A program made the position numbers and the translations under genes. A stretch of 51,308 nt of DNA from IMG/VR virus record IMGVR_UViG_3300006854_000010, positions 1 to 51,308 of that record, one strand, 5' to 3'. Shown piece by piece: positions 1 through 51,308 of this stretch (position 1 is its first letter; each line of letters begins with the position of its first letter). The notes below the pieces were generated by a model that was not told the origin of the DNA, made no database searches, and was given only the letters and a program-made list of their open reading frames with translations. Source of the DNA: a virus.

Positions 1-80
1 TGCATCTTGGCGCGGTGCTGCACGCCGCTCGCCCACTGCAGCCAGGCCAGCCCGTCATGGTCCTTGAGACCCTCGACGTA
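1..80. repeat. Terminal direct repeat (left copy)
   Basis: These 80 bases are identical to the last 80 bases of the window (51229-51308). The portal reading frame continues unbroken through the copy. The most economical reading is that a circular or circularly permuted molecule was linearised here with an assembly overlap. A true short terminal repeat is possible but would cut the portal gene. Confidence 0.95.
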
Positions 81-332
81 CATCTCCGAATAGGGCGTGG
101 CGTAGGGCCGCAGCATTTGCCCCATCTGGTCGCAGAAGTCCCGAGCCGCAAGCACCGGGAACGACGTGGCCAACCGGTCCCCGAAGTTGTCGTCGAGTGG
201 CTTTTCACCCAGGAAGTCGGCCGACGCTGGGGCAAAGTGCTCCATCACGGCTTGCCACATGCCCAGCAGCCCAGACCGCTCCGAGAAGAGCGTGTCGGCG
301 AAGCTCACCAGGTCTTTGATGCCTTGGCGCAT
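1..332 (-). CDS. Portal (head-tail connector), N-terminal part
   Basis: This is the first 110 codons of the portal gene, which continues at 51228 after circular closure and ends at 49956. The joined protein is 534 residues, the usual size of T7-type head-tail connector proteins, which form the dodecameric DNA channel at the capsid vertex. The ATG at 332 lies one base after the stop of the small gene at 334-585. The protein begins MRQGIKDLVSFADTLFSER and contains a helical segment with EHFAPASADFLGE, as in the family. There is no clear Shine-Dalgarno sequence, so translational coupling to the upstream gene is likely. Confidence 0.85.
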   Translation of the reverse strand, partial: MRQGIKDLVSFADTLFSERSGLLGMWQAVMEHFAPASADFLGEKPLDDNFGDRLATSFPVLAARDFCDQMGQMLRPYATPYSEMYVEGLKDHDGLAWLQWASGVQHRAKM

Positions 333-333
333 A

Positions 334-585
334 TCAGCCCAGGGTGTCGGATGTGCTCAGCACCGTTGACTGGCGCCCGCTGCGCGTTGATAGCTGCATT
401 TGGGCACGGCGGCGCGCAGCCCGGGCGGCCTCATCGTTCGGGCTCGGCATCACCACCGGCTCAGCAGCCGGCGCCGCGGCCGCAGCTTTGTCCAGCGTGG
501 GCCCCTTGATGATCAGGCCGAGCGGGTCACCTAGCAAGGACTGAACCGGCCCACCCTTCGGCAATAGTTTCTTGGCCACGCCCAT
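334..585 (-). CDS. Small protein between large terminase and portal
   Basis: This encodes an 83-residue protein of unknown function. A longer frame reaches 657, but the ATG at 585 is preferred: it overlaps the terminase stop as TGATG and is preceded by an AAGGAG site 6-7 bases upstream. The N-terminus (MGVAKKLLPKGGPVQSLLGD) is followed by an Ala/Pro-rich stretch and an Arg-rich tail. Small proteins sit at this position in many podoviruses. I know no assigned function, and a head-assembly role is inference from position. Confidence 0.75.
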   Translation of the reverse strand: MGVAKKLLPKGGPVQSLLGDPLGLIIKGPTLDKAAAAAPAAEPVVMPSPNDEAARAARRRAQMQLSTRSGRQSTVLSTSDTLG

Positions 586-2174
586 CACGATCTCCTTATC
601 CGCGCGCTCAGCGGCTGGTGCTTCATAGACGAAGACTGATGCTTCGGCCTTCGCCATTCATTGTAGCTATCGATCATTTTAGCGCCGGAGTGCCAGGCCA
701 TCACCACGGCGTCGCCCCTGTCAGGCGAGCGGCCAAGCCTCTTCACAACATCCTCTTTTGACTCTAGCTCGATACCTCTGCCGGTGACCTTGTAGTGAGG
801 CGCCGTCAGGTCGGCCAAGAGCCTGTTGTCGTTCGGAAGTGATATCGGCGACCCGCCGCGTTGATCTGGGTCTAGCGCTTCTCGCAGGCGCCAGTATGCT
901 TCTGTGCGCACATTGGTGAACTCAAGTTGATTATCCTTAGTGCGCGCCATACTCTTCTTCACACCTAGGTACGCAAGCGAATCAACTTGGTTTCGGCATA
1001 GGTGACCATGGGCATCACCGCCCCAGCCACCGCCCACATCAATAACCACCTTTGCATTGTCATGGCGGTACTTCATAACCAGCGCGGCCACATCCGTGCC
1101 CCCCGGAGTTTCCTTACCTGTGACGCTGACAATTGGCGCAAACCATCCATCGTGCCGCCGCGCCAACACCGTATTGTCAGCCCCGCCCTGCGCCACGTCC
1201 GCCCCAATCGCACACAGAGGCACTCCTACCGGCGGGGCCGGGCGCCAGCGCTCCATAGCCGCACGGATCCAGGCTGTGGGTATGGCCTGCCATTCGTCGT
1301 CAGTACGGTCAATCAGGAAGCTGCCGCTGATGAGCTTGTTGCGCGCGCTATCTGGCAGACCAGACAGCGCCTTTGCGTACTGCTCGGGATCGTAATACGG
1401 GTTGTCAGTGAACCTTGATGCTATGAAAGTTCGCGATTGCGGCATCACCTTTACACCGTGCAGCATGATGAATTCGTCTGACGCGCACTCGCGGTAGCCT
1501 GCGCCACCATCAACTGGCAGGAAGTACCGAAGCTCCCCATCCTGCGCCGGGTCTTTGTGGTGGGGATCGAGCCACGGAGCGAAATACTCGATTAGCCAAT
1601 CCCCGGTACTGTCGAGCGGCGGGTTACTTCCCAGCACCATCCGGCACCGCTGGCCTGGCTTCTGGGTGCGCATCCAGCCCATGAGCATCCGCACCTGGTC
1701 CTCAGGCACCTGTGCCGCCTCGTCCACGCAGATCAGGTCGTGAGGGTTGCCCTGCTTGCCGCCCAGGTCATCGCCCAAGCCCATGAAGTCGATCACGCCG
1801 CCTTCCGGCTTGTTGTACACCGGGCGGTTTCCGCCCGTGTAACACCTCTGCTTGCCGACGATGTTGTCGAGCGTATGCAGCACGCCGGCCAGGTCAACGA
1901 ACTCGCGCCGAACGATCAGCGACCTGTGGTGCTCATTCAGCGCCAAACCGCACTCAAGCGCCGTCTTCCCGCCACCCGGGCTGCCGCCGAACAACAGCAC
2001 GTCGGCCAGGCTGAAGTAAGCCCGCTTCTGCGGGCCAATGGTTGCTGTGAACAGCTTGTTGCCTGTCGCGCTACGCGACAGCTTGTCAAACTCCCGAAGC
2101 TCTGCCTCTGGGAGGCCTGCCAGGATAATCGGCAGATCTTTTGCGACCGACGCGAGTATCTCTGACAGGTCCAA
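585..2174 (-). CDS. terL: Terminase large subunit
   Basis: This is the 529-residue motor that cuts concatemeric DNA and pumps it into the prohead through the portal. The ATPase half has Walker A GGSPGGGKT at residues 63-71 and Walker B DLICVDE at 146-152. The nuclease half has an RNase H-like Asp set: IGADVAQGG (D326), VVIDVGGG (D379) and SPDRGDAVV (D488). The only sensible start is TTG at 2174, since no ATG or GTG occurs upstream after the previous stop and an internal start would remove conserved sequence. A weak AGGCGGG lies upstream. Five virion-like genes separate it from the small subunit, which is unusual. Confidence 0.95.
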   Translation of the reverse strand: MDLSEILASVAKDLPIILAGLPEAELREFDKLSRSATGNKLFTATIGPQKRAYFSLADVLLFGGSPGGGKTALECGLALNEHHRSLIVRREFVDLAGVLHTLDNIVGKQRCYTGGNRPVYNKPEGGVIDFMGLGDDLGGKQGNPHDLICVDEAAQVPEDQVRMLMGWMRTQKPGQRCRMVLGSNPPLDSTGDWLIEYFAPWLDPHHKDPAQDGELRYFLPVDGGAGYRECASDEFIMLHGVKVMPQSRTFIASRFTDNPYYDPEQYAKALSGLPDSARNKLISGSFLIDRTDDEWQAIPTAWIRAAMERWRPAPPVGVPLCAIGADVAQGGADNTVLARRHDGWFAPIVSVTGKETPGGTDVAALVMKYRHDNAKVVIDVGGGWGGDAHGHLCRNQVDSLAYLGVKKSMARTKDNQLEFTNVRTEAYWRLREALDPDQRGGSPISLPNDNRLLADLTAPHYKVTGRGIELESKEDVVKRLGRSPDRGDAVVMAWHSGAKMIDSYNEWRRPKHQSSSMKHQPLSARIRRS

Positions 2175-2191
2175 TATCGATCCCGCCTGAG

Positions 2192-2743
2192 TTACTTGGT
2201 GAAGGCAACCTGCAGCAGATCGGCGATCACCTCGACGTTGAGCACACTCGTGCCCGTCGTGATTTCACCCACGAGCAAGTGCATCACCACCGCCGCCGCG
2301 GCCACCGGGGTGATATCGCCAGCGGTGGAACCAGTTGTCGCCGGCGCCATGGCGTACCGCGTCTGCACCGTCGCCTGATCCAGGAAGCCGGTCGTTTCGA
2401 TGACGCTCGACACCTGGACACCCGAGCCGTTGGTGTACTTGAGCACCAGGTCCTCACCGGCCGCGATGCCAGCGTATGCGGTGCCGGCTGGCTTGTGCAC
2501 CGCCACCCGCTGTACAACCCACGCGAACCCGGCCGGGGCCGCCGCGATCACCGTGATGGGCGTCGCGTTCAGCGCCAGCACCTGGGCACTGGTGATCTGC
2601 TTGAAGAAGCGCCCGCTGATCATCCGGTTCATCTGGAATCCGGACATGTTCTTCTGGCGCAGGATCAGGTTGCCGTCGTCGTTGATCCCGAACAGATCGG
2701 GTTTGACGGTCTTGGTGAGGCTGAACATCTTTACGTCTGACAT
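2192..2743 (-). CDS. Putative virion structural protein
   Basis: This encodes 183 residues with no catalytic motif. The sequence is rich in Ala, Val and Thr in an alternating, beta-strand-like pattern, typical of head decoration or adaptor proteins. It begins MSDVKMFSLTKTVKPDLFG. A palindrome (2755-2768) overlaps the upstream end of its purine-rich ribosome-binding site and could modulate expression. It lies between the terminase subunits in a run of small virion-like genes. The structural role is inferred from composition and location. Confidence 0.65.
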   Translation of the reverse strand: MSDVKMFSLTKTVKPDLFGINDDGNLILRQKNMSGFQMNRMISGRFFKQITSAQVLALNATPITVIAAAPAGFAWVVQRVAVHKPAGTAYAGIAAGEDLVLKYTNGSGVQVSSVIETTGFLDQATVQTRYAMAPATTGSTAGDITPVAAAAVVMHLLVGEITTGTSVLNVEVIADLLQVAFTK

Positions 2744-2754
2744 GATTCACTCCC

Positions 2755-2768
2755 CCGGCTCGCCGGGA
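2755..2768 (-). promoter_or_regulatory. Hairpin next to ribosome-binding site
   Basis: On the minus strand CCCGGCGAGCCGGG forms a tight 5-bp hairpin directly followed by GGGAGTGAATC and the ATG at 2743. Its base abuts the Shine-Dalgarno run, so it may tune initiation. No T-run follows, so it is not a terminator. Confidence 0.35.
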
Positions 2769-2859
2769 CGCTGACCGAATTTCCATCGGCGGGATCTGCG
2801 CGATAGTACGCGCCTATCAGTGTACAGCGTTCGATCGGCACGACACTACGCGCGCGCCG

Positions 2860-3060
2860 TCAAAACCCGTCTTGGTTAAACTGTGGAACTATTTTTGTGC
2901 CAATGCCCGGCGGGCCTGAGACTTTTGCTTCTGCCTGTGAAGCATCAGGCTCAACCACCCACGGCAAAGCCTCACGCTTTTCGGCCTTCGATGCGGCAGA
3001 GTGCTCGGCAGGCGTCAGCCATCTGACGCGCAACCCGGGCGCAACCGTCATCCGCACCAT
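2860..3060 (-). CDS. Small putative virion protein
   Basis: This encodes 66 residues starting MVRMTVAPGLRVRWLTP, from an ATG two bases after the stop of the gene at 3063-3497. The middle is charged and the C-terminus Gly/Pro-rich. I do not recognise a family. Tight spacing to the neighbouring virion-like genes suggests a head or neck accessory part. A 116-bp gap without a gene follows it (2744-2859). Confidence 0.6.
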   Translation of the reverse strand: MVRMTVAPGLRVRWLTPAEHSAASKAEKREALPWVVEPDASQAEAKVSGPPGIGTKIVPQFNQDGF

Positions 3061-3062
3061 AG

Positions 3063-3497
3063 TCAGTCCCCCACAGAGATGACACTGACGGCCTGCGATG
3101 CGGCCGGCGTGAGCGCACTGGCCAGCACATCCAGGCCCAGCACGGTCAAGGTCGCGCGCCGTTCGGCGATCACAGTGAATGCCGTCGTGCTCAGGGCCGT
3201 GAGACGCAGCACCACGGCCGGGTCTGCAGTCGGCGCGCGCTCCAGGCTCATCGCCGGAGGCGCCGAGTAGGCCGCTGAGAATGTGCCGCTGAACAGCCCG
3301 GATCCGTTGGTGCTGCCAGTGAACACTTCCGGCCGCTTGCCAGGCGCAAGGAACCTCCATGCAGTGCCGTCTGAGATCATCGGCCCGGCGCCACCCGGGC
3401 GGTCCGTGACCCAGATCAACTTGCCCTTGTAGCTCGCGGCGCTCGGCGATGTGGCTACGGTGTACTCGCCAGGCAGAGACAGCGGCTGCGGGATCAT
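3063..3497 (-). CDS. Putative virion protein
   Basis: This encodes 144 residues starting MIPQPLSLPGEYTVATSPSA, with an ATGA overlap to the upstream gene. The first 50 residues include a W-T-D-R and S-D-G-T-A-W-R-F pattern like small beta domains found on phage virion surface proteins. The remainder is beta-rich with many Ala, Thr and Val. Function is unknown; a head or tail accessory role is inferred from the block. Confidence 0.65.
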   Translation of the reverse strand: MIPQPLSLPGEYTVATSPSAASYKGKLIWVTDRPGGAGPMISDGTAWRFLAPGKRPEVFTGSTNGSGLFSGTFSAAYSAPPAMSLERAPTADPAVVLRLTALSTTAFTVIAERRATLTVLGLDVLASALTPAASQAVSVISVGD

Positions 3498-3883
3498 GTC
3501 AGCGCCACGCCGATCAGGTACACATCGGCCGTTGCCGCGGCGCCTTGCCCAGTCGTCAGCGCCAGAATCGGCGTCTCGGTGCGCTTGTTGGTGTTGGCAA
3601 GCGTCAGGGCCAGCACACCGGCCGCAGTCGTGAGCGCCGAATATACCTGCGCGGCCGCCACGATGGCCGTCCCGCCCTTGCTCGCCGCCGAGTACGCGCC
3701 CCCGGCCGCAGTTGTCAGCGACAGACTCGCGTTCGTCACGATGATGCGGTCGATCGTGTAGTCGCTGAAGTTGAACAGCTTGACCAACGATTGATCCGTG
3801 GTCACGTTCATGTTCGCGCCGATCAGGCGGAACAAAACCCGTGAATCGCCGCTGAGGCTGCCGCGCCAGAATCCGACAGCCAT
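3494..3883 (-). CDS. Putative virion protein
   Basis: This encodes 129 residues beginning MAVGFWRGSLSGDSRVLFRL. Long stretches of Ala, Thr, Ser and Val without charge (about residues 55-110) look like beta-sandwich packing. It starts just before the stop of the gene at 3885-4259 and overlaps the next gene by ATGA. The composition matches its neighbours at 3063 and 3885, so these may be related paralogues or co-assembling head proteins. Confidence 0.65.
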   Translation of the reverse strand: MAVGFWRGSLSGDSRVLFRLIGANMNVTTDQSLVKLFNFSDYTIDRIIVTNASLSLTTAAGGAYSAASKGGTAIVAAAQVYSALTTAAGVLALTLANTNKRTETPILALTTGQGAAATADVYLIGVALT

Positions 3884-3884
3884 G

Positions 3885-4259
3885 TCACTGCGCCTCGAAT
3901 GTGCCGGTGATCGTGCTGGCAGTGCCAGCGGCGCGGATCTTGATCGACTCCAGGCCCTTCACGTCGATCTTGAGCCAACGCACCGTGGTGCCGTCGCCAG
4001 CGGCCGTGGTCAGGTCGCCACTCGCGCCGACGATCGCGCCATTGGCCGGAGGCGCCGTGTAGTCAGCCGCAGCGCTGGCGAGCGTGAAGAACGTGCCGGC
4101 GGCGCCGACCCTGGCCTGCACCACGAACTGCGACAACGCTGCCACGCCCACCACGAACGCCACCCACAGCACCTCTTGCTGGCGCACGTAGATCGTCACC
4201 ACGTCAGCAAGCCCGGTTACCGTCGCCGATACCGGGCCACTCCGAGGGTCAAAAGCCAT
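3885..4259 (-). CDS. Putative virion protein
   Basis: This encodes 124 residues beginning MAFDPRSGPVSATVTGLADV. The ATG at 4259 is chosen because GGAG lies 7 bases upstream and it directly follows the small terminase stop; an upstream in-frame extension lacks support. The sequence is Ala/Thr/Val-rich and beta-like and ends in an isoleucine/threonine-rich strand pattern. It resembles the two following genes in character. No enzyme motif is present. Confidence 0.65.
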   Translation of the reverse strand: MAFDPRSGPVSATVTGLADVVTIYVRQQEVLWVAFVVGVAALSQFVVQARVGAAGTFFTLASAAADYTAPPANGAIVGASGDLTTAAGDGTTVRWLKIDVKGLESIKIRAAGTASTITGTFEAQ

Positions 4260-4263
4260 CTCA

Positions 4264-4944
4264 TCACTCCTTTTTCGCGGCGAGGTGCGCCTGCAGCCTC
4301 GCAAGTATAGAGGCGGCCACCTCCGGACGATCCAGGAGCGAGCCCAGGCGTCGCGCTACGTCGTCCGGCCTGGGCGCTTCGGTTACCTCGACAGCCACCT
4401 TGGGCGGCTCCACCACGATGCCGTATGCCTCGCGCTCCAGGATAGCAAGCGCCTTGAATGACTCCGTCCACGCCTTCATGGTCTTGGTCATCTCAGGCAG
4501 GGCGATGACTGCGCGATAGATGTCGTTTTGCTTGTCCTGCCCGTTTTCGTTCGGGGCGCGCATGATCTCGCCCAGGTGCTCAAGCTCCGGGATGTTGGCG
4601 ATCTGCGCCTCAAGCAGATCCAGCAGAGCCATATTCACCGCACGAGCCCTGCGGATGTCACTGCGCTGGCTGATCTGGACCGTCGCGGACGCGATGGCCA
4701 CAGCCTCTACGATGGCAACCTCGTTAACCTTGGAAACCGAACTGTTAACCAATGCCTTGTTAACCAGATCGTCTGCCTTGGCCTGGATCTTCGCCTTGAG
4801 GTCGCGAACCCACCCCATGGCCTTTGCCTTCTTGCTGATCATGACGTGGCTGACGCCATGGGCTTCGGCTATCTCACGAAGCGACAGCATGCCGGCACGA
4901 TAGTCGGCTTCTACGGCCTCCCAGTCGATCTGCTTGCGGCTCAT
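4264..4944 (-). CDS. terS: Terminase small subunit
   Basis: This encodes 226 residues. An N-terminal helix-turn-helix (about residues 22-45, LREIAEAHGVSHVMISKKAK) should recognise the packaging site. Helical, charged sequence follows, suited to ring oligomerisation, and the C-terminal tail would contact the large subunit. The longer frame to 5046 is rejected: the ATG at 4944 overlaps the upstream stop as ATGA and has GGAGG about 10 bases before it. The large subunit lies downstream at 585-2174, separated by five small virion-like genes. Confidence 0.85.
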   Translation of the reverse strand: MSRKQIDWEAVEADYRAGMLSLREIAEAHGVSHVMISKKAKAMGWVRDLKAKIQAKADDLVNKALVNSSVSKVNEVAIVEAVAIASATVQISQRSDIRRARAVNMALLDLLEAQIANIPELEHLGEIMRAPNENGQDKQNDIYRAVIALPEMTKTMKAWTESFKALAILEREAYGIVVEPPKVAVEVTEAPRPDDVARRLGSLLDRPEVAASILARLQAHLAAKKE

Positions 4945-5228
4945 ACGAAGGCCGCCTCCACGGCTTCGGTGCGCGCGATCTCTGCCAACCCAGCCGGCGT
5001 GATCACGAAGTCGCCGCGGCACCCGCAGGCGCAGCCGTCCACCCACTTGCGGCGGATTAGGCTACCCATCTCTGCCGGCACGAGCTTGTCAGGGCAGCCT
5101 AGCGGGAAAGCCTGGACGACGGTAGGCATCGCCAAGGCAACATCCGACGCGCCGTAGGTGTGCCACTGGCCGGGCCGCTCCGCAAGCAGCCTCAGAATCG
5201 GCATGCGGTCTATGTCCTTGCACTGCAT
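4941..5228 (-). CDS. Hypothetical protein, possible winged helix
   Basis: This encodes 95 residues from MQCKDIDRMPILRLLAERPG. The pattern of an N-terminal helix, then a short strand pair and CACGCRGDFVITPAGLAEIA, resembles small winged-helix DNA-binding proteins, with a Cys pair near residues 70-72. The start at 5228 is chosen because it nearly abuts the previous stop (5231); the longer frame overlaps that gene without reason. It is ATGA-coupled to the small terminase, so a packaging or regulatory role is possible but unproven. Confidence 0.6.
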   Translation of the reverse strand: MQCKDIDRMPILRLLAERPGQWHTYGASDVALAMPTVVQAFPLGCPDKLVPAEMGSLIRRKWVDGCACGCRGDFVITPAGLAEIARTEAVEAAFV

Positions 5229-5230
5229 GG

Positions 5231-5434
5231 TCAGCCCTCTATCCCGTAGAGCATGCGCCGGGCGGACTCCGCGGCGTTGCCTTCTATCCGCCAGTCGTGA
5301 CATAGCTTTAAGCGGTCCGCCATGGGCACAGAGCAATCGCGACATGCACGCCTCCAGCGCCAGTACGCCAACCTATTGCGGCGCAGTAGCATGGCCACGA
5401 TCTGGCGAGCGAGCTGGTTTTGCTTTGCGGCCAT
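5231..5434 (-). CDS. Small basic hypothetical protein
   Basis: This encodes 67 residues starting MAAKQNQLARQIVAMLLRRN. It is rich in Arg, with two Cys in WRRACRDCSVPM, and helical. The ATG at 5434 lies two bases after the stop of the 37-residue membrane peptide, which favours it over a GTG at 5464. Function is unknown. Confidence 0.6.
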   Translation of the reverse strand: MAAKQNQLARQIVAMLLRRNRLAYWRWRRACRDCSVPMADRLKLCHDWRIEGNAAESARRMLYGIEG

Positions 5435-5436
5435 GG

Positions 5437-5550
5437 CTACGAAACCAGCAATCGAGCCAGCCACAGCGACACCAAGCCGCCAGCCAATACGGACGCAACC
5501 GCCGCCAAGCCGACGATTTGACCCATCCAGTCACCTGCGGCAGAAGTCAT
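5437..5550 (-). CDS. 37-residue single-pass membrane peptide
   Basis: The peptide begins MTSAAGDWMGQIVGLAAVAS and carries one hydrophobic segment of about 24 residues (12-35). It fits exactly between the stop at 5553 and the start at 5434, with two-base gaps on both sides, which supports it being a gene. Small membrane peptides in phage operons can be holin-like, superinfection-related or of unknown role. Nothing here decides. Confidence 0.55.
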   Translation of the reverse strand: MTSAAGDWMGQIVGLAAVASVLAGGLVSLWLARLLVS

Positions 5551-5552
5551 GG

Positions 5553-5876
5553 TCAGATCAATTCCCCATGCAGCATCGGACGCAAAAGCTCAGGCGGGAT
5601 GCGGCATGCCTCATAAATCATGGTTCGCATGTCGGTCTGGAAGGCGGCGAAGTCGAAAACTGGCTGGCGTCTCTGCACAAAGAGAACCTCGCCGCTTTGC
5701 AGCACTGGCCACGGAAAAAGCACCGACCAGTCAGCCTCTGAAGCCGCCACGCCGCACCCGGCATGCAACATGCGCGGCTCATCGACCGGCGCCTCGTTGC
5801 CCAGCTGCAGCTTCGTGCGCTCCGTGACCAGAGCGAGGCGGCGTTGCGCGATCATGCGCTGCGCCGCGGTTTTCAT
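5553..5876 (-). CDS. Hypothetical protein
   Basis: This encodes 107 residues starting MKTAAQRMIAQRRLALVTER. A helical N-terminus is followed by a Trp/Pro-rich middle (DWSVLFPWPVLQSGEVLFVQ) and a helical C-terminus. The start codon overlaps the previous stop as ATGA. I do not recognise the family. Confidence 0.65.
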   Translation of the reverse strand: MKTAAQRMIAQRRLALVTERTKLQLGNEAPVDEPRMLHAGCGVAASEADWSVLFPWPVLQSGEVLFVQRRQPVFDFAAFQTDMRTMIYEACRIPPELLRPMLHGELI

Positions 5877-6169
5877 GCGTCATCCTCCATGCCAAGCGCT
5901 CGGCGAATCCTCCCGATCATCTCATCTATGCGGGCGATGGTTCGCGTCCGCTCCTTGTGATGCTCCAGAGCGCCGAGGGCCTCACGCAACAGCGCTATCG
6001 CCTGGTCGCGCGTGGCCTGCCAGTTTGATGCGCCATGGCCCCAAGATATCCATGCGCCTTGAGTGCGCTCACTTGCATAGCGCTCATCATTGAGCCTGGA
6101 GCGTGTCACATCGTAGTCTCGGACGCGGGCCCACGCCTCAAACTCGCGCCGCACGTCATCATGGGTCAC
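5873..6169 (-). CDS. Hypothetical protein, Trp/Arg-rich
   Basis: This encodes 98 residues from GTG at 6169 (product MTHDDVRREFEAWARVRDYD). The GTG overlaps the H-NS gene stop as GTGA, so the longer frame to 6253 is rejected. The pattern of a Tyr/Trp-spaced N-terminal half and a coiled C-terminal half (residues 60-95) resembles small phage proteins of unknown function that repeat W-x-W and ATRDQ patterns. Confidence 0.65.
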   Translation of the reverse strand: MTHDDVRREFEAWARVRDYDVTRSRLNDERYASERTQGAWISWGHGASNWQATRDQAIALLREALGALEHHKERTRTIARIDEMIGRIRRALGMEDDA

Positions 6170-6543
6170 GCCGTCACCCTGAAGTCCTCGAGCTTGCATC
6201 CGGCCGCGATGGCGGCGCTCAGCCACTTGGGCTGCAAGCCCCGCCCAGACCATGCGGCCGGCTTGCCTTCCTCATCCACGCCGCAGTACTTGGCTGGGAT
6301 CTTCTTGCCGCTCAGCGGGTTCGGCTTGGTGCTGGCGCTTGCCGGCCTGGCGGCGCGGGCGCTCTTGCTGCGCGGGGTGCCTAGGTCCGAGAGGCGCACA
6401 TCGTTGCGCGCCATCAGTTCCTTGATCAGGGCGATTGCGCCCTGCTTTTCCTCGGCGCGCGCTGCGTCGAGTTTGGCGGCCAGCTCGGCGGCCTGTGCGT
6501 CGAGCGTGGCCTTTTGAGACAGCAGTTCTTGGTAGCTTGCCAT
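6166..6543 (-). CDS. H-NS family nucleoid-associated protein
   Basis: This 125-residue protein has an N-terminal coiled coil (about residues 1-50), a Lys/Arg/Ala/Pro linker (55-80) and a C-terminal H-NS DNA-binding domain (about 82-122) with KYCGVDEEGKPAAWSGRGLQ followed by PKWL. H-NS proteins bind the AT-rich minor groove and silence transcription. In the family the core is (Q/R)-G-R; here the loop reads R-G-L-Q, so the third residue of the hook is lost. It may have altered affinity or act through hetero-oligomers with host H-NS. The ATG at 6543 is chosen because the upstream extension is unlike the family; no strong Shine-Dalgarno site is visible. Confidence 0.85.
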   Translation of the reverse strand: MASYQELLSQKATLDAQAAELAAKLDAARAEEKQGAIALIKELMARNDVRLSDLGTPRSKSARAARPASASTKPNPLSGKKIPAKYCGVDEEGKPAAWSGRGLQPKWLSAAIAAGCKLEDFRVTA

Positions 6544-6592
6544 GTGTTTGTGTGTGAGATTGGTTGCGCAGCGGGATTGCTGCGTGCAGATA

Positions 6593-6838
6593 CTACACGA
6601 CAATGCGCCGAATGGCATCACCGACTAGCTCAGCCTGCTTGTCGGTAAAGCAAACTTTGGCTCCTGCCTGGGCGCAGCGCCCGCGCACAAGCACCGCCGG
6701 CCTCGATGCCCAGCGCTCATAATCACTTCGCTCGCGCTCATCAAGCATCTGCCACGGCCACGACTCATCAAGTGCCGGGTCGGCCTCGCAAAGCTCCTGA
6801 CCCGGGCTCTTCTGCGCCACAGCTTTGCTGTCCACCAT
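6593..6838 (-). CDS. Hypothetical protein
   Basis: This encodes 81 residues from MVDSKAVAQKSPGQELCEAD, followed by an acidic Trp-containing segment and CFTDKQAELVGDAIRRI at the end. The ATG at 6838 overlaps the previous stop (TGATG); a GTG three bases earlier is also possible. The family is not recognised. Confidence 0.6.
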   Translation of the reverse strand: MVDSKAVAQKSPGQELCEADPALDESWPWQMLDERERSDYERWASRPAVLVRGRCAQAGAKVCFTDKQAELVGDAIRRIVV

Positions 6839-7035
6839 CACGCGATTGCCTCCAGCGCGGCCCCGACTTTATGCGGCGCATCCTGAGCGCCCACAACAAC
6901 GGCAAACCGCTGCACGCCACCCGCACGCATGCGCTCAGCGATTGCGCGCTCAATCTGAGCGATCAGTACGCGGAAAGCGTCGTCCGGCTGGCCGCCGCAC
7001 ATCACATCGATTCTGACTTTCTGCACTTCGCACAT
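6838..7035 (-). CDS. Small hypothetical protein
   Basis: This encodes 65 residues starting MCEVQKVRIDVMCGGQPDDA, with an alternating strand/helix pattern. It has a strong AAGGAG site 8 bases before the ATG. Function is unknown. A 46-bp gap separates it from the gene at 7082. Confidence 0.65.
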   Translation of the reverse strand: MCEVQKVRIDVMCGGQPDDAFRVLIAQIERAIAERMRAGGVQRFAVVVGAQDAPHKVGAALEAIA

Positions 7036-7081
7036 GATTGCGCTCCTTTCTTCGTGGGCGCGATAGTATCACAGTGCGGTA

Positions 7082-7291
7082 TCAGAATTCGTGTATGCCG
7101 TAGCAGCCCATGTGCGGCTCAAAGCGGTACTTCTTGGAGCCGTCAGCATTCACAAGGCGCCATCCGCCGCCGTCCTTGCCGACGATCCGCAGCGCCATGA
7201 ACCCAACCTTGACCGTTTCTCCGACTGCCCACACTTGCTGTGCAGGCTTGCGTGTTTTGTAGGGCCTGCCGTAATTGTTGGTGCCGATCAT
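7082..7291 (-). CDS. Small beta-rich hypothetical protein
   Basis: This encodes 69 residues from MIGTNNYGRPYKTRKPAQQV, with GGAG 8 bases upstream of the ATG at 7291. The sequence WAVGETVKVGFMALRIVGKD and later strands look like a small SH3-like barrel. It is the first gene after the promoter at 7323-7366. Function is unknown. Confidence 0.65.
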   Translation of the reverse strand: MIGTNNYGRPYKTRKPAQQVWAVGETVKVGFMALRIVGKDGGGWRLVNADGSKKYRFEPHMGCYGIHEF

Positions 7292-7322
7292 TTTGCTGCT
7301 CCGGTTGCGTTGTCGATGCCCG

Positions 7323-7366
7323 ATTATGCTTCGCGCAAGCCGCTGATGCATTGATATTCGCTATCG
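7323..7366 (-). promoter_or_regulatory. Leftward promoter of the GATAG-box family (copy b)
   Basis: On the minus strand the box CGATAGCGAATATCAATGC (7348-7366) is followed, 23 nt after its TCA, by a -10 hexamer CATAAT (7323-7328). The ATG at 7291 lies about 30 bases downstream. Box and spacing match those at 9919-9962, 19912-19956 and 16542-16586. No TTGACA-like -35 is present. Confidence 0.6.
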
Positions 7367-7419
7367 ATGCGCACTAAGCGAGCGGTGTGCAGACACGTAG
7401 GGCACGATTCTCCGTGCAT
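7324..7419 (-). other. Possible 31-residue Cys-containing ORF (weak)
   Basis: A minus-strand frame MHGESCPTCLHTARLVRIDS continues to the stop at 7324 and has a CPTC pair. A competing 37-codon frame (7361-7474) overlaps it. Neither has a good ribosome-binding site, and both run through the promoter at 7323-7366. I include it as a candidate only. The rest of 7420-7579 shows no convincing gene. Confidence 0.2.
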
Positions 7420-7579
7420 CGGTCTGCACACCTCTTTCCTCGCGGCTATCAGCAGATTTATCAGCGGTTGCCATCCGCCGAGAAAGTTGCCGTGCTCACG
7501 CGTCGCGCCCGCGGCGTTACAGCGCCTGGGTGATGGTCGAGCGGCGCCCATCTGCCATGGGCATGTGATCAGTTGCCAA

Positions 7580-7993
7580 CTACCATTCCGCGGCGAGGTG
7601 CATTGCGCCGCCCTTGGGCCCAGGAATCCACACGAGCCGCGTCTGCCCCACCAGCACCGATGCTGTGGCCAGCGGCAGCAGCGGCGCCCTGCGGTAGCCC
7701 GTGATCGCGCCGGCCTGCAGGTCGAGCGGGATGCCCAGCGGCTGAACGCGCCAGGTCTGAGACAGGTGCGCCGACGCGCCGCCCTCGCTGTTGCGCAGGA
7801 TGCCGGCCGTGAGCCCCGAGTCGCTCCGGGCATAAAGGCCCGGCGTCCAGGATCGGAATCCACCGGACGCGTGCGCCGTGACCAGATTCACGCCCATGGT
7901 TTGCGCCTGGGCGGCCGGGCTCCAGAACGCCGCAGCCACCGCGGCGGCGCAGATGGCGGCAGCGATTGCCAGATCACGCAGGGTTCGGGTCAC
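7580..7993 (-). CDS. Exported, probably outer-membrane protein
   Basis: This encodes 137 residues. An N-terminal signal peptide (hydrophobic core about residues 7-24, cleavage after AQA) is followed by a beta-strand-rich domain with alternating aromatic and polar residues (VNLVTAHASGGFRSWTPGLY, later GAITGYRRAPLLPL). It resembles small phage and bacterial proteins thought to form membrane-associated beta structures. GTG at 7993 is chosen because GGAGG lies 5 bases upstream; the GTG at 7999 overlaps that site. Surface-located phage proteins often block superinfection, but here that role is a guess. Confidence 0.7.
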   Translation of the reverse strand: MTRTLRDLAIAAAICAAAVAAAFWSPAAQAQTMGVNLVTAHASGGFRSWTPGLYARSDSGLTAGILRNSEGGASAHLSQTWRVQPLGIPLDLQAGAITGYRRAPLLPLATASVLVGQTRLVWIPGPKGGAMHLAAEW

Positions 7994-8033
7994 GATCACC
8001 TCCTTCCTGGCTTCCAGCCAAGCAAACTCTTGC

Positions 8034-8117
8034 TCATGCCAGCGCCCCCAACCAAAACGCCCAGGCCGTCAGCATAGCCGATGCGGCGCAGGCAATCAGT
8101 GCGATGGAGCGGGTCAT
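8034..8117 (-). CDS. 27-residue membrane peptide
   Basis: The peptide MTRSIALIACAASAMLTAWA plus seven further residues is almost wholly hydrophobic and would span the membrane once. Its ATG overlaps the upstream stop as ATGA. A further 13-codon frame (7996-8037) links it by overlap to the ribosome-binding region of the exported protein at 7580-7993. It is too short for family assignment. Confidence 0.4.
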   Translation of the reverse strand: MTRSIALIACAASAMLTAWAFWLGALA

Positions 8118-8422
8118 GATGCCAACTCCGCGGCAGCACGCACGACGGCTCGCCGAACTGCCGCATTGCGGTCTGGGCCCGAGAACTGCTGCACCAGCAC
8201 CCTTGACCCAACCTTGGCAAAAACGTCTGTGCCACACAGAAACACTTCCATGCCGAGTTTGACGGCCAGCCGCAGCGCGTCGCCGTCGTCTTTGGGCGGA
8301 TTCCATGTCTTCGTGTCGATACCATCCGGTGTCAGCACCATCATGCCGCGATCTTCGCAATCCCACTGCGCATCCATGCCAGCCGACTCTGCAGCGCGCT
8401 CAAGTAGCTCTCTGTCGGTCAT
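8114..8422 (-). CDS. Phage ABA-sandwich-like protein
   Basis: This encodes 102 residues beginning MTDRELLERAAESAGMDAQW. The signature NPPKDDGDALRLAVKLGMEV at about residues 41-60 is typical of small phage proteins of the ABA-sandwich (NinX-like/DUF2591-like) group, whose function is unknown. Starts and stops are coupled by ATGA on both sides. Confidence 0.7.
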   Translation of the reverse strand: MTDRELLERAAESAGMDAQWDCEDRGMMVLTPDGIDTKTWNPPKDDGDALRLAVKLGMEVFLCGTDVFAKVGSRVLVQQFSGPDRNAAVRRAVVRAAAELAS

Positions 8423-8667
8423 GCGTCCTCCTGCGGATACTGAGGGTTGCCGATCACCTCAGCGACGAGAATCAGGAGTGCGCGCCGCTCTGCGTCTTTC
8501 AGACCCCCAAGCAGCCCAATGTTGGTTGGGCATGGATTGTCCAGGCAGCCCACCACAGCATGCCACTCGTCGGAATCGAACTGCACCCACGAACTGAGCT
8601 GATCCGGCATTGCTGGCGTCTTTTCCATCTCCGCTGCTGCGCGTAGAATGGCTGCGGTGGTGCTCAT
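8419..8667 (-). CDS. Hypothetical protein
   Basis: This encodes 82 residues beginning MSTTAAILRAAAEMEKTPAM. A helical start is followed by a DEWHAVVGCLDNPCPTNIGL segment and a helical C-terminus. ATGA overlaps occur at both ends. Function is unknown. Confidence 0.65.
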   Translation of the reverse strand: MSTTAAILRAAAEMEKTPAMPDQLSSWVQFDSDEWHAVVGCLDNPCPTNIGLLGGLKDAERRALLILVAEVIGNPQYPQEDA

Positions 8668-9482
8668 TTGGATGCTCCTGTGGCTCGCGCGACAGCCTCC
8701 TCAGCCGCCTGGAGCGTGGCCTGCGCGCCTTCCAGCGCCTTGCGTGCAGACTCCAGGCCACGCGCCCGGGCTGCCGCATCTTCCGCCTCAACCTTGGCGC
8801 GGGCCTCAGCGCTCACGGTGCCGCCGTACTTCATCACGCAGCGGGCCAGCGAAACCACCTCGTTTTTGCGGTCATAGCTTTTCTCTGCCGCCGCGAGGTA
8901 TTCCTCCGCACGGGCAACAGCGTGCTGCATCGACGTGGCAAGCAAGCACCGCTTCTGGCTCCCTGAGCCGTCGCTGTAGCCGGCGATTGCCACCCAATAT
9001 TTCTGCGCCTTCGGATCGACACGCAGATTCAGCAGGCGCAGGCTTGTATCTCCGCGGTCGTTGCCACTTACCAGTGCGGCATCCACGGTATCGATGCTCA
9101 GCCCATAGTAATTCAGCGTCACGATGTGCGTCACCTCGCCTTTCAGCCACAGATCAAGGTCGCGCAGATCCGGCTGAGCCGCGATGCGCTTGCGCAGATC
9201 CTCTTGCGCACGCTCGGCGGCCGTCTTTGCTGCCCGGCAGTCATCGAGTTGCGCCCGCCACTCACGCAGCCGCGCCTCCAGCTTTGCGCAGTCTTCGTGC
9301 AGCCGCGCGGTAGGGGGCACCGCGAACACCTCGCGCCACGTCTCCGGGTCGCCCAGCCTTTCCTCCCCGTGCTCATCGTCGTAGATCGGCTCAACGATGT
9401 GCCCGCCAGCCGCAGCAACAACGTAGCTACCGGCCTGGCCGTGGATGTTGTAGACCTCTTGGCCTCGGGTGTGCGCGCTCAT
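8664..9482 (-). CDS. Hypothetical coiled-coil protein
   Basis: This encodes 272 residues. The ATG at 9482 (MSAHTRGQEVYNIHGQAGSY) is preferred over the longer frame to 9710 because it overlaps the stop of the 41-residue gene as ATGA. Residues about 1-55 form a beta-rich head. Residues about 55-95 are coiled coil. A mixed domain lies at 100-180, and a long Ala/Glu/Arg-rich coiled coil runs to the end. No enzyme motif is visible. It is the longest protein in the accessory block upstream of the terminase. Confidence 0.7.
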   Translation of the reverse strand: MSAHTRGQEVYNIHGQAGSYVVAAAGGHIVEPIYDDEHGEERLGDPETWREVFAVPPTARLHEDCAKLEARLREWRAQLDDCRAAKTAAERAQEDLRKRIAAQPDLRDLDLWLKGEVTHIVTLNYYGLSIDTVDAALVSGNDRGDTSLRLLNLRVDPKAQKYWVAIAGYSDGSGSQKRCLLATSMQHAVARAEEYLAAAEKSYDRKNEVVSLARCVMKYGGTVSAEARAKVEAEDAAARARGLESARKALEGAQATLQAAEEAVARATGASK

Positions 9483-9604
9483 GTGTAGCTCCACTCTGCC
9501 CGGCTCCATCCCGCGGCCTCCAGGTGCCCAACGCCGCAGCGGCGCAACCGGTAGAACTTGCGAGCGTTGGTGATGCTTGTGTGCTGTACGTGGATGATGA
9601 ACAT
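9479..9604 (-). CDS. 41-residue basic hypothetical protein
   Basis: The product begins MFIIHVQHTSITNARKFYRL and has an Arg/Trp-rich C-terminus. AAGGA lies upstream of the ATG, preceded by a 7-bp hairpin (9628-9646). The stop overlaps the next start as ATGA, which supports it being a gene. Function is unknown. Confidence 0.55.
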   Translation of the reverse strand: MFIIHVQHTSITNARKFYRLRRCGVGHLEAAGWSRAEWSYT

Positions 9605-9627
9605 GGTGGTTCCTTGGTTGGTAGTTG

Positions 9628-9646
9628 GGCAGGCGCGGGGCCTGCC
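9628..9646 (-). promoter_or_regulatory. Intergenic hairpin before the 41-residue gene
   Basis: GGCAGGC and GCCTGCC form a 7-bp stem with a 5-base loop between the first and second genes of the leftward block. No T-run follows, so it is more likely an RNA-stability or attenuation element than an intrinsic terminator. Confidence 0.35.
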
Positions 9647-9655
9647 GAGGGTGGG

Positions 9656-9868
9656 TCAGCAAACGCGGGCGATTGCGCGTGCTTGCGGCCGGCGTTGAAC
9701 GGTTGCGCACTTGGCGTAGTGGCGCAAGGCACGTGCGGCGCGGTCGGCCAAACGCCTAGCCATCTCGTCACTGAGCGGGCGGCAGTGCCGCTCTTCCTTG
9801 GCGGCCATCACGATTCGAGCCCATTCGTCTGCAGTCCAGAACCACCCGCTGTTTTCAGTTTGCGCCAT
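9656..9868 (-). CDS. First gene of the long leftward block, hypothetical
   Basis: This encodes 70 residues beginning MAQTENSGWFWTADEWARIV, rich in Arg, Trp and Ala and helical, with two Cys near the end. GGAG lies about 6 bases upstream. It follows the promoter at 9919-9962 by about 50 bases and opens the leftward run that passes through the terminase and the window join. An Arg-rich small protein here could be regulatory; that is conjecture. Confidence 0.65.
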   Translation of the reverse strand: MAQTENSGWFWTADEWARIVMAAKEERHCRPLSDEMARRLADRAARALRHYAKCATVQRRPQARAIARVC

Positions 9869-9918
9869 GTCGATCTCCAGTGGTTTTGCAGCGCGCCCAG
9901 TGCTTGCTGCAAGTAGTG

Positions 9919-9962
9919 ATTATGGCCGCCATAATGCTCTGCGTGATTGGCTTTTACTATCG
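9919..9962 (-). promoter_or_regulatory. Leftward promoter of the GATAG-box family (copy c)
   Basis: The minus strand carries CGATAGTAAAAGCCAATC (9945-9962), then 23 nt after AAAAGCCA a -10 hexamer CATAAT (9919-9924). This spacing is identical in copies b and d. A perfect 17-bp palindrome (9919-9935, ATTATGGC-C-GCCATAAT) covers the -10, a likely repressor site. It should drive the block starting at 9868. Confidence 0.65.
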
Positions 9963-10064
9963 TGCCACGCAACGCTTGCACAAAATCTACTGCACAAGTC
10001 GGGCTCTCTGTCCGATACTACAGCTCATGGATCGCAGTGCGGTCCGCCACCAGGAGCGACGAAC
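9963..10064 (+). promoter_or_regulatory. Probable rightward promoter region
   Basis: This stretch precedes the rightward gene at 10065. CAAAATCTACTGCAC (from 9981) and GATACT (10014-10019) are spaced roughly as in the leftward promoter family, but the GATAG half is missing. The promoter is expected from gene orientation; the exact elements are weakly supported. Confidence 0.3.
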
Positions 10065-10184
10065 ATGAGCGAGCTGCTTGATTGCTTGTACGAAGGACGC
10101 CAAGTCTGCGTCATCGTGTCTGCCCTGACGCAAGACGAATTTGCACAAGTAGTGGGCGCTGTTCGCGTCAAATCAGCCGCCTGA
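10065..10184 (+). CDS. 39-residue hypothetical protein
   Basis: The product begins [25 protein letters not shown] lies 8 bases upstream of the ATG at 10065; the longer frame from 9798 overlaps the divergent gene and is rejected. It is the first gene of the short rightward block. Function is unknown. Confidence 0.55.
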
Positions 10185-10237
10185 CCACCCCGCGCCCTCT
10201 GGGCGCTACCGCAATACAGCAACCACCGGAGCCCATC

Positions 10238-10537
10238 ATGCTGACCATCGCCCACGATTCCGACCTCCGCCGCCAACTGATGATCGAAAAGCGCGCCCGC
10301 GCAATCGAGCAAGCCGGCCCGCAGGCTCATACCCGGGTGCTGGCTCCGATCCGCCTGGAGCTGCACACCGAGGGCCGCTGCTGGTACGAGGCGCGCGGCA
10401 ACACCCTCACGGCCACCAGCCAGGGCGAGAAGGTCAGCGAATTCGAGGCGCTGTTCGCCGCCAAGGCCCGCCACCCGTCCGAAGCCGTCGAGATCCGCCG
10501 CGGGGCAATGGGCGGCAGCAACATCACCCTGTTCTGA
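10238..10537 (+). CDS. Hypothetical protein
   Basis: This encodes 99 residues starting [20 protein letters not shown], with GGAG 6 bases upstream. A helical N-terminus is followed by a beta-rich part with [20 protein letters not shown]. No known motif is present. It is co-directional with the pentapeptide-repeat gene. Confidence 0.65.
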
Positions 10538-10578
10538 CCACACACCGCGCCAGTGGCGCATCAACAAGGATACTCCAA

Positions 10579-11169
10579 ATGATCGAGATCAAGCACCGCC
10601 ACACTGGCGCCGTACTCTACACGCACGACAACGCCAGCGGCATGACCATGCGCGATGCCGCGGAAGCCGCAGTCAAATCCAGGGCCAACCTGTACGGGGC
10701 CGACCTGTACGGGGCCAACCTGTACGGGGCCAACCTGTCCAGGGCCGACCTGTACGGGGCCGACCTGTACGGGGCCAACCTGTACGGGGCCAACCTGTCC
10801 GGGGCCAACCTGTACGGGGCCAACCTGTCTGGGGCCAACCTGTCCAGGGCTAACCTGTCCGGGGCCAACCTGTCCAGGGCCAACCTGTACGGGGCTAACC
10901 TGTACGGGGCCAACCTGTACGGAGACAAGATCGCCATATCTCCGCTGTCGCTCTCCGGTTTGCACTGGGATGTGACCGTCACCGAATTCAGGCTGCGGAT
11001 CGGTTACCAAGTTCATGCGCACGCCGCATGGCCCGGATTCAGCGCCAAGGAAATCGCGGCCATGGATAGCAAGGCCTCCGAATTTTGGACCGCCAACCGC
11101 GACATGCTGCTGATGATGTGTGCTGCGCAAGCAGCGCGAGCCGCAGCCGCCACCACGCCAACCATCTGA
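10579..11169 (+). CDS. Pentapeptide-repeat protein
   Basis: This encodes 196 residues. Residues about 35-114 are 16 uninterrupted A(N/D)L(Y/S)(G/R) pentapeptides, enough for four coils of the square right-handed beta helix. Residues 1-34 form a small cap, and about 115-196 an unrelated helical domain with [20 protein letters not shown]. Pentapeptide helices such as Qnr and MfpA mimic DNA duplex and bind topoisomerases; others have unknown roles. DNA mimicry here is only a hypothesis. The near-identical DNA units (10681-10920) suggest recent expansion or repeat-driven length change. Confidence 0.85.
10681..10920 (+). repeat. Sixteen tandem 15-bp repeats
   Basis: The unit is close to GGGCCAACCTGTACG, exactly 15 bp, repeated 16 times with only a few substituted positions (AAC/GAC, TAC/TCC/TCT, GGG/AGG). 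It encodes the pentapeptide coils. Conservation at the nucleotide level makes copy-number change by slippage likely. Confidence 0.95.
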
Positions 11170-11210
11170 AACCACCGCCCGGAGGATCCTGGCAGACACT
11201 GGAGTAAACC

Positions 11211-11477
11211 ATGAATCTCATCGCACGAATCTTCGCGGCCCTCGGCATCGACCGCACGCAGCCCAAGGTCACGACCGAGTCCCGCCTGATGCCGTCGAGC
11301 ACCAAGCGCGGCCCCGGGCGCAAGCACAAGCAGGGCGACGGCACCCGCACATCCGAGCAACGCCAGGCCGGCGCATACGGCCGCGGGCTGCGCAACCACA
11401 TCAACCGCGCCAACGGCCTGCGCCTGTCTGCCAGCCGTGCGCGCGACATGCGTGCGGCTGTCCGCGGCATGGGCTGA
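11211..11477 (+). CDS. Small basic hypothetical protein
   Basis: This encodes 88 residues from MNLIARIFAALGIDRTQPKV. A short amphipathic N-terminal helix is followed by a Lys/Arg/Gly-rich middle (KRGPGRKHKQGDGTR) and an Arg-rich helical end. The composition suggests nucleic-acid binding; no family was recognised. Confidence 0.6.
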   Translation: MNLIARIFAALGIDRTQPKVTTESRLMPSSTKRGPGRKHKQGDGTRTSEQRQAGAYGRGLRNHINRANGLRLSASRARDMRAAVRGMG

Positions 11478-11549
11478 TCTCGCTGTCACATAGGGGCATC
11501 CGGCCGGGAACCGGTATCAGTCCCCGCCTATCAACTACTTGGAGCCGCC

Positions 11550-11876
11550 ATGTACTCGATTCACCCGACCAACGAATCCATCGTTCTGACGCCTGACAAC
11601 GGCTGCATTGAATGCAAGCACGAGGCCGCCGCAAAGCGCGTGGCAGCCGAACTCAATGAGCGCATCCAGGAGATTGCACGCCTGCGCTCCGCACTCGTTT
11701 CTGCGGCCAATGATCTGGAATGCGCGTTGCCCACTCTGCGCAAGGCCGGCTGGCAGATTCACAATGAAGATGAGACCATCAGGCGCGCACGTCGTCTGAC
11801 GATGCCGCATACCAGCACGCCGCTCGCCGACTCCTTCGAGGAGTCCGCCGTGGCCGCGTACAACAGCGCGCCCTGA
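11550..11876 (+). CDS. Hypothetical protein
   Basis: This encodes 108 residues from MYSIHPTNESIVLTPDNGCI, with GGAG before the ATG. A C-x-x-C pair (CIEC) near residue 20 is followed by a helical stretch to about residue 60. Its stop (TGA, 11874-11876) is immediately adjacent to the stop of the convergent gene at 11877. Function is unknown. Confidence 0.65.
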   Translation: MYSIHPTNESIVLTPDNGCIECKHEAAAKRVAAELNERIQEIARLRSALVSAANDLECALPTLRKAGWQIHNEDETIRRARRLTMPHTSTPLADSFEESAVAAYNSAP

Positions 11877-12242
11877 TCACCCGGTCACCTCGATCCGCAC
11901 AGCCCAGGGGCCGCGCTCCTGGGCATAGATGTACCTCACCACGTCGCTGCGCTTGTCGTCCACGCCGAGCCACTGCGCCACCTGATCGCGCACGCCCTTG
12001 AGGCTGCCCGAGCAATTGTCGTCATCCAAACCATTCGATGGCGCAATGCGCGTCAAGCGAATCACGCATGGCACGGCCGGCTTCGTCCAGCCACGCAGAG
12101 CCCAGGCCACGACTTCTCGCTCCCCGCGGACTCTTCGCGCTCTAGCCCTCCAGTGCTCGCGGTCATTCTGACCGCGCCCGGTTCGCAGTGGCACCTCAAT
12201 CACAGTATCGCCCCGGCCCCAGCCGAGAGAAGTCGCCGACAT
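11877..12242 (-). CDS. RusA-like Holliday junction resolvase
   Basis: This encodes 121 residues from ATG at 12242. The signature LDDDN (72-76), K82, VRD (84-86) and GVDD (93-96) matches the acidic active site of RusA-family endonucleases, which cut four-way junctions as dimers. This fits the Erf/exonuclease recombination genes in the opposite block and DNA branch removal before packaging. It starts inside the 3' end of the gene at 12196-12999 (47-bp overlap) and is the last gene of the leftward early block. Confidence 0.75.
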   Translation of the reverse strand: MSATSLGWGRGDTVIEVPLRTGRGQNDREHWRARARRVRGEREVVAWALRGWTKPAVPCVIRLTRIAPSNGLDDDNCSGSLKGVRDQVAQWLGVDDKRSDVVRYIYAQERGPWAVRIEVTG

Positions 12243-12999
12243 GCCCGGGATCCGGCGCATATCGAGATGGCGGCATCTCGAGGCGCTGCACCGTGACGCT
12301 CGCCGGCCAGACAACCTCTGGAGGCCCAGCTTGTACCTTGGCAGCACGCTGGCCGCCGCCGCGCATGGCCTGCGGTATCTCTCGCACGCTGGCGGCTACC
12401 GGCATCTTCGTCCACTTCGTGGATGCGCCCTGAGCCGCCACCACCTCACCGCCGCGCTTCTTGCCTGCCGCCATTGATGCTCGCTTTGCCGCAATATGCG
12501 CGTCCACGAGCTTGGCGCCGACCTCCTTGGCCGCTTGCGATGGATACCAGCGCAGGAAGTGCGCCGGCCCGTGGCGCCATGCCTCGCCAGAGCGCTCCAT
12601 CGCGCCCAGCAGCCTAGATGCATTGCCCGTCGTCACGCTCACGGCCTTGCTCACCTCGGTCACCGACATGCCGATTGCTGGTGCCGCAGAAAGCGCCGCA
12701 GCCACCTCCGGCACTCGGGCCGATCTTCCCATGTACGTCCGCACCGCTTGGCGTTGGGCGAATGTTGGATGATCCAGGGCGTATGCGGCGCAGTCTTCCG
12801 CGGAGCCGAAGTGCAGCACCAGCCTGCCGCGGCTCAGCCAGTGCGCTTCGCCTGACTTGCGCAGCTTGAAGAGCATATCGCGTACGCTCGACTCCGTGAG
12901 ACCTGTGATGGCCACCATTCTGCGCTGATCGATGCCGTCTTTGTGCTCTGCGAGCGCGGCCAGGATGGCAATGCGCGTGGTTGGTGGGCGGCCGATCAT
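12196..12999 (-). CDS. Tandem winged-helix regulator or replication protein
   Basis: This encodes 267 residues from ATG at 12999 (ATGA overlap), beginning MIGRPPTTRIAILAALAEHK. Two winged-helix-like units are visible: about residues 8-55 (ITGLTESSVRDMLFKLRKSG) and about 90-150 (MSVTEVSKAVSVTTGNASRL). A basic Ala-rich linker and a Pro/Arg-rich tail follow. It could be an origin-binding protein or transcription regulator; no repressor-specific motif is present. The frame extends upstream to 13491 but that part is a shadow of coupled genes. Confidence 0.65.
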   Translation of the reverse strand: MIGRPPTTRIAILAALAEHKDGIDQRRMVAITGLTESSVRDMLFKLRKSGEAHWLSRGRLVLHFGSAEDCAAYALDHPTFAQRQAVRTYMGRSARVPEVAAALSAAPAIGMSVTEVSKAVSVTTGNASRLLGAMERSGEAWRHGPAHFLRWYPSQAAKEVGAKLVDAHIAAKRASMAAGKKRGGEVVAAQGASTKWTKMPVAASVREIPQAMRGGGQRAAKVQAGPPEVVWPASVTVQRLEMPPSRYAPDPGHVGDFSRLGPGRYCD

Positions 13000-13283
13000 T
13001 CGTTCAGCCCCATCAGGCGCCTGGCGGATGCCTCGATCGCGGCAAGCTGATTGTCGATCGTCACGTTCATCGGCATGCCTCGTGTCAGGGTGCGCACAAG
13101 CGCCATATGCTCGACCAGATCCTGCGCGTCCGAAACGGCCGGCGCGATCATGTCGGCCACCCTGATCCGTGATGCGTTGTACTGCGCTTTCTCGGACGCG
13201 CATTCTGCACACACCAACGGGCCGCCGCACTTTGCGAGCGAGCCATCTGGATTCGGCACAACCCATCCATGTCCGCCGGTCAT
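12996..13283 (-). CDS. Hypothetical protein with Cys cluster
   Basis: This encodes 95 residues from MTGGHGWVVPNPDGSLAKCG. Cys residues in KCGGPLVCAECAS could bind zinc. Helical sequence follows (VADMIAPAVSDAQDLVEHMA). It is ATGA-coupled to both neighbours. Function is unknown. Confidence 0.6.
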   Translation of the reverse strand: MTGGHGWVVPNPDGSLAKCGGPLVCAECASEKAQYNASRIRVADMIAPAVSDAQDLVEHMALVRTLTRGMPMNVTIDNQLAAIEASARRLMGLNE

Positions 13284-14389
13284 GATGCGATCCCCAGAAT
13301 GCGCTCGAATCGCTCAGCCAGCACACGGTTTGCATCAGCCTTCTGCGCGCTGTCAGGCGTTCCTTTCGCCTCATGCAGCGCCTGGTAACGGCGCAGTGTT
13401 TCTGAGGCCAGAGTAAGTTCAGCTTCCAGGGACGCAATTCGAACCTTCTGTCGGGCCAGCTCAAACGCCTGCCTGCCGAGCCTGGCCACATCGTCCGGGT
13501 TGCTGCCGTCCAGTCGCGTCAGCGCGGTCACCTGCTCATCAGACATGGCCATGATCTTGTCGCAGTTGCTGTTTATGGCGGCCTGCAGCGCCGTGTCCAA
13601 TTTCTCGATGCGCTCCTTTGCTGCGTCGGCCACGTCTTCGGCGTGCCGGGCCTGGGCCGTCAGCGCCGCAATACGGGTATGCGCCATTTCTGCCACGCTC
13701 TTTGTGGACTCTTCCGCGTGCAGCAGCTTCGCCGTCAGCGCCGCCACCTCTGCAGCCCATTCTGTGCGCATCGCCTGGCGGCGGTCGTAGTGTTCGCGGA
13801 CATCGGCCTCCAGCGCCGAGATGCGCGCGCCCTTGGCCTCAAGGTCTTTTTGCAGCAGATCGCCACCATCCTCGGCAGCCGATAGCATGGCCTTCAGTTC
13901 CGCAATCTCCGCGTCCTTCGCTGCTTGTGCGTTGGATTGGCCAGCACACCAGTCCGCTAGCGCCTCAAAACAGCGGCGGAATTCTCTCCAGGTATCGCAA
14001 TACGGCAAAGAGCCGACCTCGCACTCGAATTTGTAGTCGCGCTCCAGGCACTCAGCGTAGGCGCGTCCGTTCTCGATTGCTCCCAGCGGCACGCCGGCCA
14101 GCATTGCCGCATCGCCAGCGGGCTGCGCGGCACGCACCTGCGGAGCGGCTGCTGGCGCCGGGCACTCGCTCGGGCAGCCGTGCAGACGCGCCTTGCACTC
14201 TTCCATGCACCCAAGGCGACATAGAGCGGCAGGCTGCGGCTCGACAGCCTGCCGCATTGCGCGGTACACGGAGTCGGCCGTGGCCATCAGGCTTTCGCGC
14301 GTGCCGCCAAGTCCGCAGTCACTCAGCGCCTGGGATCCAGCCTCCATCTGCGCGATGGAAGGGCCGTCTTCAGTTTGGTTCGTGGTCAT
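13280..14389 (-). CDS. Long coiled-coil hypothetical protein
   Basis: This encodes 369 residues from ATG at 14389 (ATGA overlap; the extension to 14455 is rejected). An N-terminal part has clustered Cys residues (about 45-75, CRLGCMEECKARLHGCPSEC) that could bind metal. A compact part follows (about 100-150), then a coiled coil of about 200 residues with regular Ala/Leu/Glu heptads. It resembles phage tether-like proteins of unknown role. It lies between putative replication genes. Confidence 0.65.
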   Translation of the reverse strand: MTTNQTEDGPSIAQMEAGSQALSDCGLGGTRESLMATADSVYRAMRQAVEPQPAALCRLGCMEECKARLHGCPSECPAPAAAPQVRAAQPAGDAAMLAGVPLGAIENGRAYAECLERDYKFECEVGSLPYCDTWREFRRCFEALADWCAGQSNAQAAKDAEIAELKAMLSAAEDGGDLLQKDLEAKGARISALEADVREHYDRRQAMRTEWAAEVAALTAKLLHAEESTKSVAEMAHTRIAALTAQARHAEDVADAAKERIEKLDTALQAAINSNCDKIMAMSDEQVTALTRLDGSNPDDVARLGRQAFELARQKVRIASLEAELTLASETLRRYQALHEAKGTPDSAQKADANRVLAERFERILGIAS

Positions 14390-14880
14390 TCGAATTCCTT
14401 CTGCGCACCTGGCGCGTATTTGCCGTGGCCCAATGCCTTGCGCCAGTCGTCGCATTCTTCAGCCGTCATCTTGCGCCCAGACGGCAATATGCCACCACGG
14501 TGCAGTTCACAATCCCTGCGCAGCCATGCCCACCTGCGCCCAGGAGATATTGCCATCATCTCGGCGCTCGGCTCATTCATTTTTGCTATCGCTTCGGCCA
14601 TGCGCTTTATGTCTGGCTTCGGCGCAGGCAGCATCATTACTGGCGCATCCGGGCATCGACGGCACAGGTCGCGGAACTGCATGCTGTTCGGCGGGAAGTC
14701 GCTCGGCAGGTTTGCCAATGCGTACTTGACGCGCCTGACAGTCATACCATCCAGGTCATCAGCCCATACTGACTTAACCTTGTCCATATCCATGCCGTCA
14801 AACTTCGCCAGCCACTGCGTTGTGTACGCAGCGGCCAGGCGAACGAACAGCATGTCAATATATTCTCTTGATGCCGGCAT
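14386..14880 (-). CDS. Helicase-loader-like replication protein (P-like)
   Basis: This encodes 164 residues from MPASREYIDMLFVRLAAAYT. The segment of about residues 10-75, with AAYTTQWLAKFDGMDMDKVK and then LANLPSDFPPNSMQFRDLCR, has the helical, Trp-spaced pattern of lambda P-like/replisome-organiser loader domains in phages of GC-rich hosts. Such proteins deliver the host helicase to the phage origin. There is no ATPase motif. It overlaps the gene at 14855 by 26 bp. The assignment is by pattern only. Confidence 0.5.
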   Translation of the reverse strand: MPASREYIDMLFVRLAAAYTTQWLAKFDGMDMDKVKSVWADDLDGMTVRRVKYALANLPSDFPPNSMQFRDLCRRCPDAPVMMLPAPKPDIKRMAEAIAKMNEPSAEMMAISPGRRWAWLRRDCELHRGGILPSGRKMTAEECDDWRKALGHGKYAPGAQKEFE

Positions 14881-15427
14881 CGTCGAACTCTACCGCGCCG
14901 CGTGATTGGGTCGCAGCGGCGCCGGGGGCAACGCGCTGCACGCGCTCGCGGGCCTCACGCTCACGCTTGGTTTCTGGCGTCAGTCTGGCGGGGTGAGGAA
15001 TAAGCCCGCGCTCGACAGCCCAGTCCAGCTTGAACCCGGCCCACCCCTGTTCTGCGCAGATCGTCACAAGCCTGGCCACCGTGATGCCGGCATCCTCGGC
15101 ATTGGCCTGGACGCGGCGCCATGCGGATCGCGTCAGCGGCAAACGCTTCTCCCGGCGCGCACGCAGCCAGCACTCAGCATCCAGCGCATCAACCCCGGCG
15201 CGGATCAGCTCGGCCGCGTTGACCGTCACGGCATTGTCGCCCACGGCCGGCTCCTTCTTGGCTCGCTTCGGATTTGCCTCTGCGCGACCAGCCGCCAGCC
15301 CTGCGCGGAAAACGGCATCCAGGCACACAAGCGCGCCTTCCGTGAGCATCCCCGTGCAGATGAGTTGGGCAGTGCTGGCTGCGTTGAATGCCGCGCTTGC
15401 GGCCTCGCGGATCTGCTCTGGAGTCAT
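14855..15427 (-). CDS. Replication-associated hypothetical protein
   Basis: This encodes 190 residues from MTPEQIREAASAAFNAASTA. It has an N-terminal helical domain, a Lys/Arg-rich middle, and a C-terminal WAGFKLDWAVERGLIPHPAR segment resembling the end of phage replication initiation (O-like) proteins. The ATG at 15427 overlaps the previous stop as ATGA. Position next to a loader-like gene supports a replication role, but no initiator fold is proven. Confidence 0.5.
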   Translation of the reverse strand: MTPEQIREAASAAFNAASTAQLICTGMLTEGALVCLDAVFRAGLAAGRAEANPKRAKKEPAVGDNAVTVNAAELIRAGVDALDAECWLRARREKRLPLTRSAWRRVQANAEDAGITVARLVTICAEQGWAGFKLDWAVERGLIPHPARLTPETKREREARERVQRVAPGAAATQSRGAVEFDDAGIKRIY

Positions 15428-15660
15428 TCGATGACCTGCCACGCCTTGGAGCCCAGGTTGACCTTGATCTTTCCGACCTTGCGCAGCGCCTGGAGCCGCT
15501 TGTCCACTACGCGGTACGCAGGGCATAGCATCGGGCTGGTGGTCTCCTCGAACTGCTTGCAGTCGGGCTCCAGGGCGATTGTCAGCGCCATGGCCGAGAC
15601 CTTGCCTGCGCGAATCAGGTCCGGCATCTTGGCATCAAATTCTGTATAGTCGTGCTTCAT
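15424..15660 (-). CDS. Small winged-helix protein
   Basis: This encodes 78 residues from MKHDYTEFDAKMPDLIRAGK. The C-terminal YRVVDKRLQALRKVGKIKVN followed by SKAWQV has a winged-helix recognition-helix/wing pattern. AAGGA lies about 5 bases upstream of the ATG at 15660, and a GC-rich hairpin lies just before it. It probably binds DNA, as part of replication initiation or regulation. Confidence 0.6.
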   Translation of the reverse strand: MKHDYTEFDAKMPDLIRAGKVSAMALTIALEPDCKQFEETTSPMLCPAYRVVDKRLQALRKVGKIKVNLGSKAWQVIE

Positions 15661-15677
15661 GGGTTCCTTCGTTTGAT

Positions 15678-15705
15678 CCCCCGCCAACATGGTCTGTGGC
15701 GGGGG
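15678..15705 (-). promoter_or_regulatory. GC-rich hairpin upstream of 15424-15660
   Basis: CCCCCGCC (15678-15685) and GGCGGGGG (15698-15705) make an 8-bp all-GC stem with a 12-base loop, between a small upstream gene and the winged-helix gene. No T-run follows on either strand. It may attenuate the leftward transcript or block ribosome run-through. Confidence 0.45.
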
Positions 15706-15727
15706 TTGTCACCGGCGCTGCCCGGGT

Positions 15728-16015
15728 CTATCCGCTTCTGCGTTGGCTCCCCACTTTGCGCACCTCAAACCGTTTCAGGCTGCGCGGATGGGCGATGCGG
15801 TATGCCCAGGTTCGAACGGATCGCCACGAGCACTTTCGCCCATAGGCAGCACGGCATCTGTAGGCGCCGATTCGTAGGATCCGGCTCACTACCGGCATCC
15901 AGTGGCGCAGCGCTTCGGCTGCAGTCCGCCCAAGGCACACGGCAGCGCGCGGCAGCAGACCGGCCAGCCAGCACAGCAGTGCGGCGAGGCTGGTTATGGG
16001 GCGGGTGATTCGCAT
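15728..16015 (-). CDS. Small basic membrane-anchored protein
   Basis: This encodes 95 residues starting MRITRPITSLAALLCWLAGL. The first 30 residues include a hydrophobic segment; the rest is strongly Arg-rich. The ATG follows the upstream stop by three bases. The family is not recognised. Confidence 0.5.
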   Translation of the reverse strand: MRITRPITSLAALLCWLAGLLPRAAVCLGRTAAEALRHWMPVVSRILRIGAYRCRAAYGRKCSWRSVRTWAYRIAHPRSLKRFEVRKVGSQRRSG

Positions 16016-16018
16016 GGG

Positions 16019-16489
16019 TCAGAACTCTCCAGGCGCAACCTGGAAGCACGTGACGCCAGCATCGCGCCACATCTTCACAACGCGGTCACGATCATCGAAG
16101 ACAGCCACAAGCCTGCGCCTATCATCCACGAGCATGCCATCGAGCCATTGCTTTTTCAGCACGTCATCAGCCGTGAAATCGCCGGCCTGCCGCATGGTCA
16201 GTTCATGCCCATTCATCAAATCCCATCGCATGAAGCTCGTGTGCTTGACAAGCCAGTCAACCGTTTTGCCAGCAACCTCATCACTCCGGCCGCTGAAAAT
16301 CCACACGTCAGCCAACCGGCGCAAAGACTCCATCACGCGAATCACCGGTTCGTTCGGCTCATCCCTGTCACACGCATCGTAGAAGCGGCGCCACTTCGTG
16401 TCGTCGCGCGAGGGGTCTTCGATGATGTGGCGCCGATGGCCGATCAGCGCCAGCGTGCCGTCGAGATCGAAAATGTACAGTGGCTTCAC
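16019..16489 (-). CDS. HAD phosphatase, polynucleotide 3'-phosphatase-like
   Basis: This encodes 156 residues from GTG at 16489, with AAGGA 6 bases upstream. It has the HAD motifs: IFDLDGT (D8 nucleophile and D10), a Ser-containing FSGR at 65-68, and an acidic VDDRRRLVAVFDDRDRVVKM near 121-140. The layout resembles the phosphatase domain of T4 polynucleotide kinase, which removes 3'-phosphates at broken RNA or DNA ends. No kinase domain or ligase was found in the window, so a stand-alone end-processing role is inferred. It is the first gene after the promoter at 16542-16586. Confidence 0.75.
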   Translation of the reverse strand: MKPLYIFDLDGTLALIGHRRHIIEDPSRDDTKWRRFYDACDRDEPNEPVIRVMESLRRLADVWIFSGRSDEVAGKTVDWLVKHTSFMRWDLMNGHELTMRQAGDFTADDVLKKQWLDGMLVDDRRRLVAVFDDRDRVVKMWRDAGVTCFQVAPGEF

Positions 16490-16541
16490 GCTTGATCCTT
16501 GCTTGTGCGTCCGATTCGCCCGGCCGCTTGGCGTGATTGGC

Positions 16542-16586
16542 ACTATGCCTCAGACTTCATCGCGGAGGCATTGATATTTGCTATCG
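16542..16586 (-). promoter_or_regulatory. Leftward promoter of the GATAG-box family (copy a)
   Basis: On the minus strand the box CGATAGCAAATATCAATGC (16568-16586) is followed after 24 nt by CATAGT (16542-16547). The GTG at 16489 lies about 50 bases downstream. The box is nearly identical to copy b, with only the spacer one base longer. Confidence 0.55.
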
Positions 16587-16606
16587 GATACTCGGCGAAT
16601 TAGTCA

Positions 16607-17395
16607 TCACACAAAACACATGCCGCTATCGCACGCGCCACGATCACGGCCAAAAAGTACCTCGTTGCGGTCATCGAAGTCAACAAACTCGATCGGCACG
16701 GCTTGATCCGTGAGCCATGCATGCGGGTCGCGCTGGCGTAGTTCGCGATCGAACTTGATCACCTTCGGCTTGTCGCGCGGATCGGCCATGACTTCGCGCC
16801 ATTCCTCCATGCGCTGGTTTGGGCACATCCAGCAGGCCGAACGCCCAGGCAGCGCGCCCAGCACCTGCAGTGCGTAGTGCGAGCATGCGCCACGGTCCAT
16901 GCCAAGCCTGATGAGCGGGAAGTCAACCTGCCACTTCCCCTGCGCCTTGGTGCTGTGTTGCGTCTTGTAGGCGCGGCCCATCTCGTCGGTTGAGAAGCCG
17001 ATCCAGTTCGTCGCAGCCTTCACGCCTAGCGATGTTGCCCAGCGCCGGCCCACATCGCGCTTCCACTCACCGGAGCAGTAGCCATGCAGTTTTCCTACCT
17101 CGCTGCCCTGCGTGGTAAATGCAGGTATCAACAGCGTCTCTCCCTTTGCGCCGCCGAAAAGGTCTTTCGTCGCCCAGTCCTCTTTCAATACGCGGTGCAT
17201 GATCACGCCCACGCTGGCCAGCGCCGGCACGATATAGCGGTCATGGTAGTCCCATGTCGCACTCTTCTCGCGCCCGGTGTCTGCAATGAAAGCCAAGTCA
17301 GGCTTCGGTAGCTTGCCAGTGACGATCAGCGCTGCAATCGCAGCAGATTGCGTGCCGCCGCCGTTGTTCCAAATCTGCGTCCGTTCTTCTGTCAC
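16607..17395 (-). CDS. PAPS-reductase/ATP-pyrophosphatase family protein
   Basis: This encodes 262 residues from GTG at 17395 (GAGG upstream; the frame to 17554 has no ATG support). The N-terminal WNNGGGTQSAA (9-19) is the modified PP-loop that binds ATP in PAPS reductases and DndC-like enzymes. LAFIADTGREKSATWDYHDR follows. Near the C-terminus SACWMCPNQRMEEW gives a C-x-x-C pair, and a further Cys pair sits at the end. Relatives activate or reduce sulfate or modify nucleic acids with sulfur. With no sulfation partner nearby, nucleic-acid modification is possible but unproven. Confidence 0.7.
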   Translation of the reverse strand: MTEERTQIWNNGGGTQSAAIAALIVTGKLPKPDLAFIADTGREKSATWDYHDRYIVPALASVGVIMHRVLKEDWATKDLFGGAKGETLLIPAFTTQGSEVGKLHGYCSGEWKRDVGRRWATSLGVKAATNWIGFSTDEMGRAYKTQHSTKAQGKWQVDFPLIRLGMDRGACSHYALQVLGALPGRSACWMCPNQRMEEWREVMADPRDKPKVIKFDRELRQRDPHAWLTDQAVPIEFVDFDDRNEVLFGRDRGACDSGMCFV

Positions 17396-18054
17396 GCGCA
17401 CCTCTCTAAGTAAGTCTCTGGAATTGAATTCGGCTTTGGACTGAAGAAAACTACACCCAATGCATAGAGAGTAAAGACAGTTCTGAGCGAAGCGAAGGAC
17501 CGGGAAGACCCCCCTAACCCCCCGAGCGTGTTTGCTTGGGAGTGGGAGAACCACCCGTTTCCGGTTACAGGACCTGACCTTGCAGCCATCATGAGAATGC
17601 GCTTTGTGGTGCGCTCGTTGGCGCGTGTCGGCCTATCGTGCCCAGCGACTGCACGGATAGCGCAGCGCCATGGACCCCCTCAAGGGGGCGGCATCCATGC
17701 CTTTCCCGACATCTTCCCCACGCGTGTGCGCTCTTCCGATGAGCGCACCACAAAACACACTCTCAAGCTCCTATCCGCTATCCTGATAAGCCCCTGCGGT
17801 GCCGCGCATAGGTTGCATGGTTCGCTTTCGCGAGCGGCCGTCAGGCGCCAGACGTGACAAAGCCCCGAGAATGCTTGAGAGGGGCGTGACCCTGGCGTGG
17901 GCGATCTAGACACATGGACGAACCGGGAAGGCTCTGTGCTTCGACAACACACGCCCCTCTCAAAAACTCTAGGGGCTTCACCCAGTTCGTCCGTATGCCA
18001 AGGTCGCCAAACCTGACACGATCATCCTATCACACTTCCTGGCGCTCGCTCAAG
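17396..18054. other. 659-bp gene-free region rich in inverted repeats
   Basis: No frame here has a credible start, ribosome-binding site or protein-like composition. The stretch holds CCCCCTCAAGGGGG (about 17673-17686), an 8-bp hairpin GTGCGCTC/GAGCGCAC (17726-17748), GCTTTCGCGAGCG near 17824, and the element at 17860-17994. On the minus strand there is a GGGGGGTTAGGGGGG tract near 17510. It sits inside the leftward early block between the methyltransferase and the PAPS-reductase-like gene. It could be a replication origin, a structured RNA or both. Confidence 0.7.
17860..17994. ncRNA. Candidate structured RNA with pseudoknot
   Basis: Three nested or crossing stems are visible. AAGCCCC (17860-17866) pairs with GGGGCTT (17971-17977). 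TTGAGAGGGGCGTG (17875-17888) pairs perfectly with CACGCCCCTCTCAA (17950-17963). GGACGAACCGGG (17916-17927), in the loop of that stem, pairs with CCCAGTTCGTCC (17981-17992) outside it except for one position. Crossing of the last two makes a pseudoknot. Either strand could fold, because the odd pairs become G-U on one or the other. Expression is not shown by sequence alone; an origin with inverted repeats is the alternative. Confidence 0.45.
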
Positions 18055-18669
18055 TCAACCCCCTGCGTGATGCGTCAGATCAACATCGCATGCCACCTCG
18101 TTGCCCCAAACAGCCCAGCCGGCCCGCGGGCTGCGGGCGAACATCTCCAGGCGGGGCCCTGGGCTTACAGCCTCGACCATCGTGAAGAACTCTGGCGGCT
18201 TTGCGGAGTGCCGCGGGGCGCCATTGAAGTACGGCCGCTTCCAGTCGAACCAGGAGCGCCCAACACGCGACAGCGCCGTGGCACTGCCACGCCTGCAGAA
18301 CAGGCAGAACTCGCTCGACAGCCCGAACGAATCACCGCCCAGGCCGCCGCCCATCGTGGCCTTGGCCCACGTCAGCAGCGTGGACGGCTGGAATCCCCAT
18401 GCCCTCGCCACGGCGTACGATTGCTCGACATACTTGTTTATCGTCCACAGGTATAGGTGCGCATCCTTGTGCGCTATTGCTTCAACACCAAGCGACGCAA
18501 TGTCATTGACCGACATTGACGGATATGCAAGTTTTCGCGCAGCGTTGTCCGTCACGCCGAACACCTGTTTCCCATCTTGAACATCGTAGCACCCAATTGA
18601 TCGGCCGGCGCCGACTCGCCACGGCGGATCAGCCACGATGCACGAAAACCTGTGCTGTTCAATCGTCAC
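18055..18669 (-). CDS. MT-A70 family adenine methyltransferase
   Basis: This encodes 204 residues from GTG at 18669, with GGAG 8 bases upstream. The catalytic DPPW motif is at 14-17, and the MT-A70 pattern continues with the YLWTINKYVEQSYAVARAWG segment, a TWAKATMGGG loop and a C-terminal WGNEV. These enzymes make N6-methyladenine, usually in DNA for phage members, protecting against host restriction or marking origins. It overlaps the 30-residue Cys-rich gene by 11 bases. Confidence 0.9.
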   Translation of the reverse strand: MTIEQHRFSCIVADPPWRVGAGRSIGCYDVQDGKQVFGVTDNAARKLAYPSMSVNDIASLGVEAIAHKDAHLYLWTINKYVEQSYAVARAWGFQPSTLLTWAKATMGGGLGGDSFGLSSEFCLFCRRGSATALSRVGRSWFDWKRPYFNGAPRHSAKPPEFFTMVEAVSPGPRLEMFARSPRAGWAVWGNEVACDVDLTHHAGG

Positions 18670-18751
18670 AGCAGATCCTCCACGAGTTGATGCATGCCTC
18701 GCACGGGTTCATGTGCGTGCAGACGGCATCGGCCTCCGCATCGTTTGCCAT
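18659..18751 (-). CDS. 30-residue Cys-rich peptide
   Basis: The product is MANDAEADAVCTHMNPCEAC plus ten residues ending RICCDD, with five Cys and one His in 20 residues, suitable for a small zinc site. A strong GGAGG lies before the ATG at 18751, and the gene fits between its neighbours with a coupled overlap into the methyltransferase start. It may be a partner of that enzyme. Confidence 0.5.
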   Translation of the reverse strand: MANDAEADAVCTHMNPCEACINSWRICCDD

Positions 18752-18752
18752 G

Positions 18753-19130
18753 TCACCCTCCTTTCGTTGGCGCGTTCTTCTCGCGGCAGATCGCCTCAAC
18801 CGCCTTCGCGAAGTGCAGCCAGCCCCACGTCCTCATGAAGCCGTCGAGCATATCGGGGAGCGACTGGAAAGCGTGCGTGCGATCCTCATCTGCCAGCGGC
18901 ACCCAGGCCTGCTTCGCCTCTGTCCGGCCGGACTCCAGGGCACCGATGCGCGCGCGCAGTGCTGCGACCGCGGCGAGGTGTGCCGCCTCTGTCACAAGGC
19001 CATACTCACCGACTGGCAGGCTCGCGGCGGCCCGCGTCCAGTAGTTCAGCTCGTTGCTTCTGGCGTACGATGTCATGGTGGCCACCACTGGTGCCGCATC
19101 TACGGCGGTGACTGATTTTTCGTCTGTCAT
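18753..19130 (-). CDS. Hypothetical protein
   Basis: This encodes 125 residues from MTDEKSVTAVDAAPVVATMT, with AAGGA before the ATG. The middle is helical (AAHLAAVAALRARIGALESG) and the C-terminal half is Trp-containing. The family is not recognised. Its ribosome-binding region (CCGAAGGAACGAC) is nearly identical to that of the gene at 19173. Confidence 0.65.
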   Translation of the reverse strand: MTDEKSVTAVDAAPVVATMTSYARSNELNYWTRAAASLPVGEYGLVTEAAHLAAVAALRARIGALESGRTEAKQAWVPLADEDRTHAFQSLPDMLDGFMRTWGWLHFAKAVEAICREKNAPTKGG

Positions 19131-19172
19131 GTCGTTCCTTCGGTTGGCGCGTCAACTATTTCGGAATGTTTG

Positions 19173-19388
19173 TCATAACAACTCTATCTGGTTGAATTTG
19201 AACAACCAGTATCTTGCATGGTACTGTTCAAGCACATCAACATCAGACCCTATTGCGCCAAACTGGCGCTCTAGTTTGAGAGTTGATTGCAGCACCGCAA
19301 ACAAATGTGGCTGCTGAAAAGACATAGCAATGTCTTCCTTCGCTTCATTTCTGAGCTTATCAATTACTCCCTGCGGGATGTTGGTCAT
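19173..19388 (-). CDS. Small hypothetical protein
   Basis: This encodes 71 residues from MTNIPQGVIDKLRNEAKEDI, with AAGGA upstream of the ATG at 19388. The same frame is open to an ATG at 19529 that overlaps the preceding stop as ATGA, which would give 118 residues. I prefer the shorter start because of its ribosome-binding site, but both may be used. Function is unknown. Confidence 0.55.
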   Translation of the reverse strand: MTNIPQGVIDKLRNEAKEDIAMSFQQPHLFAVLQSTLKLERQFGAIGSDVDVLEQYHARYWLFKFNQIELL

Positions 19389-19525
19389 ATCGTTCCTTCG
19401 GTTTGTGAATTGACTTCTGACCAGTGCGTGATCAGGCACCTCGATCATGGGCGGCTGGGATGAGATTGGCCAGCGCATGCCTATATAGCTGTGCTGGGCG
19501 AGTCGGAGCGCTAAGAGCGGGCGGG

Positions 19526-19882
19526 TCATGTCAGAAGTCCCAGGGGGGGGGTAGTGGTCGGGGCCGATCCTTTGCGGAGCGGGATCACATCTATGTCGAG
19601 CCATCCATCGCGCGTTGCGATGGCGGCGGCCATGTTTGCGGATGATTCGATTGAAAGCGGCCGGCACACGCGCACTTTCTTTGTCGTGCGGCGCCAATGG
19701 TCGGGATCCCACATGTCTGGCGACTTCGAGCCGGCACCGACTGCGATTGCGCGGGCGGTGGCATCGTGCGAGTTCCAGACTTGCCACGCGCGTTCGTTCG
19801 CCTGTTTGGCGCGCTCCAGTGCGCCGGGCGGATGGCCGACTACCTGGTAGCCTTTGTCGAATGACTTTGCTGACTTACTCAT
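19526..19882 (-). CDS. First gene of the leftward early block, hypothetical
   Basis: This encodes 118 residues from MSKSAKSFDKGYQVVGHPPG, with AGGA 7-8 bases before the ATG. It is helical at first, then has a WDPDHWRRTTKKVRVCRPLS segment. The 3' end contains a run of nine C (19552-19560 as G on the plus strand), prone to slippage. It lies just downstream of the promoter at 19912-19956. Early position suggests host takeover or regulation, without direct evidence. Confidence 0.6.
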   Translation of the reverse strand: MSKSAKSFDKGYQVVGHPPGALERAKQANERAWQVWNSHDATARAIAVGAGSKSPDMWDPDHWRRTTKKVRVCRPLSIESSANMAAAIATRDGWLDIDVIPLRKGSAPTTTPPLGLLT

Positions 19883-19900
19883 CTCGGCATCCTTTCTGCT

Positions 19901-19920
19901 TGCAATAGCAGATTATTGCA
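19901..19920. promoter_or_regulatory. Palindromic operator candidate
   Basis: TGCAATA-GCAGAT-TATTGCA is a perfect 7-bp inverted repeat. Its right arm covers the -10 hexamer of the leftward promoter at 19912-19956. A dimeric repressor or activator could bind here. Confidence 0.45.
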
Positions 19921-19956
19921 CCATTGACCGCGCCGCAGAATGGCTTTTGCTATCTG
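19912..19956 (-). promoter_or_regulatory. Leftward promoter of the GATAG-box family (copy d)
   Basis: On the minus strand CAGATAGCAAAAGCCATTC (19938-19956) is followed 23 nt after AAAAGCCA by AATAAT (19912-19917). The arrangement is the same as in copies b and c. It should drive the early block starting at 19882. Confidence 0.6.
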
Positions 19957-19968
19957 CTGGCGCGCAGT

Positions 19969-20014
19969 CGATTGAGTAAATCAATCGCGTGGCGGCAGGT
20001 GGCGGCGGTACAGT
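19969..20014 (+). promoter_or_regulatory. Rightward promoter/operator candidate
   Basis: CGATTGA-GTAAA-TCAATCG (19969-19987) is a perfect 7-bp inverted repeat. It partly resembles the GATAG box and is followed after 25 nt by TACAGT (20009-20014). The gene at 20039 begins about 25 bases further on. The palindrome may be an operator rather than a promoter box. Confidence 0.4.
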
Positions 20015-20038
20015 AGCGCATCAACAACGGAGCGACAG

Positions 20039-20332
20039 ATGAACCACTACGCACGATGCATCGACATCCTCGGCAAGGACCTGTCGCATGCCGAACTGGT
20101 GGCGATGATGCGCGAGATTGCGAAGGCAAGTCCGTCGCTGGTGGCGCGGGCCTACACAGCAACGCAGCCCAAGAATCCGCCGAAAGAGATCGACGAGAAG
20201 ATCCTGGCCCTGTGTGCTGGCGATCAATACATACAGGCCATCAAGATGTACCGCGAGCACTCTGGAGCCGGCCTCAAGCATGCCAAGGACTACGTTGACG
20301 CTGTGCGCGAGAACGCGAGGAACAAGACGTGA
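20039..20332 (+). CDS. Protein with ribosomal L7/L12 C-terminal-like domain
   Basis: This encodes 97 residues from MNHYARCIDILGKDLSHAEL, with GGAG 6 bases upstream. The C-terminal IQAIKMYREHSGAGLKHAKD, then YVDAV, matches the helix-loop-helix of the L7/L12 C-terminal domain, which recruits GTPase translation factors. Small phage and bacterial proteins with this fold exist with unknown roles. It is the first gene of the rightward block. Confidence 0.6.
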   Translation: MNHYARCIDILGKDLSHAELVAMMREIAKASPSLVARAYTATQPKNPPKEIDEKILALCAGDQYIQAIKMYREHSGAGLKHAKDYVDAVRENARNKT

Positions 20333-20538
20333 GCAACATAGCGCATGGCGGACCCGGAGAGATTCCGCGCTGCAAAGTCACCTGCCAAGCCGACGCCTTC
20401 GAGAATCACATTCGTGACATTGGCGTTGTGTTCGCATGCGAGTGGTTCGGCCATGCGGCGGACAGCGCGTTCACGGCAGAGACAATAAAGGCGCTGCGTG
20501 AGCGAAGCGCAAGTGTGGACAACAAGGCGGCAGAATGA
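20329..20538 (+). CDS. Hypothetical protein
   Basis: This encodes 69 residues from GTG (product MSNIAHGGPGEIPRCKVTCQ), GTGA-coupled to the previous gene and ATGA-coupled to the Erf gene. Two Cys lie near the start and a FACEWFGHAADSAFTAETIK segment in the middle. Function is unknown. Confidence 0.65.
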   Translation: MSNIAHGGPGEIPRCKVTCQADAFENHIRDIGVVFACEWFGHAADSAFTAETIKALRERSASVDNKAAE

Positions 20539-21398
20539 GCAACGAACTAACACAGATCACCAGCCATGGCGCTGGCGCAATCCAACCCGTGCAGCAGCAG
20601 GCCACTCCTGGGTACTTGCTGCAACTTGCTGTACAGCAGGGGGCCGACCTTGAGAAGTTGGAGCGCTTGATGGCGCTGCAGGAGCGATGGGAGGCGGCGG
20701 AGGCGAAGCGCTCTTTCGTCGCCGCCATGGCGGCATTCAAGGCCGAGCCAATGACGATCTTCAAGAAGAAGCAGGTTGGCTACACCACCAAGGACGGTGA
20801 CTTCGTGGGCTACACGCATGCTCGTCTGTCGGACGTTACTGACGTGGTTGTTCCAGCCATGGGGAGGCACGGGCTGTCGCATCGCTGGGACATCCGCCAG
20901 GATGGTGGACGAATCCACGTGTCATGCGTGGTCACACACCGGCTGGGCCACTCTGAGGCCGTAGTGATGGATAGCCCACCCGACACCAGCGGCAAAAAGA
21001 ACCCGCTGCAGCAGATCGCCAGCGCCACATCATACCTACAGCGCTACACATTGCTGGCTGTCACCGGCATGGCAACGAACGACATGGACAACGATGCCAG
21101 CGAAGCGGGCGGCGGCGCGGACACGAAAGACAAGGCATCCGATGTCGATGAATGGATAAAGACCGCCCAGGCCACCACCACGGATGCGGATGCTGCGAAG
21201 GTGTGGCAGGACGGCGGCAAGGCACTGACTGCCGCCAAAGATCGCGCAGGGTATGGCGCGTTCAAGGCAGCGGTGGTTGCGCACAGGACCGCACTCAAGG
21301 CGGCGCTCGATGAGCGCACCGCAGAAGCTGAAGCGACTCCGGTGGATGATGATTTCGTGCGTGACATGGATGCCGCAGAGGGGAAGACCGATGAGTGA
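20535..21398 (+). CDS. erf: Erf-family single-strand annealing protein
   Basis: This encodes 287 residues. The Erf core (about residues 40-185) includes an AEAKRSFVAAMAAFKAE helix, GYTHARLSDV and the signature SATSYLQRYTLLAVTGMATN with a DMDNDA tail. A variable linker and a C-terminal helical domain follow. Erf forms rings on single-stranded DNA and anneals complementary strands for phage recombination and genome circularisation. It overlaps the exonuclease gene by 8 bases, a classic two-component recombinase pair. Confidence 0.9.
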   Translation: MSNELTQITSHGAGAIQPVQQQATPGYLLQLAVQQGADLEKLERLMALQERWEAAEAKRSFVAAMAAFKAEPMTIFKKKQVGYTTKDGDFVGYTHARLSDVTDVVVPAMGRHGLSHRWDIRQDGGRIHVSCVVTHRLGHSEAVVMDSPPDTSGKKNPLQQIASATSYLQRYTLLAVTGMATNDMDNDASEAGGGADTKDKASDVDEWIKTAQATTTDADAAKVWQDGGKALTAAKDRAGYGAFKAAVVAHRTALKAALDERTAEAEATPVDDDFVRDMDAAEGKTDE

Positions 21399-22512
21399 CA
21401 TCCTGTTCCGCTGTTCATCCATCGGCAAGCTGATGGGCGAGCCGAAGAAGAAGGGCGAGGCGCTCACGGACACCGCCAAGACATTCATCCGGCAGATGGC
21501 GGCCGAAGACATTTTCGGCGTGGATTTCTCTGTTTCCAGCCGCGAGATGCAGAAGGGCATCCAGTGCGAGGATCAAAGCATCGCGCTTTATAACTCGGTG
21601 TTCGGCAAGTCACTCACGAAGAACAGCGAGCGTCGCACCGATGATTGCCTGACCGGTGAATCGGATCTTCCAGATGTTGACGAGGTGGCCGACATCAAAA
21701 CGGCATGGTCTATCGCCACGTTTCCGCTGTCTGAAGAGGATGTGAGCGACACACAGCGAAAGCTGTACGAATGGCAAGTCCGGGCCTACATGCGACTGTG
21801 GAACAAGCCGCGTGGCCGCGTGGTGTACTGTCTCGTGGATACGCCCGAGGAACTGTGCAAATGGGAGGATCCGAGCTTGCACATGGTTGGCCACATCCCG
21901 GACCACATGCGCGTGACGACGTGGGCTTATGCGCGTGATCCAGCGCTTGAGGCCATGATGATTGACAAGATCAAACTGGCGCGCGAATACTATTCGCACG
22001 TCGTGCGACAGTTCCACGAAACACACATTCTCTTCACGGGGCACGGAATGGAATCACAAGCGAAACAAAACGACGAGGCCGATCAAGAGGCGGTGCGCGC
22101 AGAGGCGACACGGCTCGCTGCCATCGCGCAAGAGCAGGAAGAGCGTGGAGTTCGGGCGCGCGCAGGTGTTATCGCAGACGCGCTTGAGGCGATGCTTCCG
22201 CCCGTGGTTGACGCAGAGTTCGCAGGGGTGGCGCTGGCCCAACCGTCCGAAGCGATGCTGCGGGTTGTTGCGCTGATTGAAGAGGACATGCATATCATGC
22301 TGCAGGCCGGCGCTCCTGCCGAGGAGGCCACGCTCAAGCTGGGCACATTCTGCGACACCATAGGTGATGGATTCCATGTGTCTGAAGAGTTCCTCAAATC
22401 CATCGGAATCACCAAGCGCAACACGACTGGGCGTGCCGTGCTCTTCTATCAATCAGACTTCCAGCGCATCATCACGGCCATCATCGGCCACCTGCAGGAC
22501 TTCCAGCCATGA
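21391..22512 (+). CDS. YqaJ/lambda-exonuclease-like nuclease
   Basis: This encodes 373 residues from ATG at 21391 (GGGAAG upstream); the upstream frame overlaps erf and is rejected. The nuclease domain (about 1-220) begins with FRCSSIGKLMGEPKKK. It has an E60 position and ADIKTAWS (100-107), the D-x-K part of the PD-(D/E)xK site. The C-terminal about 150 residues are helical with a coiled segment. It should resect duplex ends to load Erf. Confidence 0.8.
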   Translation: MSDILFRCSSIGKLMGEPKKKGEALTDTAKTFIRQMAAEDIFGVDFSVSSREMQKGIQCEDQSIALYNSVFGKSLTKNSERRTDDCLTGESDLPDVDEVADIKTAWSIATFPLSEEDVSDTQRKLYEWQVRAYMRLWNKPRGRVVYCLVDTPEELCKWEDPSLHMVGHIPDHMRVTTWAYARDPALEAMMIDKIKLAREYYSHVVRQFHETHILFTGHGMESQAKQNDEADQEAVRAEATRLAAIAQEQEERGVRARAGVIADALEAMLPPVVDAEFAGVALAQPSEAMLRVVALIEEDMHIMLQAGAPAEEATLKLGTFCDTIGDGFHVSEEFLKSIGITKRNTTGRAVLFYQSDFQRIITAIIGHLQDFQP

Positions 22513-22769
22513 ACCACGAGATCAATCACTGCGTATCCGAACGCAAGCCAGTCGGATACATGATCGACCACGCAGCCAGCCGCGCCGCTGGTGAGCCTGT
22601 GTACCTTGGGCATCTGGTATGGGCCGAAGGGCGCCCGGCCGATCCTGTGACCGGGCGTGTTGCGCTGCATGCAGGCTACGCGATCCCGGGTTGGGAACGC
22701 AGAGTGTTCGTGCGCGAGGAAGCAATGCGAATTGCCGAGGACATCGCCAAGTCGCTGGCGGGGTACTGA
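22509..22769 (+). CDS. Hypothetical protein
   Basis: This encodes 86 residues starting MNHEINHCVSERKPVGYMID, ATGA-coupled to the exonuclease. The central VYLGHLVWAEGRPADPVTGR looks like a small beta domain and the C-terminus is helical. Function is unknown. Confidence 0.65.
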   Translation: MNHEINHCVSERKPVGYMIDHAASRAAGEPVYLGHLVWAEGRPADPVTGRVALHAGYAIPGWERRVFVREEAMRIAEDIAKSLAGY

Positions 22770-22770
22770 C

Positions 22771-23397
22771 ATGTCTGCGGCGGACACACAGAGCAAGCTC
22801 TCGGCAAAAGAGCGCAAGCGTGAGAAAGATCGCCGCTACCGAGTCGAGCACAGTGAGCGACTAAAGGCAGAGCATCGCGAGAGGTATAAGCGTGAACAGC
22901 TACTTCCGCAAATTACACAAACAAGACTAAAAGAGCTTGTTGTGTATAACCATGAAACAGGGTTATTTTTATACGCGCAAGGGCGCGGCTCTCGCGATGC
23001 GAGCAATGTTGCGGGACACACAGCGCCAGACGGAAGAGCTCACATAGTACTAGACTGACGATTGTATAGAGCGCACCGTGTTGCTTGGTCGTATGTTAAT
23101 GGATGCTGGCCATCTAATGAAATAGACCACATCGACGGCAATCCGTCTAATAACGCATTCTCCAATCTGCGCGACGTTACGCCGACAATTAACAAACAAA
23201 ACATACGCCGCGCACGAGCAAACAAAAAATATAGCAAGCTTCTCGGTGCACACTGGTGCAAACAACGCAATATATGGAGATCTTCCATTAAGGTAAATGG
23301 TGTTCGCATACATCTTGGCGTGTATGACACTGATGTGGATGCGTCGGCCGCATATATTGAGGCAAAGAGGCGACTACACGATGGGTGCATCATATGA
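22771..23397 (+). pseudogene. HNH/AP2 homing endonuclease with an in-frame TGA
   Basis: The frame is a single HNH-AP2 protein of about 208 codons interrupted by TGA at 23056-23058. Upstream it has a basic helix (KERKREKDRRYRVEHSERLK) and the start of the HNH fold (YNHETGLFLYAQGRG). Downstream, in the same frame, come LYRAHRVAW, EIDHIDGNPSNN, the SNLRDV and INKQNIRRA parts of HNH, and an AP2-like DNA-binding end (LGAHW, VNGVRIHLGVY). Relatives read L-D-G-R-L-Y-R-A-H-R, so GGA (Gly) became TGA by one change. The downstream half is visibly AT-rich compared with flanking genes, a sign of transfer. Confidence 0.85.
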
Positions 23398-23891
23398 TTA
23401 AGAGTAAGCCGCTTCGCAGTTCTTCATTCAAGCGCAAGACCATCGAGCGTGTGCGCTCCGTGCCGACGCCAGGCACGGGCCGCGGAGTGCATGCGATGGC
23501 CGGCGATGATGTGGTCAGCGTGCCGAAGGAGCGGCCCGTGCGGAGCGCAGACTACAGGCGCTTGGTGGCAATGCTGCCATGCTACCGGCGCGGCATTCAT
23601 GGGCACTCTCAGGCCGCCCATGCAGATCAAGGAAAGGGCATGGCCATCAAGAGCAGTGACCTGACGTGCTACCCGCTCTGCGGCCCGCATCTGGACCTGC
23701 GCACCGACCCACCTGGCCAGATGGTGCCTGGCTGCCACGCCGACATTGGAACGCTCGGGAAGATGACGCAGGCAGAGCGGCGCGACTTCGGGTCCCGGGC
23801 CATGCCTGACACGCAGCACACACTCAGGTGCAAGTCTAACCACGAGCGAGCACTGCGGACACTACTCACAAAACTTGGGCTGCTGCCATGA
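23394..23891 (+). CDS. DUF968/HNH-like nuclease candidate
   Basis: This encodes 165 residues from ATG at 23394 (ATGA overlap with the HNH stop). Residues about 65-140 contain HGHSQAAHADQGKGMAIKSS, CYPLCGPH and GCHADI, a His/Cys pattern like DUF968 and recombination-associated HNH-like proteins of phages. The N-terminal 50 residues are basic and disordered. It lies next to the erf/exonuclease pair, so a recombination nuclease is plausible. Confidence 0.6.
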   Translation: MIKSKPLRSSSFKRKTIERVRSVPTPGTGRGVHAMAGDDVVSVPKERPVRSADYRRLVAMLPCYRRGIHGHSQAAHADQGKGMAIKSSDLTCYPLCGPHLDLRTDPPGQMVPGCHADIGTLGKMTQAERRDFGSRAMPDTQHTLRCKSNHERALRTLLTKLGLLP

Positions 23892-24220
23892 GCAAACCAA
23901 TCGACCCGCAGGCCGCCATGCAGCAGATTTGGGAGCTGGCGCCACGCTACGCAAAGGCCAAGTCGGAGCGCATCTACCTGGAGGAATACCGCAAGTCCAA
24001 GAAGGCGCTGTTGATGCAGACTAGCCAGGAGAAAAGCGCCGTAATGCAGGAGCGCGATGCCTACGCGGACCCTGACTACATCGCGCTCCTGGCCGGCCTG
24101 CGCGCAGCCGTAGAGGCCGAGGAAACTCTGCGGTGGAGAATGGTTGCCAGCGAGGCTGCTATTGAGATCTGGCGTTCACAGGAGGCCAGCAACCGGACTA
24201 TTGACAGGGCAACGCGATAG
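23888..24220 (+). CDS. Coiled-coil hypothetical protein
   Basis: This encodes 110 residues from MSKPIDPQAAMQQIWELAPR. It is nearly all helical with KSERIYLEEYRKSKKALLMQ and SQEKSAVMQERDAYADPDYI, a pattern common in small proteins next to phage annealing genes. It may be a recombination accessory factor. Its TAG stop is part of the box at 24214-24260. Confidence 0.65.
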   Translation: MSKPIDPQAAMQQIWELAPRYAKAKSERIYLEEYRKSKKALLMQTSQEKSAVMQERDAYADPDYIALLAGLRAAVEAEETLRWRMVASEAAIEIWRSQEASNRTIDRATR

Positions 24221-24260
24221 CTGCAATCAACTGGTGCGACACATCAAAACGCGCCATACT
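24214..24260 (+). promoter_or_regulatory. Internal rightward promoter candidate
   Basis: CGATAGCTGCAATCAA begins at 24215 and matches the leftward boxes at CGATAGC and ATCAA in the same relative positions. It is followed after 25 nt by CATACT (24255-24260). It lies in the only sizeable gap of the rightward block, before the gene at 24353. Confidence 0.4.
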
Positions 24261-24306
24261 GCTATTCACCGGGCGACCAAGCGACTTTCTGTTTGCGATC
24301 CGCCGC

Positions 24307-24324
24307 GCCACCACTGAAGGTGGC
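24307..24324 (+). promoter_or_regulatory. Leader hairpin
   Basis: GCCACC and GGTGGC form a 6-bp stem with loop ACTGAA in the leader of the gene at 24353. No T-run follows. It may stabilise or regulate the message. Confidence 0.35.
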
Positions 24325-24352
24325 CGCCCACCCAACCAACCGGAGTACATGC

Positions 24353-25192
24353 ATGCTGAACAAACCGTCTCCACGCCTCCAAATCCTGCGCGAGCAACTC
24401 GCCCTGGAGAAGTTCGAGCTTCAGAACGCCCGCGAGCTGTACGCGCACAGCGCAGCAAACCCGCGCACGACGCACCACACCGACCACGAGTACGGCTACA
24501 ACGAAGACCTGGCCGAGTGGCTCAAGAGCTTGGTCAAGAAGTCCGAGCCGCTGGGTGATCTGCAGAAGGCGATCCCGCCCGCCCAACCGAGCGCATCTGC
24601 ATGGCGCCGCGGGACGGACATCCCGGTGAGCGAGCGAGTGGGGCTGTGGCACAACAGGTGCGCTGATGGCGCGGTGTTCCCCGCCCGGCGCGCCGGTTCT
24701 CTGACATTCGAGAATCTTATGTACCGGCACGCCGCACCAGGCACAAAGGAAGGTGACAAGTACGACGAATCTCGCTACGCCACCGCTGACCTGAGCGCCA
24801 GGCTCGCGGATGCTAGCAGTGCTGCGAGTGGGGCTGCGCTGGTGGGGGCGAAGCTGGACAGCGGCCTACGTTACCTGGTGTGCGTGAGTGACAAGAACTC
24901 CAGCGCAGGGATGATCTATGCGTATGCAACGTCAGAAGCCGCCATGCACGGCTATCAGTCGGTGCTGCAAATGCCAGATGTAGACTGGCGCCTGTGCGAC
25001 AAAGACGGATTCATTCCGCACACGCCTACGGCCGACAGCAAGTGCCCGGTGCCATCTGGCATTGTCGGTATCGACGTGCGCTTGGCGAACGGAATTGTCA
25101 AGCTCGGCGATACACCAGACGGCTGGAGGTGGAGCAAGTCGAACGACTTTGACATCGCCGGCTGGCGCCCAGCTGCAGGAGCTGCGGCATGA
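24353..25192 (+). CDS. Hypothetical protein
   Basis: This encodes 279 residues from MLNKPSPRLQILREQLALEK. The ATG at 24353 has GGAG 7 bases upstream; the ATG four bases earlier is out of frame and too close. The first 90 residues are helical (coiled coil plus WLKSLVKKSEPLGDL). Residues about 95-279 are mixed, with repeated Trp and SGLRYLVCVSDKNSSAGMIY. No known domain was recognised. Confidence 0.7.
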   Translation: MLNKPSPRLQILREQLALEKFELQNARELYAHSAANPRTTHHTDHEYGYNEDLAEWLKSLVKKSEPLGDLQKAIPPAQPSASAWRRGTDIPVSERVGLWHNRCADGAVFPARRAGSLTFENLMYRHAAPGTKEGDKYDESRYATADLSARLADASSAASGAALVGAKLDSGLRYLVCVSDKNSSAGMIYAYATSEAAMHGYQSVLQMPDVDWRLCDKDGFIPHTPTADSKCPVPSGIVGIDVRLANGIVKLGDTPDGWRWSKSNDFDIAGWRPAAGAAA

Positions 25193-25374
25193 TCGAGACG
25201 ACGCACACGCCGCACCCAATCTGCCCACACTGCGGCCACGTGCACAAGGATGCGTGGGAGTGGCAGCCGAACGAACTGGAGTTCGACAGCGACCACGAAT
25301 GCGACGCCTGCGACAAGACGTTCATGGTAATCCGTCACGCCAGCATCACCTACACCACTGCGGAGCAGAAATGA
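25189..25374 (+). CDS. Small zinc-ribbon protein
   Basis: This encodes 61 residues. CPHCGH near residue 12 and CDACDK near residue 38 form a four-Cys zinc ribbon, with acidic sequence between. Such small ribbons often act as adaptors or transcription modulators in phages. It is ATGA-coupled on both sides. Confidence 0.7.
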   Translation: MIETTHTPHPICPHCGHVHKDAWEWQPNELEFDSDHECDACDKTFMVIRHASITYTTAEQK

Positions 25375-25616
25375 TCGACACCATCCTCATCGTGATCGTG
25401 CTGACCACCGTGTCAGCGCCTGACGGCAGCACGCACCAGGAGCCCCGCAGCGCCTGGAATCGAGGATTCACCGAGGCCGAGTGCAAGGCTGCAGCATCGA
25501 CCATCTCCAGCACCAAGCCTGGCGACGCGATCCTATCTGCGACGTGCGTGCAGGCAGTGGCGCCGCAGCCAGCACAGGAGCAGCACCCGGATCCGAGGAA
25601 CAGAGGAGCAATCTGA
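25371..25616 (+). CDS. Exported small hypothetical protein
   Basis: This encodes 81 residues from MIDTILIVIVLTTVSAPDGS. The short hydrophobic N-terminus could act as a signal or anchor. The rest has two Cys (ECKAAA, ATCVQA), possibly a disulfide, and a Pro/Gln-rich end. ATGA-coupled. Function is unknown. Confidence 0.6.
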   Translation: MIDTILIVIVLTTVSAPDGSTHQEPRSAWNRGFTEAECKAAASTISSTKPGDAILSATCVQAVAPQPAQEQHPDPRNRGAI

Positions 25617-25617
25617 G

Positions 25618-25860
25618 ATGACCGCCAAGCGCACCGAACCATCCGTCCGCAGCCGTTTCGCCGGGCTGCACACGCTGCCGAGTGGCCGAGTGGTCTACTG
25701 CACGCACTCGGCCGTACTAATCGGCCTGCGCTACCAGCGGCCGAAGCGCGACCCGGGCGCGCATGCGGAGCGCATCCAGGACCTGCTGCTGTGGGGCCGC
25801 CCGCTTGCTCACGATCAGGTGTGGGTGGCAGCGCTTTGCGAAGCCGGGAGACGGCCATGA
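25618..25860 (+). CDS. Hypothetical protein
   Basis: This encodes 80 residues from MTAKRTEPSVRSRFAGLHTL. An Arg-rich start is followed by VVYCTHSAVLIGLRYQRPKR and a helical C-terminus. It begins one base after the previous stop and is ATGA-coupled to the next gene. Function is unknown. Confidence 0.6.
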   Translation: MTAKRTEPSVRSRFAGLHTLPSGRVVYCTHSAVLIGLRYQRPKRDPGAHAERIQDLLLWGRPLAHDQVWVAALCEAGRRP

Positions 25861-26237
25861 CAATTGCCGAGATACGCGCCGTTGTTGCGCGGCGCACCTA
25901 CAAACCTGGATGGCAACTCACAGTCAACGCGAACTCTGACGGGTCTAGGCCGTACCTGCAACTGCACGTCACGGCTGCCATTTGCTCTGTATCTCTGGAG
26001 CCGTGCGAATGGAAGTCCGCCAAGCACTACCTGTCTGAGTTCATGTGTAAACAGGAGCTTGTCGGCGTATGCTTCAAGGCCATTCAGCAGGCAGAAGAGC
26101 ACGAGTTGCGCGAGTTCTTCAGGCACCGCGGCGTGCGCATATTCAATCCCCACATCGACCCAGATGCGCTGGTGAGCGTGGCCCACATCGAAGACACCAG
26201 AACCGAGCCGGTGCTGATGAAAGAGGGCCGGCCATGA
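25857..26237 (+). CDS. Hypothetical protein
   Basis: This encodes 126 residues from MTIAEIRAVVARRTYKPGWQ (ATGA overlap; the longer frame to 25791 is rejected). The central QLHVTAAICSVSLEPCEWKS is strand-rich and the C-terminal half helical. No family was recognised. It precedes a cupin-like gene. Confidence 0.65.
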   Translation: MTIAEIRAVVARRTYKPGWQLTVNANSDGSRPYLQLHVTAAICSVSLEPCEWKSAKHYLSEFMCKQELVGVCFKAIQQAEEHELREFFRHRGVRIFNPHIDPDALVSVAHIEDTRTEPVLMKEGRP

Positions 26238-26671
26238 TCGATAGATTCATCAGGCGCGTCACGGCTCGCCCGCCTGATCGCGTGATCGGTGGGCACGATG
26301 ACCCATACATGCTGCGCTGGTACATCCTCCCGCGCAACAGGCTGTTCAACGTCTACCTGCACCGCTTTCTGCGCAGCGATGATGATAGGGCGATGCATGA
26401 TCATCCGTTCTATAATACGTCGGTCCTACTTCGAGGCTCCTACATGGAGCACACCACAAATGGCTCGTTTGAGCGCAGCGTTTGTGATGTCGTCTTCCGC
26501 CGTGGTGTGACGCTGCACCGCATCGAGCTGCATAAAGGCCCAGCGTGGAGCCTGTTTGTAACGTCATTCAGGTACAGGGAGTGGGGGTTTGCTTGCCAAA
26601 AAGGATGGAGGCACTGGAAACAGTTTGTAGATGAGCGCGACAATGGCGCAATTGGAAGGGGGTGTGATTGA
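26234..26671 (+). CDS. Cupin-like metal-binding protein
   Basis: This encodes 145 residues from MIDRFIRRVTARPPDRVIGG. The core MHDHPFYNTSVLLRGSYMEH (about 54-73) followed by RRGVTLHRIELHKG (about 90-103) gives the H-x-H and later His of cupin metal sites on a double-stranded beta helix. Cupins range from enzymes to binding proteins; substrate is unknown. The TGA overlaps the next ATG as TGATG. Confidence 0.6.
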   Translation: MIDRFIRRVTARPPDRVIGGHDDPYMLRWYILPRNRLFNVYLHRFLRSDDDRAMHDHPFYNTSVLLRGSYMEHTTNGSFERSVCDVVFRRGVTLHRIELHKGPAWSLFVTSFRYREWGFACQKGWRHWKQFVDERDNGAIGRGCD

Positions 26672-27207
26672 TGACGAAGACGGCAGGAATGCTTGACTAT
26701 TCTGATCGAACGGTGCCAGAGACGAAATGCGCTAAATGCGGATGCGCAATTCAACCTAGCCCGCTTGGTTATAACCGCAAGTATTGCCCACAAAAGTGCA
26801 AACGGTCCGCTCGCGATATTAGAGAGAGACAGAGCATTAAAGGTCGGCATGCAGATAGAGGCAAACAACGCATAAGAACCTACGTACGCAATCGATTGCA
26901 AACTGATGAAGCGTTTCGTGACAAGCATCAAGCCTCTACGGCCGTCTACCGCAAGCAGGTTCGAGATTGGCCGGCTGAATTCAAGGTAAAGTCAGGCTGC
27001 GTGGACTGCGGTTATCGCGGCCACTTTTCTGCACTTCGGCTTGACCATGAGGGAGAGAAGACCATTGCGGTAGCAGACGCTAGAACAAGTATCAGGCGCC
27101 TTCAGGAAGAGATAAGCGCAGGCCAACGCAAAGTGCGGTGCGCAAACTGCCACTCGATCAAAACATGGGAGCGGAAGATCGCTAAGAGCAAGGGGTGCGA
27201 CCAATGA
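26671..27207 (+). CDS. HNH endonuclease with zinc motifs
   Basis: This encodes 178 residues. An N-terminal zinc finger (CAKCGC and YCPQKCK) is followed by a basic helical linker. The C-terminal half has CVDCGYRGHFSALRLDHEGE and CANCHSIKTWERK, the His/Cys core of HNH nucleases. Free-standing HNH genes of this type are mobile elements in phage genomes. The sequence is less GC-rich than its neighbours. Confidence 0.8.
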   Translation: MTKTAGMLDYSDRTVPETKCAKCGCAIQPSPLGYNRKYCPQKCKRSARDIRERQSIKGRHADRGKQRIRTYVRNRLQTDEAFRDKHQASTAVYRKQVRDWPAEFKVKSGCVDCGYRGHFSALRLDHEGEKTIAVADARTSIRRLQEEISAGQRKVRCANCHSIKTWERKIAKSKGCDQ

Positions 27208-27305
27208 AGCGCGGATCTATAGAGGCAGCAGTCGTTGGCTTCTTGCTCGCGTGCGTTTTTTATACTGTGCGCGATGTGGTCACGAAGCCATGGAGAAAGC
27301 AATGA
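27204..27305 (+). CDS. 33-residue membrane peptide
   Basis: The peptide starts MKRGSIEAAVVGFLLACVFY and has one membrane segment and a basic C-terminus. ATGA overlaps with both neighbours support it. Function is unknown. Confidence 0.55.
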   Translation: MKRGSIEAAVVGFLLACVFYTVRDVVTKPWRKQ

Positions 27306-27508
27306 ACGAGAACGACGAAGACGCGCCGGAAGTGATCGAAGTGCAGAACGCGCCGGAAAGCATCTGGCTCAACGTCGGCGATCTGGATGGGTCTATCGAC
27401 CTTGGGCGAGACACCGAGGGCGTCACGTGGTGCGACACAAGCCAGGGGCCGCATGACGTGGAGTACGTGCGGGCGGACCTTGTGTCCACGCTGAAGGAAA
27501 CACCATGA
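27302..27508 (+). CDS. Small acidic hypothetical protein
   Basis: This encodes 68 residues from MNENDEDAPEVIEVQNAPES. It is strongly acidic and beta-like (LNVGDLDGSIDLGRDTEGVT). The ATG at 27302 overlaps the previous stop; the frame to 27251 is rejected. An acidic surface would suit a protein- or DNA-mimic role, but nothing proves it. Confidence 0.6.
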   Translation: MNENDEDAPEVIEVQNAPESIWLNVGDLDGSIDLGRDTEGVTWCDTSQGPHDVEYVRADLVSTLKETP

Positions 27509-27885
27509 GGCCATCAACTATCAGCGAAGAGTTCAGGCGCCACGATGTGCGCGTGCACGCGTGGCTACTGCTGGAGTGGCTGCAGGACCCGCAGCGACCG
27601 CCGGCCAACGTGTCGTTCACTGGGGAGCCGCTGCGCATAATTGCAACTGCCATCGAGCAGATCGCACGGCAAGGTTGCGTCAACGACGAGGCAGCGGAAG
27701 CGGACAGGAGGGATGCCGCCTACTACAGGACATTGCGCAACTCGCTGGCGAACCCACCGGTGACCACTACATCGATGCCGGCGCTAGTGGCGCCGTTCAC
27801 TGAGGGCCGCGTTACCTACGCACCAGAAGGGCTGGACCAAGCAATGAAGAATGTGCTGGCGCAACTTGGCGGGAGCCAGGCATGA
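27505..27885 (+). CDS. Hypothetical protein
   Basis: This encodes 126 residues from MRPSTISEEFRRHDVRVHAW. It is helical, with LLLEWLQDPQRPPANVSFTG and a later DRRDAAYYRTLRNSLANPPV. ATGA-coupled on both sides. The family is not recognised. Confidence 0.65.
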   Translation: MRPSTISEEFRRHDVRVHAWLLLEWLQDPQRPPANVSFTGEPLRIIATAIEQIARQGCVNDEAAEADRRDAAYYRTLRNSLANPPVTTTSMPALVAPFTEGRVTYAPEGLDQAMKNVLAQLGGSQA

Positions 27886-28007
27886 AACGCGCAAGTGACT
27901 GGTTGGTTACATACGGCTGGGCGTATGCCGTGTCACTTGGCCTACGGTATGCCGTGTATGCTGGAGTGGCCGGAGTGCTGGCACTGGTGGTATGGAGAAA
28001 TCCATGA
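27882..28007 (+). CDS. 41-residue membrane peptide
   Basis: The peptide starts MKRASDWLVTYGWAYAVSLG and has one long or two short hydrophobic helices. ATGA overlaps occur at both ends. It is one of three tiny membrane peptides in this stretch. Confidence 0.5.
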   Translation: MKRASDWLVTYGWAYAVSLGLRYAVYAGVAGVLALVVWRNP

Positions 28008-28084
28008 GTTGGCCAGAAGCCTTCTTTGGCGCCGCATGCGTTGCGGCTATCGCTGTCGTGCTGTGGAAAATGTTCGACCGATGA
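28004..28084 (+). CDS. 26-residue membrane peptide
   Basis: The peptide starts MSWPEAFFGAACVAAIAVVL and is a single membrane span with a short basic tail. It is ATGA-coupled to the genes on either side, the main support for it being real. Confidence 0.45.
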   Translation: MSWPEAFFGAACVAAIAVVLWKMFDR

Positions 28085-28410
28085 ACGCTGACGACTACTA
28101 CGGCATGACCGCCGCCGACATCGTGGCCGCCGACACGGTGCTCGAGCTGACGAGCCAGCGCCAGGCCCTGTGCGCAGTGGCCGCACGCGCGCTGCTGCAC
28201 GATGTGCCTGGAGATCCTGATCGGCTGGACGAATGCGTCAGCGCGGGCGCTGATCAGCCTGTTGACAGGTACGGCAACCCACTTAGCGGTGATCGCATCA
28301 TCAACTGCTGTTTCCCGGACTGCGGGTGTGATGGTGCAAGGCTTTGCCAAGCAGAGCGCGGCCCAAACTTCTGCTCTCGGTCTTGCAATATTGAGCGGAG
28401 CAGTCGATGA
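28081..28410 (+). CDS. Hypothetical protein with Cys-rich end
   Basis: This encodes 109 residues from MNADDYYGMTAADIVAADTV. The N-terminal half is helical. The C-terminal half has CCFPDCGCDGARLCQAERGP and two more Cys, a likely zinc-binding cluster. The longer frame to 27895 is a shadow of the membrane peptides. Confidence 0.6.
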   Translation: MNADDYYGMTAADIVAADTVLELTSQRQALCAVAARALLHDVPGDPDRLDECVSAGADQPVDRYGNPLSGDRIINCCFPDCGCDGARLCQAERGPNFCSRSCNIERSSR

Positions 28411-28703
28411 GCAGTGAACTATGCATTCCGCACTGGCCGTCAACGTGGCCCGTGGACGCAGACGGCTTCGAGTCCAACCTGTGCGAGGTGTGCGGCACGC
28501 CGACGCACTACGGGTCGCGGCACGTGCAGTGCGCGCCGGGGTGGGTTGAGCCGTCGCCGCAGACCGCCGATCAGCGCGCCTGGGCCGCCTATGGCAGGGC
28601 GTGGCCCGAGGCGATGTGCGGATACGAGTTCTACCACGCAGATGAGCTTGCTGCGGCTCGCGAGCGCGGCATTGCAATCGCTCGTAGGCTGAGGATTGAA
28701 TGA
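28407..28703 (+). CDS. Hypothetical protein with C-x-x-C
   Basis: This encodes 98 residues from MSSELCIPHWPSTWPVDADG. CEVCGTPTHYGSRHVQC is a compact Cys/His site. A helical C-terminus with HADELAAARERGIAIARRLR follows. ATGA-coupled. Function is unknown. Confidence 0.6.
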   Translation: MSSELCIPHWPSTWPVDADGFESNLCEVCGTPTHYGSRHVQCAPGWVEPSPQTADQRAWAAYGRAWPEAMCGYEFYHADELAAARERGIAIARRLRIE

Positions 28704-29053
28704 TGAACATTCACCCGGCACCAATTGCTGCAGAGTACGCCATGGAGTACGCGCGAGGCCACCAGCAAGCCGCCATGTGGATCTGGTGGGCCATGCTGTG
28801 CGGCCAGGCGCCTGACATGCTGCAGTACAGCTACCGCACCGGAGTCAGCGCCGTGTGGGTGCAAGATACCGATATGCCGGGCAGGGAGCATGGGCATCTC
28901 GCTGCCGCGCCAGAGGCGAACGACTGGTCATGGCTCACGCGAGAGAACGCACAGCGGCAGATCCAGCGCGATGCGGACCGGTCGCGAGAGGCCGCTGAGT
29001 TCGAGGCGCGCAGGCAGAATGAGGTATTGCAATGGGACGGGGATAGGCCATAA
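28700..29053 (+). CDS. Last protein gene of the rightward block, hypothetical
   Basis: This encodes 117 residues from MMNIHPAPIAAEYAMEYARG. A Trp-rich helical N-terminal half (QQAAMWIWWAMLCGQAPDML) is followed by a charged helical C-terminal half. It is directly followed by the tRNA-like cluster with no visible terminator. Confidence 0.65.
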   Translation: MMNIHPAPIAAEYAMEYARGHQQAAMWIWWAMLCGQAPDMLQYSYRTGVSAVWVQDTDMPGREHGHLAAAPEANDWSWLTRENAQRQIQRDADRSREAAEFEARRQNEVLQWDGDRP

Positions 29054-29060
29054 TCACATC

Positions 29061-29142
29061 GTCCCCTGTAGCTCAGACGGGAGAGCACCAGCACGGAGAG
29101 ATACCGTGTTGTATGTCGGTGGTTCAACTCCATCCAGGGGGC
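29061..29142 (+). tRNA. tRNA-like gene with extended anticodon stem
   Basis: The acceptor TCCCCTG pairs with CAGGGGG, with an extra G-C outside. A canonical D-arm (GCTC/GAGC with GG in the loop) and T-arm (GGTGG-TTCAACT-CCATC) are present. The anticodon arm is abnormal: CAGCACGG pairs with CCGTGTTG (8 bp instead of 5), with loop AGAGATA lacking T at position 33. No CCA is encoded. It may be an inactive tRNA, a decoy or a tRNA-like signal. Confidence 0.55.
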
Positions 29143-29216
29143 TCAAAATATAGGACGGCCCGAACTCAGGAGTCCTCGCGCGGCGGTTGCCTGGGCCAAA
29201 TTACACCGCGCACCTC

Positions 29217-29287
29217 GCCCCGGATTGGATTGCGGCGGACTTGTCTATCCGTGCAGCAGCGGTGTTCGATTCACCGCAGGGGCGCCA
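29217..29287 (+). tRNA. Degenerate tRNA-like gene ending in CCA
   Basis: The 5' GCCCCGG pairs with CAGGGGC except for one position. The T-arm CGGTG-TTCGATT-CACCG is perfect, followed by G and CCA. The anticodon stem GCGGA/TCCGT encloses an 8-nt loop (CTTGTCTA), and the D-arm is short and unclear. At 71 nt it is shorter than normal. Anticodon identity cannot be assigned safely. Confidence 0.45.
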
Positions 29288-29294
29288 TAACGCA

Positions 29295-29370
29295 GCCCCG
29301 GTAGCTCAGCAGGTAGAGCAGCTACCTCGTAAGTAGTCGGTCGGTGGTTCTAGACCATCCCGGGGCACCA
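29295..29370 (+). tRNA. tRNA-Thr (CGT)
   Basis: This is a full 76-nt cloverleaf: acceptor GCCCCGG/CCGGGGC, D-arm GCTC/GAGC, anticodon arm GCTAC-CTCGTAA-GTAGT with anticodon CGT, T-arm GGTGG-TTCTAGA-CCATC, and encoded CCA. It reads ACG (Thr). The T-loop has T where a purine is usual (position 57). The CCA ends exactly where the convergent Rz1 stop begins. Confidence 0.85.
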
Positions 29371-29631
29371 TCACTTCGGCCACGATGCGATGACCTTGAC
29401 TCCTTGTGCATCGCACAGCCCCAGCGCAGCCTCTGCGCGCAACAGCCGCTCTTCGGCCTGACGCACTGTCATCGCATCCGGTGGCGCCTCAAGGCTGCAC
29501 GGCGCCCACGTCGGCGCCGGCATCGACACCGGAGGCGTCGCGGAGCTTGCGCAGCCGGTCACCGAGCCCAGGCAGCACCACATCGCGAACGTCAACACCT
29601 TGCGGGCACTGGAGCGGCTCAGCGGGGACAT
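29371..29631 (-). CDS. Rz1: Outer-membrane spanin (Rz1 lipoprotein)
   Basis: This encodes 86 residues. A signal peptide (KVLTFAMWCCLGSVTGC) ends in a lipobox with Cys27, followed by a Pro-rich periplasmic domain. It starts inside Rz in another frame and extends beyond it. Together with Rz it fuses inner and outer membranes in the last step of lysis. Its C-terminal half is unusually long and helical for Rz1. Confidence 0.85.
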   Translation of the reverse strand: MSPLSRSSARKVLTFAMWCCLGSVTGCASSATPPVSMPAPTWAPCSLEAPPDAMTVRQAEERLLRAEAALGLCDAQGVKVIASWPK

Positions 29632-29857
29632 GGATCACCTCACGTAGGACTTTGGACGATCGGCTAGCCAGCGCTGCATATTGAGCCTCAGCAACAGATC
29701 GGCTGACGTAGTTGCGCTGCAGGTACTCGGCCTGTGCGCGGGCCTGTAGCGCTTTGCTGGCGTCCCAATCTGCCTGCACAGACTTGCGTCCCAGGATCGC
29801 GCCGCCCAGAAACAGCGCCATGCCGATGACGCCTGCGCTGATCTGGGTGGGAGTCAC
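29489..29857 (-). CDS. Rz: Inner-membrane spanin (Rz)
   Basis: This encodes 122 residues from GTG at 29857, which overlaps the previous TAG. A single N-terminal membrane segment (ISAGVIGMALFLGGAILG) is followed by a coiled periplasmic part. It is the type II anchor partner of Rz1, which overlaps it by 143 bases. Confidence 0.85.
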   Translation of the reverse strand: MTPTQISAGVIGMALFLGGAILGRKSVQADWDASKALQARAQAEYLQRNYVSRSVAEAQYAALASRSSKVLREVIHVPAEPLQCPQGVDVRDVVLPGLGDRLRKLRDASGVDAGADVGAVQP

Positions 29858-30096
29858 TATTCGAAGGCCGCGATGCGCTCTTCAAGCACAGCCGCATAGC
29901 CGTCCATGAATCTCGCTTGATTGCGAAGACGCGAACGCTCAGCCTCGCTCAGGCCCTCGAACATCTTGGTTTGGAAGAACGAGAGCAGCTTTGCGAGCTT
30001 CTCTGCAAGCTCTTCATTCTCGGCGACGACACGCTGCTGATGCGGCTTCAGTTCCATGCGAACTCCTGAGTTTGTGGGGCGCTGAGTATCGCTCAT
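29857..30096 (-). CDS. Conserved phage coiled-coil protein near the lysis genes
   Basis: This encodes 79 residues from ATG at 30096 (TGATG overlap). The pattern LKPHQQRVVAENEELAEKLA and a MDGYAAVLEERIAAF end is common in small proteins near lysis genes of many phages; function unknown. A later ATG (about residue 14) is an alternative start. Confidence 0.65.
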   Translation of the reverse strand: MSDTQRPTNSGVRMELKPHQQRVVAENEELAEKLAKLLSFFQTKMFEGLSEAERSRLRNQARFMDGYAAVLEERIAAFE

Positions 30097-30248
30097 CAGA
30101 AGGCGTCAAGCCTGCGCAGTAGGATAATTGACGGCTCAAGATCGCGCATCGCTGTGCGAAGGCACCTGCTTGCCACATACAGCCCAGGCATGCTTGTGGC
30201 CGTGAAGGTGTGCCACCCATCAACGCACTTGTACCTGATGCCAATCAC
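30096..30248 (-). CDS. 50-residue hypothetical protein
   Basis: The product from GTG at 30248 is V-I-G-I-R-Y-K-C-V-D-G-W-H-T-F-T-A-T-S-M followed by 30 residues. It fits three bases after the previous stop, and its TGA overlaps the next ATG. A short beta-rich start and a basic end are visible. Function is unknown. Confidence 0.5.
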   Translation of the reverse strand: MIGIRYKCVDGWHTFTATSMPGLYVASRCLRTAMRDLEPSIILLRRLDAF

Positions 30249-30251
30249 TAT

Positions 30252-30440
30252 TCAGAATCCATGCCCATCATCAGGCGGCGCAGTCTGCGCGACGAGATCA
30301 TGGGCTTGCTGGCGAGTCATCAAAGGGCCAAGCTGGGCATGCATCTTCCGCGCGTAGTCCAGTGCCACAGTCTCATCGGTGAAGAACGCATAGGCCCCCT
30401 GGGCGTCGATCACGGTGCGCACGAGTTCGATGTGTTCCAC
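30252..30440 (-). CDS. Small hypothetical protein
   Basis: This encodes 62 residues from GTG at 30440 (product MEHIELVRTVIDAQGAYAFF), with GGAG 8 bases upstream. It is mainly helical and soluble. It sits in the lysis region; function is unknown. Confidence 0.55.
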   Translation of the reverse strand: MEHIELVRTVIDAQGAYAFFTDETVALDYARKMHAQLGPLMTRQQAHDLVAQTAPPDDGHGF

Positions 30441-30452
30441 GTCGCCTGCTCC

Positions 30453-30716
30453 CTATGCTGTTTGGTCTGCGCCACCATTCTGCGGCCGGTGGCGGATCTT
30501 GCGCAAGTCGCGCCACAGCATTGCCTCACCGATGCATGACGCCACGACAGCGGCCGGCAGCATCCACCCGGGCAGCGCCATGCCGAATGTGATGCAGATC
30601 CCTGACAGCGCGAAGAGCGCCAGGCCGACCGTTAGCACAACCCCGGTTTCGATGTGCGGATCCAGGGCCGGCCACACGGCCAACAGGATGATGACCACAC
30701 CTACGAACTCGCTCAT
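30453..30716 (-). CDS. Small membrane protein, holin candidate
   Basis: This encodes 87 residues from MSEFVGVVIILLAVWPALDP, with about three hydrophobic segments and a basic C-terminus. The ATG overlaps the previous stop as ATGA. Position before the spanins suits a holin or antiholin; two other membrane proteins nearby compete for that role. Confidence 0.55.
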   Translation of the reverse strand: MSEFVGVVIILLAVWPALDPHIETGVVLTVGLALFALSGICITFGMALPGWMLPAAVVASCIGEAMLWRDLRKIRHRPQNGGADQTA

Positions 30717-31051
30717 TTTCCAATCCCCTTCAGCGCGTTGAGCGCATTCACCAAGCGCCCAAGCAAGTCGGGCGCATCCGCTGACTTCGCCCACCGTAGC
30801 GCGCTGTCGAAAATCACGATGCCGAAGGCGCCAACGAACCCGACCACGGCTGCAGAAGCGGTCGCGTCGCCGGCGGCCCCAAGGTAGCGAGCCAGCAGCG
30901 GGCCGAAGAGCGTGGCAGCGCCCCACGACGAAGCCAGGTAGCCGAGGCGGACCAGCAGGCCGGCCGGTCCCAGCGCACGCTGCCCGAGCAGTGCACCGAG
31001 GAATCCTGGGACCCAGGGGTTGCCGATCAAATCATCTGGCTTCAGATCCAT
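30713..31051 (-). CDS. Membrane protein, holin candidate
   Basis: This encodes 112 residues from MDLKPDDLIGNPWVPGFLGA. Hydrophobic segments lie at about 15-30, 36-58 and 63-80, followed by an amphipathic helix. It overlaps the preceding gene by 20 bases. It is a likely lysis-timing or virion-associated membrane protein. Confidence 0.55.
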   Translation of the reverse strand: MDLKPDDLIGNPWVPGFLGALLGQRALGPAGLLVRLGYLASSWGAATLFGPLLARYLGAAGDATASAAVVGFVGAFGIVIFDSALRWAKSADAPDLLGRLVNALNALKGIGK

Positions 31052-31448
31052 TTCGGCCCCATAGTAGACCCATCACAAACACCGCGAGCGATGATAGCCC
31101 GATGGCGGCCATTGGCACACCCAGGTGGCGCCCGCAGAGCCCCTGCCATTGCCCCGGCTCGCCCGTGGCGCCCGAGAACCCGGCCACCCCACATGCCTGC
31201 GTCAGCACGGCCTCTGCGCCGTACCAAGCGGCCGCCGCAAGCGTCACTGCCCGCGCCGTCCGATGCCGCATCAGTGCCACAGCGAAGATCGCCACGCACG
31301 CCCACAGGGCCGCCGCCTGGACAGCATCGGCGATGTAGTGCGCCCATTGGCGCTGCCCAGCATCGGCGAACAGGTGCTCGCCGTAGACGGCAAAGCCGCC
31401 AAGCACGACGGCGGCAGCCGACCACCAGGGCGTAGGCGGGTAGCGCAT
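31032..31448 (-). CDS. Four-segment membrane protein
   Basis: This encodes 138 residues from MRYPPTPWWSAAAVVLGGFA. About four membrane segments are visible. The ATG at 31448 overlaps the stop of the 45-residue gene (TGATG), so the longer frame is rejected. It could be a holin or a membrane-modifying protein. No catalytic lysis motif is present. Confidence 0.6.
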   Translation of the reverse strand: MRYPPTPWWSAAAVVLGGFAVYGEHLFADAGQRQWAHYIADAVQAAALWACVAIFAVALMRHRTARAVTLAAAAWYGAEAVLTQACGVAGFSGATGEPGQWQGLCGRHLGVPMAAIGLSSLAVFVMGLLWGRNGSEAR

Positions 31449-31585
31449 CACTTCGGCAGCGTGGGCGGACCGCTGCCGCCGCCACCTTGCGGCTTGACCT
31501 GGCCACTTCCGCCGCCGCCCAGCACGCGCACGACCCAGCGATAGGCTGCGGCTATGGCAGCGTGGATGCGTTTGATGGTATTCAT
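31448..31585 (-). CDS. 45-residue Gly-rich peptide with GGGGS units
   Basis: The product begins MNTIKRIHAAIAAAYRWVVR (amphipathic helix) and then has two GGGGSG units separated by QVKPQ before a GPPTLPK end. Start and stop overlap the tailspike stop and the next start, confirming the frame. The flexible linker look is unusual for such a short protein; function is unknown. Confidence 0.6.
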   Translation of the reverse strand: MNTIKRIHAAIAAAYRWVVRVLGGGGSGQVKPQGGGGSGPPTLPK

Positions 31586-33588
31586 AGCTGGAATCCTTGC
31601 ACCTCAATTACGCCGGCGGATGACAATATTCCGCCGGTTCCAACAATTTTAAGCTGATTCGATGTGGTATCGACGACGAACTCGGGCACTGCGGGCGTAT
31701 AGTTCACCCACGTATTTAGGGCCTGTGTTTGCGCGTTTGCAATTGTGACGTATCTAGTATCAAGCGCCTGGTCACCGAATCTTAGTGTTGTAAACCCCGT
31801 GGCATTGGCCGTCATATACACACGCACAAGCGTAGGCACAAAACTGCCAGGCAAGAAATCGACGATGCCACCGCTTACAGATGATGCCCCCCACGTATAC
31901 CGCTTAGAGATGAACTTTTTACGCAGATCTGTGCCGAAGAATTTTGTGCTTACTTGAGACGGGCCGAGTGCGTTTCCTGATGTCCCAGAATTTGACTCAC
32001 CTATTACGAACATCTTCGACCCGAACCCCGGCTCTCCTGACGGGACCGTCAGCTTAATTGCTACAGAGTCCAAGCAAGTATTAGCATCAAATATCACGGG
32101 GTACGAGAAATTCCCATCTGAAGAGGATAGAGTAAGTTTTTCGCACCATAGACTTGCGTCATTGCCAAAGAACTCGCACCCAGTAATGTCTAAAACTGCC
32201 GATGTGCTGGCATTGGCGCCCAGTGGCGCATACCTGTAGATTGCTGCACCAGTGCCAGTATTGGTGTTTTGTTCGAAGTGAACGCCTTTGCAAATGAGGC
32301 TCTGCGAGAACTTGGTTTTAATGCCGATCTTGCCGTCTCCGATGGAGCCGCCTACGAATTTGAAATCGCCGCCATCAGCATCCTCATTTAGTGAATAGGC
32401 CACGTCACAGAATTCGCCAGTGCAGCTTTCAAATGTTGTTTGCCCGCCCGCCGTACTTGCGGCGCCCTTTGCGATCTTCACCCCCGTGGTGCTGAACCCC
32501 CAGAAACTTTTGCGGAATGTGTTTAGATAGGCGGTTCCTGTGAAATCAACAGAACTCTGAAAAAATGCGAATACCACATTATCCGTTGAGCATTCACGGA
32601 TGTGGAAGTCCCCGGCGTTTACTGTAGTGTCAACCCCGACAGCGGCTAGCGGTAGGGCTCCGGAGCGTCCATAAATTGCAATGTCTTTGAAGTGCACATC
32701 AGTTATTCCATACTGACCGAAAGCGTAGTTGGCCGTTGCTGCTACTAACGTGAAAGCATTCTTTGCTGTGTTGGTTTGCACAACTGCCCCACCGGCCCCA
32801 CCAGTGTATGCATTCATGAAGCTGCCGGGTCCGTCACTACGCACGGTCATGGGCTTTGTTATTCGCACGTCATCTGTTAGTTTGTATTTGAAACCGCCCG
32901 GCACGTACATAGTGCCGCCATTTGGCGTGGCTACAGAGCAGTTGCGAAACGCTGTCGTGTCATCTGTGCCGGTCGTGCCATTCCAGTCCCCAACTGCACC
33001 GTATCTGAAGACGTTGTAAGGCGCGTAAGCATAATTTGTTGGCGTTATGCCGCCGGCTACTTCAGATGCCGTCCTGCCGAACGTGTATTGCAGGAATTTA
33101 CCAAGGCCCCCTAGATACGTGAGCGAGCCGACAAATGTTGCAATCATGCCCAACCCATTGCTCGCGCTGGTGGGGTCGGCGAGTCGGGCAAGGATGCTGG
33201 CGGCAGTGCTGGCAACGAAGCCGATTGACGATGTGCCGATGGTGATCGGGTTCGCTGTGGACACCTCGAACCACAGGTCGCCATTGAACTGGTAAACGTG
33301 GACTACCGTTCCCCTGACGATGTCGCGCGCACCGTCAAAATCTCTGGCGCGAGTCCATGTGCCTGCGCCCGGATTCCATATCCCGTTGTCGATTGGATTG
33401 GTCTGATCTTTCACCAGGATGCGCAGCGGGTTGCCGTCGTCCTGCGTGAGCGTTGAACCCCAGGTGCCGCCAGCCTGCACCGCCAGACCGGACAGCGTGA
33501 TATTCGCCGTCGTGGTGTAGTCGCACGCGGTCTTCATTGCCAGGCTGCTGGATACGCCTGCGATACGGTCGATCTGTGTGGTGCTCAT
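31582..33588 (-). CDS. Tailspike, beta-helix receptor-binding protein
   Basis: This encodes 668 residues. The N-terminal part (about 1-190) resembles virion-anchoring domains of podovirus tail fibres. From about 193 (VFRYGAVGDWNGTTGTDDTT) a pectate-lyase-like right-handed beta helix begins and runs to about 470. A C-terminal beta region follows. It probably binds or cleaves capsule or O-antigen. The gene is visibly lower in GC than all neighbours and has a different codon pattern, suggesting exchange by recombination. Confidence 0.85.
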   Translation of the reverse strand: MSTTQIDRIAGVSSSLAMKTACDYTTTANITLSGLAVQAGGTWGSTLTQDDGNPLRILVKDQTNPIDNGIWNPGAGTWTRARDFDGARDIVRGTVVHVYQFNGDLWFEVSTANPITIGTSSIGFVASTAASILARLADPTSASNGLGMIATFVGSLTYLGGLGKFLQYTFGRTASEVAGGITPTNYAYAPYNVFRYGAVGDWNGTTGTDDTTAFRNCSVATPNGGTMYVPGGFKYKLTDDVRITKPMTVRSDGPGSFMNAYTGGAGGAVVQTNTAKNAFTLVAATANYAFGQYGITDVHFKDIAIYGRSGALPLAAVGVDTTVNAGDFHIRECSTDNVVFAFFQSSVDFTGTAYLNTFRKSFWGFSTTGVKIAKGAASTAGGQTTFESCTGEFCDVAYSLNEDADGGDFKFVGGSIGDGKIGIKTKFSQSLICKGVHFEQNTNTGTGAAIYRYAPLGANASTSAVLDITGCEFFGNDASLWCEKLTLSSSDGNFSYPVIFDANTCLDSVAIKLTVPSGEPGFGSKMFVIGESNSGTSGNALGPSQVSTKFFGTDLRKKFISKRYTWGASSVSGGIVDFLPGSFVPTLVRVYMTANATGFTTLRFGDQALDTRYVTIANAQTQALNTWVNYTPAVPEFVVDTTSNQLKIVGTGGILSSAGVIEVQGFQL

Positions 33589-33594
33589 ATGGTG

Positions 33595-36500
33595 CTATTG
33601 CTTAGATTGTGGCGATGGTACGCCAGTGATGGAGCCGCGCACGGCATCTGCTGGTCCGGTGGGCGTAACGCGATCCTGCGCCACGTCTGCAAGGTATCCA
33701 AGCGGCCGGGCCAGGGCCGGCGCCGGCAGGCCAACAGTGACAGCGATCAAGGCGGCCACATCCTTGACTGCCTTGCGCGCAGAGCCTTCGCCTGCCACGG
33801 CGTCATAGACTGACCGCGGAGAGTGGGCAGCCCGCTCGATCATGCTGATTGCTGGCGCAGTGCCAACGCGATCATCGTAGGGCTTGTTGTTCCACGAGTT
33901 GATTGCGACGTTGGCGACTGGGCCGACGATTGGAACCATCGCCCAGGCCGACCTGCCAAGCCCGAGCCCAAGGCTTGCAAGCCAGTCGTCGATATAGCCA
34001 TCCCCATCATCATCTGCCGGGCCGCCGCGCGCAGCCTGAACGATCACTTCGCTGATGAGCGCAGGAACAAAGAACCCCATGGTGAAGACGTAGAGCCCTC
34101 GGCCCATGCCGGCGCGCAGGCCCAGCTCGCGTTGCGTCTTTGCGAACTCGGTCCCGAGCAGGTTCGCTTGCATATTAAAGTATCCCTGGAACTGCGTGAG
34201 CACCCGAGTTATAGCCGTGCCGGCCTCGAAGTTGCTGATATCCTCCGGCAAGTTGCTGCCCTGGGTTTCTCGCACTACTGAATCAGCCTGTCGGCGCGCG
34301 TCAAGCTCGCCAACTCCGGCCTCCATGGCCTCGTTGTACGCGCCCGTCCAAATGATCGGCCCCATCACGTTGTCCACGGCAGACTGCATGAAGTACGCAT
34401 GCCGAGCCGCCCAAGCCTGCGCCTTCTGAAACACGTTCGGATTCAGCAGGATCTCATCAATCGCAGAGTTCATCGCGTGCACCTCACTATCCATGCGCGA
34501 TGACATGTATGAAGAGGCTTCTGCCACGCTCTTGGCGGTCTTGCTGGGATTCTTGAGGTATTGCACCAGCCCGGCGCGCAGATGCTTCGGCTTCACGCGC
34601 AGGGCCGCCAGGCCAAAGCCAGTGATCTGCTGCGCCGCATTCACCACGTTGGCGAACATCGCAGCCATGCCGGCGCGCGATCGAGCGATGCTGATGTAGC
34701 GCATCAGGCCGTTGTACGCCGGCACCGGAGTTTCGATCTGCTGGCGCGCCGCCCGGTTCAGCCACGGTATCAGCATGCCATCGTAGGCGCTCGGGTCCAT
34801 GCGCGAAAGCGGCTCGCGCACTGACGAATCGCCCAGCAGCCGGCGCACCTCGCGCACTGGGCGCTCCATGTGGGTGAACATCAGCACCTTGTCCAGGTGG
34901 CCGCTCAGGCTGCGCAAGTCCAGCAGCAGCGCCTTGTTGTACTCGACCCGCCCCTTGGTGAATCCCTTGGATGTGGACGGGTACGCCTGCGCCATCGTCT
35001 GGTTTTCTTCCTCAATGATGGCGCGGGTCTTGGCATCGCTCACAGCGCGTGGGTCAGCCATGGCCGGCACGTAGCCGCCGCGATAGGTCCCGAACGGTGT
35101 CACAACCTCGTTCGCCGTGATCTCATCGAAGCTGCGCCCGAATACCTCCCGGTGCGTTTTCTGGGCTTCAGCCTTCATCTCTTCCAGCAGATCCCACACG
35201 CCCTGCGCAAAGTCGTACTCGGCCTTGCCGATCACGCCCGTGTCGTGCATGCGCTTCAGGAACGCGTCCCACTTCGTCGTGTCGAGCGTTCCGTCTGCGT
35301 TTTGCGTGGCCCACCTGCGCCCCAGAAGCAGCTTGCGCTTGTTGCTGTCGTTGCCGGTGTGCAGGATGGCGTGGATGATCTCCTGCTTGCCGCTGCCGCC
35401 AGTATCTCGACCGAATGTGTAGCCAAGCTCCTTCGCTTCGATGCGCGAGCTTCCAAGGTCCAGCTTGTCCAGCAGAGCCAGGTAGCGCTTGCGATAGGCG
35501 GCCTGGGCGGCCCGGTACTTGTCGGCCGCATCCTTGATCGGGTTGAACACGTACTTGCGGAACGCGCCTTGGTGGCCAAGATCGCGCGCGTTCACCCACG
35601 ATTCAACCCGGCGCAGGCCGGCGCGCGCAGATCGCAGCGTGGCCACAACCGTTTCGGCCGGCGTGACCGCGTAGCCTTCGCCAGGAATACGGCCTGGCAC
35701 ACCCTCTGCCGCCAGTGATGCAGCCACCTCTTCGGCCGCCTCCTGCTGGTCGATCAGGTTGCCATCGATCTCCATCTGCCGCACGCGCCTGGATTGCGCC
35801 CACCACACGTCAAGCTCGTCAGTCAGCGCGCGGAACTCGTCCACCGTGGTGAGCTTGTAGTCCTTCGCGTCGGCAGTCAGTTGCGCCACAGCATCGAACA
35901 TCCGCGCATGACTGTCCGGGTCGTGACCCTTGAGCGCCTCCAGGTACTTCATGGCCGGCTCGCCCTTGGTGCCGATGCCGTAGTCCGCCAGTATGGCGCG
36001 CATGGCCTGCACCATGTCTGCGTCGCGCGTCTTCGCCACCTCCTTGATGGACTTGTTGGCGGCGCGTCGGTATACGTCCACCTTGCGTTTGATGAGTGCC
36101 TGGGCGTCACGTGCCGCGGCGGCGGCGTAGACGTTCACCAGCTCGTTGCGCTTCTCCGTCGCAGCCTTGGCGATGTCGCCGGCCTTGAATGCCTTGTTCG
36201 CAGCAATGGCCGCCTTGCGCGCCGCCGCCTCGAACTTCTCCGGCCGCAGCTCGCCGACCTTCTGCCAGCCGACAACTTGGGCCGCGAACGCCTTGGCCGC
36301 CTTGGTGACCGTCTTCGTGCGCGTGCCAGCCGCTTTCTCCAGGGCGCCAAGCTCCGTTGCCAGCACGCGGGCGCGGGCATCGTTCGACACCGCTTCTAGG
36401 GCCGCCTGCGCAAGTTCTTCGGGGTTGGCGATGTCGCCGTAGCGCTCCATCATCATGGCGTCGGTCTGCGCCTCCACGGCCTGGGCCGGAGTCATCGCCA

Positions 36501-39500
36501 TCCGCAGTGCGTCAACCAATGCCTCCCCGGAGTCGTACCCGAATAGCTCGGCCACGATGTCGGGATGCATGCCGCCGCTTTCCTGCGTCATGCGCAATGC
36601 TTCGAGCTTGCGCCACGCGGCACCTGGCGAGTCACCGAACATCTCCTTCATGGCCGACGTGCGCAGCTTGCCGACGCTGGCTGTCGTATCAAGCAGCTCA
36701 ACGTCCGTGACGCCTGGCACCACAGCCTCGCCGGACTTGCCGGTCAGGAACGCCCAGGCGCGATACACAGGCCGCGCCATGACGATGCTGCGCGCCTCAG
36801 CCTTGACCTCGCGGCGCTTGTCGGCCGCCTCGCGCTGCAGCTCCTTGAGCTTGGCTGACTTGGCGTTTTCAAGCCACTTCAGATCGTTCAGCCGGCGCTT
36901 GTCCAGCGTGGTTTCCGCATCGGCATCAGCGTCCGCATCGGCATTCTGGTAGGCGCGGTAGTCCAGCCCCAACTTCTTCGCGTCGGCCTCGTTGAACATC
37001 AGCCCCATGGATTGCGCCGCCTTCGCCTGGGCGATCTCGTCATCGGTGGCAATCATGCGGTCCATCACAGCGCGCACTTCGTCCGACAGCTTCACGTCCA
37101 ACGCAGTCATGGAGCGGTACAGCCGGCGCAGCCAGCCGCGGAAGCGCTGGAACGCGCCAGCCAGCGCAGAAGATGGCGCCTTGCCCTCAAAGGCGTAGGC
37201 CTCGAACCCGCGGGCGAACTTCTCGTGATGCTCGCGCTGCTGCTCCAGCGGCATGGAGTTCCACACCTCGGTTGCCGTCAGGCCCTCTTCGGCCTTGATG
37301 CCGAACCAGTCAAGAACCGTTTCCATGTCGGTCTTGATGTCGGCCGGCGCATCGTCGCGCGCAGCAATTGCGCCCATCTGGTCCAAGAACAGATGGCCAC
37401 TTTCGTGAATCAGCGTACTGAAATTCGCGTCAGCAAGCAGAGCAATCGTGTTGGCGTCTGGCGTGTAGGTGCCGCGCAGGGCTGGCGCCTGTGGGCCGGC
37501 CGGGCCCGCTTGGCCTTGCTTTTGGTTGAGTGACTTGGCGTGCGCCTCGGCCTGAGCCCTGGCGCGAGCCACCGCTGACGCCTTCACGTCGTCACCCTGG
37601 CTCAGCACCGTCCACTCCTTGGCGCCGACTCCGCGCTGAAGGATCACCTGACCAGCGCGCGCCTTCGTGTCAACCGCGTCGACACCGATCAACGGGCGGA
37701 CGGCCCCACTCTTGTCCACCATCAGGCAGACTTGGCCGGCGGCCCTCTCTTGCGCCAGCCGGCTCTGCGCCTCCATGCCGGCCGCGCTCTCGCCGCTGGC
37801 GTTGTTCGTCGTTGACTGTGCAAGTGAGCCGAGACTTGTGGATGGCTCTCGAACCATGCCGGCCATGGTCGTGAAGTCCTTGCTACGGCCCTTGTTCGGC
37901 TTGAATCCAAGCGACTTGTAAAACTTCTCTAGCTTCGCCTTGCTGGTGCCCGGCTCCATGGGCTCAGCCGTCAATACAACCTGCTGGCCGTTGGCGTCTG
38001 CAGCAGCAACCACAGCCCCCAGCGCCTTGCGTGCGCCGCCCTGTCTGCGGGCCTCTTTCGGCGTGCGGATCATGGATACATCGATGCGTCCGCCGTCTCG
38101 TGACACGGAATACTCGATGGTTGATGATCCAAGCGTGAATGTATTCGCTGTGCCTGGCGAAACGCTCAAGGCCGACTGCTCAAGCGCGCCACCCGTTGGC
38201 GTGGTGCCGGCGATGTTCACCGGGTATTGCTGGAACGCCTGCTCTGGCGTGACGCCAAGGCGCGAGCCCAGCGCCGCATAGCGCGCAGCCAGCAGAGCGG
38301 CATTCTGCTTGTTCACGTCTGGCGTGAATCTGCCGGTGGCGTTCAACTGCTCAATGAACTGCTGCGCCAGCGCGTTGCGGCTGCGGTCTTGCGCGTCCTG
38401 CTGGTCAGCCTTGGCGAGCGCTTCAGACAAGGCTTTCTCGGCATCTGGCCCAGCATCCTTCATGACCACATCCGCCTGGGCCTTGCTCATCCCATTCGGA
38501 TCCGTCTTCAGGTGCGGGATGATTCCTTGCGCGAACGATTGCCCGGCCACGTTGGCGCCGAACTCTGCCGCGGGGATCTGGATGTCAACCCCAGACGCCA
38601 GCGACTCGGCGGCTTGCTGAGCCGCGGCAGGAGACACCTCAACCAGTTGACGTAGCGCAGCCTCATCCAGGTCCCTCGCATCGACGTAAACATCCTTTAC
38701 AGGCCCATCTCGGGCGACTTCCTGCCAGAACGATTGCCAGTCATCGGCGCTGCGTTCGCGCACCTTGGATGCCTGTGCCAGCTTGTCGATTTCATCAAGC
38801 GCCTGCGCGCCCGCCGCGGCCTTGTCTGCGGCCAGCTTCTGCGGATCTGCTTCCAGCTTGCCGGCCACCTTCGCCAGCGCGTGGGCGGCACCCGTCTGGG
38901 CACCGGTGCCAACGATGGTCGCAATCAGCGTCTCGATGGCCGCCGCGGGCCGCTCGGCCGCGTAGGCGCTGAACGGCTTCTCTGGGTGCAGCGTGGCCCA
39001 CTCGTTGAAATCCTGCGCCAGCGTGGCAACCTGCTCTCCCGGGATCTCCGTGACCATCTGGTGCATGATGGTCTTCATGAACGATGATCCGGCCTTCAGA
39101 TCGCCAAGCAGCTTGGCAACCGGCAGCTTCTCGGTTGCAACCTCAATCGCTCCGTCGATGGCGCCGAAGGCCAGCGCACGCGTGCCGCTCAGCCCAGCAT
39201 CCAGAGCCTTAGCGGTTGACTGACCGGCCGTTGTCACGCCCGCACTCAGCAGGGCGAACGCCGGGTTTCCGGTGGCGATAGACGCGGCAATGCCGGGCGC
39301 CTGTTGCCCGATGGACTGGATGCCTGAGCGCACGCCGCGGCGGATCACGCCGGCGTCCTCTGGCAGCGGCCCGGCCACGTCTTCGGTGACTTGCTCGGCG
39401 CCCTTGCGGAACGCCTTGATGGCGTCGGTTGCGGTAGCTGGCTGCGGTCCGGCTGGGCGGATGTCTGGCTCAACCTGGAATCCAGCCATGCCGAGCGGGC

Positions 39501-40305
39501 CTGCATTGGCTCCAACGGCGGCAGCCGTGAGGAACCTGCCCATGTCGCGCGCATCCTGGCGCACCCTGGCCGAAATGTCTTCCTTGGCCTGCGAGATGCC
39601 CTCGGCCATCCCGGCCACGCCACCCACGGCGGACGGCACACCAGATGCCAGCGTGCGCACCGCCGAAGCGCCCTCGTACCAAACCCGCTCCAGCGCAGAC
39701 ATGTTGTCCACGTCGTCGTGCGCCACCTTGGCCCGCGCTCCATCCGCGGCGATCCATGAGCGCAGGGCCGGCGCGCGCTCCATGGCTGCGTTGGCGTCAT
39801 CCAGCTTGGCGCGCTGCTTGTAGTCATCGCCGAACGCGTCCACCAGGTCGGCCGGGATGTTGTACCGCTTCGCTAGGCGCTGCTTTTCGGCCTCTTGATC
39901 CGGGTTCGCGCCGACGCCAAGCAGCATGTTTGGCTTGGCGTTTGGGTTCTTGGCCGCATCGTACAAACCGTCCAGGTCCTGATCTATCTTCGCTCCGTAC
40001 TTCTCGGCTTGCTGCTGGTGAAGCCTTTCAGCGTATGCGTTTGATGCCGCCACACTTGAAAATTTACCAAGGTGTCGGCCAGTCTTTTGGTATGCGCTGA
40101 TTGCCTCATCGTCGCCCATGATCCTTCCGTCATCGCTAACGGTTGGTATAAGAACTTCTTGGCCATCGATATTCACACCCATTGACCTGACGGTGCTAAT
40201 TGTCCCGTCTGCATTCTTTACAACAGGCCGCTTGCCAAGGTCGATATTTCCAGGCACCACAGGTGCGCCAGCGGCATTGCTATAAAGCTCGTCAAGCGTC
40301 GGCAT
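33595..40305 (-). CDS. Giant internal virion protein with multiple domains
   Basis: This encodes 2,236 residues. The N-terminal IDGQEVLIPTVSDDGRIMGD module (about 47-66) is common at the start of ejected virion proteins. A GNAT-like part lies at about 710-815 (RRQGGARKALGAV near 755). A zinc-metalloprotease motif HESGH is at 967-971. Long helical segments follow. Near the end come a membrane segment (about 2068-2092) and a calcium-loop-like DDDGDGYIDDW (2098-2108). Such large polyvalent proteins are ejected into the host to form the DNA conduit and can defend the DNA. It would be the functional counterpart of T7 gp16. Confidence 0.75.
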   Translation of the reverse strand: MPTLDELYSNAAGAPVVPGNIDLGKRPVVKNADGTISTVRSMGVNIDGQEVLIPTVSDDGRIMGDDEAISAYQKTGRHLGKFSSVAASNAYAERLHQQQAEKYGAKIDQDLDGLYDAAKNPNAKPNMLLGVGANPDQEAEKQRLAKRYNIPADLVDAFGDDYKQRAKLDDANAAMERAPALRSWIAADGARAKVAHDDVDNMSALERVWYEGASAVRTLASGVPSAVGGVAGMAEGISQAKEDISARVRQDARDMGRFLTAAAVGANAGPLGMAGFQVEPDIRPAGPQPATATDAIKAFRKGAEQVTEDVAGPLPEDAGVIRRGVRSGIQSIGQQAPGIAASIATGNPAFALLSAGVTTAGQSTAKALDAGLSGTRALAFGAIDGAIEVATEKLPVAKLLGDLKAGSSFMKTIMHQMVTEIPGEQVATLAQDFNEWATLHPEKPFSAYAAERPAAAIETLIATIVGTGAQTGAAHALAKVAGKLEADPQKLAADKAAAGAQALDEIDKLAQASKVRERSADDWQSFWQEVARDGPVKDVYVDARDLDEAALRQLVEVSPAAAQQAAESLASGVDIQIPAAEFGANVAGQSFAQGIIPHLKTDPNGMSKAQADVVMKDAGPDAEKALSEALAKADQQDAQDRSRNALAQQFIEQLNATGRFTPDVNKQNAALLAARYAALGSRLGVTPEQAFQQYPVNIAGTTPTGGALEQSALSVSPGTANTFTLGSSTIEYSVSRDGGRIDVSMIRTPKEARRQGGARKALGAVVAAADANGQQVVLTAEPMEPGTSKAKLEKFYKSLGFKPNKGRSKDFTTMAGMVREPSTSLGSLAQSTTNNASGESAAGMEAQSRLAQERAAGQVCLMVDKSGAVRPLIGVDAVDTKARAGQVILQRGVGAKEWTVLSQGDDVKASAVARARAQAEAHAKSLNQKQGQAGPAGPQAPALRGTYTPDANTIALLADANFSTLIHESGHLFLDQMGAIAARDDAPADIKTDMETVLDWFGIKAEEGLTATEVWNSMPLEQQREHHEKFARGFEAYAFEGKAPSSALAGAFQRFRGWLRRLYRSMTALDVKLSDEVRAVMDRMIATDDEIAQAKAAQSMGLMFNEADAKKLGLDYRAYQNADADADADAETTLDKRRLNDLKWLENAKSAKLKELQREAADKRREVKAEARSIVMARPVYRAWAFLTGKSGEAVVPGVTDVELLDTTASVGKLRTSAMKEMFGDSPGAAWRKLEALRMTQESGGMHPDIVAELFGYDSGEALVDALRMAMTPAQAVEAQTDAMMMERYGDIANPEELAQAALEAVSNDARARVLATELGALEKAAGTRTKTVTKAAKAFAAQVVGWQKVGELRPEKFEAAARKAAIAANKAFKAGDIAKAATEKRNELVNVYAAAAARDAQALIKRKVDVYRRAANKSIKEVAKTRDADMVQAMRAILADYGIGTKGEPAMKYLEALKGHDPDSHARMFDAVAQLTADAKDYKLTTVDEFRALTDELDVWWAQSRRVRQMEIDGNLIDQQEAAEEVAASLAAEGVPGRIPGEGYAVTPAETVVATLRSARAGLRRVESWVNARDLGHQGAFRKYVFNPIKDAADKYRAAQAAYRKRYLALLDKLDLGSSRIEAKELGYTFGRDTGGSGKQEIIHAILHTGNDSNKRKLLLGRRWATQNADGTLDTTKWDAFLKRMHDTGVIGKAEYDFAQGVWDLLEEMKAEAQKTHREVFGRSFDEITANEVVTPFGTYRGGYVPAMADPRAVSDAKTRAIIEEENQTMAQAYPSTSKGFTKGRVEYNKALLLDLRSLSGHLDKVLMFTHMERPVREVRRLLGDSSVREPLSRMDPSAYDGMLIPWLNRAARQQIETPVPAYNGLMRYISIARSRAGMAAMFANVVNAAQQITGFGLAALRVKPKHLRAGLVQYLKNPSKTAKSVAEASSYMSSRMDSEVHAMNSAIDEILLNPNVFQKAQAWAARHAYFMQSAVDNVMGPIIWTGAYNEAMEAGVGELDARRQADSVVRETQGSNLPEDISNFEAGTAITRVLTQFQGYFNMQANLLGTEFAKTQRELGLRAGMGRGLYVFTMGFFVPALISEVIVQAARGGPADDDGDGYIDDWLASLGLGLGRSAWAMVPIVGPVANVAINSWNNKPYDDRVGTAPAISMIERAAHSPRSVYDAVAGEGSARKAVKDVAALIAVTVGLPAPALARPLGYLADVAQDRVTPTGPADAVRGSITGVPSPQSKQ

Positions 40306-42047
40306 TACTTGTACCTCCCGGATTCAATTCCGGCCTGATACATCTTCTCAACAAGCGCCTGCTGCTCATCGCTCAAAGATCCGCGCGGCCCCCTGCCGCC
40401 CTCCTTGTCTCGAACGGTCTTCATGAGTTCGTCACGAGCCGCCGCAGGTATCTGTCCAAACGGCTTGGCGATGAACGTTTTGCCTGCAAGCGCAGGATCA
40501 GTGGCGATCTCGTGCCCCTTGCGCTTCGTCTGGAACATGCCGAAGATGCCGGAGCCCTGTTCGATCCCTTGGCGCAACATGCCGGCCGCGATCTCGCGGG
40601 CCTCAGGATCCGTGAGCGGGCGCTTGACGTCCGCCATCTTCGCCTCCAGCGCATCGGTCAGCGCGGTTTGGAACTTGGCGTACTCCTTCGCCTGGGCGCT
40701 GTCTGGTTTGGCGTTGATCTTCAGGCCGGCACCGCGGATCTGCGCATCCATGGCCTTGACTGTGGATGCAACCACACGATTGGTCTCCATGGCCTTGGCA
40801 TCCTGCCGCTGCATGCCCTGTGCCACGTTCAGCAGTGCGTTGACTTGGCCATCGGCCAGCTTCGGGGCGGACCGCTCGATTCCCTTGCCGTCAACGAACG
40901 CCTGGAACTTCGCCGGCTCTTCCCATGCCATGCGGCGCAGCCCGATGTACAGATTGTCGTCGGCCTCGAATGTACCCTTGGCGCGTGCCCGAGCCTGATC
41001 AGCCTTGGACTGCAGCCAGTCGCGCATCTGGCGCTCTTCCTCGGGCGCCTGGGTGCGCAACGCGGCCATAGTCTGCGCCGGGATGGCAGACATGCTGCCT
41101 TTTTCCATGAGCACGGACCATGCGCTGTTCGACACTTGGCGAGCCTGCTGCAGTTTGGCCGTCTCCACCTCGGCGTACCGTGTCTTGAGCTGCGACACCG
41201 CCGCCTCTTCATCCTGGCCGGCGAACTTCTTGCGCGTCTCGGCGATGGCTTCTGCCTGCGGCATGCCGGATGCCGTGAGGGTGTCCGCATTCGCCTGCGC
41301 TTTCAGAAGCGTGGCGCGCGCCTTGACCTCCTGGCCGATCCTGGCGCCCACATCTGCTGACATGCTGGCCCGGTTCCGATCGTAGTAGGCCTGCGCGCCG
41401 GCATCGTCATTCGCATTGAGAAGTGACGACACCACGCCGATGTGGGCCTTGTCGATGTTGTCGCGCAGGGCTGCGTTGATTTCTTCTGTGCTACGGCCCT
41501 TGGATCGAAGGTAACCGATTGTGCGCTGCCCAAGCAATGCCAATTCAGCCGGTGCCTTATCCGGGAAGAGCGCGGCCCGGTCAACGAACGATTTCACGTC
41601 GGCCTGGTAGGCGCCCTCTTCGTAGCTGTCGCGCTCCTTCGTGGCGTGCTTGGCAGCCCAGTCGAGCACCTGCCCGCGTCGCCCGTTCGCCACCTCTTGA
41701 AACGCCCTGCGCTGGTTGGCCGAAAGGCCCTCCATGACCCCGCCGGCCGCCTCGTCGAACGACGATTGCAACTGCTTGGGCACGCCCTCGGCATCCTTGC
41801 CGCGCTTGTTGATCGCGCCTTGCTCCGGGTCGAACAGGGCCATGCGCTCCCAGTCATCCAGCGCACGCCGTGCCGTGGAGATGGCGGCTATGTCCTGGTT
41901 GTGCTGGTACTCGTCGGCGACCTTGCCAAGCTGGCCGGCAACACCCTGCAGAGCCTCGCCAGTGGCCGAGCCACCATAGGCCGGCACAAACTGGCCTCGG
42001 TCTTGCGGAGCCTGTCTGCGGGCGTAGTCGTTCGGTAGCGTGGCCAT
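40305..42047 (-). CDS. Internal virion protein
   Basis: This encodes 580 residues from MATLPNDYARRQAPQDRGQF. It is nearly all helical with Ala/Arg/Glu-rich repeats, the character of internal core proteins (T7 gp15-like). Start and stop overlap neighbours by one base. Position between the gp14-like gene and the giant protein matches the podovirus core order. Confidence 0.7.
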   Translation of the reverse strand: MATLPNDYARRQAPQDRGQFVPAYGGSATGEALQGVAGQLGKVADEYQHNQDIAAISTARRALDDWERMALFDPEQGAINKRGKDAEGVPKQLQSSFDEAAGGVMEGLSANQRRAFQEVANGRRGQVLDWAAKHATKERDSYEEGAYQADVKSFVDRAALFPDKAPAELALLGQRTIGYLRSKGRSTEEINAALRDNIDKAHIGVVSSLLNANDDAGAQAYYDRNRASMSADVGARIGQEVKARATLLKAQANADTLTASGMPQAEAIAETRKKFAGQDEEAAVSQLKTRYAEVETAKLQQARQVSNSAWSVLMEKGSMSAIPAQTMAALRTQAPEEERQMRDWLQSKADQARARAKGTFEADDNLYIGLRRMAWEEPAKFQAFVDGKGIERSAPKLADGQVNALLNVAQGMQRQDAKAMETNRVVASTVKAMDAQIRGAGLKINAKPDSAQAKEYAKFQTALTDALEAKMADVKRPLTDPEAREIAAGMLRQGIEQGSGIFGMFQTKRKGHEIATDPALAGKTFIAKPFGQIPAAARDELMKTVRDKEGGRGPRGSLSDEQQALVEKMYQAGIESGRYK

Positions 42048-42574
42048 CAGCGACGCGCCATCACATCGGCGCCAGTGGCACTGTATTTCGTGCCGCCAGC
42101 ATCATTGTTGTACGAGTAAGCATTGAACCCGCCGCCGCCGAAATTCTGATACATCTTCGAGCCCATGCTGATCAGGCTTCCAAGTTGCTGGAACTGGTTC
42201 TCGCCGCTCATGTCGGACGCGGCCCGGCGGCGCTGTGTCGCTGCCGCTTCGCGGCTCCTGGCCCCGGTCTCGCCGCTGTAGATGGCTGACATGGCGCGGT
42301 ATTCGGCGTCCGACGTGATGTCGCCGGCCAGATTGGCAATCGTCGGATCGCTCGACGGCGCGCGAGCCAGCAGTCTGGAGAGAGCGAGCCTGCCCTGCCT
42401 GCGCTCTTCCAACGCATCACGCTGCGCCATTGCGCGGTCAACCTGCGCCTGCCTCTGCAGTTGAACCGCATCAGCCTCGGCCGCAGCCTCTCCGGCCGCA
42501 GCCTGCCTGCGCTGCCCGATCATGTTCAGAACGGTGGGCGCGACTGCCATAACGATGGGAAGTGCTGCGGCCAT
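42047..42574 (-). CDS. Internal virion protein, gp14-like
   Basis: This encodes 175 residues from MAAALPIVMAVAPTVLNMIG. A hydrophobic N-terminal segment is followed by a Gln/Arg/Ala-rich coiled middle and a Gly/Tyr/Asn-rich end. Small core proteins at this position insert in the outer membrane during ejection. TGATG-coupled to the upstream gene. Confidence 0.65.
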   Translation of the reverse strand: MAAALPIVMAVAPTVLNMIGQRRQAAAGEAAAEADAVQLQRQAQVDRAMAQRDALEERRQGRLALSRLLARAPSSDPTIANLAGDITSDAEYRAMSAIYSGETGARSREAAATQRRRAASDMSGENQFQQLGSLISMGSKMYQNFGGGGFNAYSYNNDAGGTKYSATGADVMARR

Positions 42575-42906
42575 CAGTTGCTCCAGACCCCGTCGCCACG
42601 GTCAGCCAGGCCACACCATTCAAGCAGCCGCGCCGAAGTGGGCTCGGCACAATCCTGCAGCGCGATCACCGGCCCAGCGATCATGCCGCGCACGAGGCAA
42701 GCCAGGCGAGCCAGCGTGATGACATGCGCGCGGCCGGCCGGCGTCACCGATGAGAAGAGCTGCAGGTGATCGCCGGCCAAGCCGATCCCGCCAATCGCCA
42801 CGAGCTGACCGCTCACCTCAGCGACAGCCGCACGCATGCTGAACGGAGGCGGCCCACCATACCAGCGCTGCACATCCTCCGCAGTGGCGTAGCGCACGGC
42901 CGTCAT
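42574..42906 (-). CDS. GNAT-like protein in the tail gene cluster
   Basis: This encodes 110 residues from MTAVRYATAEDVQRWYGGPP (ATGA overlap; the frame to 42978 is rejected). The order of strands with EVSGQLVAIGGIGLAGDHLQ and a C-terminal ARLLEWCGLADRG resembles a short GNAT fold. Similar small GNAT-like proteins occur between tail tube and internal genes in podoviruses. Acetyltransferase activity is unproven. Confidence 0.65.
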   Translation of the reverse strand: MTAVRYATAEDVQRWYGGPPPFSMRAAVAEVSGQLVAIGGIGLAGDHLQLFSSVTPAGRAHVITLARLACLVRGMIAGPVIALQDCAEPTSARLLEWCGLADRGDGVWSN

Positions 42907-45638
42907 TTGCTGTTCGACTCCATGTCGATCACCATGGCCAACACGTGCGCATGTCCGGGCGAGTCGGCGCGCAGGCAAACTCGCGCGTCAGTTGTCCAGT
43001 CGCCACGCGGGAACGTCACCATGTCGCCCTCCAGTTCGTCGATAGCATTTGCCGCAGTGCCGTAGAACTCAATTTCCGGCAGTGGGTCAAGGGTATCAAA
43101 GTCTGGGCCATAGCGAAGGCTTGTGCGGTCAGTGTCAGCCAGCACAAGACCCAACGCCTCCACCTTCTTGCGCGCCCCAAGCGCCGACCTGCCGCCACCA
43201 GAAAGGTAGGCGAGCTTCGTGGAGCGCGAGTCCGCCGAGTAGGCCAAGCCAATGCACGCAGTTGACACCGCGGCAGGAAGTGCGATCTGTCCGCCGCTCA
43301 CAGTGAATGTGACCTGTGATGCCCCATGCCCAGTGCTCAGGCGAGAGCCGTCGGCCCATACCACCACGGCCTCTCCATTCAGGTGACCAAGCCCGGTAAT
43401 GGTTGTCGTCGGCGCCCCAGAGTAGTACACGAACGCATCGCACGTTTTGTTTGTCGTTCCGCCTCGGCATTCCGTCTGCTTTGCGAGTTTCTCCACGTAT
43501 GTGGCGTCCACGCCGTTTATATTGCGCGTGACTGTGAAATACACCTCATCATCAAGCGTGCCATCGGGTGCCGGCATGATAAGCACATCGATGATGGCTC
43601 CGTCCGTCTCAATCAGATTCAGCGCATTCACCTGCTCAGGAGCGTTCGCCGTGAGTACAAGACATTTACCATCTGATCGCACGGCATACAGCATTGTCTC
43701 AGGCTGGCGAGCCACTGACAGCGCCACAATGCCAGGATATCCAAGCTCAGGCGCAAAATTCAGTACATCGGTAGGCGTGTAGTTGAACCCGCTCGTATCT
43801 GGCTGCAGCAGGAATATCTTTGTCCCGGACCGGTTGACGAAAAACACCGCATCATCTGTAGGCGCGCACTGCACATTCCCACTGCCCTGCGTAGATGTAT
43901 TGCGAGGATCGAAGTTTGTGGGCGTCAGCGGATCATCCAGGTTCGACGAGATAGCCGACACCTCCGCACCTTGCGCGCCCAGCACCAGCCGTCGCAGCGA
44001 TGCAATCCAGTTGACCGAATCCACCGGGCCGCTGGTGATAGTGCGATTGATCGGTCCGGCATCGCCTTCGAACGTTTCATCGAACGAAGAGAATGCGTCG
44101 GACACTGAGCCCCAGGCCTTGCCGGACCCAGCCCACCACAGACGCAGACCATGAAACTTCACGGCACTCGGGAAACCCCGCCTCGTTGACCACTCGCCCT
44201 CTTGCCAGATGTCTGTGGCCGTGGTGGCGCCCAGGTCTGACAGCACCTCTGCGCTCGCGCTCGTAGAGCTAGCCACCGCAGTGATTCGCGCAATGCCTCG
44301 CACACTCCCTGACGAGATTGACAGGCGCACATCAGCCGTGCCGCTGGTGTAGTTGCCGGTCTTCACGCCGATGCGGTAGTACACGATGGAGTTGTCCAGC
44401 CCATCCGCGAGTGTCGTTGCAACCGGAGCCGTCCAAGGCCCCGGCGTGGCCACATCGGCCCATGGCCCGGCCGACGTATCAACCGAGCGCTGCAGCGTCA
44501 CCGTGGCAACGAACGTGTTGGTGATCGTGATGGAGAAAGAGCGGGCCGTTCCAACACCAATCACCTGGATGGCGTTCGTGAAGACATTCTGCGCCGTGAT
44601 GCTGGCGGTGACCGTTTGCCCAGACGAAGACAGTGAGAACAGCGCCCCCACGCCGTGATCTGGCGGCTCGTGGTTGATGCTGAACACCGGCCGCGATGCG
44701 GTAAGCGTGACGTTGCCGGTCAGGCCGCTGGCCGTGATTGTCGTGGGCGTCAGGTTCTCGACCATGAACGGCCCGTCATCTGCCACGTACGCCACCAGCG
44801 ACCAGGATCTGCCGTTCGTGCGGCGCTCGATCTTGCGCTGATGGCGCCCCGCGCCGCCGCTTGTCTTGCTGGTCAAAAAGATAACGTCAGCAGACTGGTC
44901 ATAGCGAATACTGCGCAACTCCGCTTGCGTGCCCCACGGCGTCGCAATAGCAAGCGTGCCGGTACTGATGCTGCATGAATCAACCCGGATCAGTCGAAGG
45001 TATCGACTGAAGAACCTTACATACACCGTACCGCCAGTTGGCGTAAACGACAGGTAGTGATAGCCAGGGCCAAGCTCTGACTCGGAAAACAGATCCGCTG
45101 CGCCTGACGTTGAGCCAACCTGGAAGCTCACGGGCCCGCGCACTACATCGATGCGGATGCAGTGCTCTACATTCTGGTCGGCGCCCGCTACAGTTACGGC
45201 CTGCTCGCGAATCGCAAAGGCCGTGCCATTGCCAACAAGGTCAAGGAACCCGGCCCCTATCGTTGATGTGCCGCCAGCCTCATCCAGATCGGTCCAGTTG
45301 GTGCCGGCAGAGAACGATGAATTCAGAATCGTGGTAGAAACTGACGGGTATGCCACCAAAACATCGTTAATGCGAACTCGCATCGTGATGTTAGACAGCT
45401 CGATGACCGCCTTATCGTCAGTGGATTTGACGAAGGCTATTTGTCTTCCAATAGTGCCAGATCCGACCCCGCCGATATACTGCATGCCGGGCCGCATGAA
45501 CATGTACCCGACACTGCGAATCATCCAGTTCGTCAGCGTGGTTGCGCATACCGACAGCTTGCGTAGATCCAGCCGTGCAAGAAGGTACTTGCTGACCAGC
45601 CCACCGTTGAAGCGCAGGATTTCCAGCGCGCCACGCAT
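42903..45638 (-). CDS. Tail tubular protein B-like nozzle protein
   Basis: This encodes 911 residues. The start MRGALEILRFNGGLVSKYLL and the RSVGYMFMRPGMQYIGGV part are typical of tail tubular protein B/nozzle proteins. Long beta-rich central and C-terminal domains follow. It should form the end of the short tail, contacting the gp11-like adaptor encoded just before it and the spike. Confidence 0.8.
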   Translation of the reverse strand: MRGALEILRFNGGLVSKYLLARLDLRKLSVCATTLTNWMIRSVGYMFMRPGMQYIGGVGSGTIGRQIAFVKSTDDKAVIELSNITMRVRINDVLVAYPSVSTTILNSSFSAGTNWTDLDEAGGTSTIGAGFLDLVGNGTAFAIREQAVTVAGADQNVEHCIRIDVVRGPVSFQVGSTSGAADLFSESELGPGYHYLSFTPTGGTVYVRFFSRYLRLIRVDSCSISTGTLAIATPWGTQAELRSIRYDQSADVIFLTSKTSGGAGRHQRKIERRTNGRSWSLVAYVADDGPFMVENLTPTTITASGLTGNVTLTASRPVFSINHEPPDHGVGALFSLSSSGQTVTASITAQNVFTNAIQVIGVGTARSFSITITNTFVATVTLQRSVDTSAGPWADVATPGPWTAPVATTLADGLDNSIVYYRIGVKTGNYTSGTADVRLSISSGSVRGIARITAVASSTSASAEVLSDLGATTATDIWQEGEWSTRRGFPSAVKFHGLRLWWAGSGKAWGSVSDAFSSFDETFEGDAGPINRTITSGPVDSVNWIASLRRLVLGAQGAEVSAISSNLDDPLTPTNFDPRNTSTQGSGNVQCAPTDDAVFFVNRSGTKIFLLQPDTSGFNYTPTDVLNFAPELGYPGIVALSVARQPETMLYAVRSDGKCLVLTANAPEQVNALNLIETDGAIIDVLIMPAPDGTLDDEVYFTVTRNINGVDATYVEKLAKQTECRGGTTNKTCDAFVYYSGAPTTTITGLGHLNGEAVVVWADGSRLSTGHGASQVTFTVSGGQIALPAAVSTACIGLAYSADSRSTKLAYLSGGGRSALGARKKVEALGLVLADTDRTSLRYGPDFDTLDPLPEIEFYGTAANAIDELEGDMVTFPRGDWTTDARVCLRADSPGHAHVLAMVIDMESNSK

Positions 45639-46291
45639 TAGAAGCTCGGGAACCCGCGTGGGCCGAATCTGTTGTAATCACTCGCTCCAGCGCGGGCGCG
45701 CACCCACGATCCGGCCGGCATGGTGCGCGTCGGCTCGTTCACAACATCCTTGCCGCGGGCGTCCGACAGTACCTGCGCCGCCAGGCCCATCATGGAACGG
45801 CCATCATCCGTGAGCGGCCCGGCCATGCGAGATGCCAGCTTGGCCGAAGCGTAGTCTTGGAACGACCTGGGCCAGATGGCCAGATTGCCGCCGAAGCTCA
45901 CGTCGTCGCTGATGTAGCGCACGTACAGCGTGTCCAGGTCACTGAACAGAAACCCGGCCTCGTCGTAGTAGCAATCATGCGGGCATTGCATGTGCGCGTC
46001 CACGAATACGCCGATGGTCCTGATCCAGTCGTCCGCTTTCTGGTAAGCGTACTGCAACCCCTGACCGTTGAACTGCGGATCGATGCCGGGCTCGTACAGG
46101 ATCTGGCATGCGCGGAGGGCGAACCGCCAGCACCCATCCTCCAGGCACCCGCGCACGAAGTCGTTGTCCCAGATGTCATTGGCCAGCCGGGCCGGCTCGC
46201 GGGTGTTACCGGCAAGCTCGCTGGCACTGAGCTTGCCATTGCGCAGCAGCCTCAAGCTGTCGTTTATTACGCCCAACTTGGTCGCCGCCAC
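45638..46291 (-). CDS. Tail tubular protein A-like adaptor
   Basis: This encodes 217 residues from MAATKLGVINDSLRLLRNGK. The pattern of helices with ARLANDIWDNDFVRGCLEDG and WRFALRACQI is that of tail tubular protein A (gp11-like), which joins the portal to the nozzle. It ends at the nozzle gene start. Confidence 0.8.
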   Translation of the reverse strand: MAATKLGVINDSLRLLRNGKLSASELAGNTREPARLANDIWDNDFVRGCLEDGCWRFALRACQILYEPGIDPQFNGQGLQYAYQKADDWIRTIGVFVDAHMQCPHDCYYDEAGFLFSDLDTLYVRYISDDVSFGGNLAIWPRSFQDYASAKLASRMAGPLTDDGRSMMGLAAQVLSDARGKDVVNEPTRTMPAGSWVRARAGASDYNRFGPRGFPSF

Positions 46292-46293
46292 GA

Positions 46294-46716
46294 TCAGCCC
46301 TCGGTATTCTCAGCCAGCCACTTCTGTGCGTCCTGCTCGCTGGTGAAATTGCCGCGCACGACCTTGTCATCCGCCTTGCGGATCACGCGCACCCAGCGGC
46401 TCACGCGGTCAATCTTGAAGTCGGCGGCCTTGTCCTTCTTGATCGCCTGGTCCGACAGGTTGGCCATGTGCACCAGCTTCAGGGTGGCGGTGTACTCGTC
46501 GCACGCGATCACGACATAGTCACCGATCCAGGTCATGCCCTCCGGCATCACGCGGATGAATGCGCCAGGCGTCAGGCGGCGCGCATAGTGCATCCAGTAG
46601 GACGGCACCAGCACATCCTCGGGAGCCGTGCCGTACTCGGGCAGGGCCACGAATTGGGCTTGCAGGTGGTGTGCGGCGCCGAACTGCCCAGCGCTGTGAC
46701 TCAGGTGTTTGCTCAC
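46294..46716 (-). CDS. Putative virion protein
   Basis: This encodes 140 residues from GTG at 46716, with AAGGA 5-6 bases upstream; the frame to 46764 runs through the terminator and is rejected. Central strands (GAFIRVMPEGMTWIGDYVVI) and a charged C-terminus are visible. It lies between head and tail genes, suiting a head-completion or tail-fibre adaptor role. Confidence 0.65.
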   Translation of the reverse strand: MSKHLSHSAGQFGAAHHLQAQFVALPEYGTAPEDVLVPSYWMHYARRLTPGAFIRVMPEGMTWIGDYVVIACDEYTATLKLVHMANLSDQAIKKDKAADFKIDRVSRWVRVIRKADDKVVRGNFTSEQDAQKWLAENTEG

Positions 46717-46729
46717 GCTCGTCCTTTGC

Positions 46730-46762
46730 AAAAAGCCCGCACCCGACATAGCCGGGGCGGGC
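46730..46762 (-). terminator. Intrinsic terminator between head and tail genes
   Basis: On the minus strand GCCCGCCCCG pairs with CGGGTGCGGGC (10 bp with one bulged T) around a GCTATGT loop and is followed directly by TTTTT. It should reduce transcription from head genes into tail genes. The next gene starts 14 bases later, so read-through or partial termination must supply it. Confidence 0.8.
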
Positions 46763-46785
46763 AAGCCCGTGAGGGCGAGAGGTAC

Positions 46786-47052
46786 TTACGCCAGAGTGGC
46801 GGCCGAGATGGTCACCGCGCCGGTTGACTGGGTAGCCGTGATGACTTGGTGGATCGTCGTCTCGATCGTGGCGGTCGTCTTGTTGACGATCACCACATCA
46901 CCAACACGCATGCCGTAGGTGTAGCCGTCACTGAAATAGCTGGCGCCCTCCACGGTTGCATGCGCGTCTGTGCTGCTGTAGACGAAGACACGAGGGCCGC
47001 CGCCAGAGCCGCCAGGCAGGCACTGGGCTGGGTTCGAAACTGAATAAGCCAT
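46786..47052 (-). CDS. Small putative virion protein
   Basis: This encodes 88 residues from MAYSVSNPAQCLPGGSGGGP. A Gly-rich start is followed by beta-rich VGDVVIVNKTTATIETTIHQ. It is likely a head decoration or completion protein, being just downstream of the capsid. It is separated from the capsid gene by the HNH gene. Confidence 0.65.
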   Translation of the reverse strand: MAYSVSNPAQCLPGGSGGGPRVFVYSSTDAHATVEGASYFSDGYTYGMRVGDVVIVNKTTATIETTIHQVITATQSTGAVTISAATLA

Positions 47053-47061
47053 GATTTGTTC

Positions 47062-47685
47062 CTAGATATGAAAACGGTTTGACTTCGACTGGTTCACAGC
47101 CGCTGGAATGACTTGCAGGTTGTGGTGCACGTGCAGCCCACTCACCTTCCTGCCGCGCAACGGGACCTCGTGGTCCACATGCACGTCGTGGCCGAAATCG
47201 CGGTAGATCGCAGCCAGCGCATACATGGCCTCGATAGCATCGTGATCGGCCCAGGGCGGCGTTTGCTTCAGCAGGGCGGCGCGGCGCTTCGCAGCGTACG
47301 CATTGGCAATGCCTGGGTTGTTGGTGAGGAAGCGCTGCTTCGTGGCCGCGTCCTTCTCCGGGTTAGCGGCATGCCAGGCTCGTGACCTGGCCGAAGCATG
47401 CTCGGCGTTTGCCTCATACCACTGCAGACTGGCTGCATTGGCTTGATCGCGGTTCGCCGCGTACCAGCGTCGTTGGTTTTCAATGCCAACGGTACGCCGG
47501 TACTCACGCTGCTGATCGGCGTTGCGCTGCTTCCATGAAGTGGCATGAGAAAGCTTACATTGAACGCATCCATGATCGAGCACAAGCCTTTCAGCAATAT
47601 GCCCGTTCTTGCATGGCTTGCCGGTGAAATACCGTTTCATCCCTGCCGCGATTGCCGCTGCGCGTTCTTTGCCAGTCTTCTTCAT
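47062..47685 (-). CDS. HNH homing endonuclease next to the capsid gene
   Basis: This encodes 207 residues. A zinc-finger start (GKPCKNGH, later GCVQCK) is followed by Trp/Ala-rich helical DNA-binding repeats (RRWYAANRDQANAASLQWYE) and a C-terminal HNH core (DVHVDHEVPLRGRKVSGLHV, then HHNLQVI). It is a free-standing mobile gene inserted between major capsid and the small head gene, a common homing position. Confidence 0.85.
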   Translation of the reverse strand: MKKTGKERAAAIAAGMKRYFTGKPCKNGHIAERLVLDHGCVQCKLSHATSWKQRNADQQREYRRTVGIENQRRWYAANRDQANAASLQWYEANAEHASARSRAWHAANPEKDAATKQRFLTNNPGIANAYAAKRRAALLKQTPPWADHDAIEAMYALAAIYRDFGHDVHVDHEVPLRGRKVSGLHVHHNLQVIPAAVNQSKSNRFHI

Positions 47686-47697
47686 GTCAGTTAGCGC

Positions 47698-48543
47698 TTA
47701 CAGCGCAAAGCCCGTATCATCGTGTAACAGGCGAATAATTCCGCTGTTCTGCAGCAGTTTCGCGCCACCCATGAGCGACGACAGCGACCATGAGCGCCGT
47801 TGTTCGGCGTTGTAGCCGGCGGTGTGCTCGGTGGACGAGTCGTTGATGCCGTAGCCGATGGCCTTCTGCGAGAAGACCAGGCACGTTGCCGACGAGGTCG
47901 TGATGCCTGGCAGGCCGGTGTGCACGATCCAGCGCGCGCCGTTCCAATCGAACATCTTGGTGAAGCCGTCGTCGGCGATGGTGCCGTCGCTGAAGCGCGA
48001 GATATCCACATAGTCTTTGCTGGACACCTGCTCTTGCTGCACCAGGTAGGCCCAGGCCGCCGGGGTGATCACGCCAGTGATCATGCCGCCGCCAGCATCG
48101 CCGTTCATCAGGTTGACCATCGCCTTGAGGGCATAGTCCACCGTCATCGTACCGGCCGCAGAAGACACCAGCGTACCTGCCACGGCAGCAGTGATGATCT
48201 GCGAATCGATCTTGCGGTTGATCCGGGCGACAACATCCTCCGACATGGCCCGGCGCTGGTCGCCCTGGCATGCTTTGATGTTGAAGTCGTTCTTGGCCAG
48301 GCCCGCGTGCCACTGCTCCATCGTGAGCGTGACTTGCGACTGGTTGGTTTGTTCGTAGACGATGTCGCCAGTGGTGCCGCGGGTGCTGGCATCAGAGGTG
48401 CGGTCGCCGAACAGGTCGAACACGAACTGATAGCCCTTGGCCATCCCCTTCGTGAACACGCGGTCTTTCAGGAAGGACTTGGACCGCATGAAAACCATCG
48501 TGGTTTCCTGCGAGTACAGTACCTCGAATGCATCTACTGCCAT
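47698..48543 (-). CDS. Major capsid protein
   Basis: This encodes 281 residues from ATG at 48543, with GGAG 9 bases upstream; an upstream TTG start is rejected. The N-terminal arm (YSQETTMVFMRSKSFLKDRV) and the spine helix/beta arrangement fit a capsid protein of podovirus type. The gene follows scaffold and portal, the normal order. HK97 fold is presumed from family. Confidence 0.8.
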   Translation of the reverse strand: MAVDAFEVLYSQETTMVFMRSKSFLKDRVFTKGMAKGYQFVFDLFGDRTSDASTRGTTGDIVYEQTNQSQVTLTMEQWHAGLAKNDFNIKACQGDQRRAMSEDVVARINRKIDSQIITAAVAGTLVSSAAGTMTVDYALKAMVNLMNGDAGGGMITGVITPAAWAYLVQQEQVSSKDYVDISRFSDGTIADDGFTKMFDWNGARWIVHTGLPGITTSSATCLVFSQKAIGYGINDSSTEHTAGYNAEQRRSWSLSSLMGGAKLLQNSGIIRLLHDDTGFAL

Positions 48544-48708
48544 GGTGGCATTCTCCAAAGGTTGAGGTTTTGGCCTCGCTCCGGGGTGTCCACCAGCAGG
48601 GTTGCCAGGGTGCCCTTGTCGGGTCTGGCTAGCCGAGGTTGGGGCCTCGCTACGGCATCAATGTTTCCATTGATTGGCGCAGTCTATCAGAACTGCGCCA
48701 ATGATCAA
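48544..48708 (-). promoter_or_regulatory. Structured leader of the capsid gene
   Basis: On the minus strand the leader holds an 11-bp hairpin ATTGGCGCAGT/ACTGCGCCAAT (48673-48702), then ATCAATG-GAAA-CATTGAT, a 7-bp stem with a GNRA tetraloop (48657-48674), then two copies of an AGCGAGGCC-N2-AACCTC unit about 80 bases apart (near 48634-48652 and 48564-48582). There is no T-run. GATAG-N5-GCCAATCA near the first hairpin also resembles the promoter box, but a good -10 is missing. It likely controls capsid expression or RNA processing. Confidence 0.55.
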
Positions 48709-49671
48709 TTACTTGCCAGCTTGGCGCGCCTTCGCTACCGCAAGCTGCTGGTAACGCTCTTGCGCCTTGGTGTCCTTGTAATACCCGTTCGGGTCGTCGA
48801 GCATGCGCTTCTCGATTGCCGCCATCTCTGCCGTGAGCGATGCGCCGCCGTCTGTGCCATATGTCAGGGTCTGCCCGACATAGCCAGTTTCGCGCGCATG
48901 TTGGGCCAGCCACCGCACGATTGGCGCCTTGGCCAGTAGTTTGATGCCGTCAGCGCCCGCCGCCGACATGAAGGCATTGGCCACGTCATCGCCGGCCGCC
49001 GCGAGCATAGCCTTGATGCCGCCCACGTTACCCTCGAAGTCCCGCGGTCCCCACTCTTCGGTGAGTTCGATCTTGGCCGCCCTGGCGGTTTCTTGGTTGG
49101 CTGTCACGATGGCGGCAACCTCTTCTTCGCGCATCGCCATGTACGACTTGACCGCGGCATTGACCAGCGCGGGAGGGGCATGCTCCTTGTGCATCGACTG
49201 CAGGAAGCCGGCAACAAGGTTGCGGTCCTCTTCACCCATCACGACGCCATCGCCGAGGTCGAGCTTGTAGTCCTCAGGCTTCTGCGGGATGCCATTCTCG
49301 TCGCGCCACTCCTTCACCTGGGCCTCGGTGGCATCCTTCGCCAGCGGCGTCTTTAGCGATCCGCTGCTAATCTTGACGTTGGCCGCGCGCAGAGCCTTGA
49401 TGACCTCCTTGGGGCTGTTGTACCGAGCCGCCAGCTTGGTCATTGCCTCGTATTCTTTGCGGGCCTCGTCGGCCGCATCGGCAGGCAGCTCGCCGAGCAC
49501 TTCCAGGCGCCAATCCTTCGGCTCAGGTGGAGGCACTGGCGCGGCCGGGGCTGGGGCCGGGCTTGGTGCCGGGCCAGGAGCTGGCGCAGGGGCAGGGGTT
49601 GGGGCAGGGGCTGGGGCTGGGCTGGGCGCGGCCGGCGCGGGGGTCATGTCGACGACGGTTTCTTCAGGCAT
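48709..49671 (-). CDS. Scaffolding protein
   Basis: This encodes 320 residues. An acidic short start and a Pro/Ala-rich linker (about 9-52) are followed by a helical domain and a basic C-terminus (DTKAQERYQQLAVAKARQAG), typical of podovirus scaffolds that direct capsid assembly and exit. It lies between portal and capsid genes. The linker length may vary between relatives. Confidence 0.8.
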   Translation of the reverse strand: MPEETVVDMTPAPAAPSPAPAPAPTPAPAPAPGPAPSPAPAPAAPVPPPEPKDWRLEVLGELPADAADEARKEYEAMTKLAARYNSPKEVIKALRAANVKISSGSLKTPLAKDATEAQVKEWRDENGIPQKPEDYKLDLGDGVVMGEEDRNLVAGFLQSMHKEHAPPALVNAAVKSYMAMREEEVAAIVTANQETARAAKIELTEEWGPRDFEGNVGGIKAMLAAAGDDVANAFMSAAGADGIKLLAKAPIVRWLAQHARETGYVGQTLTYGTDGGASLTAEMAAIEKRMLDDPNGYYKDTKAQERYQQLAVAKARQAGK

Positions 49672-49674
49672 GTG

Positions 49675-49959
49675 TTACCTCTCTGTGATCGCGGACTGCG
49701 CCGCTGTGAAAAACTGGATCCCGATCCAGCGCTTGCCGCCGGCAAAGGCGTGCAGTTGCGGATCCGTGCGGAACTCAAGCTCCTTGAAGGCGGTAGCCTT
49801 GATGAGCCACTCCACCACTCGGCGCTGATCCTCTGCAGTGGCCTTGCACGCGACCAGGTTGCGCATGGCCTGCAGATCGGCACCATCAACCTCGACGGCC
49901 TCAAGCGGGTCAGTCTGCTTCGCCCGGCCGACGAATGTCGCCCCAAGTGCGCCACTCAT
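49675..49959 (-). CDS. Small protein between portal and scaffold
   Basis: This encodes 94 residues from MSGALGATFVGRAKQTDPLE, with an ATGA overlap to the portal stop; the longer frame is a shadow. It is helical with VACKATAEDQRRVVEWLIKA. Conserved in position in related podoviruses; function is unknown. Confidence 0.7.
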   Translation of the reverse strand: MSGALGATFVGRAKQTDPLEAVEVDGADLQAMRNLVACKATAEDQRRVVEWLIKATAFKELEFRTDPQLHAFAGGKRWIGIQFFTAAQSAITER

Positions 49960-51308
49960 GCTTTGACCAAGTTGGCAACGGTCTGCGATGCCATCTGCGC
50001 ATCCTGCAGCGCCGCTTGTTGCTGCGCCTGGTCGTCCTGTGCCTTCTCGGCGGCCTCGATGGCCTCTGGTTTGCGCAGCCAAGCCATCGGGAAGCGCTTG
50101 CCGATCAGGGCATCGCGGAGCGCCGGCTTGATGTCGATCACCAGCGGGGCATTCGGATCCATCGCGGAGGCGCGCTGCGCCAGCTCGATACCCTGAGCCA
50201 GCATCTCAGACTTGGCGCTATCCTGAGCCTCACGAATCGGGTTGCGGAAGCGGAACTGCACATCGGCGCCCCGGAGCGAGTCCGGCATCTGCTCAGGCGG
50301 GCCAAACGCGCCCTCCTGTAGCAGCACCTCAAAAGTACGCTCTTCCACGCCACCAGAGTATTCATCCTCCACCGGAGAGAATAGGTCGCTCACGTTGCGG
50401 ATGTACTCCTGCACACGTTGGGCGAACTCGTAGGCCGTTGTCTGCGTACCATCTCGCACCGGTAGGCGCAACTTGTCCAGGTAGAACGCCATCCGAATCA
50501 GGTTTTCGCAGTTGGCCTGCATCTGCAAACCTATCGGCAGCCCCGACTTGTCGATCTGGATGGCCTCCAGGGCGCTGTGCTTGCCGTCATATGCCGCCGT
50601 GCGCCATGTCACGCCGCCAGCGTAGAGGTTCAGGTCGCCGCGTACCACGTCTTCAATGGCCAGCGTCGGCGGGTTGGCCGCCTTCTCTGCGGCTGTCAGC
50701 ATGGTCAACACCATGGCCTGCAGCAAGCGCGACTCAGGAAGTGCGCATTCAACCGCGGGACTCAAGGCGTACTGGCATCCCTTCACCCGGCGCCAGCGCG
50801 GCAAAACATATTCCATGGAGCGAGCCCCGACGCACTCCAGCTCGCTGCAGTCGCTCTTTACAACGTGGATCGACACATACTTCGTCCGAAACTTTGTCTC
50901 GGCGTACATGTCGGTTGGCACAACCATGTGAATGCATTCGATGCGCTCCATGCGCCCGCGCTTCTCGCGCCACTTCGATTGCAGGCTGAGGCTCAGTTTC
51001 TCCAGGCCGAACTTCTCAACCAACTGCTGCAAGCGCGGGCTCCAGCGGCGGAACACCATGTTCGGCCGACCGTTGATCCCGTCCGTCCACACCACATCCC
51101 GCATGTGCCAGCCCTGGTACAGCAGCCCCGAGCGGTCCGGCATCGCGTTCACGGAGATGGCAGCGTTGCCGATCAGGCTGATATCGCGGTCCGCCTCTTT
51201 CATCACGGCGCCGAACTGCGCTGGCCGGTGCATCTTGGCGCGGTGCTGCACGCCGCTCGCCCACTGCAGCCAGGCCAGCCCGTCATGGTCCTTGAGACCC
51301 TCGACGTA
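49956..51308 (-). CDS. Portal (head-tail connector), main part
   Basis: This is the remaining 450-codon part of the 534-residue portal; its N-terminus is at 1-332 after circular closure (80 bp are shared). It contains the wing and clip regions (for example FRRWSPRLQQLVEKFGLEKL) and the DGTQTTAYEFAQRVQEYIRN stretch of the stem region found in T7-type connectors. It docks the terminase and the tail adaptor. Confidence 0.85.
   Translation of the reverse strand, partial: YVEGLKDHDGLAWLQWASGVQHRAKMHRPAQFGAVMKEADRDISLIGNAAISVNAMPDRSGLLYQGWHMRDVVWTDGINGRPNMVFRRWSPRLQQLVEKFGLEKLSLSLQSKWREKRGRMERIECIHMVVPTDMYAETKFRTKYVSIHVVKSDCSELECVGARSMEYVLPRWRRVKGCQYALSPAVECALPESRLLQAMVLTMLTAAEKAANPPTLAIEDVVRGDLNLYAGGVTWRTAAYDGKHSALEAIQIDKSGLPIGLQMQANCENLIRMAFYLDKLRLPVRDGTQTTAYEFAQRVQEYIRNVSDLFSPVEDEYSGGVEERTFEVLLQEGAFGPPEQMPDSLRGADVQFRFRNPIREAQDSAKSEMLAQGIELAQRASAMDPNAPLVIDIKPALRDALIGKRFPMAWLRKPEAIEAAEKAQDDQAQQQAALQDAQMASQTVANLVKA
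51229..51308. repeat. Terminal direct repeat (right copy)
   Basis: This copy is identical to bases 1-80. See the left copy for interpretation. Confidence 0.95.

Follow-up and report, generated by a model that had tools for sequence, protein, structure and literature searches.

A predicted pseudoknotted RNA in an intergenic region of a phage genome and elements of the same architecture in other phages

The put RNAs of phage HK022 are approximately 70 nt in all and comprise two nested stem-loops with no terminal U-run (PMC9378689), and the antitoxin RNAs of type III and AbiF systems are characterized by repeated motifs and an accompanying toxin gene (PMC12373285). The noncoding RNAs of phages have been catalogued poorly, and a family that keeps its fold while its helices are replaced completely escapes searches by sequence. 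In this study, we analysed an intergenic region of a viral DNA of 51,308 nucleotides (IMG/VR record IMGVR_UViG_3300006854_000010; the whole stretch is termed the window), for which a first-pass annotation had predicted either a pseudoknotted RNA or a structured origin. The region appears to hold an undescribed phage RNA element, because the same fold recurs in other phages with matched base changes. No description of such an element was found in the literature searched, the coverage of which was incomplete. No Rfam 15 model, including those of GOLLD, ROOL, group I and II introns and tmRNA, matched at the gathering threshold, and permissive filters returned only chance-level matches. Readings as a group I or II intron, a retron, a DGR or a tRNA-like element were dropped for want of an Rfam match, and self-comparison of the window revealed no template-variable repeat pair of the DGR type.

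The window is probably a complete genome, since positions 1-80 and 51229-51308 form an identical 80-bp terminal direct repeat. Its terminase is approximately 40% identical to those of Limnohabitans phage DC33 (L073, PQ492659.1), Bordetella phage BPP-1 and Acidovorax phage AP1, and a first search for relatives based on TerL found none. DC33 is recorded as a member of the Inoviridae, and its 39-kb genome and large terminase are ill-suited to a filamentous phage. Within positions 1-25000 the sole near-identity match to known phages is tandem pentapeptide-repeat DNA at 10678-10922, which is 86-89% identical to Caulobacter phages Jess A, RapA and BL94. A cysteine dioxygenase-like gene (26069-26671) adjoins HNH genes, and together with the PAPS-reductase-like gene discussed below it constitutes unusual phage cargo.

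Crossing helices and the second domain in the window

The intergenic region that contains the whole structured RNA (17428-18054, minus strand) is flanked by a DNA methyltransferase gene (MT-A70, 18055-18669, minus strand) and a PAPS-reductase-like gene (16607 to approximately 17395, minus strand). The first-pass annotation recorded no gene at the crossing repeats, and no open reading frame over the region matches a PHROG family. The perfect 14-bp stem at 17875-17888/17950-17963 is present as claimed. The 7-bp stem that was said to enclose it also exists, with its partner at 17972-17978, one base from the position first given; instead of enclosing the 14-bp stem, it belongs with it to a single helix, Pb (17860-17888/17950-17978; 29 nt, 86% complementary). 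On the minus strand Pb extends to as many as 33 nt (17982-17950/17888-17856), made up of 26 Watson-Crick pairs, five G-U pairs and two mismatches, with no A-C. Its 5' arm thus lies at 17950-17982 and, at full length, overlaps the second helix by 2 nt; its 3' arm lies at 17856-17888. The reported 12-nt crossing pairing (17916-17927/17981-17992) has 11 Watson-Crick pairs out of 12 and is the inner part of this second helix, Pa, which comprises a 28-nt 5' arm at 17981-18008 and a 3' arm at 17900-17927. Both helices are therefore longer than first reported. The hairpin loop is predicted from the sequence to pair outside the hairpin, which is the arrangement of an H-type pseudoknot. Pa and Pb, two helices of 25-30 bp, may form in succession and not together.

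The earlier judgement that such an arrangement is unlikely to arise by chance was borne out. With scores of 111 (minus strand) and 93 (plus strand), Pa and Pb are the strongest crossing pair of the 51-kb window (runner-up 62.5 on the minus and 75 on the plus strand). None of 400 dinucleotide shuffles reached 111, the shuffle maximum being 48, and none of 1000 reached the observed score in an earlier shuffle test. Both helices are completed by G-U pairs on the minus strand, which also folds better than the plus strand over 163 nt (z = -4.3 versus -3.0) and over 611 nt (z = -5.4 versus -3.4). The G-U pairs and the folding energies favour the minus strand, which is also that of the flanking genes.

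Approximately 95 nt from the Pa/Pb element, a 30-nt closing helix (17765-17736/17621-17592) bounds a second structured domain with a branched core (17592-17765, minus strand). Upstream of the crossing helices, a 33-nt block (18045-18077, minus strand) holds TTGACTTGAGC and extends at its 5' side into the end of the methyltransferase ORF. The block is identical to positions 1098-1130 of a related phage contig, L005, despite the different upstream gene there, and is probably an upstream promoter region. It occurs once in the window when sought as a repeated phage promoter; an unrelated contig also carries its middle within a promoter-like site, probably by chance. A candidate sigma70-like promoter, TTGAGC-N18-TAGGAT, is located at 18024-18053 on the minus strand (-35 at 18053-18048, -10 at 18029-18024); it shows eight of 12 matches, is equalled by 8% of shuffles and ends 15 nt before the first helix. 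A G-run motif, GGGGGGTTAGGGGGG, is found at 17514-17528 (minus strand), and L005 has GGGGGTAAGGGGGG after its core domain.

The same architecture in other phages

The genes that neighbour the element are 83-92% identical in the window and L005. The methyltransferase gene is absent from L005, and an HNH endonuclease gene (1658-2515), absent from the window, separates the structured RNA from the PAPS-reductase gene. Over the pseudoknot the alignment of the two scores -8.5, against -10.4 (sd 4.0) for shuffled sequence, so that the L005 sequence is here no closer to the window than shuffled sequence is. L005 nevertheless carries crossing helices (1175-1187/1245-1257 crossing 1206-1219/1267-1280), the top-scoring crossing pair of that contig, and their order and strand match those of the window. 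In both phages a second branched domain follows the knot, and the core of the window's domain is 82% identical to L005 1299-1455 (157 nt), with some pairs changed on both sides.

A blind crossing-helix scan of 633 kb of fetched loci gave top or near-top ranks to the window, L006 and L005. L006, the other phage with a PAPS-reductase gene, ranked first (4979-5003/5048-5072 crossing 5009-5036/5084-5111; score 96), and its element is intergenic and lies elsewhere in the genome. Hundreds of noncoding bases lie 3' of the element in both L005 and L006. Those of L006 include approximately 450 strongly structured ones at 5110-5570; these contain a 22-nt closing helix (5305-5326/5418-5439), the outer part of which is similar to that of the second domain in the window. 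Crossing-helix matches in four further contigs were discarded, two (L024 and L026) as tandem-repeat artefacts and two (L060 and L069) because they look like G+C-rich coding noise.

Among eight phage genomes, namely Caulobacter phage Jess A and seven newly fetched genomes, the top match was in Pseudomonas phage AH02 (L078; 22674-22552, minus strand), which has a second element at 29522-29622 on the plus strand; the two are designated AH02_1 and AH02_2. Each occupies either a gap between annotated genes or the place of a tiny hypothetical ORF, and one belongs to a leftward, the other to a rightward early operon. The ORF overlapped by 22674-22552, gene 28, may not be a real gene. Similarity searches from the AH02 elements led to Leptolyngbya phage Lbo-JY16 (71.5% over 123 nt) and to Pseudomonas phages Orisa01-03 and Orimi01, and the crossing arrangement is present in every one of these members that was read. 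Several members were thus reached by similarity to earlier matches and are not independent. A descriptor that combines crossing helices of defined minimum length (10 bp for Pa, 19 bp for Pb) with a U-run of at least seven T in eight bases after Pb matched, in approximately 1.6 Mb of viral DNA, only L005, L006, AH02 (twice), Lbo-JY16 and Orisa03. As no false match rose above the threshold in that DNA, the class can be surveyed at scale by this geometric descriptor.

The first-pass annotation had looked to relatives for compensatory changes, the absence of which would speak against it; such changes are found, and base pairs are kept through them as in structured noncoding RNAs. Between AH02_2 and Lbo-JY16, seven of the 19 pairs of Pb differ in both partners and none differs in one partner only; Pa hardly varies, and a third helix, UCAGC/GCUGA in one and UCAGU/ACUGA in the other, contains one compensatory pair. 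Taken over the whole pseudoknot, pairing amounts to 97%, compared with 32-47% when the partners are slid. Helix P0, GUGGAAC/GUUCCAC in Orisa and AH02_1, becomes GUGAGAC/GUCUCAC in Orimi01 through two double changes. The core domain of the window and L005 likewise keeps pairs through such changes. The pseudoknotted RNA is supported: its fold recurs in relatives with compensation, and the minus strand is the better folder.

The members fall into three subfamilies (window/L005/L006, AH02_1/Orisa/Orimi and AH02_2/Lbo). A covariance model of AH02_2/Lbo (R2) detected no sequence link between them, and we therefore claim one architecture and not one family; as judged from the sequences, homology is shown within subfamilies only. 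The subfamilies may be convergent, because what they have in common is the architecture, with no shared sequence visible to the covariance model. Searches further afield added no members. Model R1, built on the core domain, found nothing beyond the window and L005 in 46 sources and nothing in 399 genomes of the order of the Burkholderia genome; R2 likewise detected nothing in 369 genomes of its class, and a search of 369 genomes for the motif common to AH02_1 and Orisa gave two matches only, both inside apparent coding genes. Pattern scans of viral contigs for core-domain motifs gave only L005/L050 and coding-sequence coincidences, which R1 did not support, and genome-scan matches to the core lay in genes with no second core match, two of them looking by eye like a transporter gene.

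Promoter-like sites, U-runs and competing readings

Sigma70-like sites are present 15-39 nt before Pa in seven of the eight members. In five of the eight, at most 3% of shuffles are as good or better; the sites of L005 and AH02_2 are not significant, and neither is that of the window taken alone (8%). On the other side of the element, the helix is directly followed by a U-run in L005 and L006 (UUUUUCUUUG) and in both AH02 elements, Lbo, Orisa and Orimi (at least six U). In the window, Pb is followed by UUUGUC only, a weak U-run; termination is therefore least certain there, and the weak U-run suggests that transcription of the window usually continues into the second domain. The downstream gene varies: it encodes an HNH endonuclease in three members (AH02_1, Orisa03 and L005), an antirepressor in Orimi01, an O-like protein in L006 and proteins of unknown families in AH02_2 and Lbo, and PAPS reductase also occurs.

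These features bear on the structured origin that the first-pass annotation had offered as its second possibility. A DNA-level structure, be it a replication origin or a packaging or recombination site, would have the crossing palindromes function as cruciforms or as sites for proteins. The leftward operon around the element encodes a polynucleotide kinase as well as O-like and P-like replication genes, the latter two at 14386-15526, approximately 2.5 kb from the element, and the GC skew changes sign near 19 kb (19000-20000), where transcription diverges and where an origin or regulatory region is possible; both observations are in keeping with an origin. Yet no iterons or other repeat family of initiator sites were found at 17500-18400, the helices are better on one strand through G-U pairing, which favours RNA (111 versus 93 in the window; -76.9 versus -60.3 kcal/mol on the opposite strand in L005), and most members occupy different genomic places and gene neighbourhoods, with promoter and U-run signatures. 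We consider a DNA-level function very unlikely.

The reading that we favour, by a little over an even chance, is that of a knotted phage noncoding RNA with its own promoter, in which Pb serves as a terminator or attenuator and the short RNA is itself a product. It builds on what can be read from the sequences, namely the fold, the strand preference, the conservation with compensation, the varied gene settings and the U-run of the other members, and adds to these a putative promoter, putative termination and a presumed order of folding during transcription. The minus-strand RNA would start near 18017, and its first 160 nt or so would constitute the pseudoknot, 5' Pa - Pb - Pa' - Pb' 3'. Pa would close first during transcription, so that its loop contains the 5' arm of Pb, and Pb would zip up once its own 3' arm emerges. 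Because the base of Pb meets a U-run in the other members, Pb may also act as the RNA's own terminator or attenuator; there, the product would be a rigid, stable RNA of approximately 110-150 nt with its own promoter, and read-through would supply the early gene that follows. The RNA of the window and that of L005 would extend into the second branched domain. The members lack a constant partner gene, and a putative promoter accompanies each copy; both points favour an RNA that is its own product, and not only a cis leader. Such an RNA would be trans-acting and probably protein-binding.

The possibility of a cis-acting leader, with no role for the RNA beyond its own transcript, is a real if doubtful one. 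The knot would then stand at the beginning of an early transcript, as a regulated attenuator or as an antitermination element of the put type, and formation of Pa or Pb, or contact of the nascent knot with RNA polymerase, would set read-through into the operon. The elements do lie just downstream of promoter-like sites; moreover, such a leader is favoured by the closeness of the next start codon (approximately 15-25 nt past the U-run in AH02, Lbo, Orisa and Orimi) and by the presence of one copy in each early operon of AH02, leftward and rightward, like putL and putR of HK022 (PMC9378689). However, the downstream genes differ between members, hundreds of noncoding bases follow the element in L005 and L006, and put RNAs of some 70 nt have two stem-loops and no pseudoknot.

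The order of parts, with a promoter, an RNA of 100-150 nt, a terminator and a gene, also recalls RCd22-AbiF (PMC12373285), and the element could be conceived as the RNA of a type III toxin-antitoxin or AbiF-like unit in which a leaky terminator precedes a toxin gene. This seems scarcely probable: the region has no tandem repeats of a 34-50-nt motif, and the genes downstream are HNH, antirepressor, O-like and unknown ones. No toxin gene of the ToxN/AbiQ or Abi_2 type was recognized downstream, no Abi_2 protein is found in the window or in the Lbo-JY16, Orisa03 and AH02 records, and PADLOC returned only weak HNH or homing-endonuclease matches.

If it is transcribed, the noncoding RNA favoured here would point either to a family of small phage RNAs with a high degree of structure or to control of termination by knotting of the terminator hairpin, and both possibilities are testable in Pseudomonas phages. 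Tentatively, and with somewhat less assurance than for the reading of the window itself, we suggest that such "knotted terminator" RNAs could constitute a new architecture class used by unrelated phages: a long terminator helix would pass through another long helix, the RNAs would be short and stable or act as early-operon switches, and the sequence would turn over completely while the fold is maintained.

Comparison with known systems

The elements share with HK022 putL and putR a structured RNA near the start of the early transcript and, in AH02, one copy per early operon. They differ in size (107-167 nt) and by the presence of crossing helices, 10-29 bp long, and of a U-run in the other members, and identity with put was rejected since the fold departs from the put description (PMC9378689). 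GOLLD, ROOL and OLE are likewise large, structured, pseudoknotted noncoding RNAs of phages or bacteria, and the branched second domain of the window and L005 adds to the likeness; the RNA described here is smaller, has another architecture and matches no Rfam model. With RCd22, the RNA of a phage-encoded AbiF system, and with ToxI, the elements have in common a putative promoter of their own, a structured RNA of approximately 100 nt, a candidate intrinsic terminator (least certain in the window) and a downstream gene, whereas they contain neither repeats nor a toxin gene and their helices are much longer. Finally, the other members resemble intrinsic terminators in that a G+C-rich or long helix is followed by a U-run, but here the hairpin loop measures approximately 40-60 nt and its content is paired, through Pa, with sequence 5' of the hairpin.
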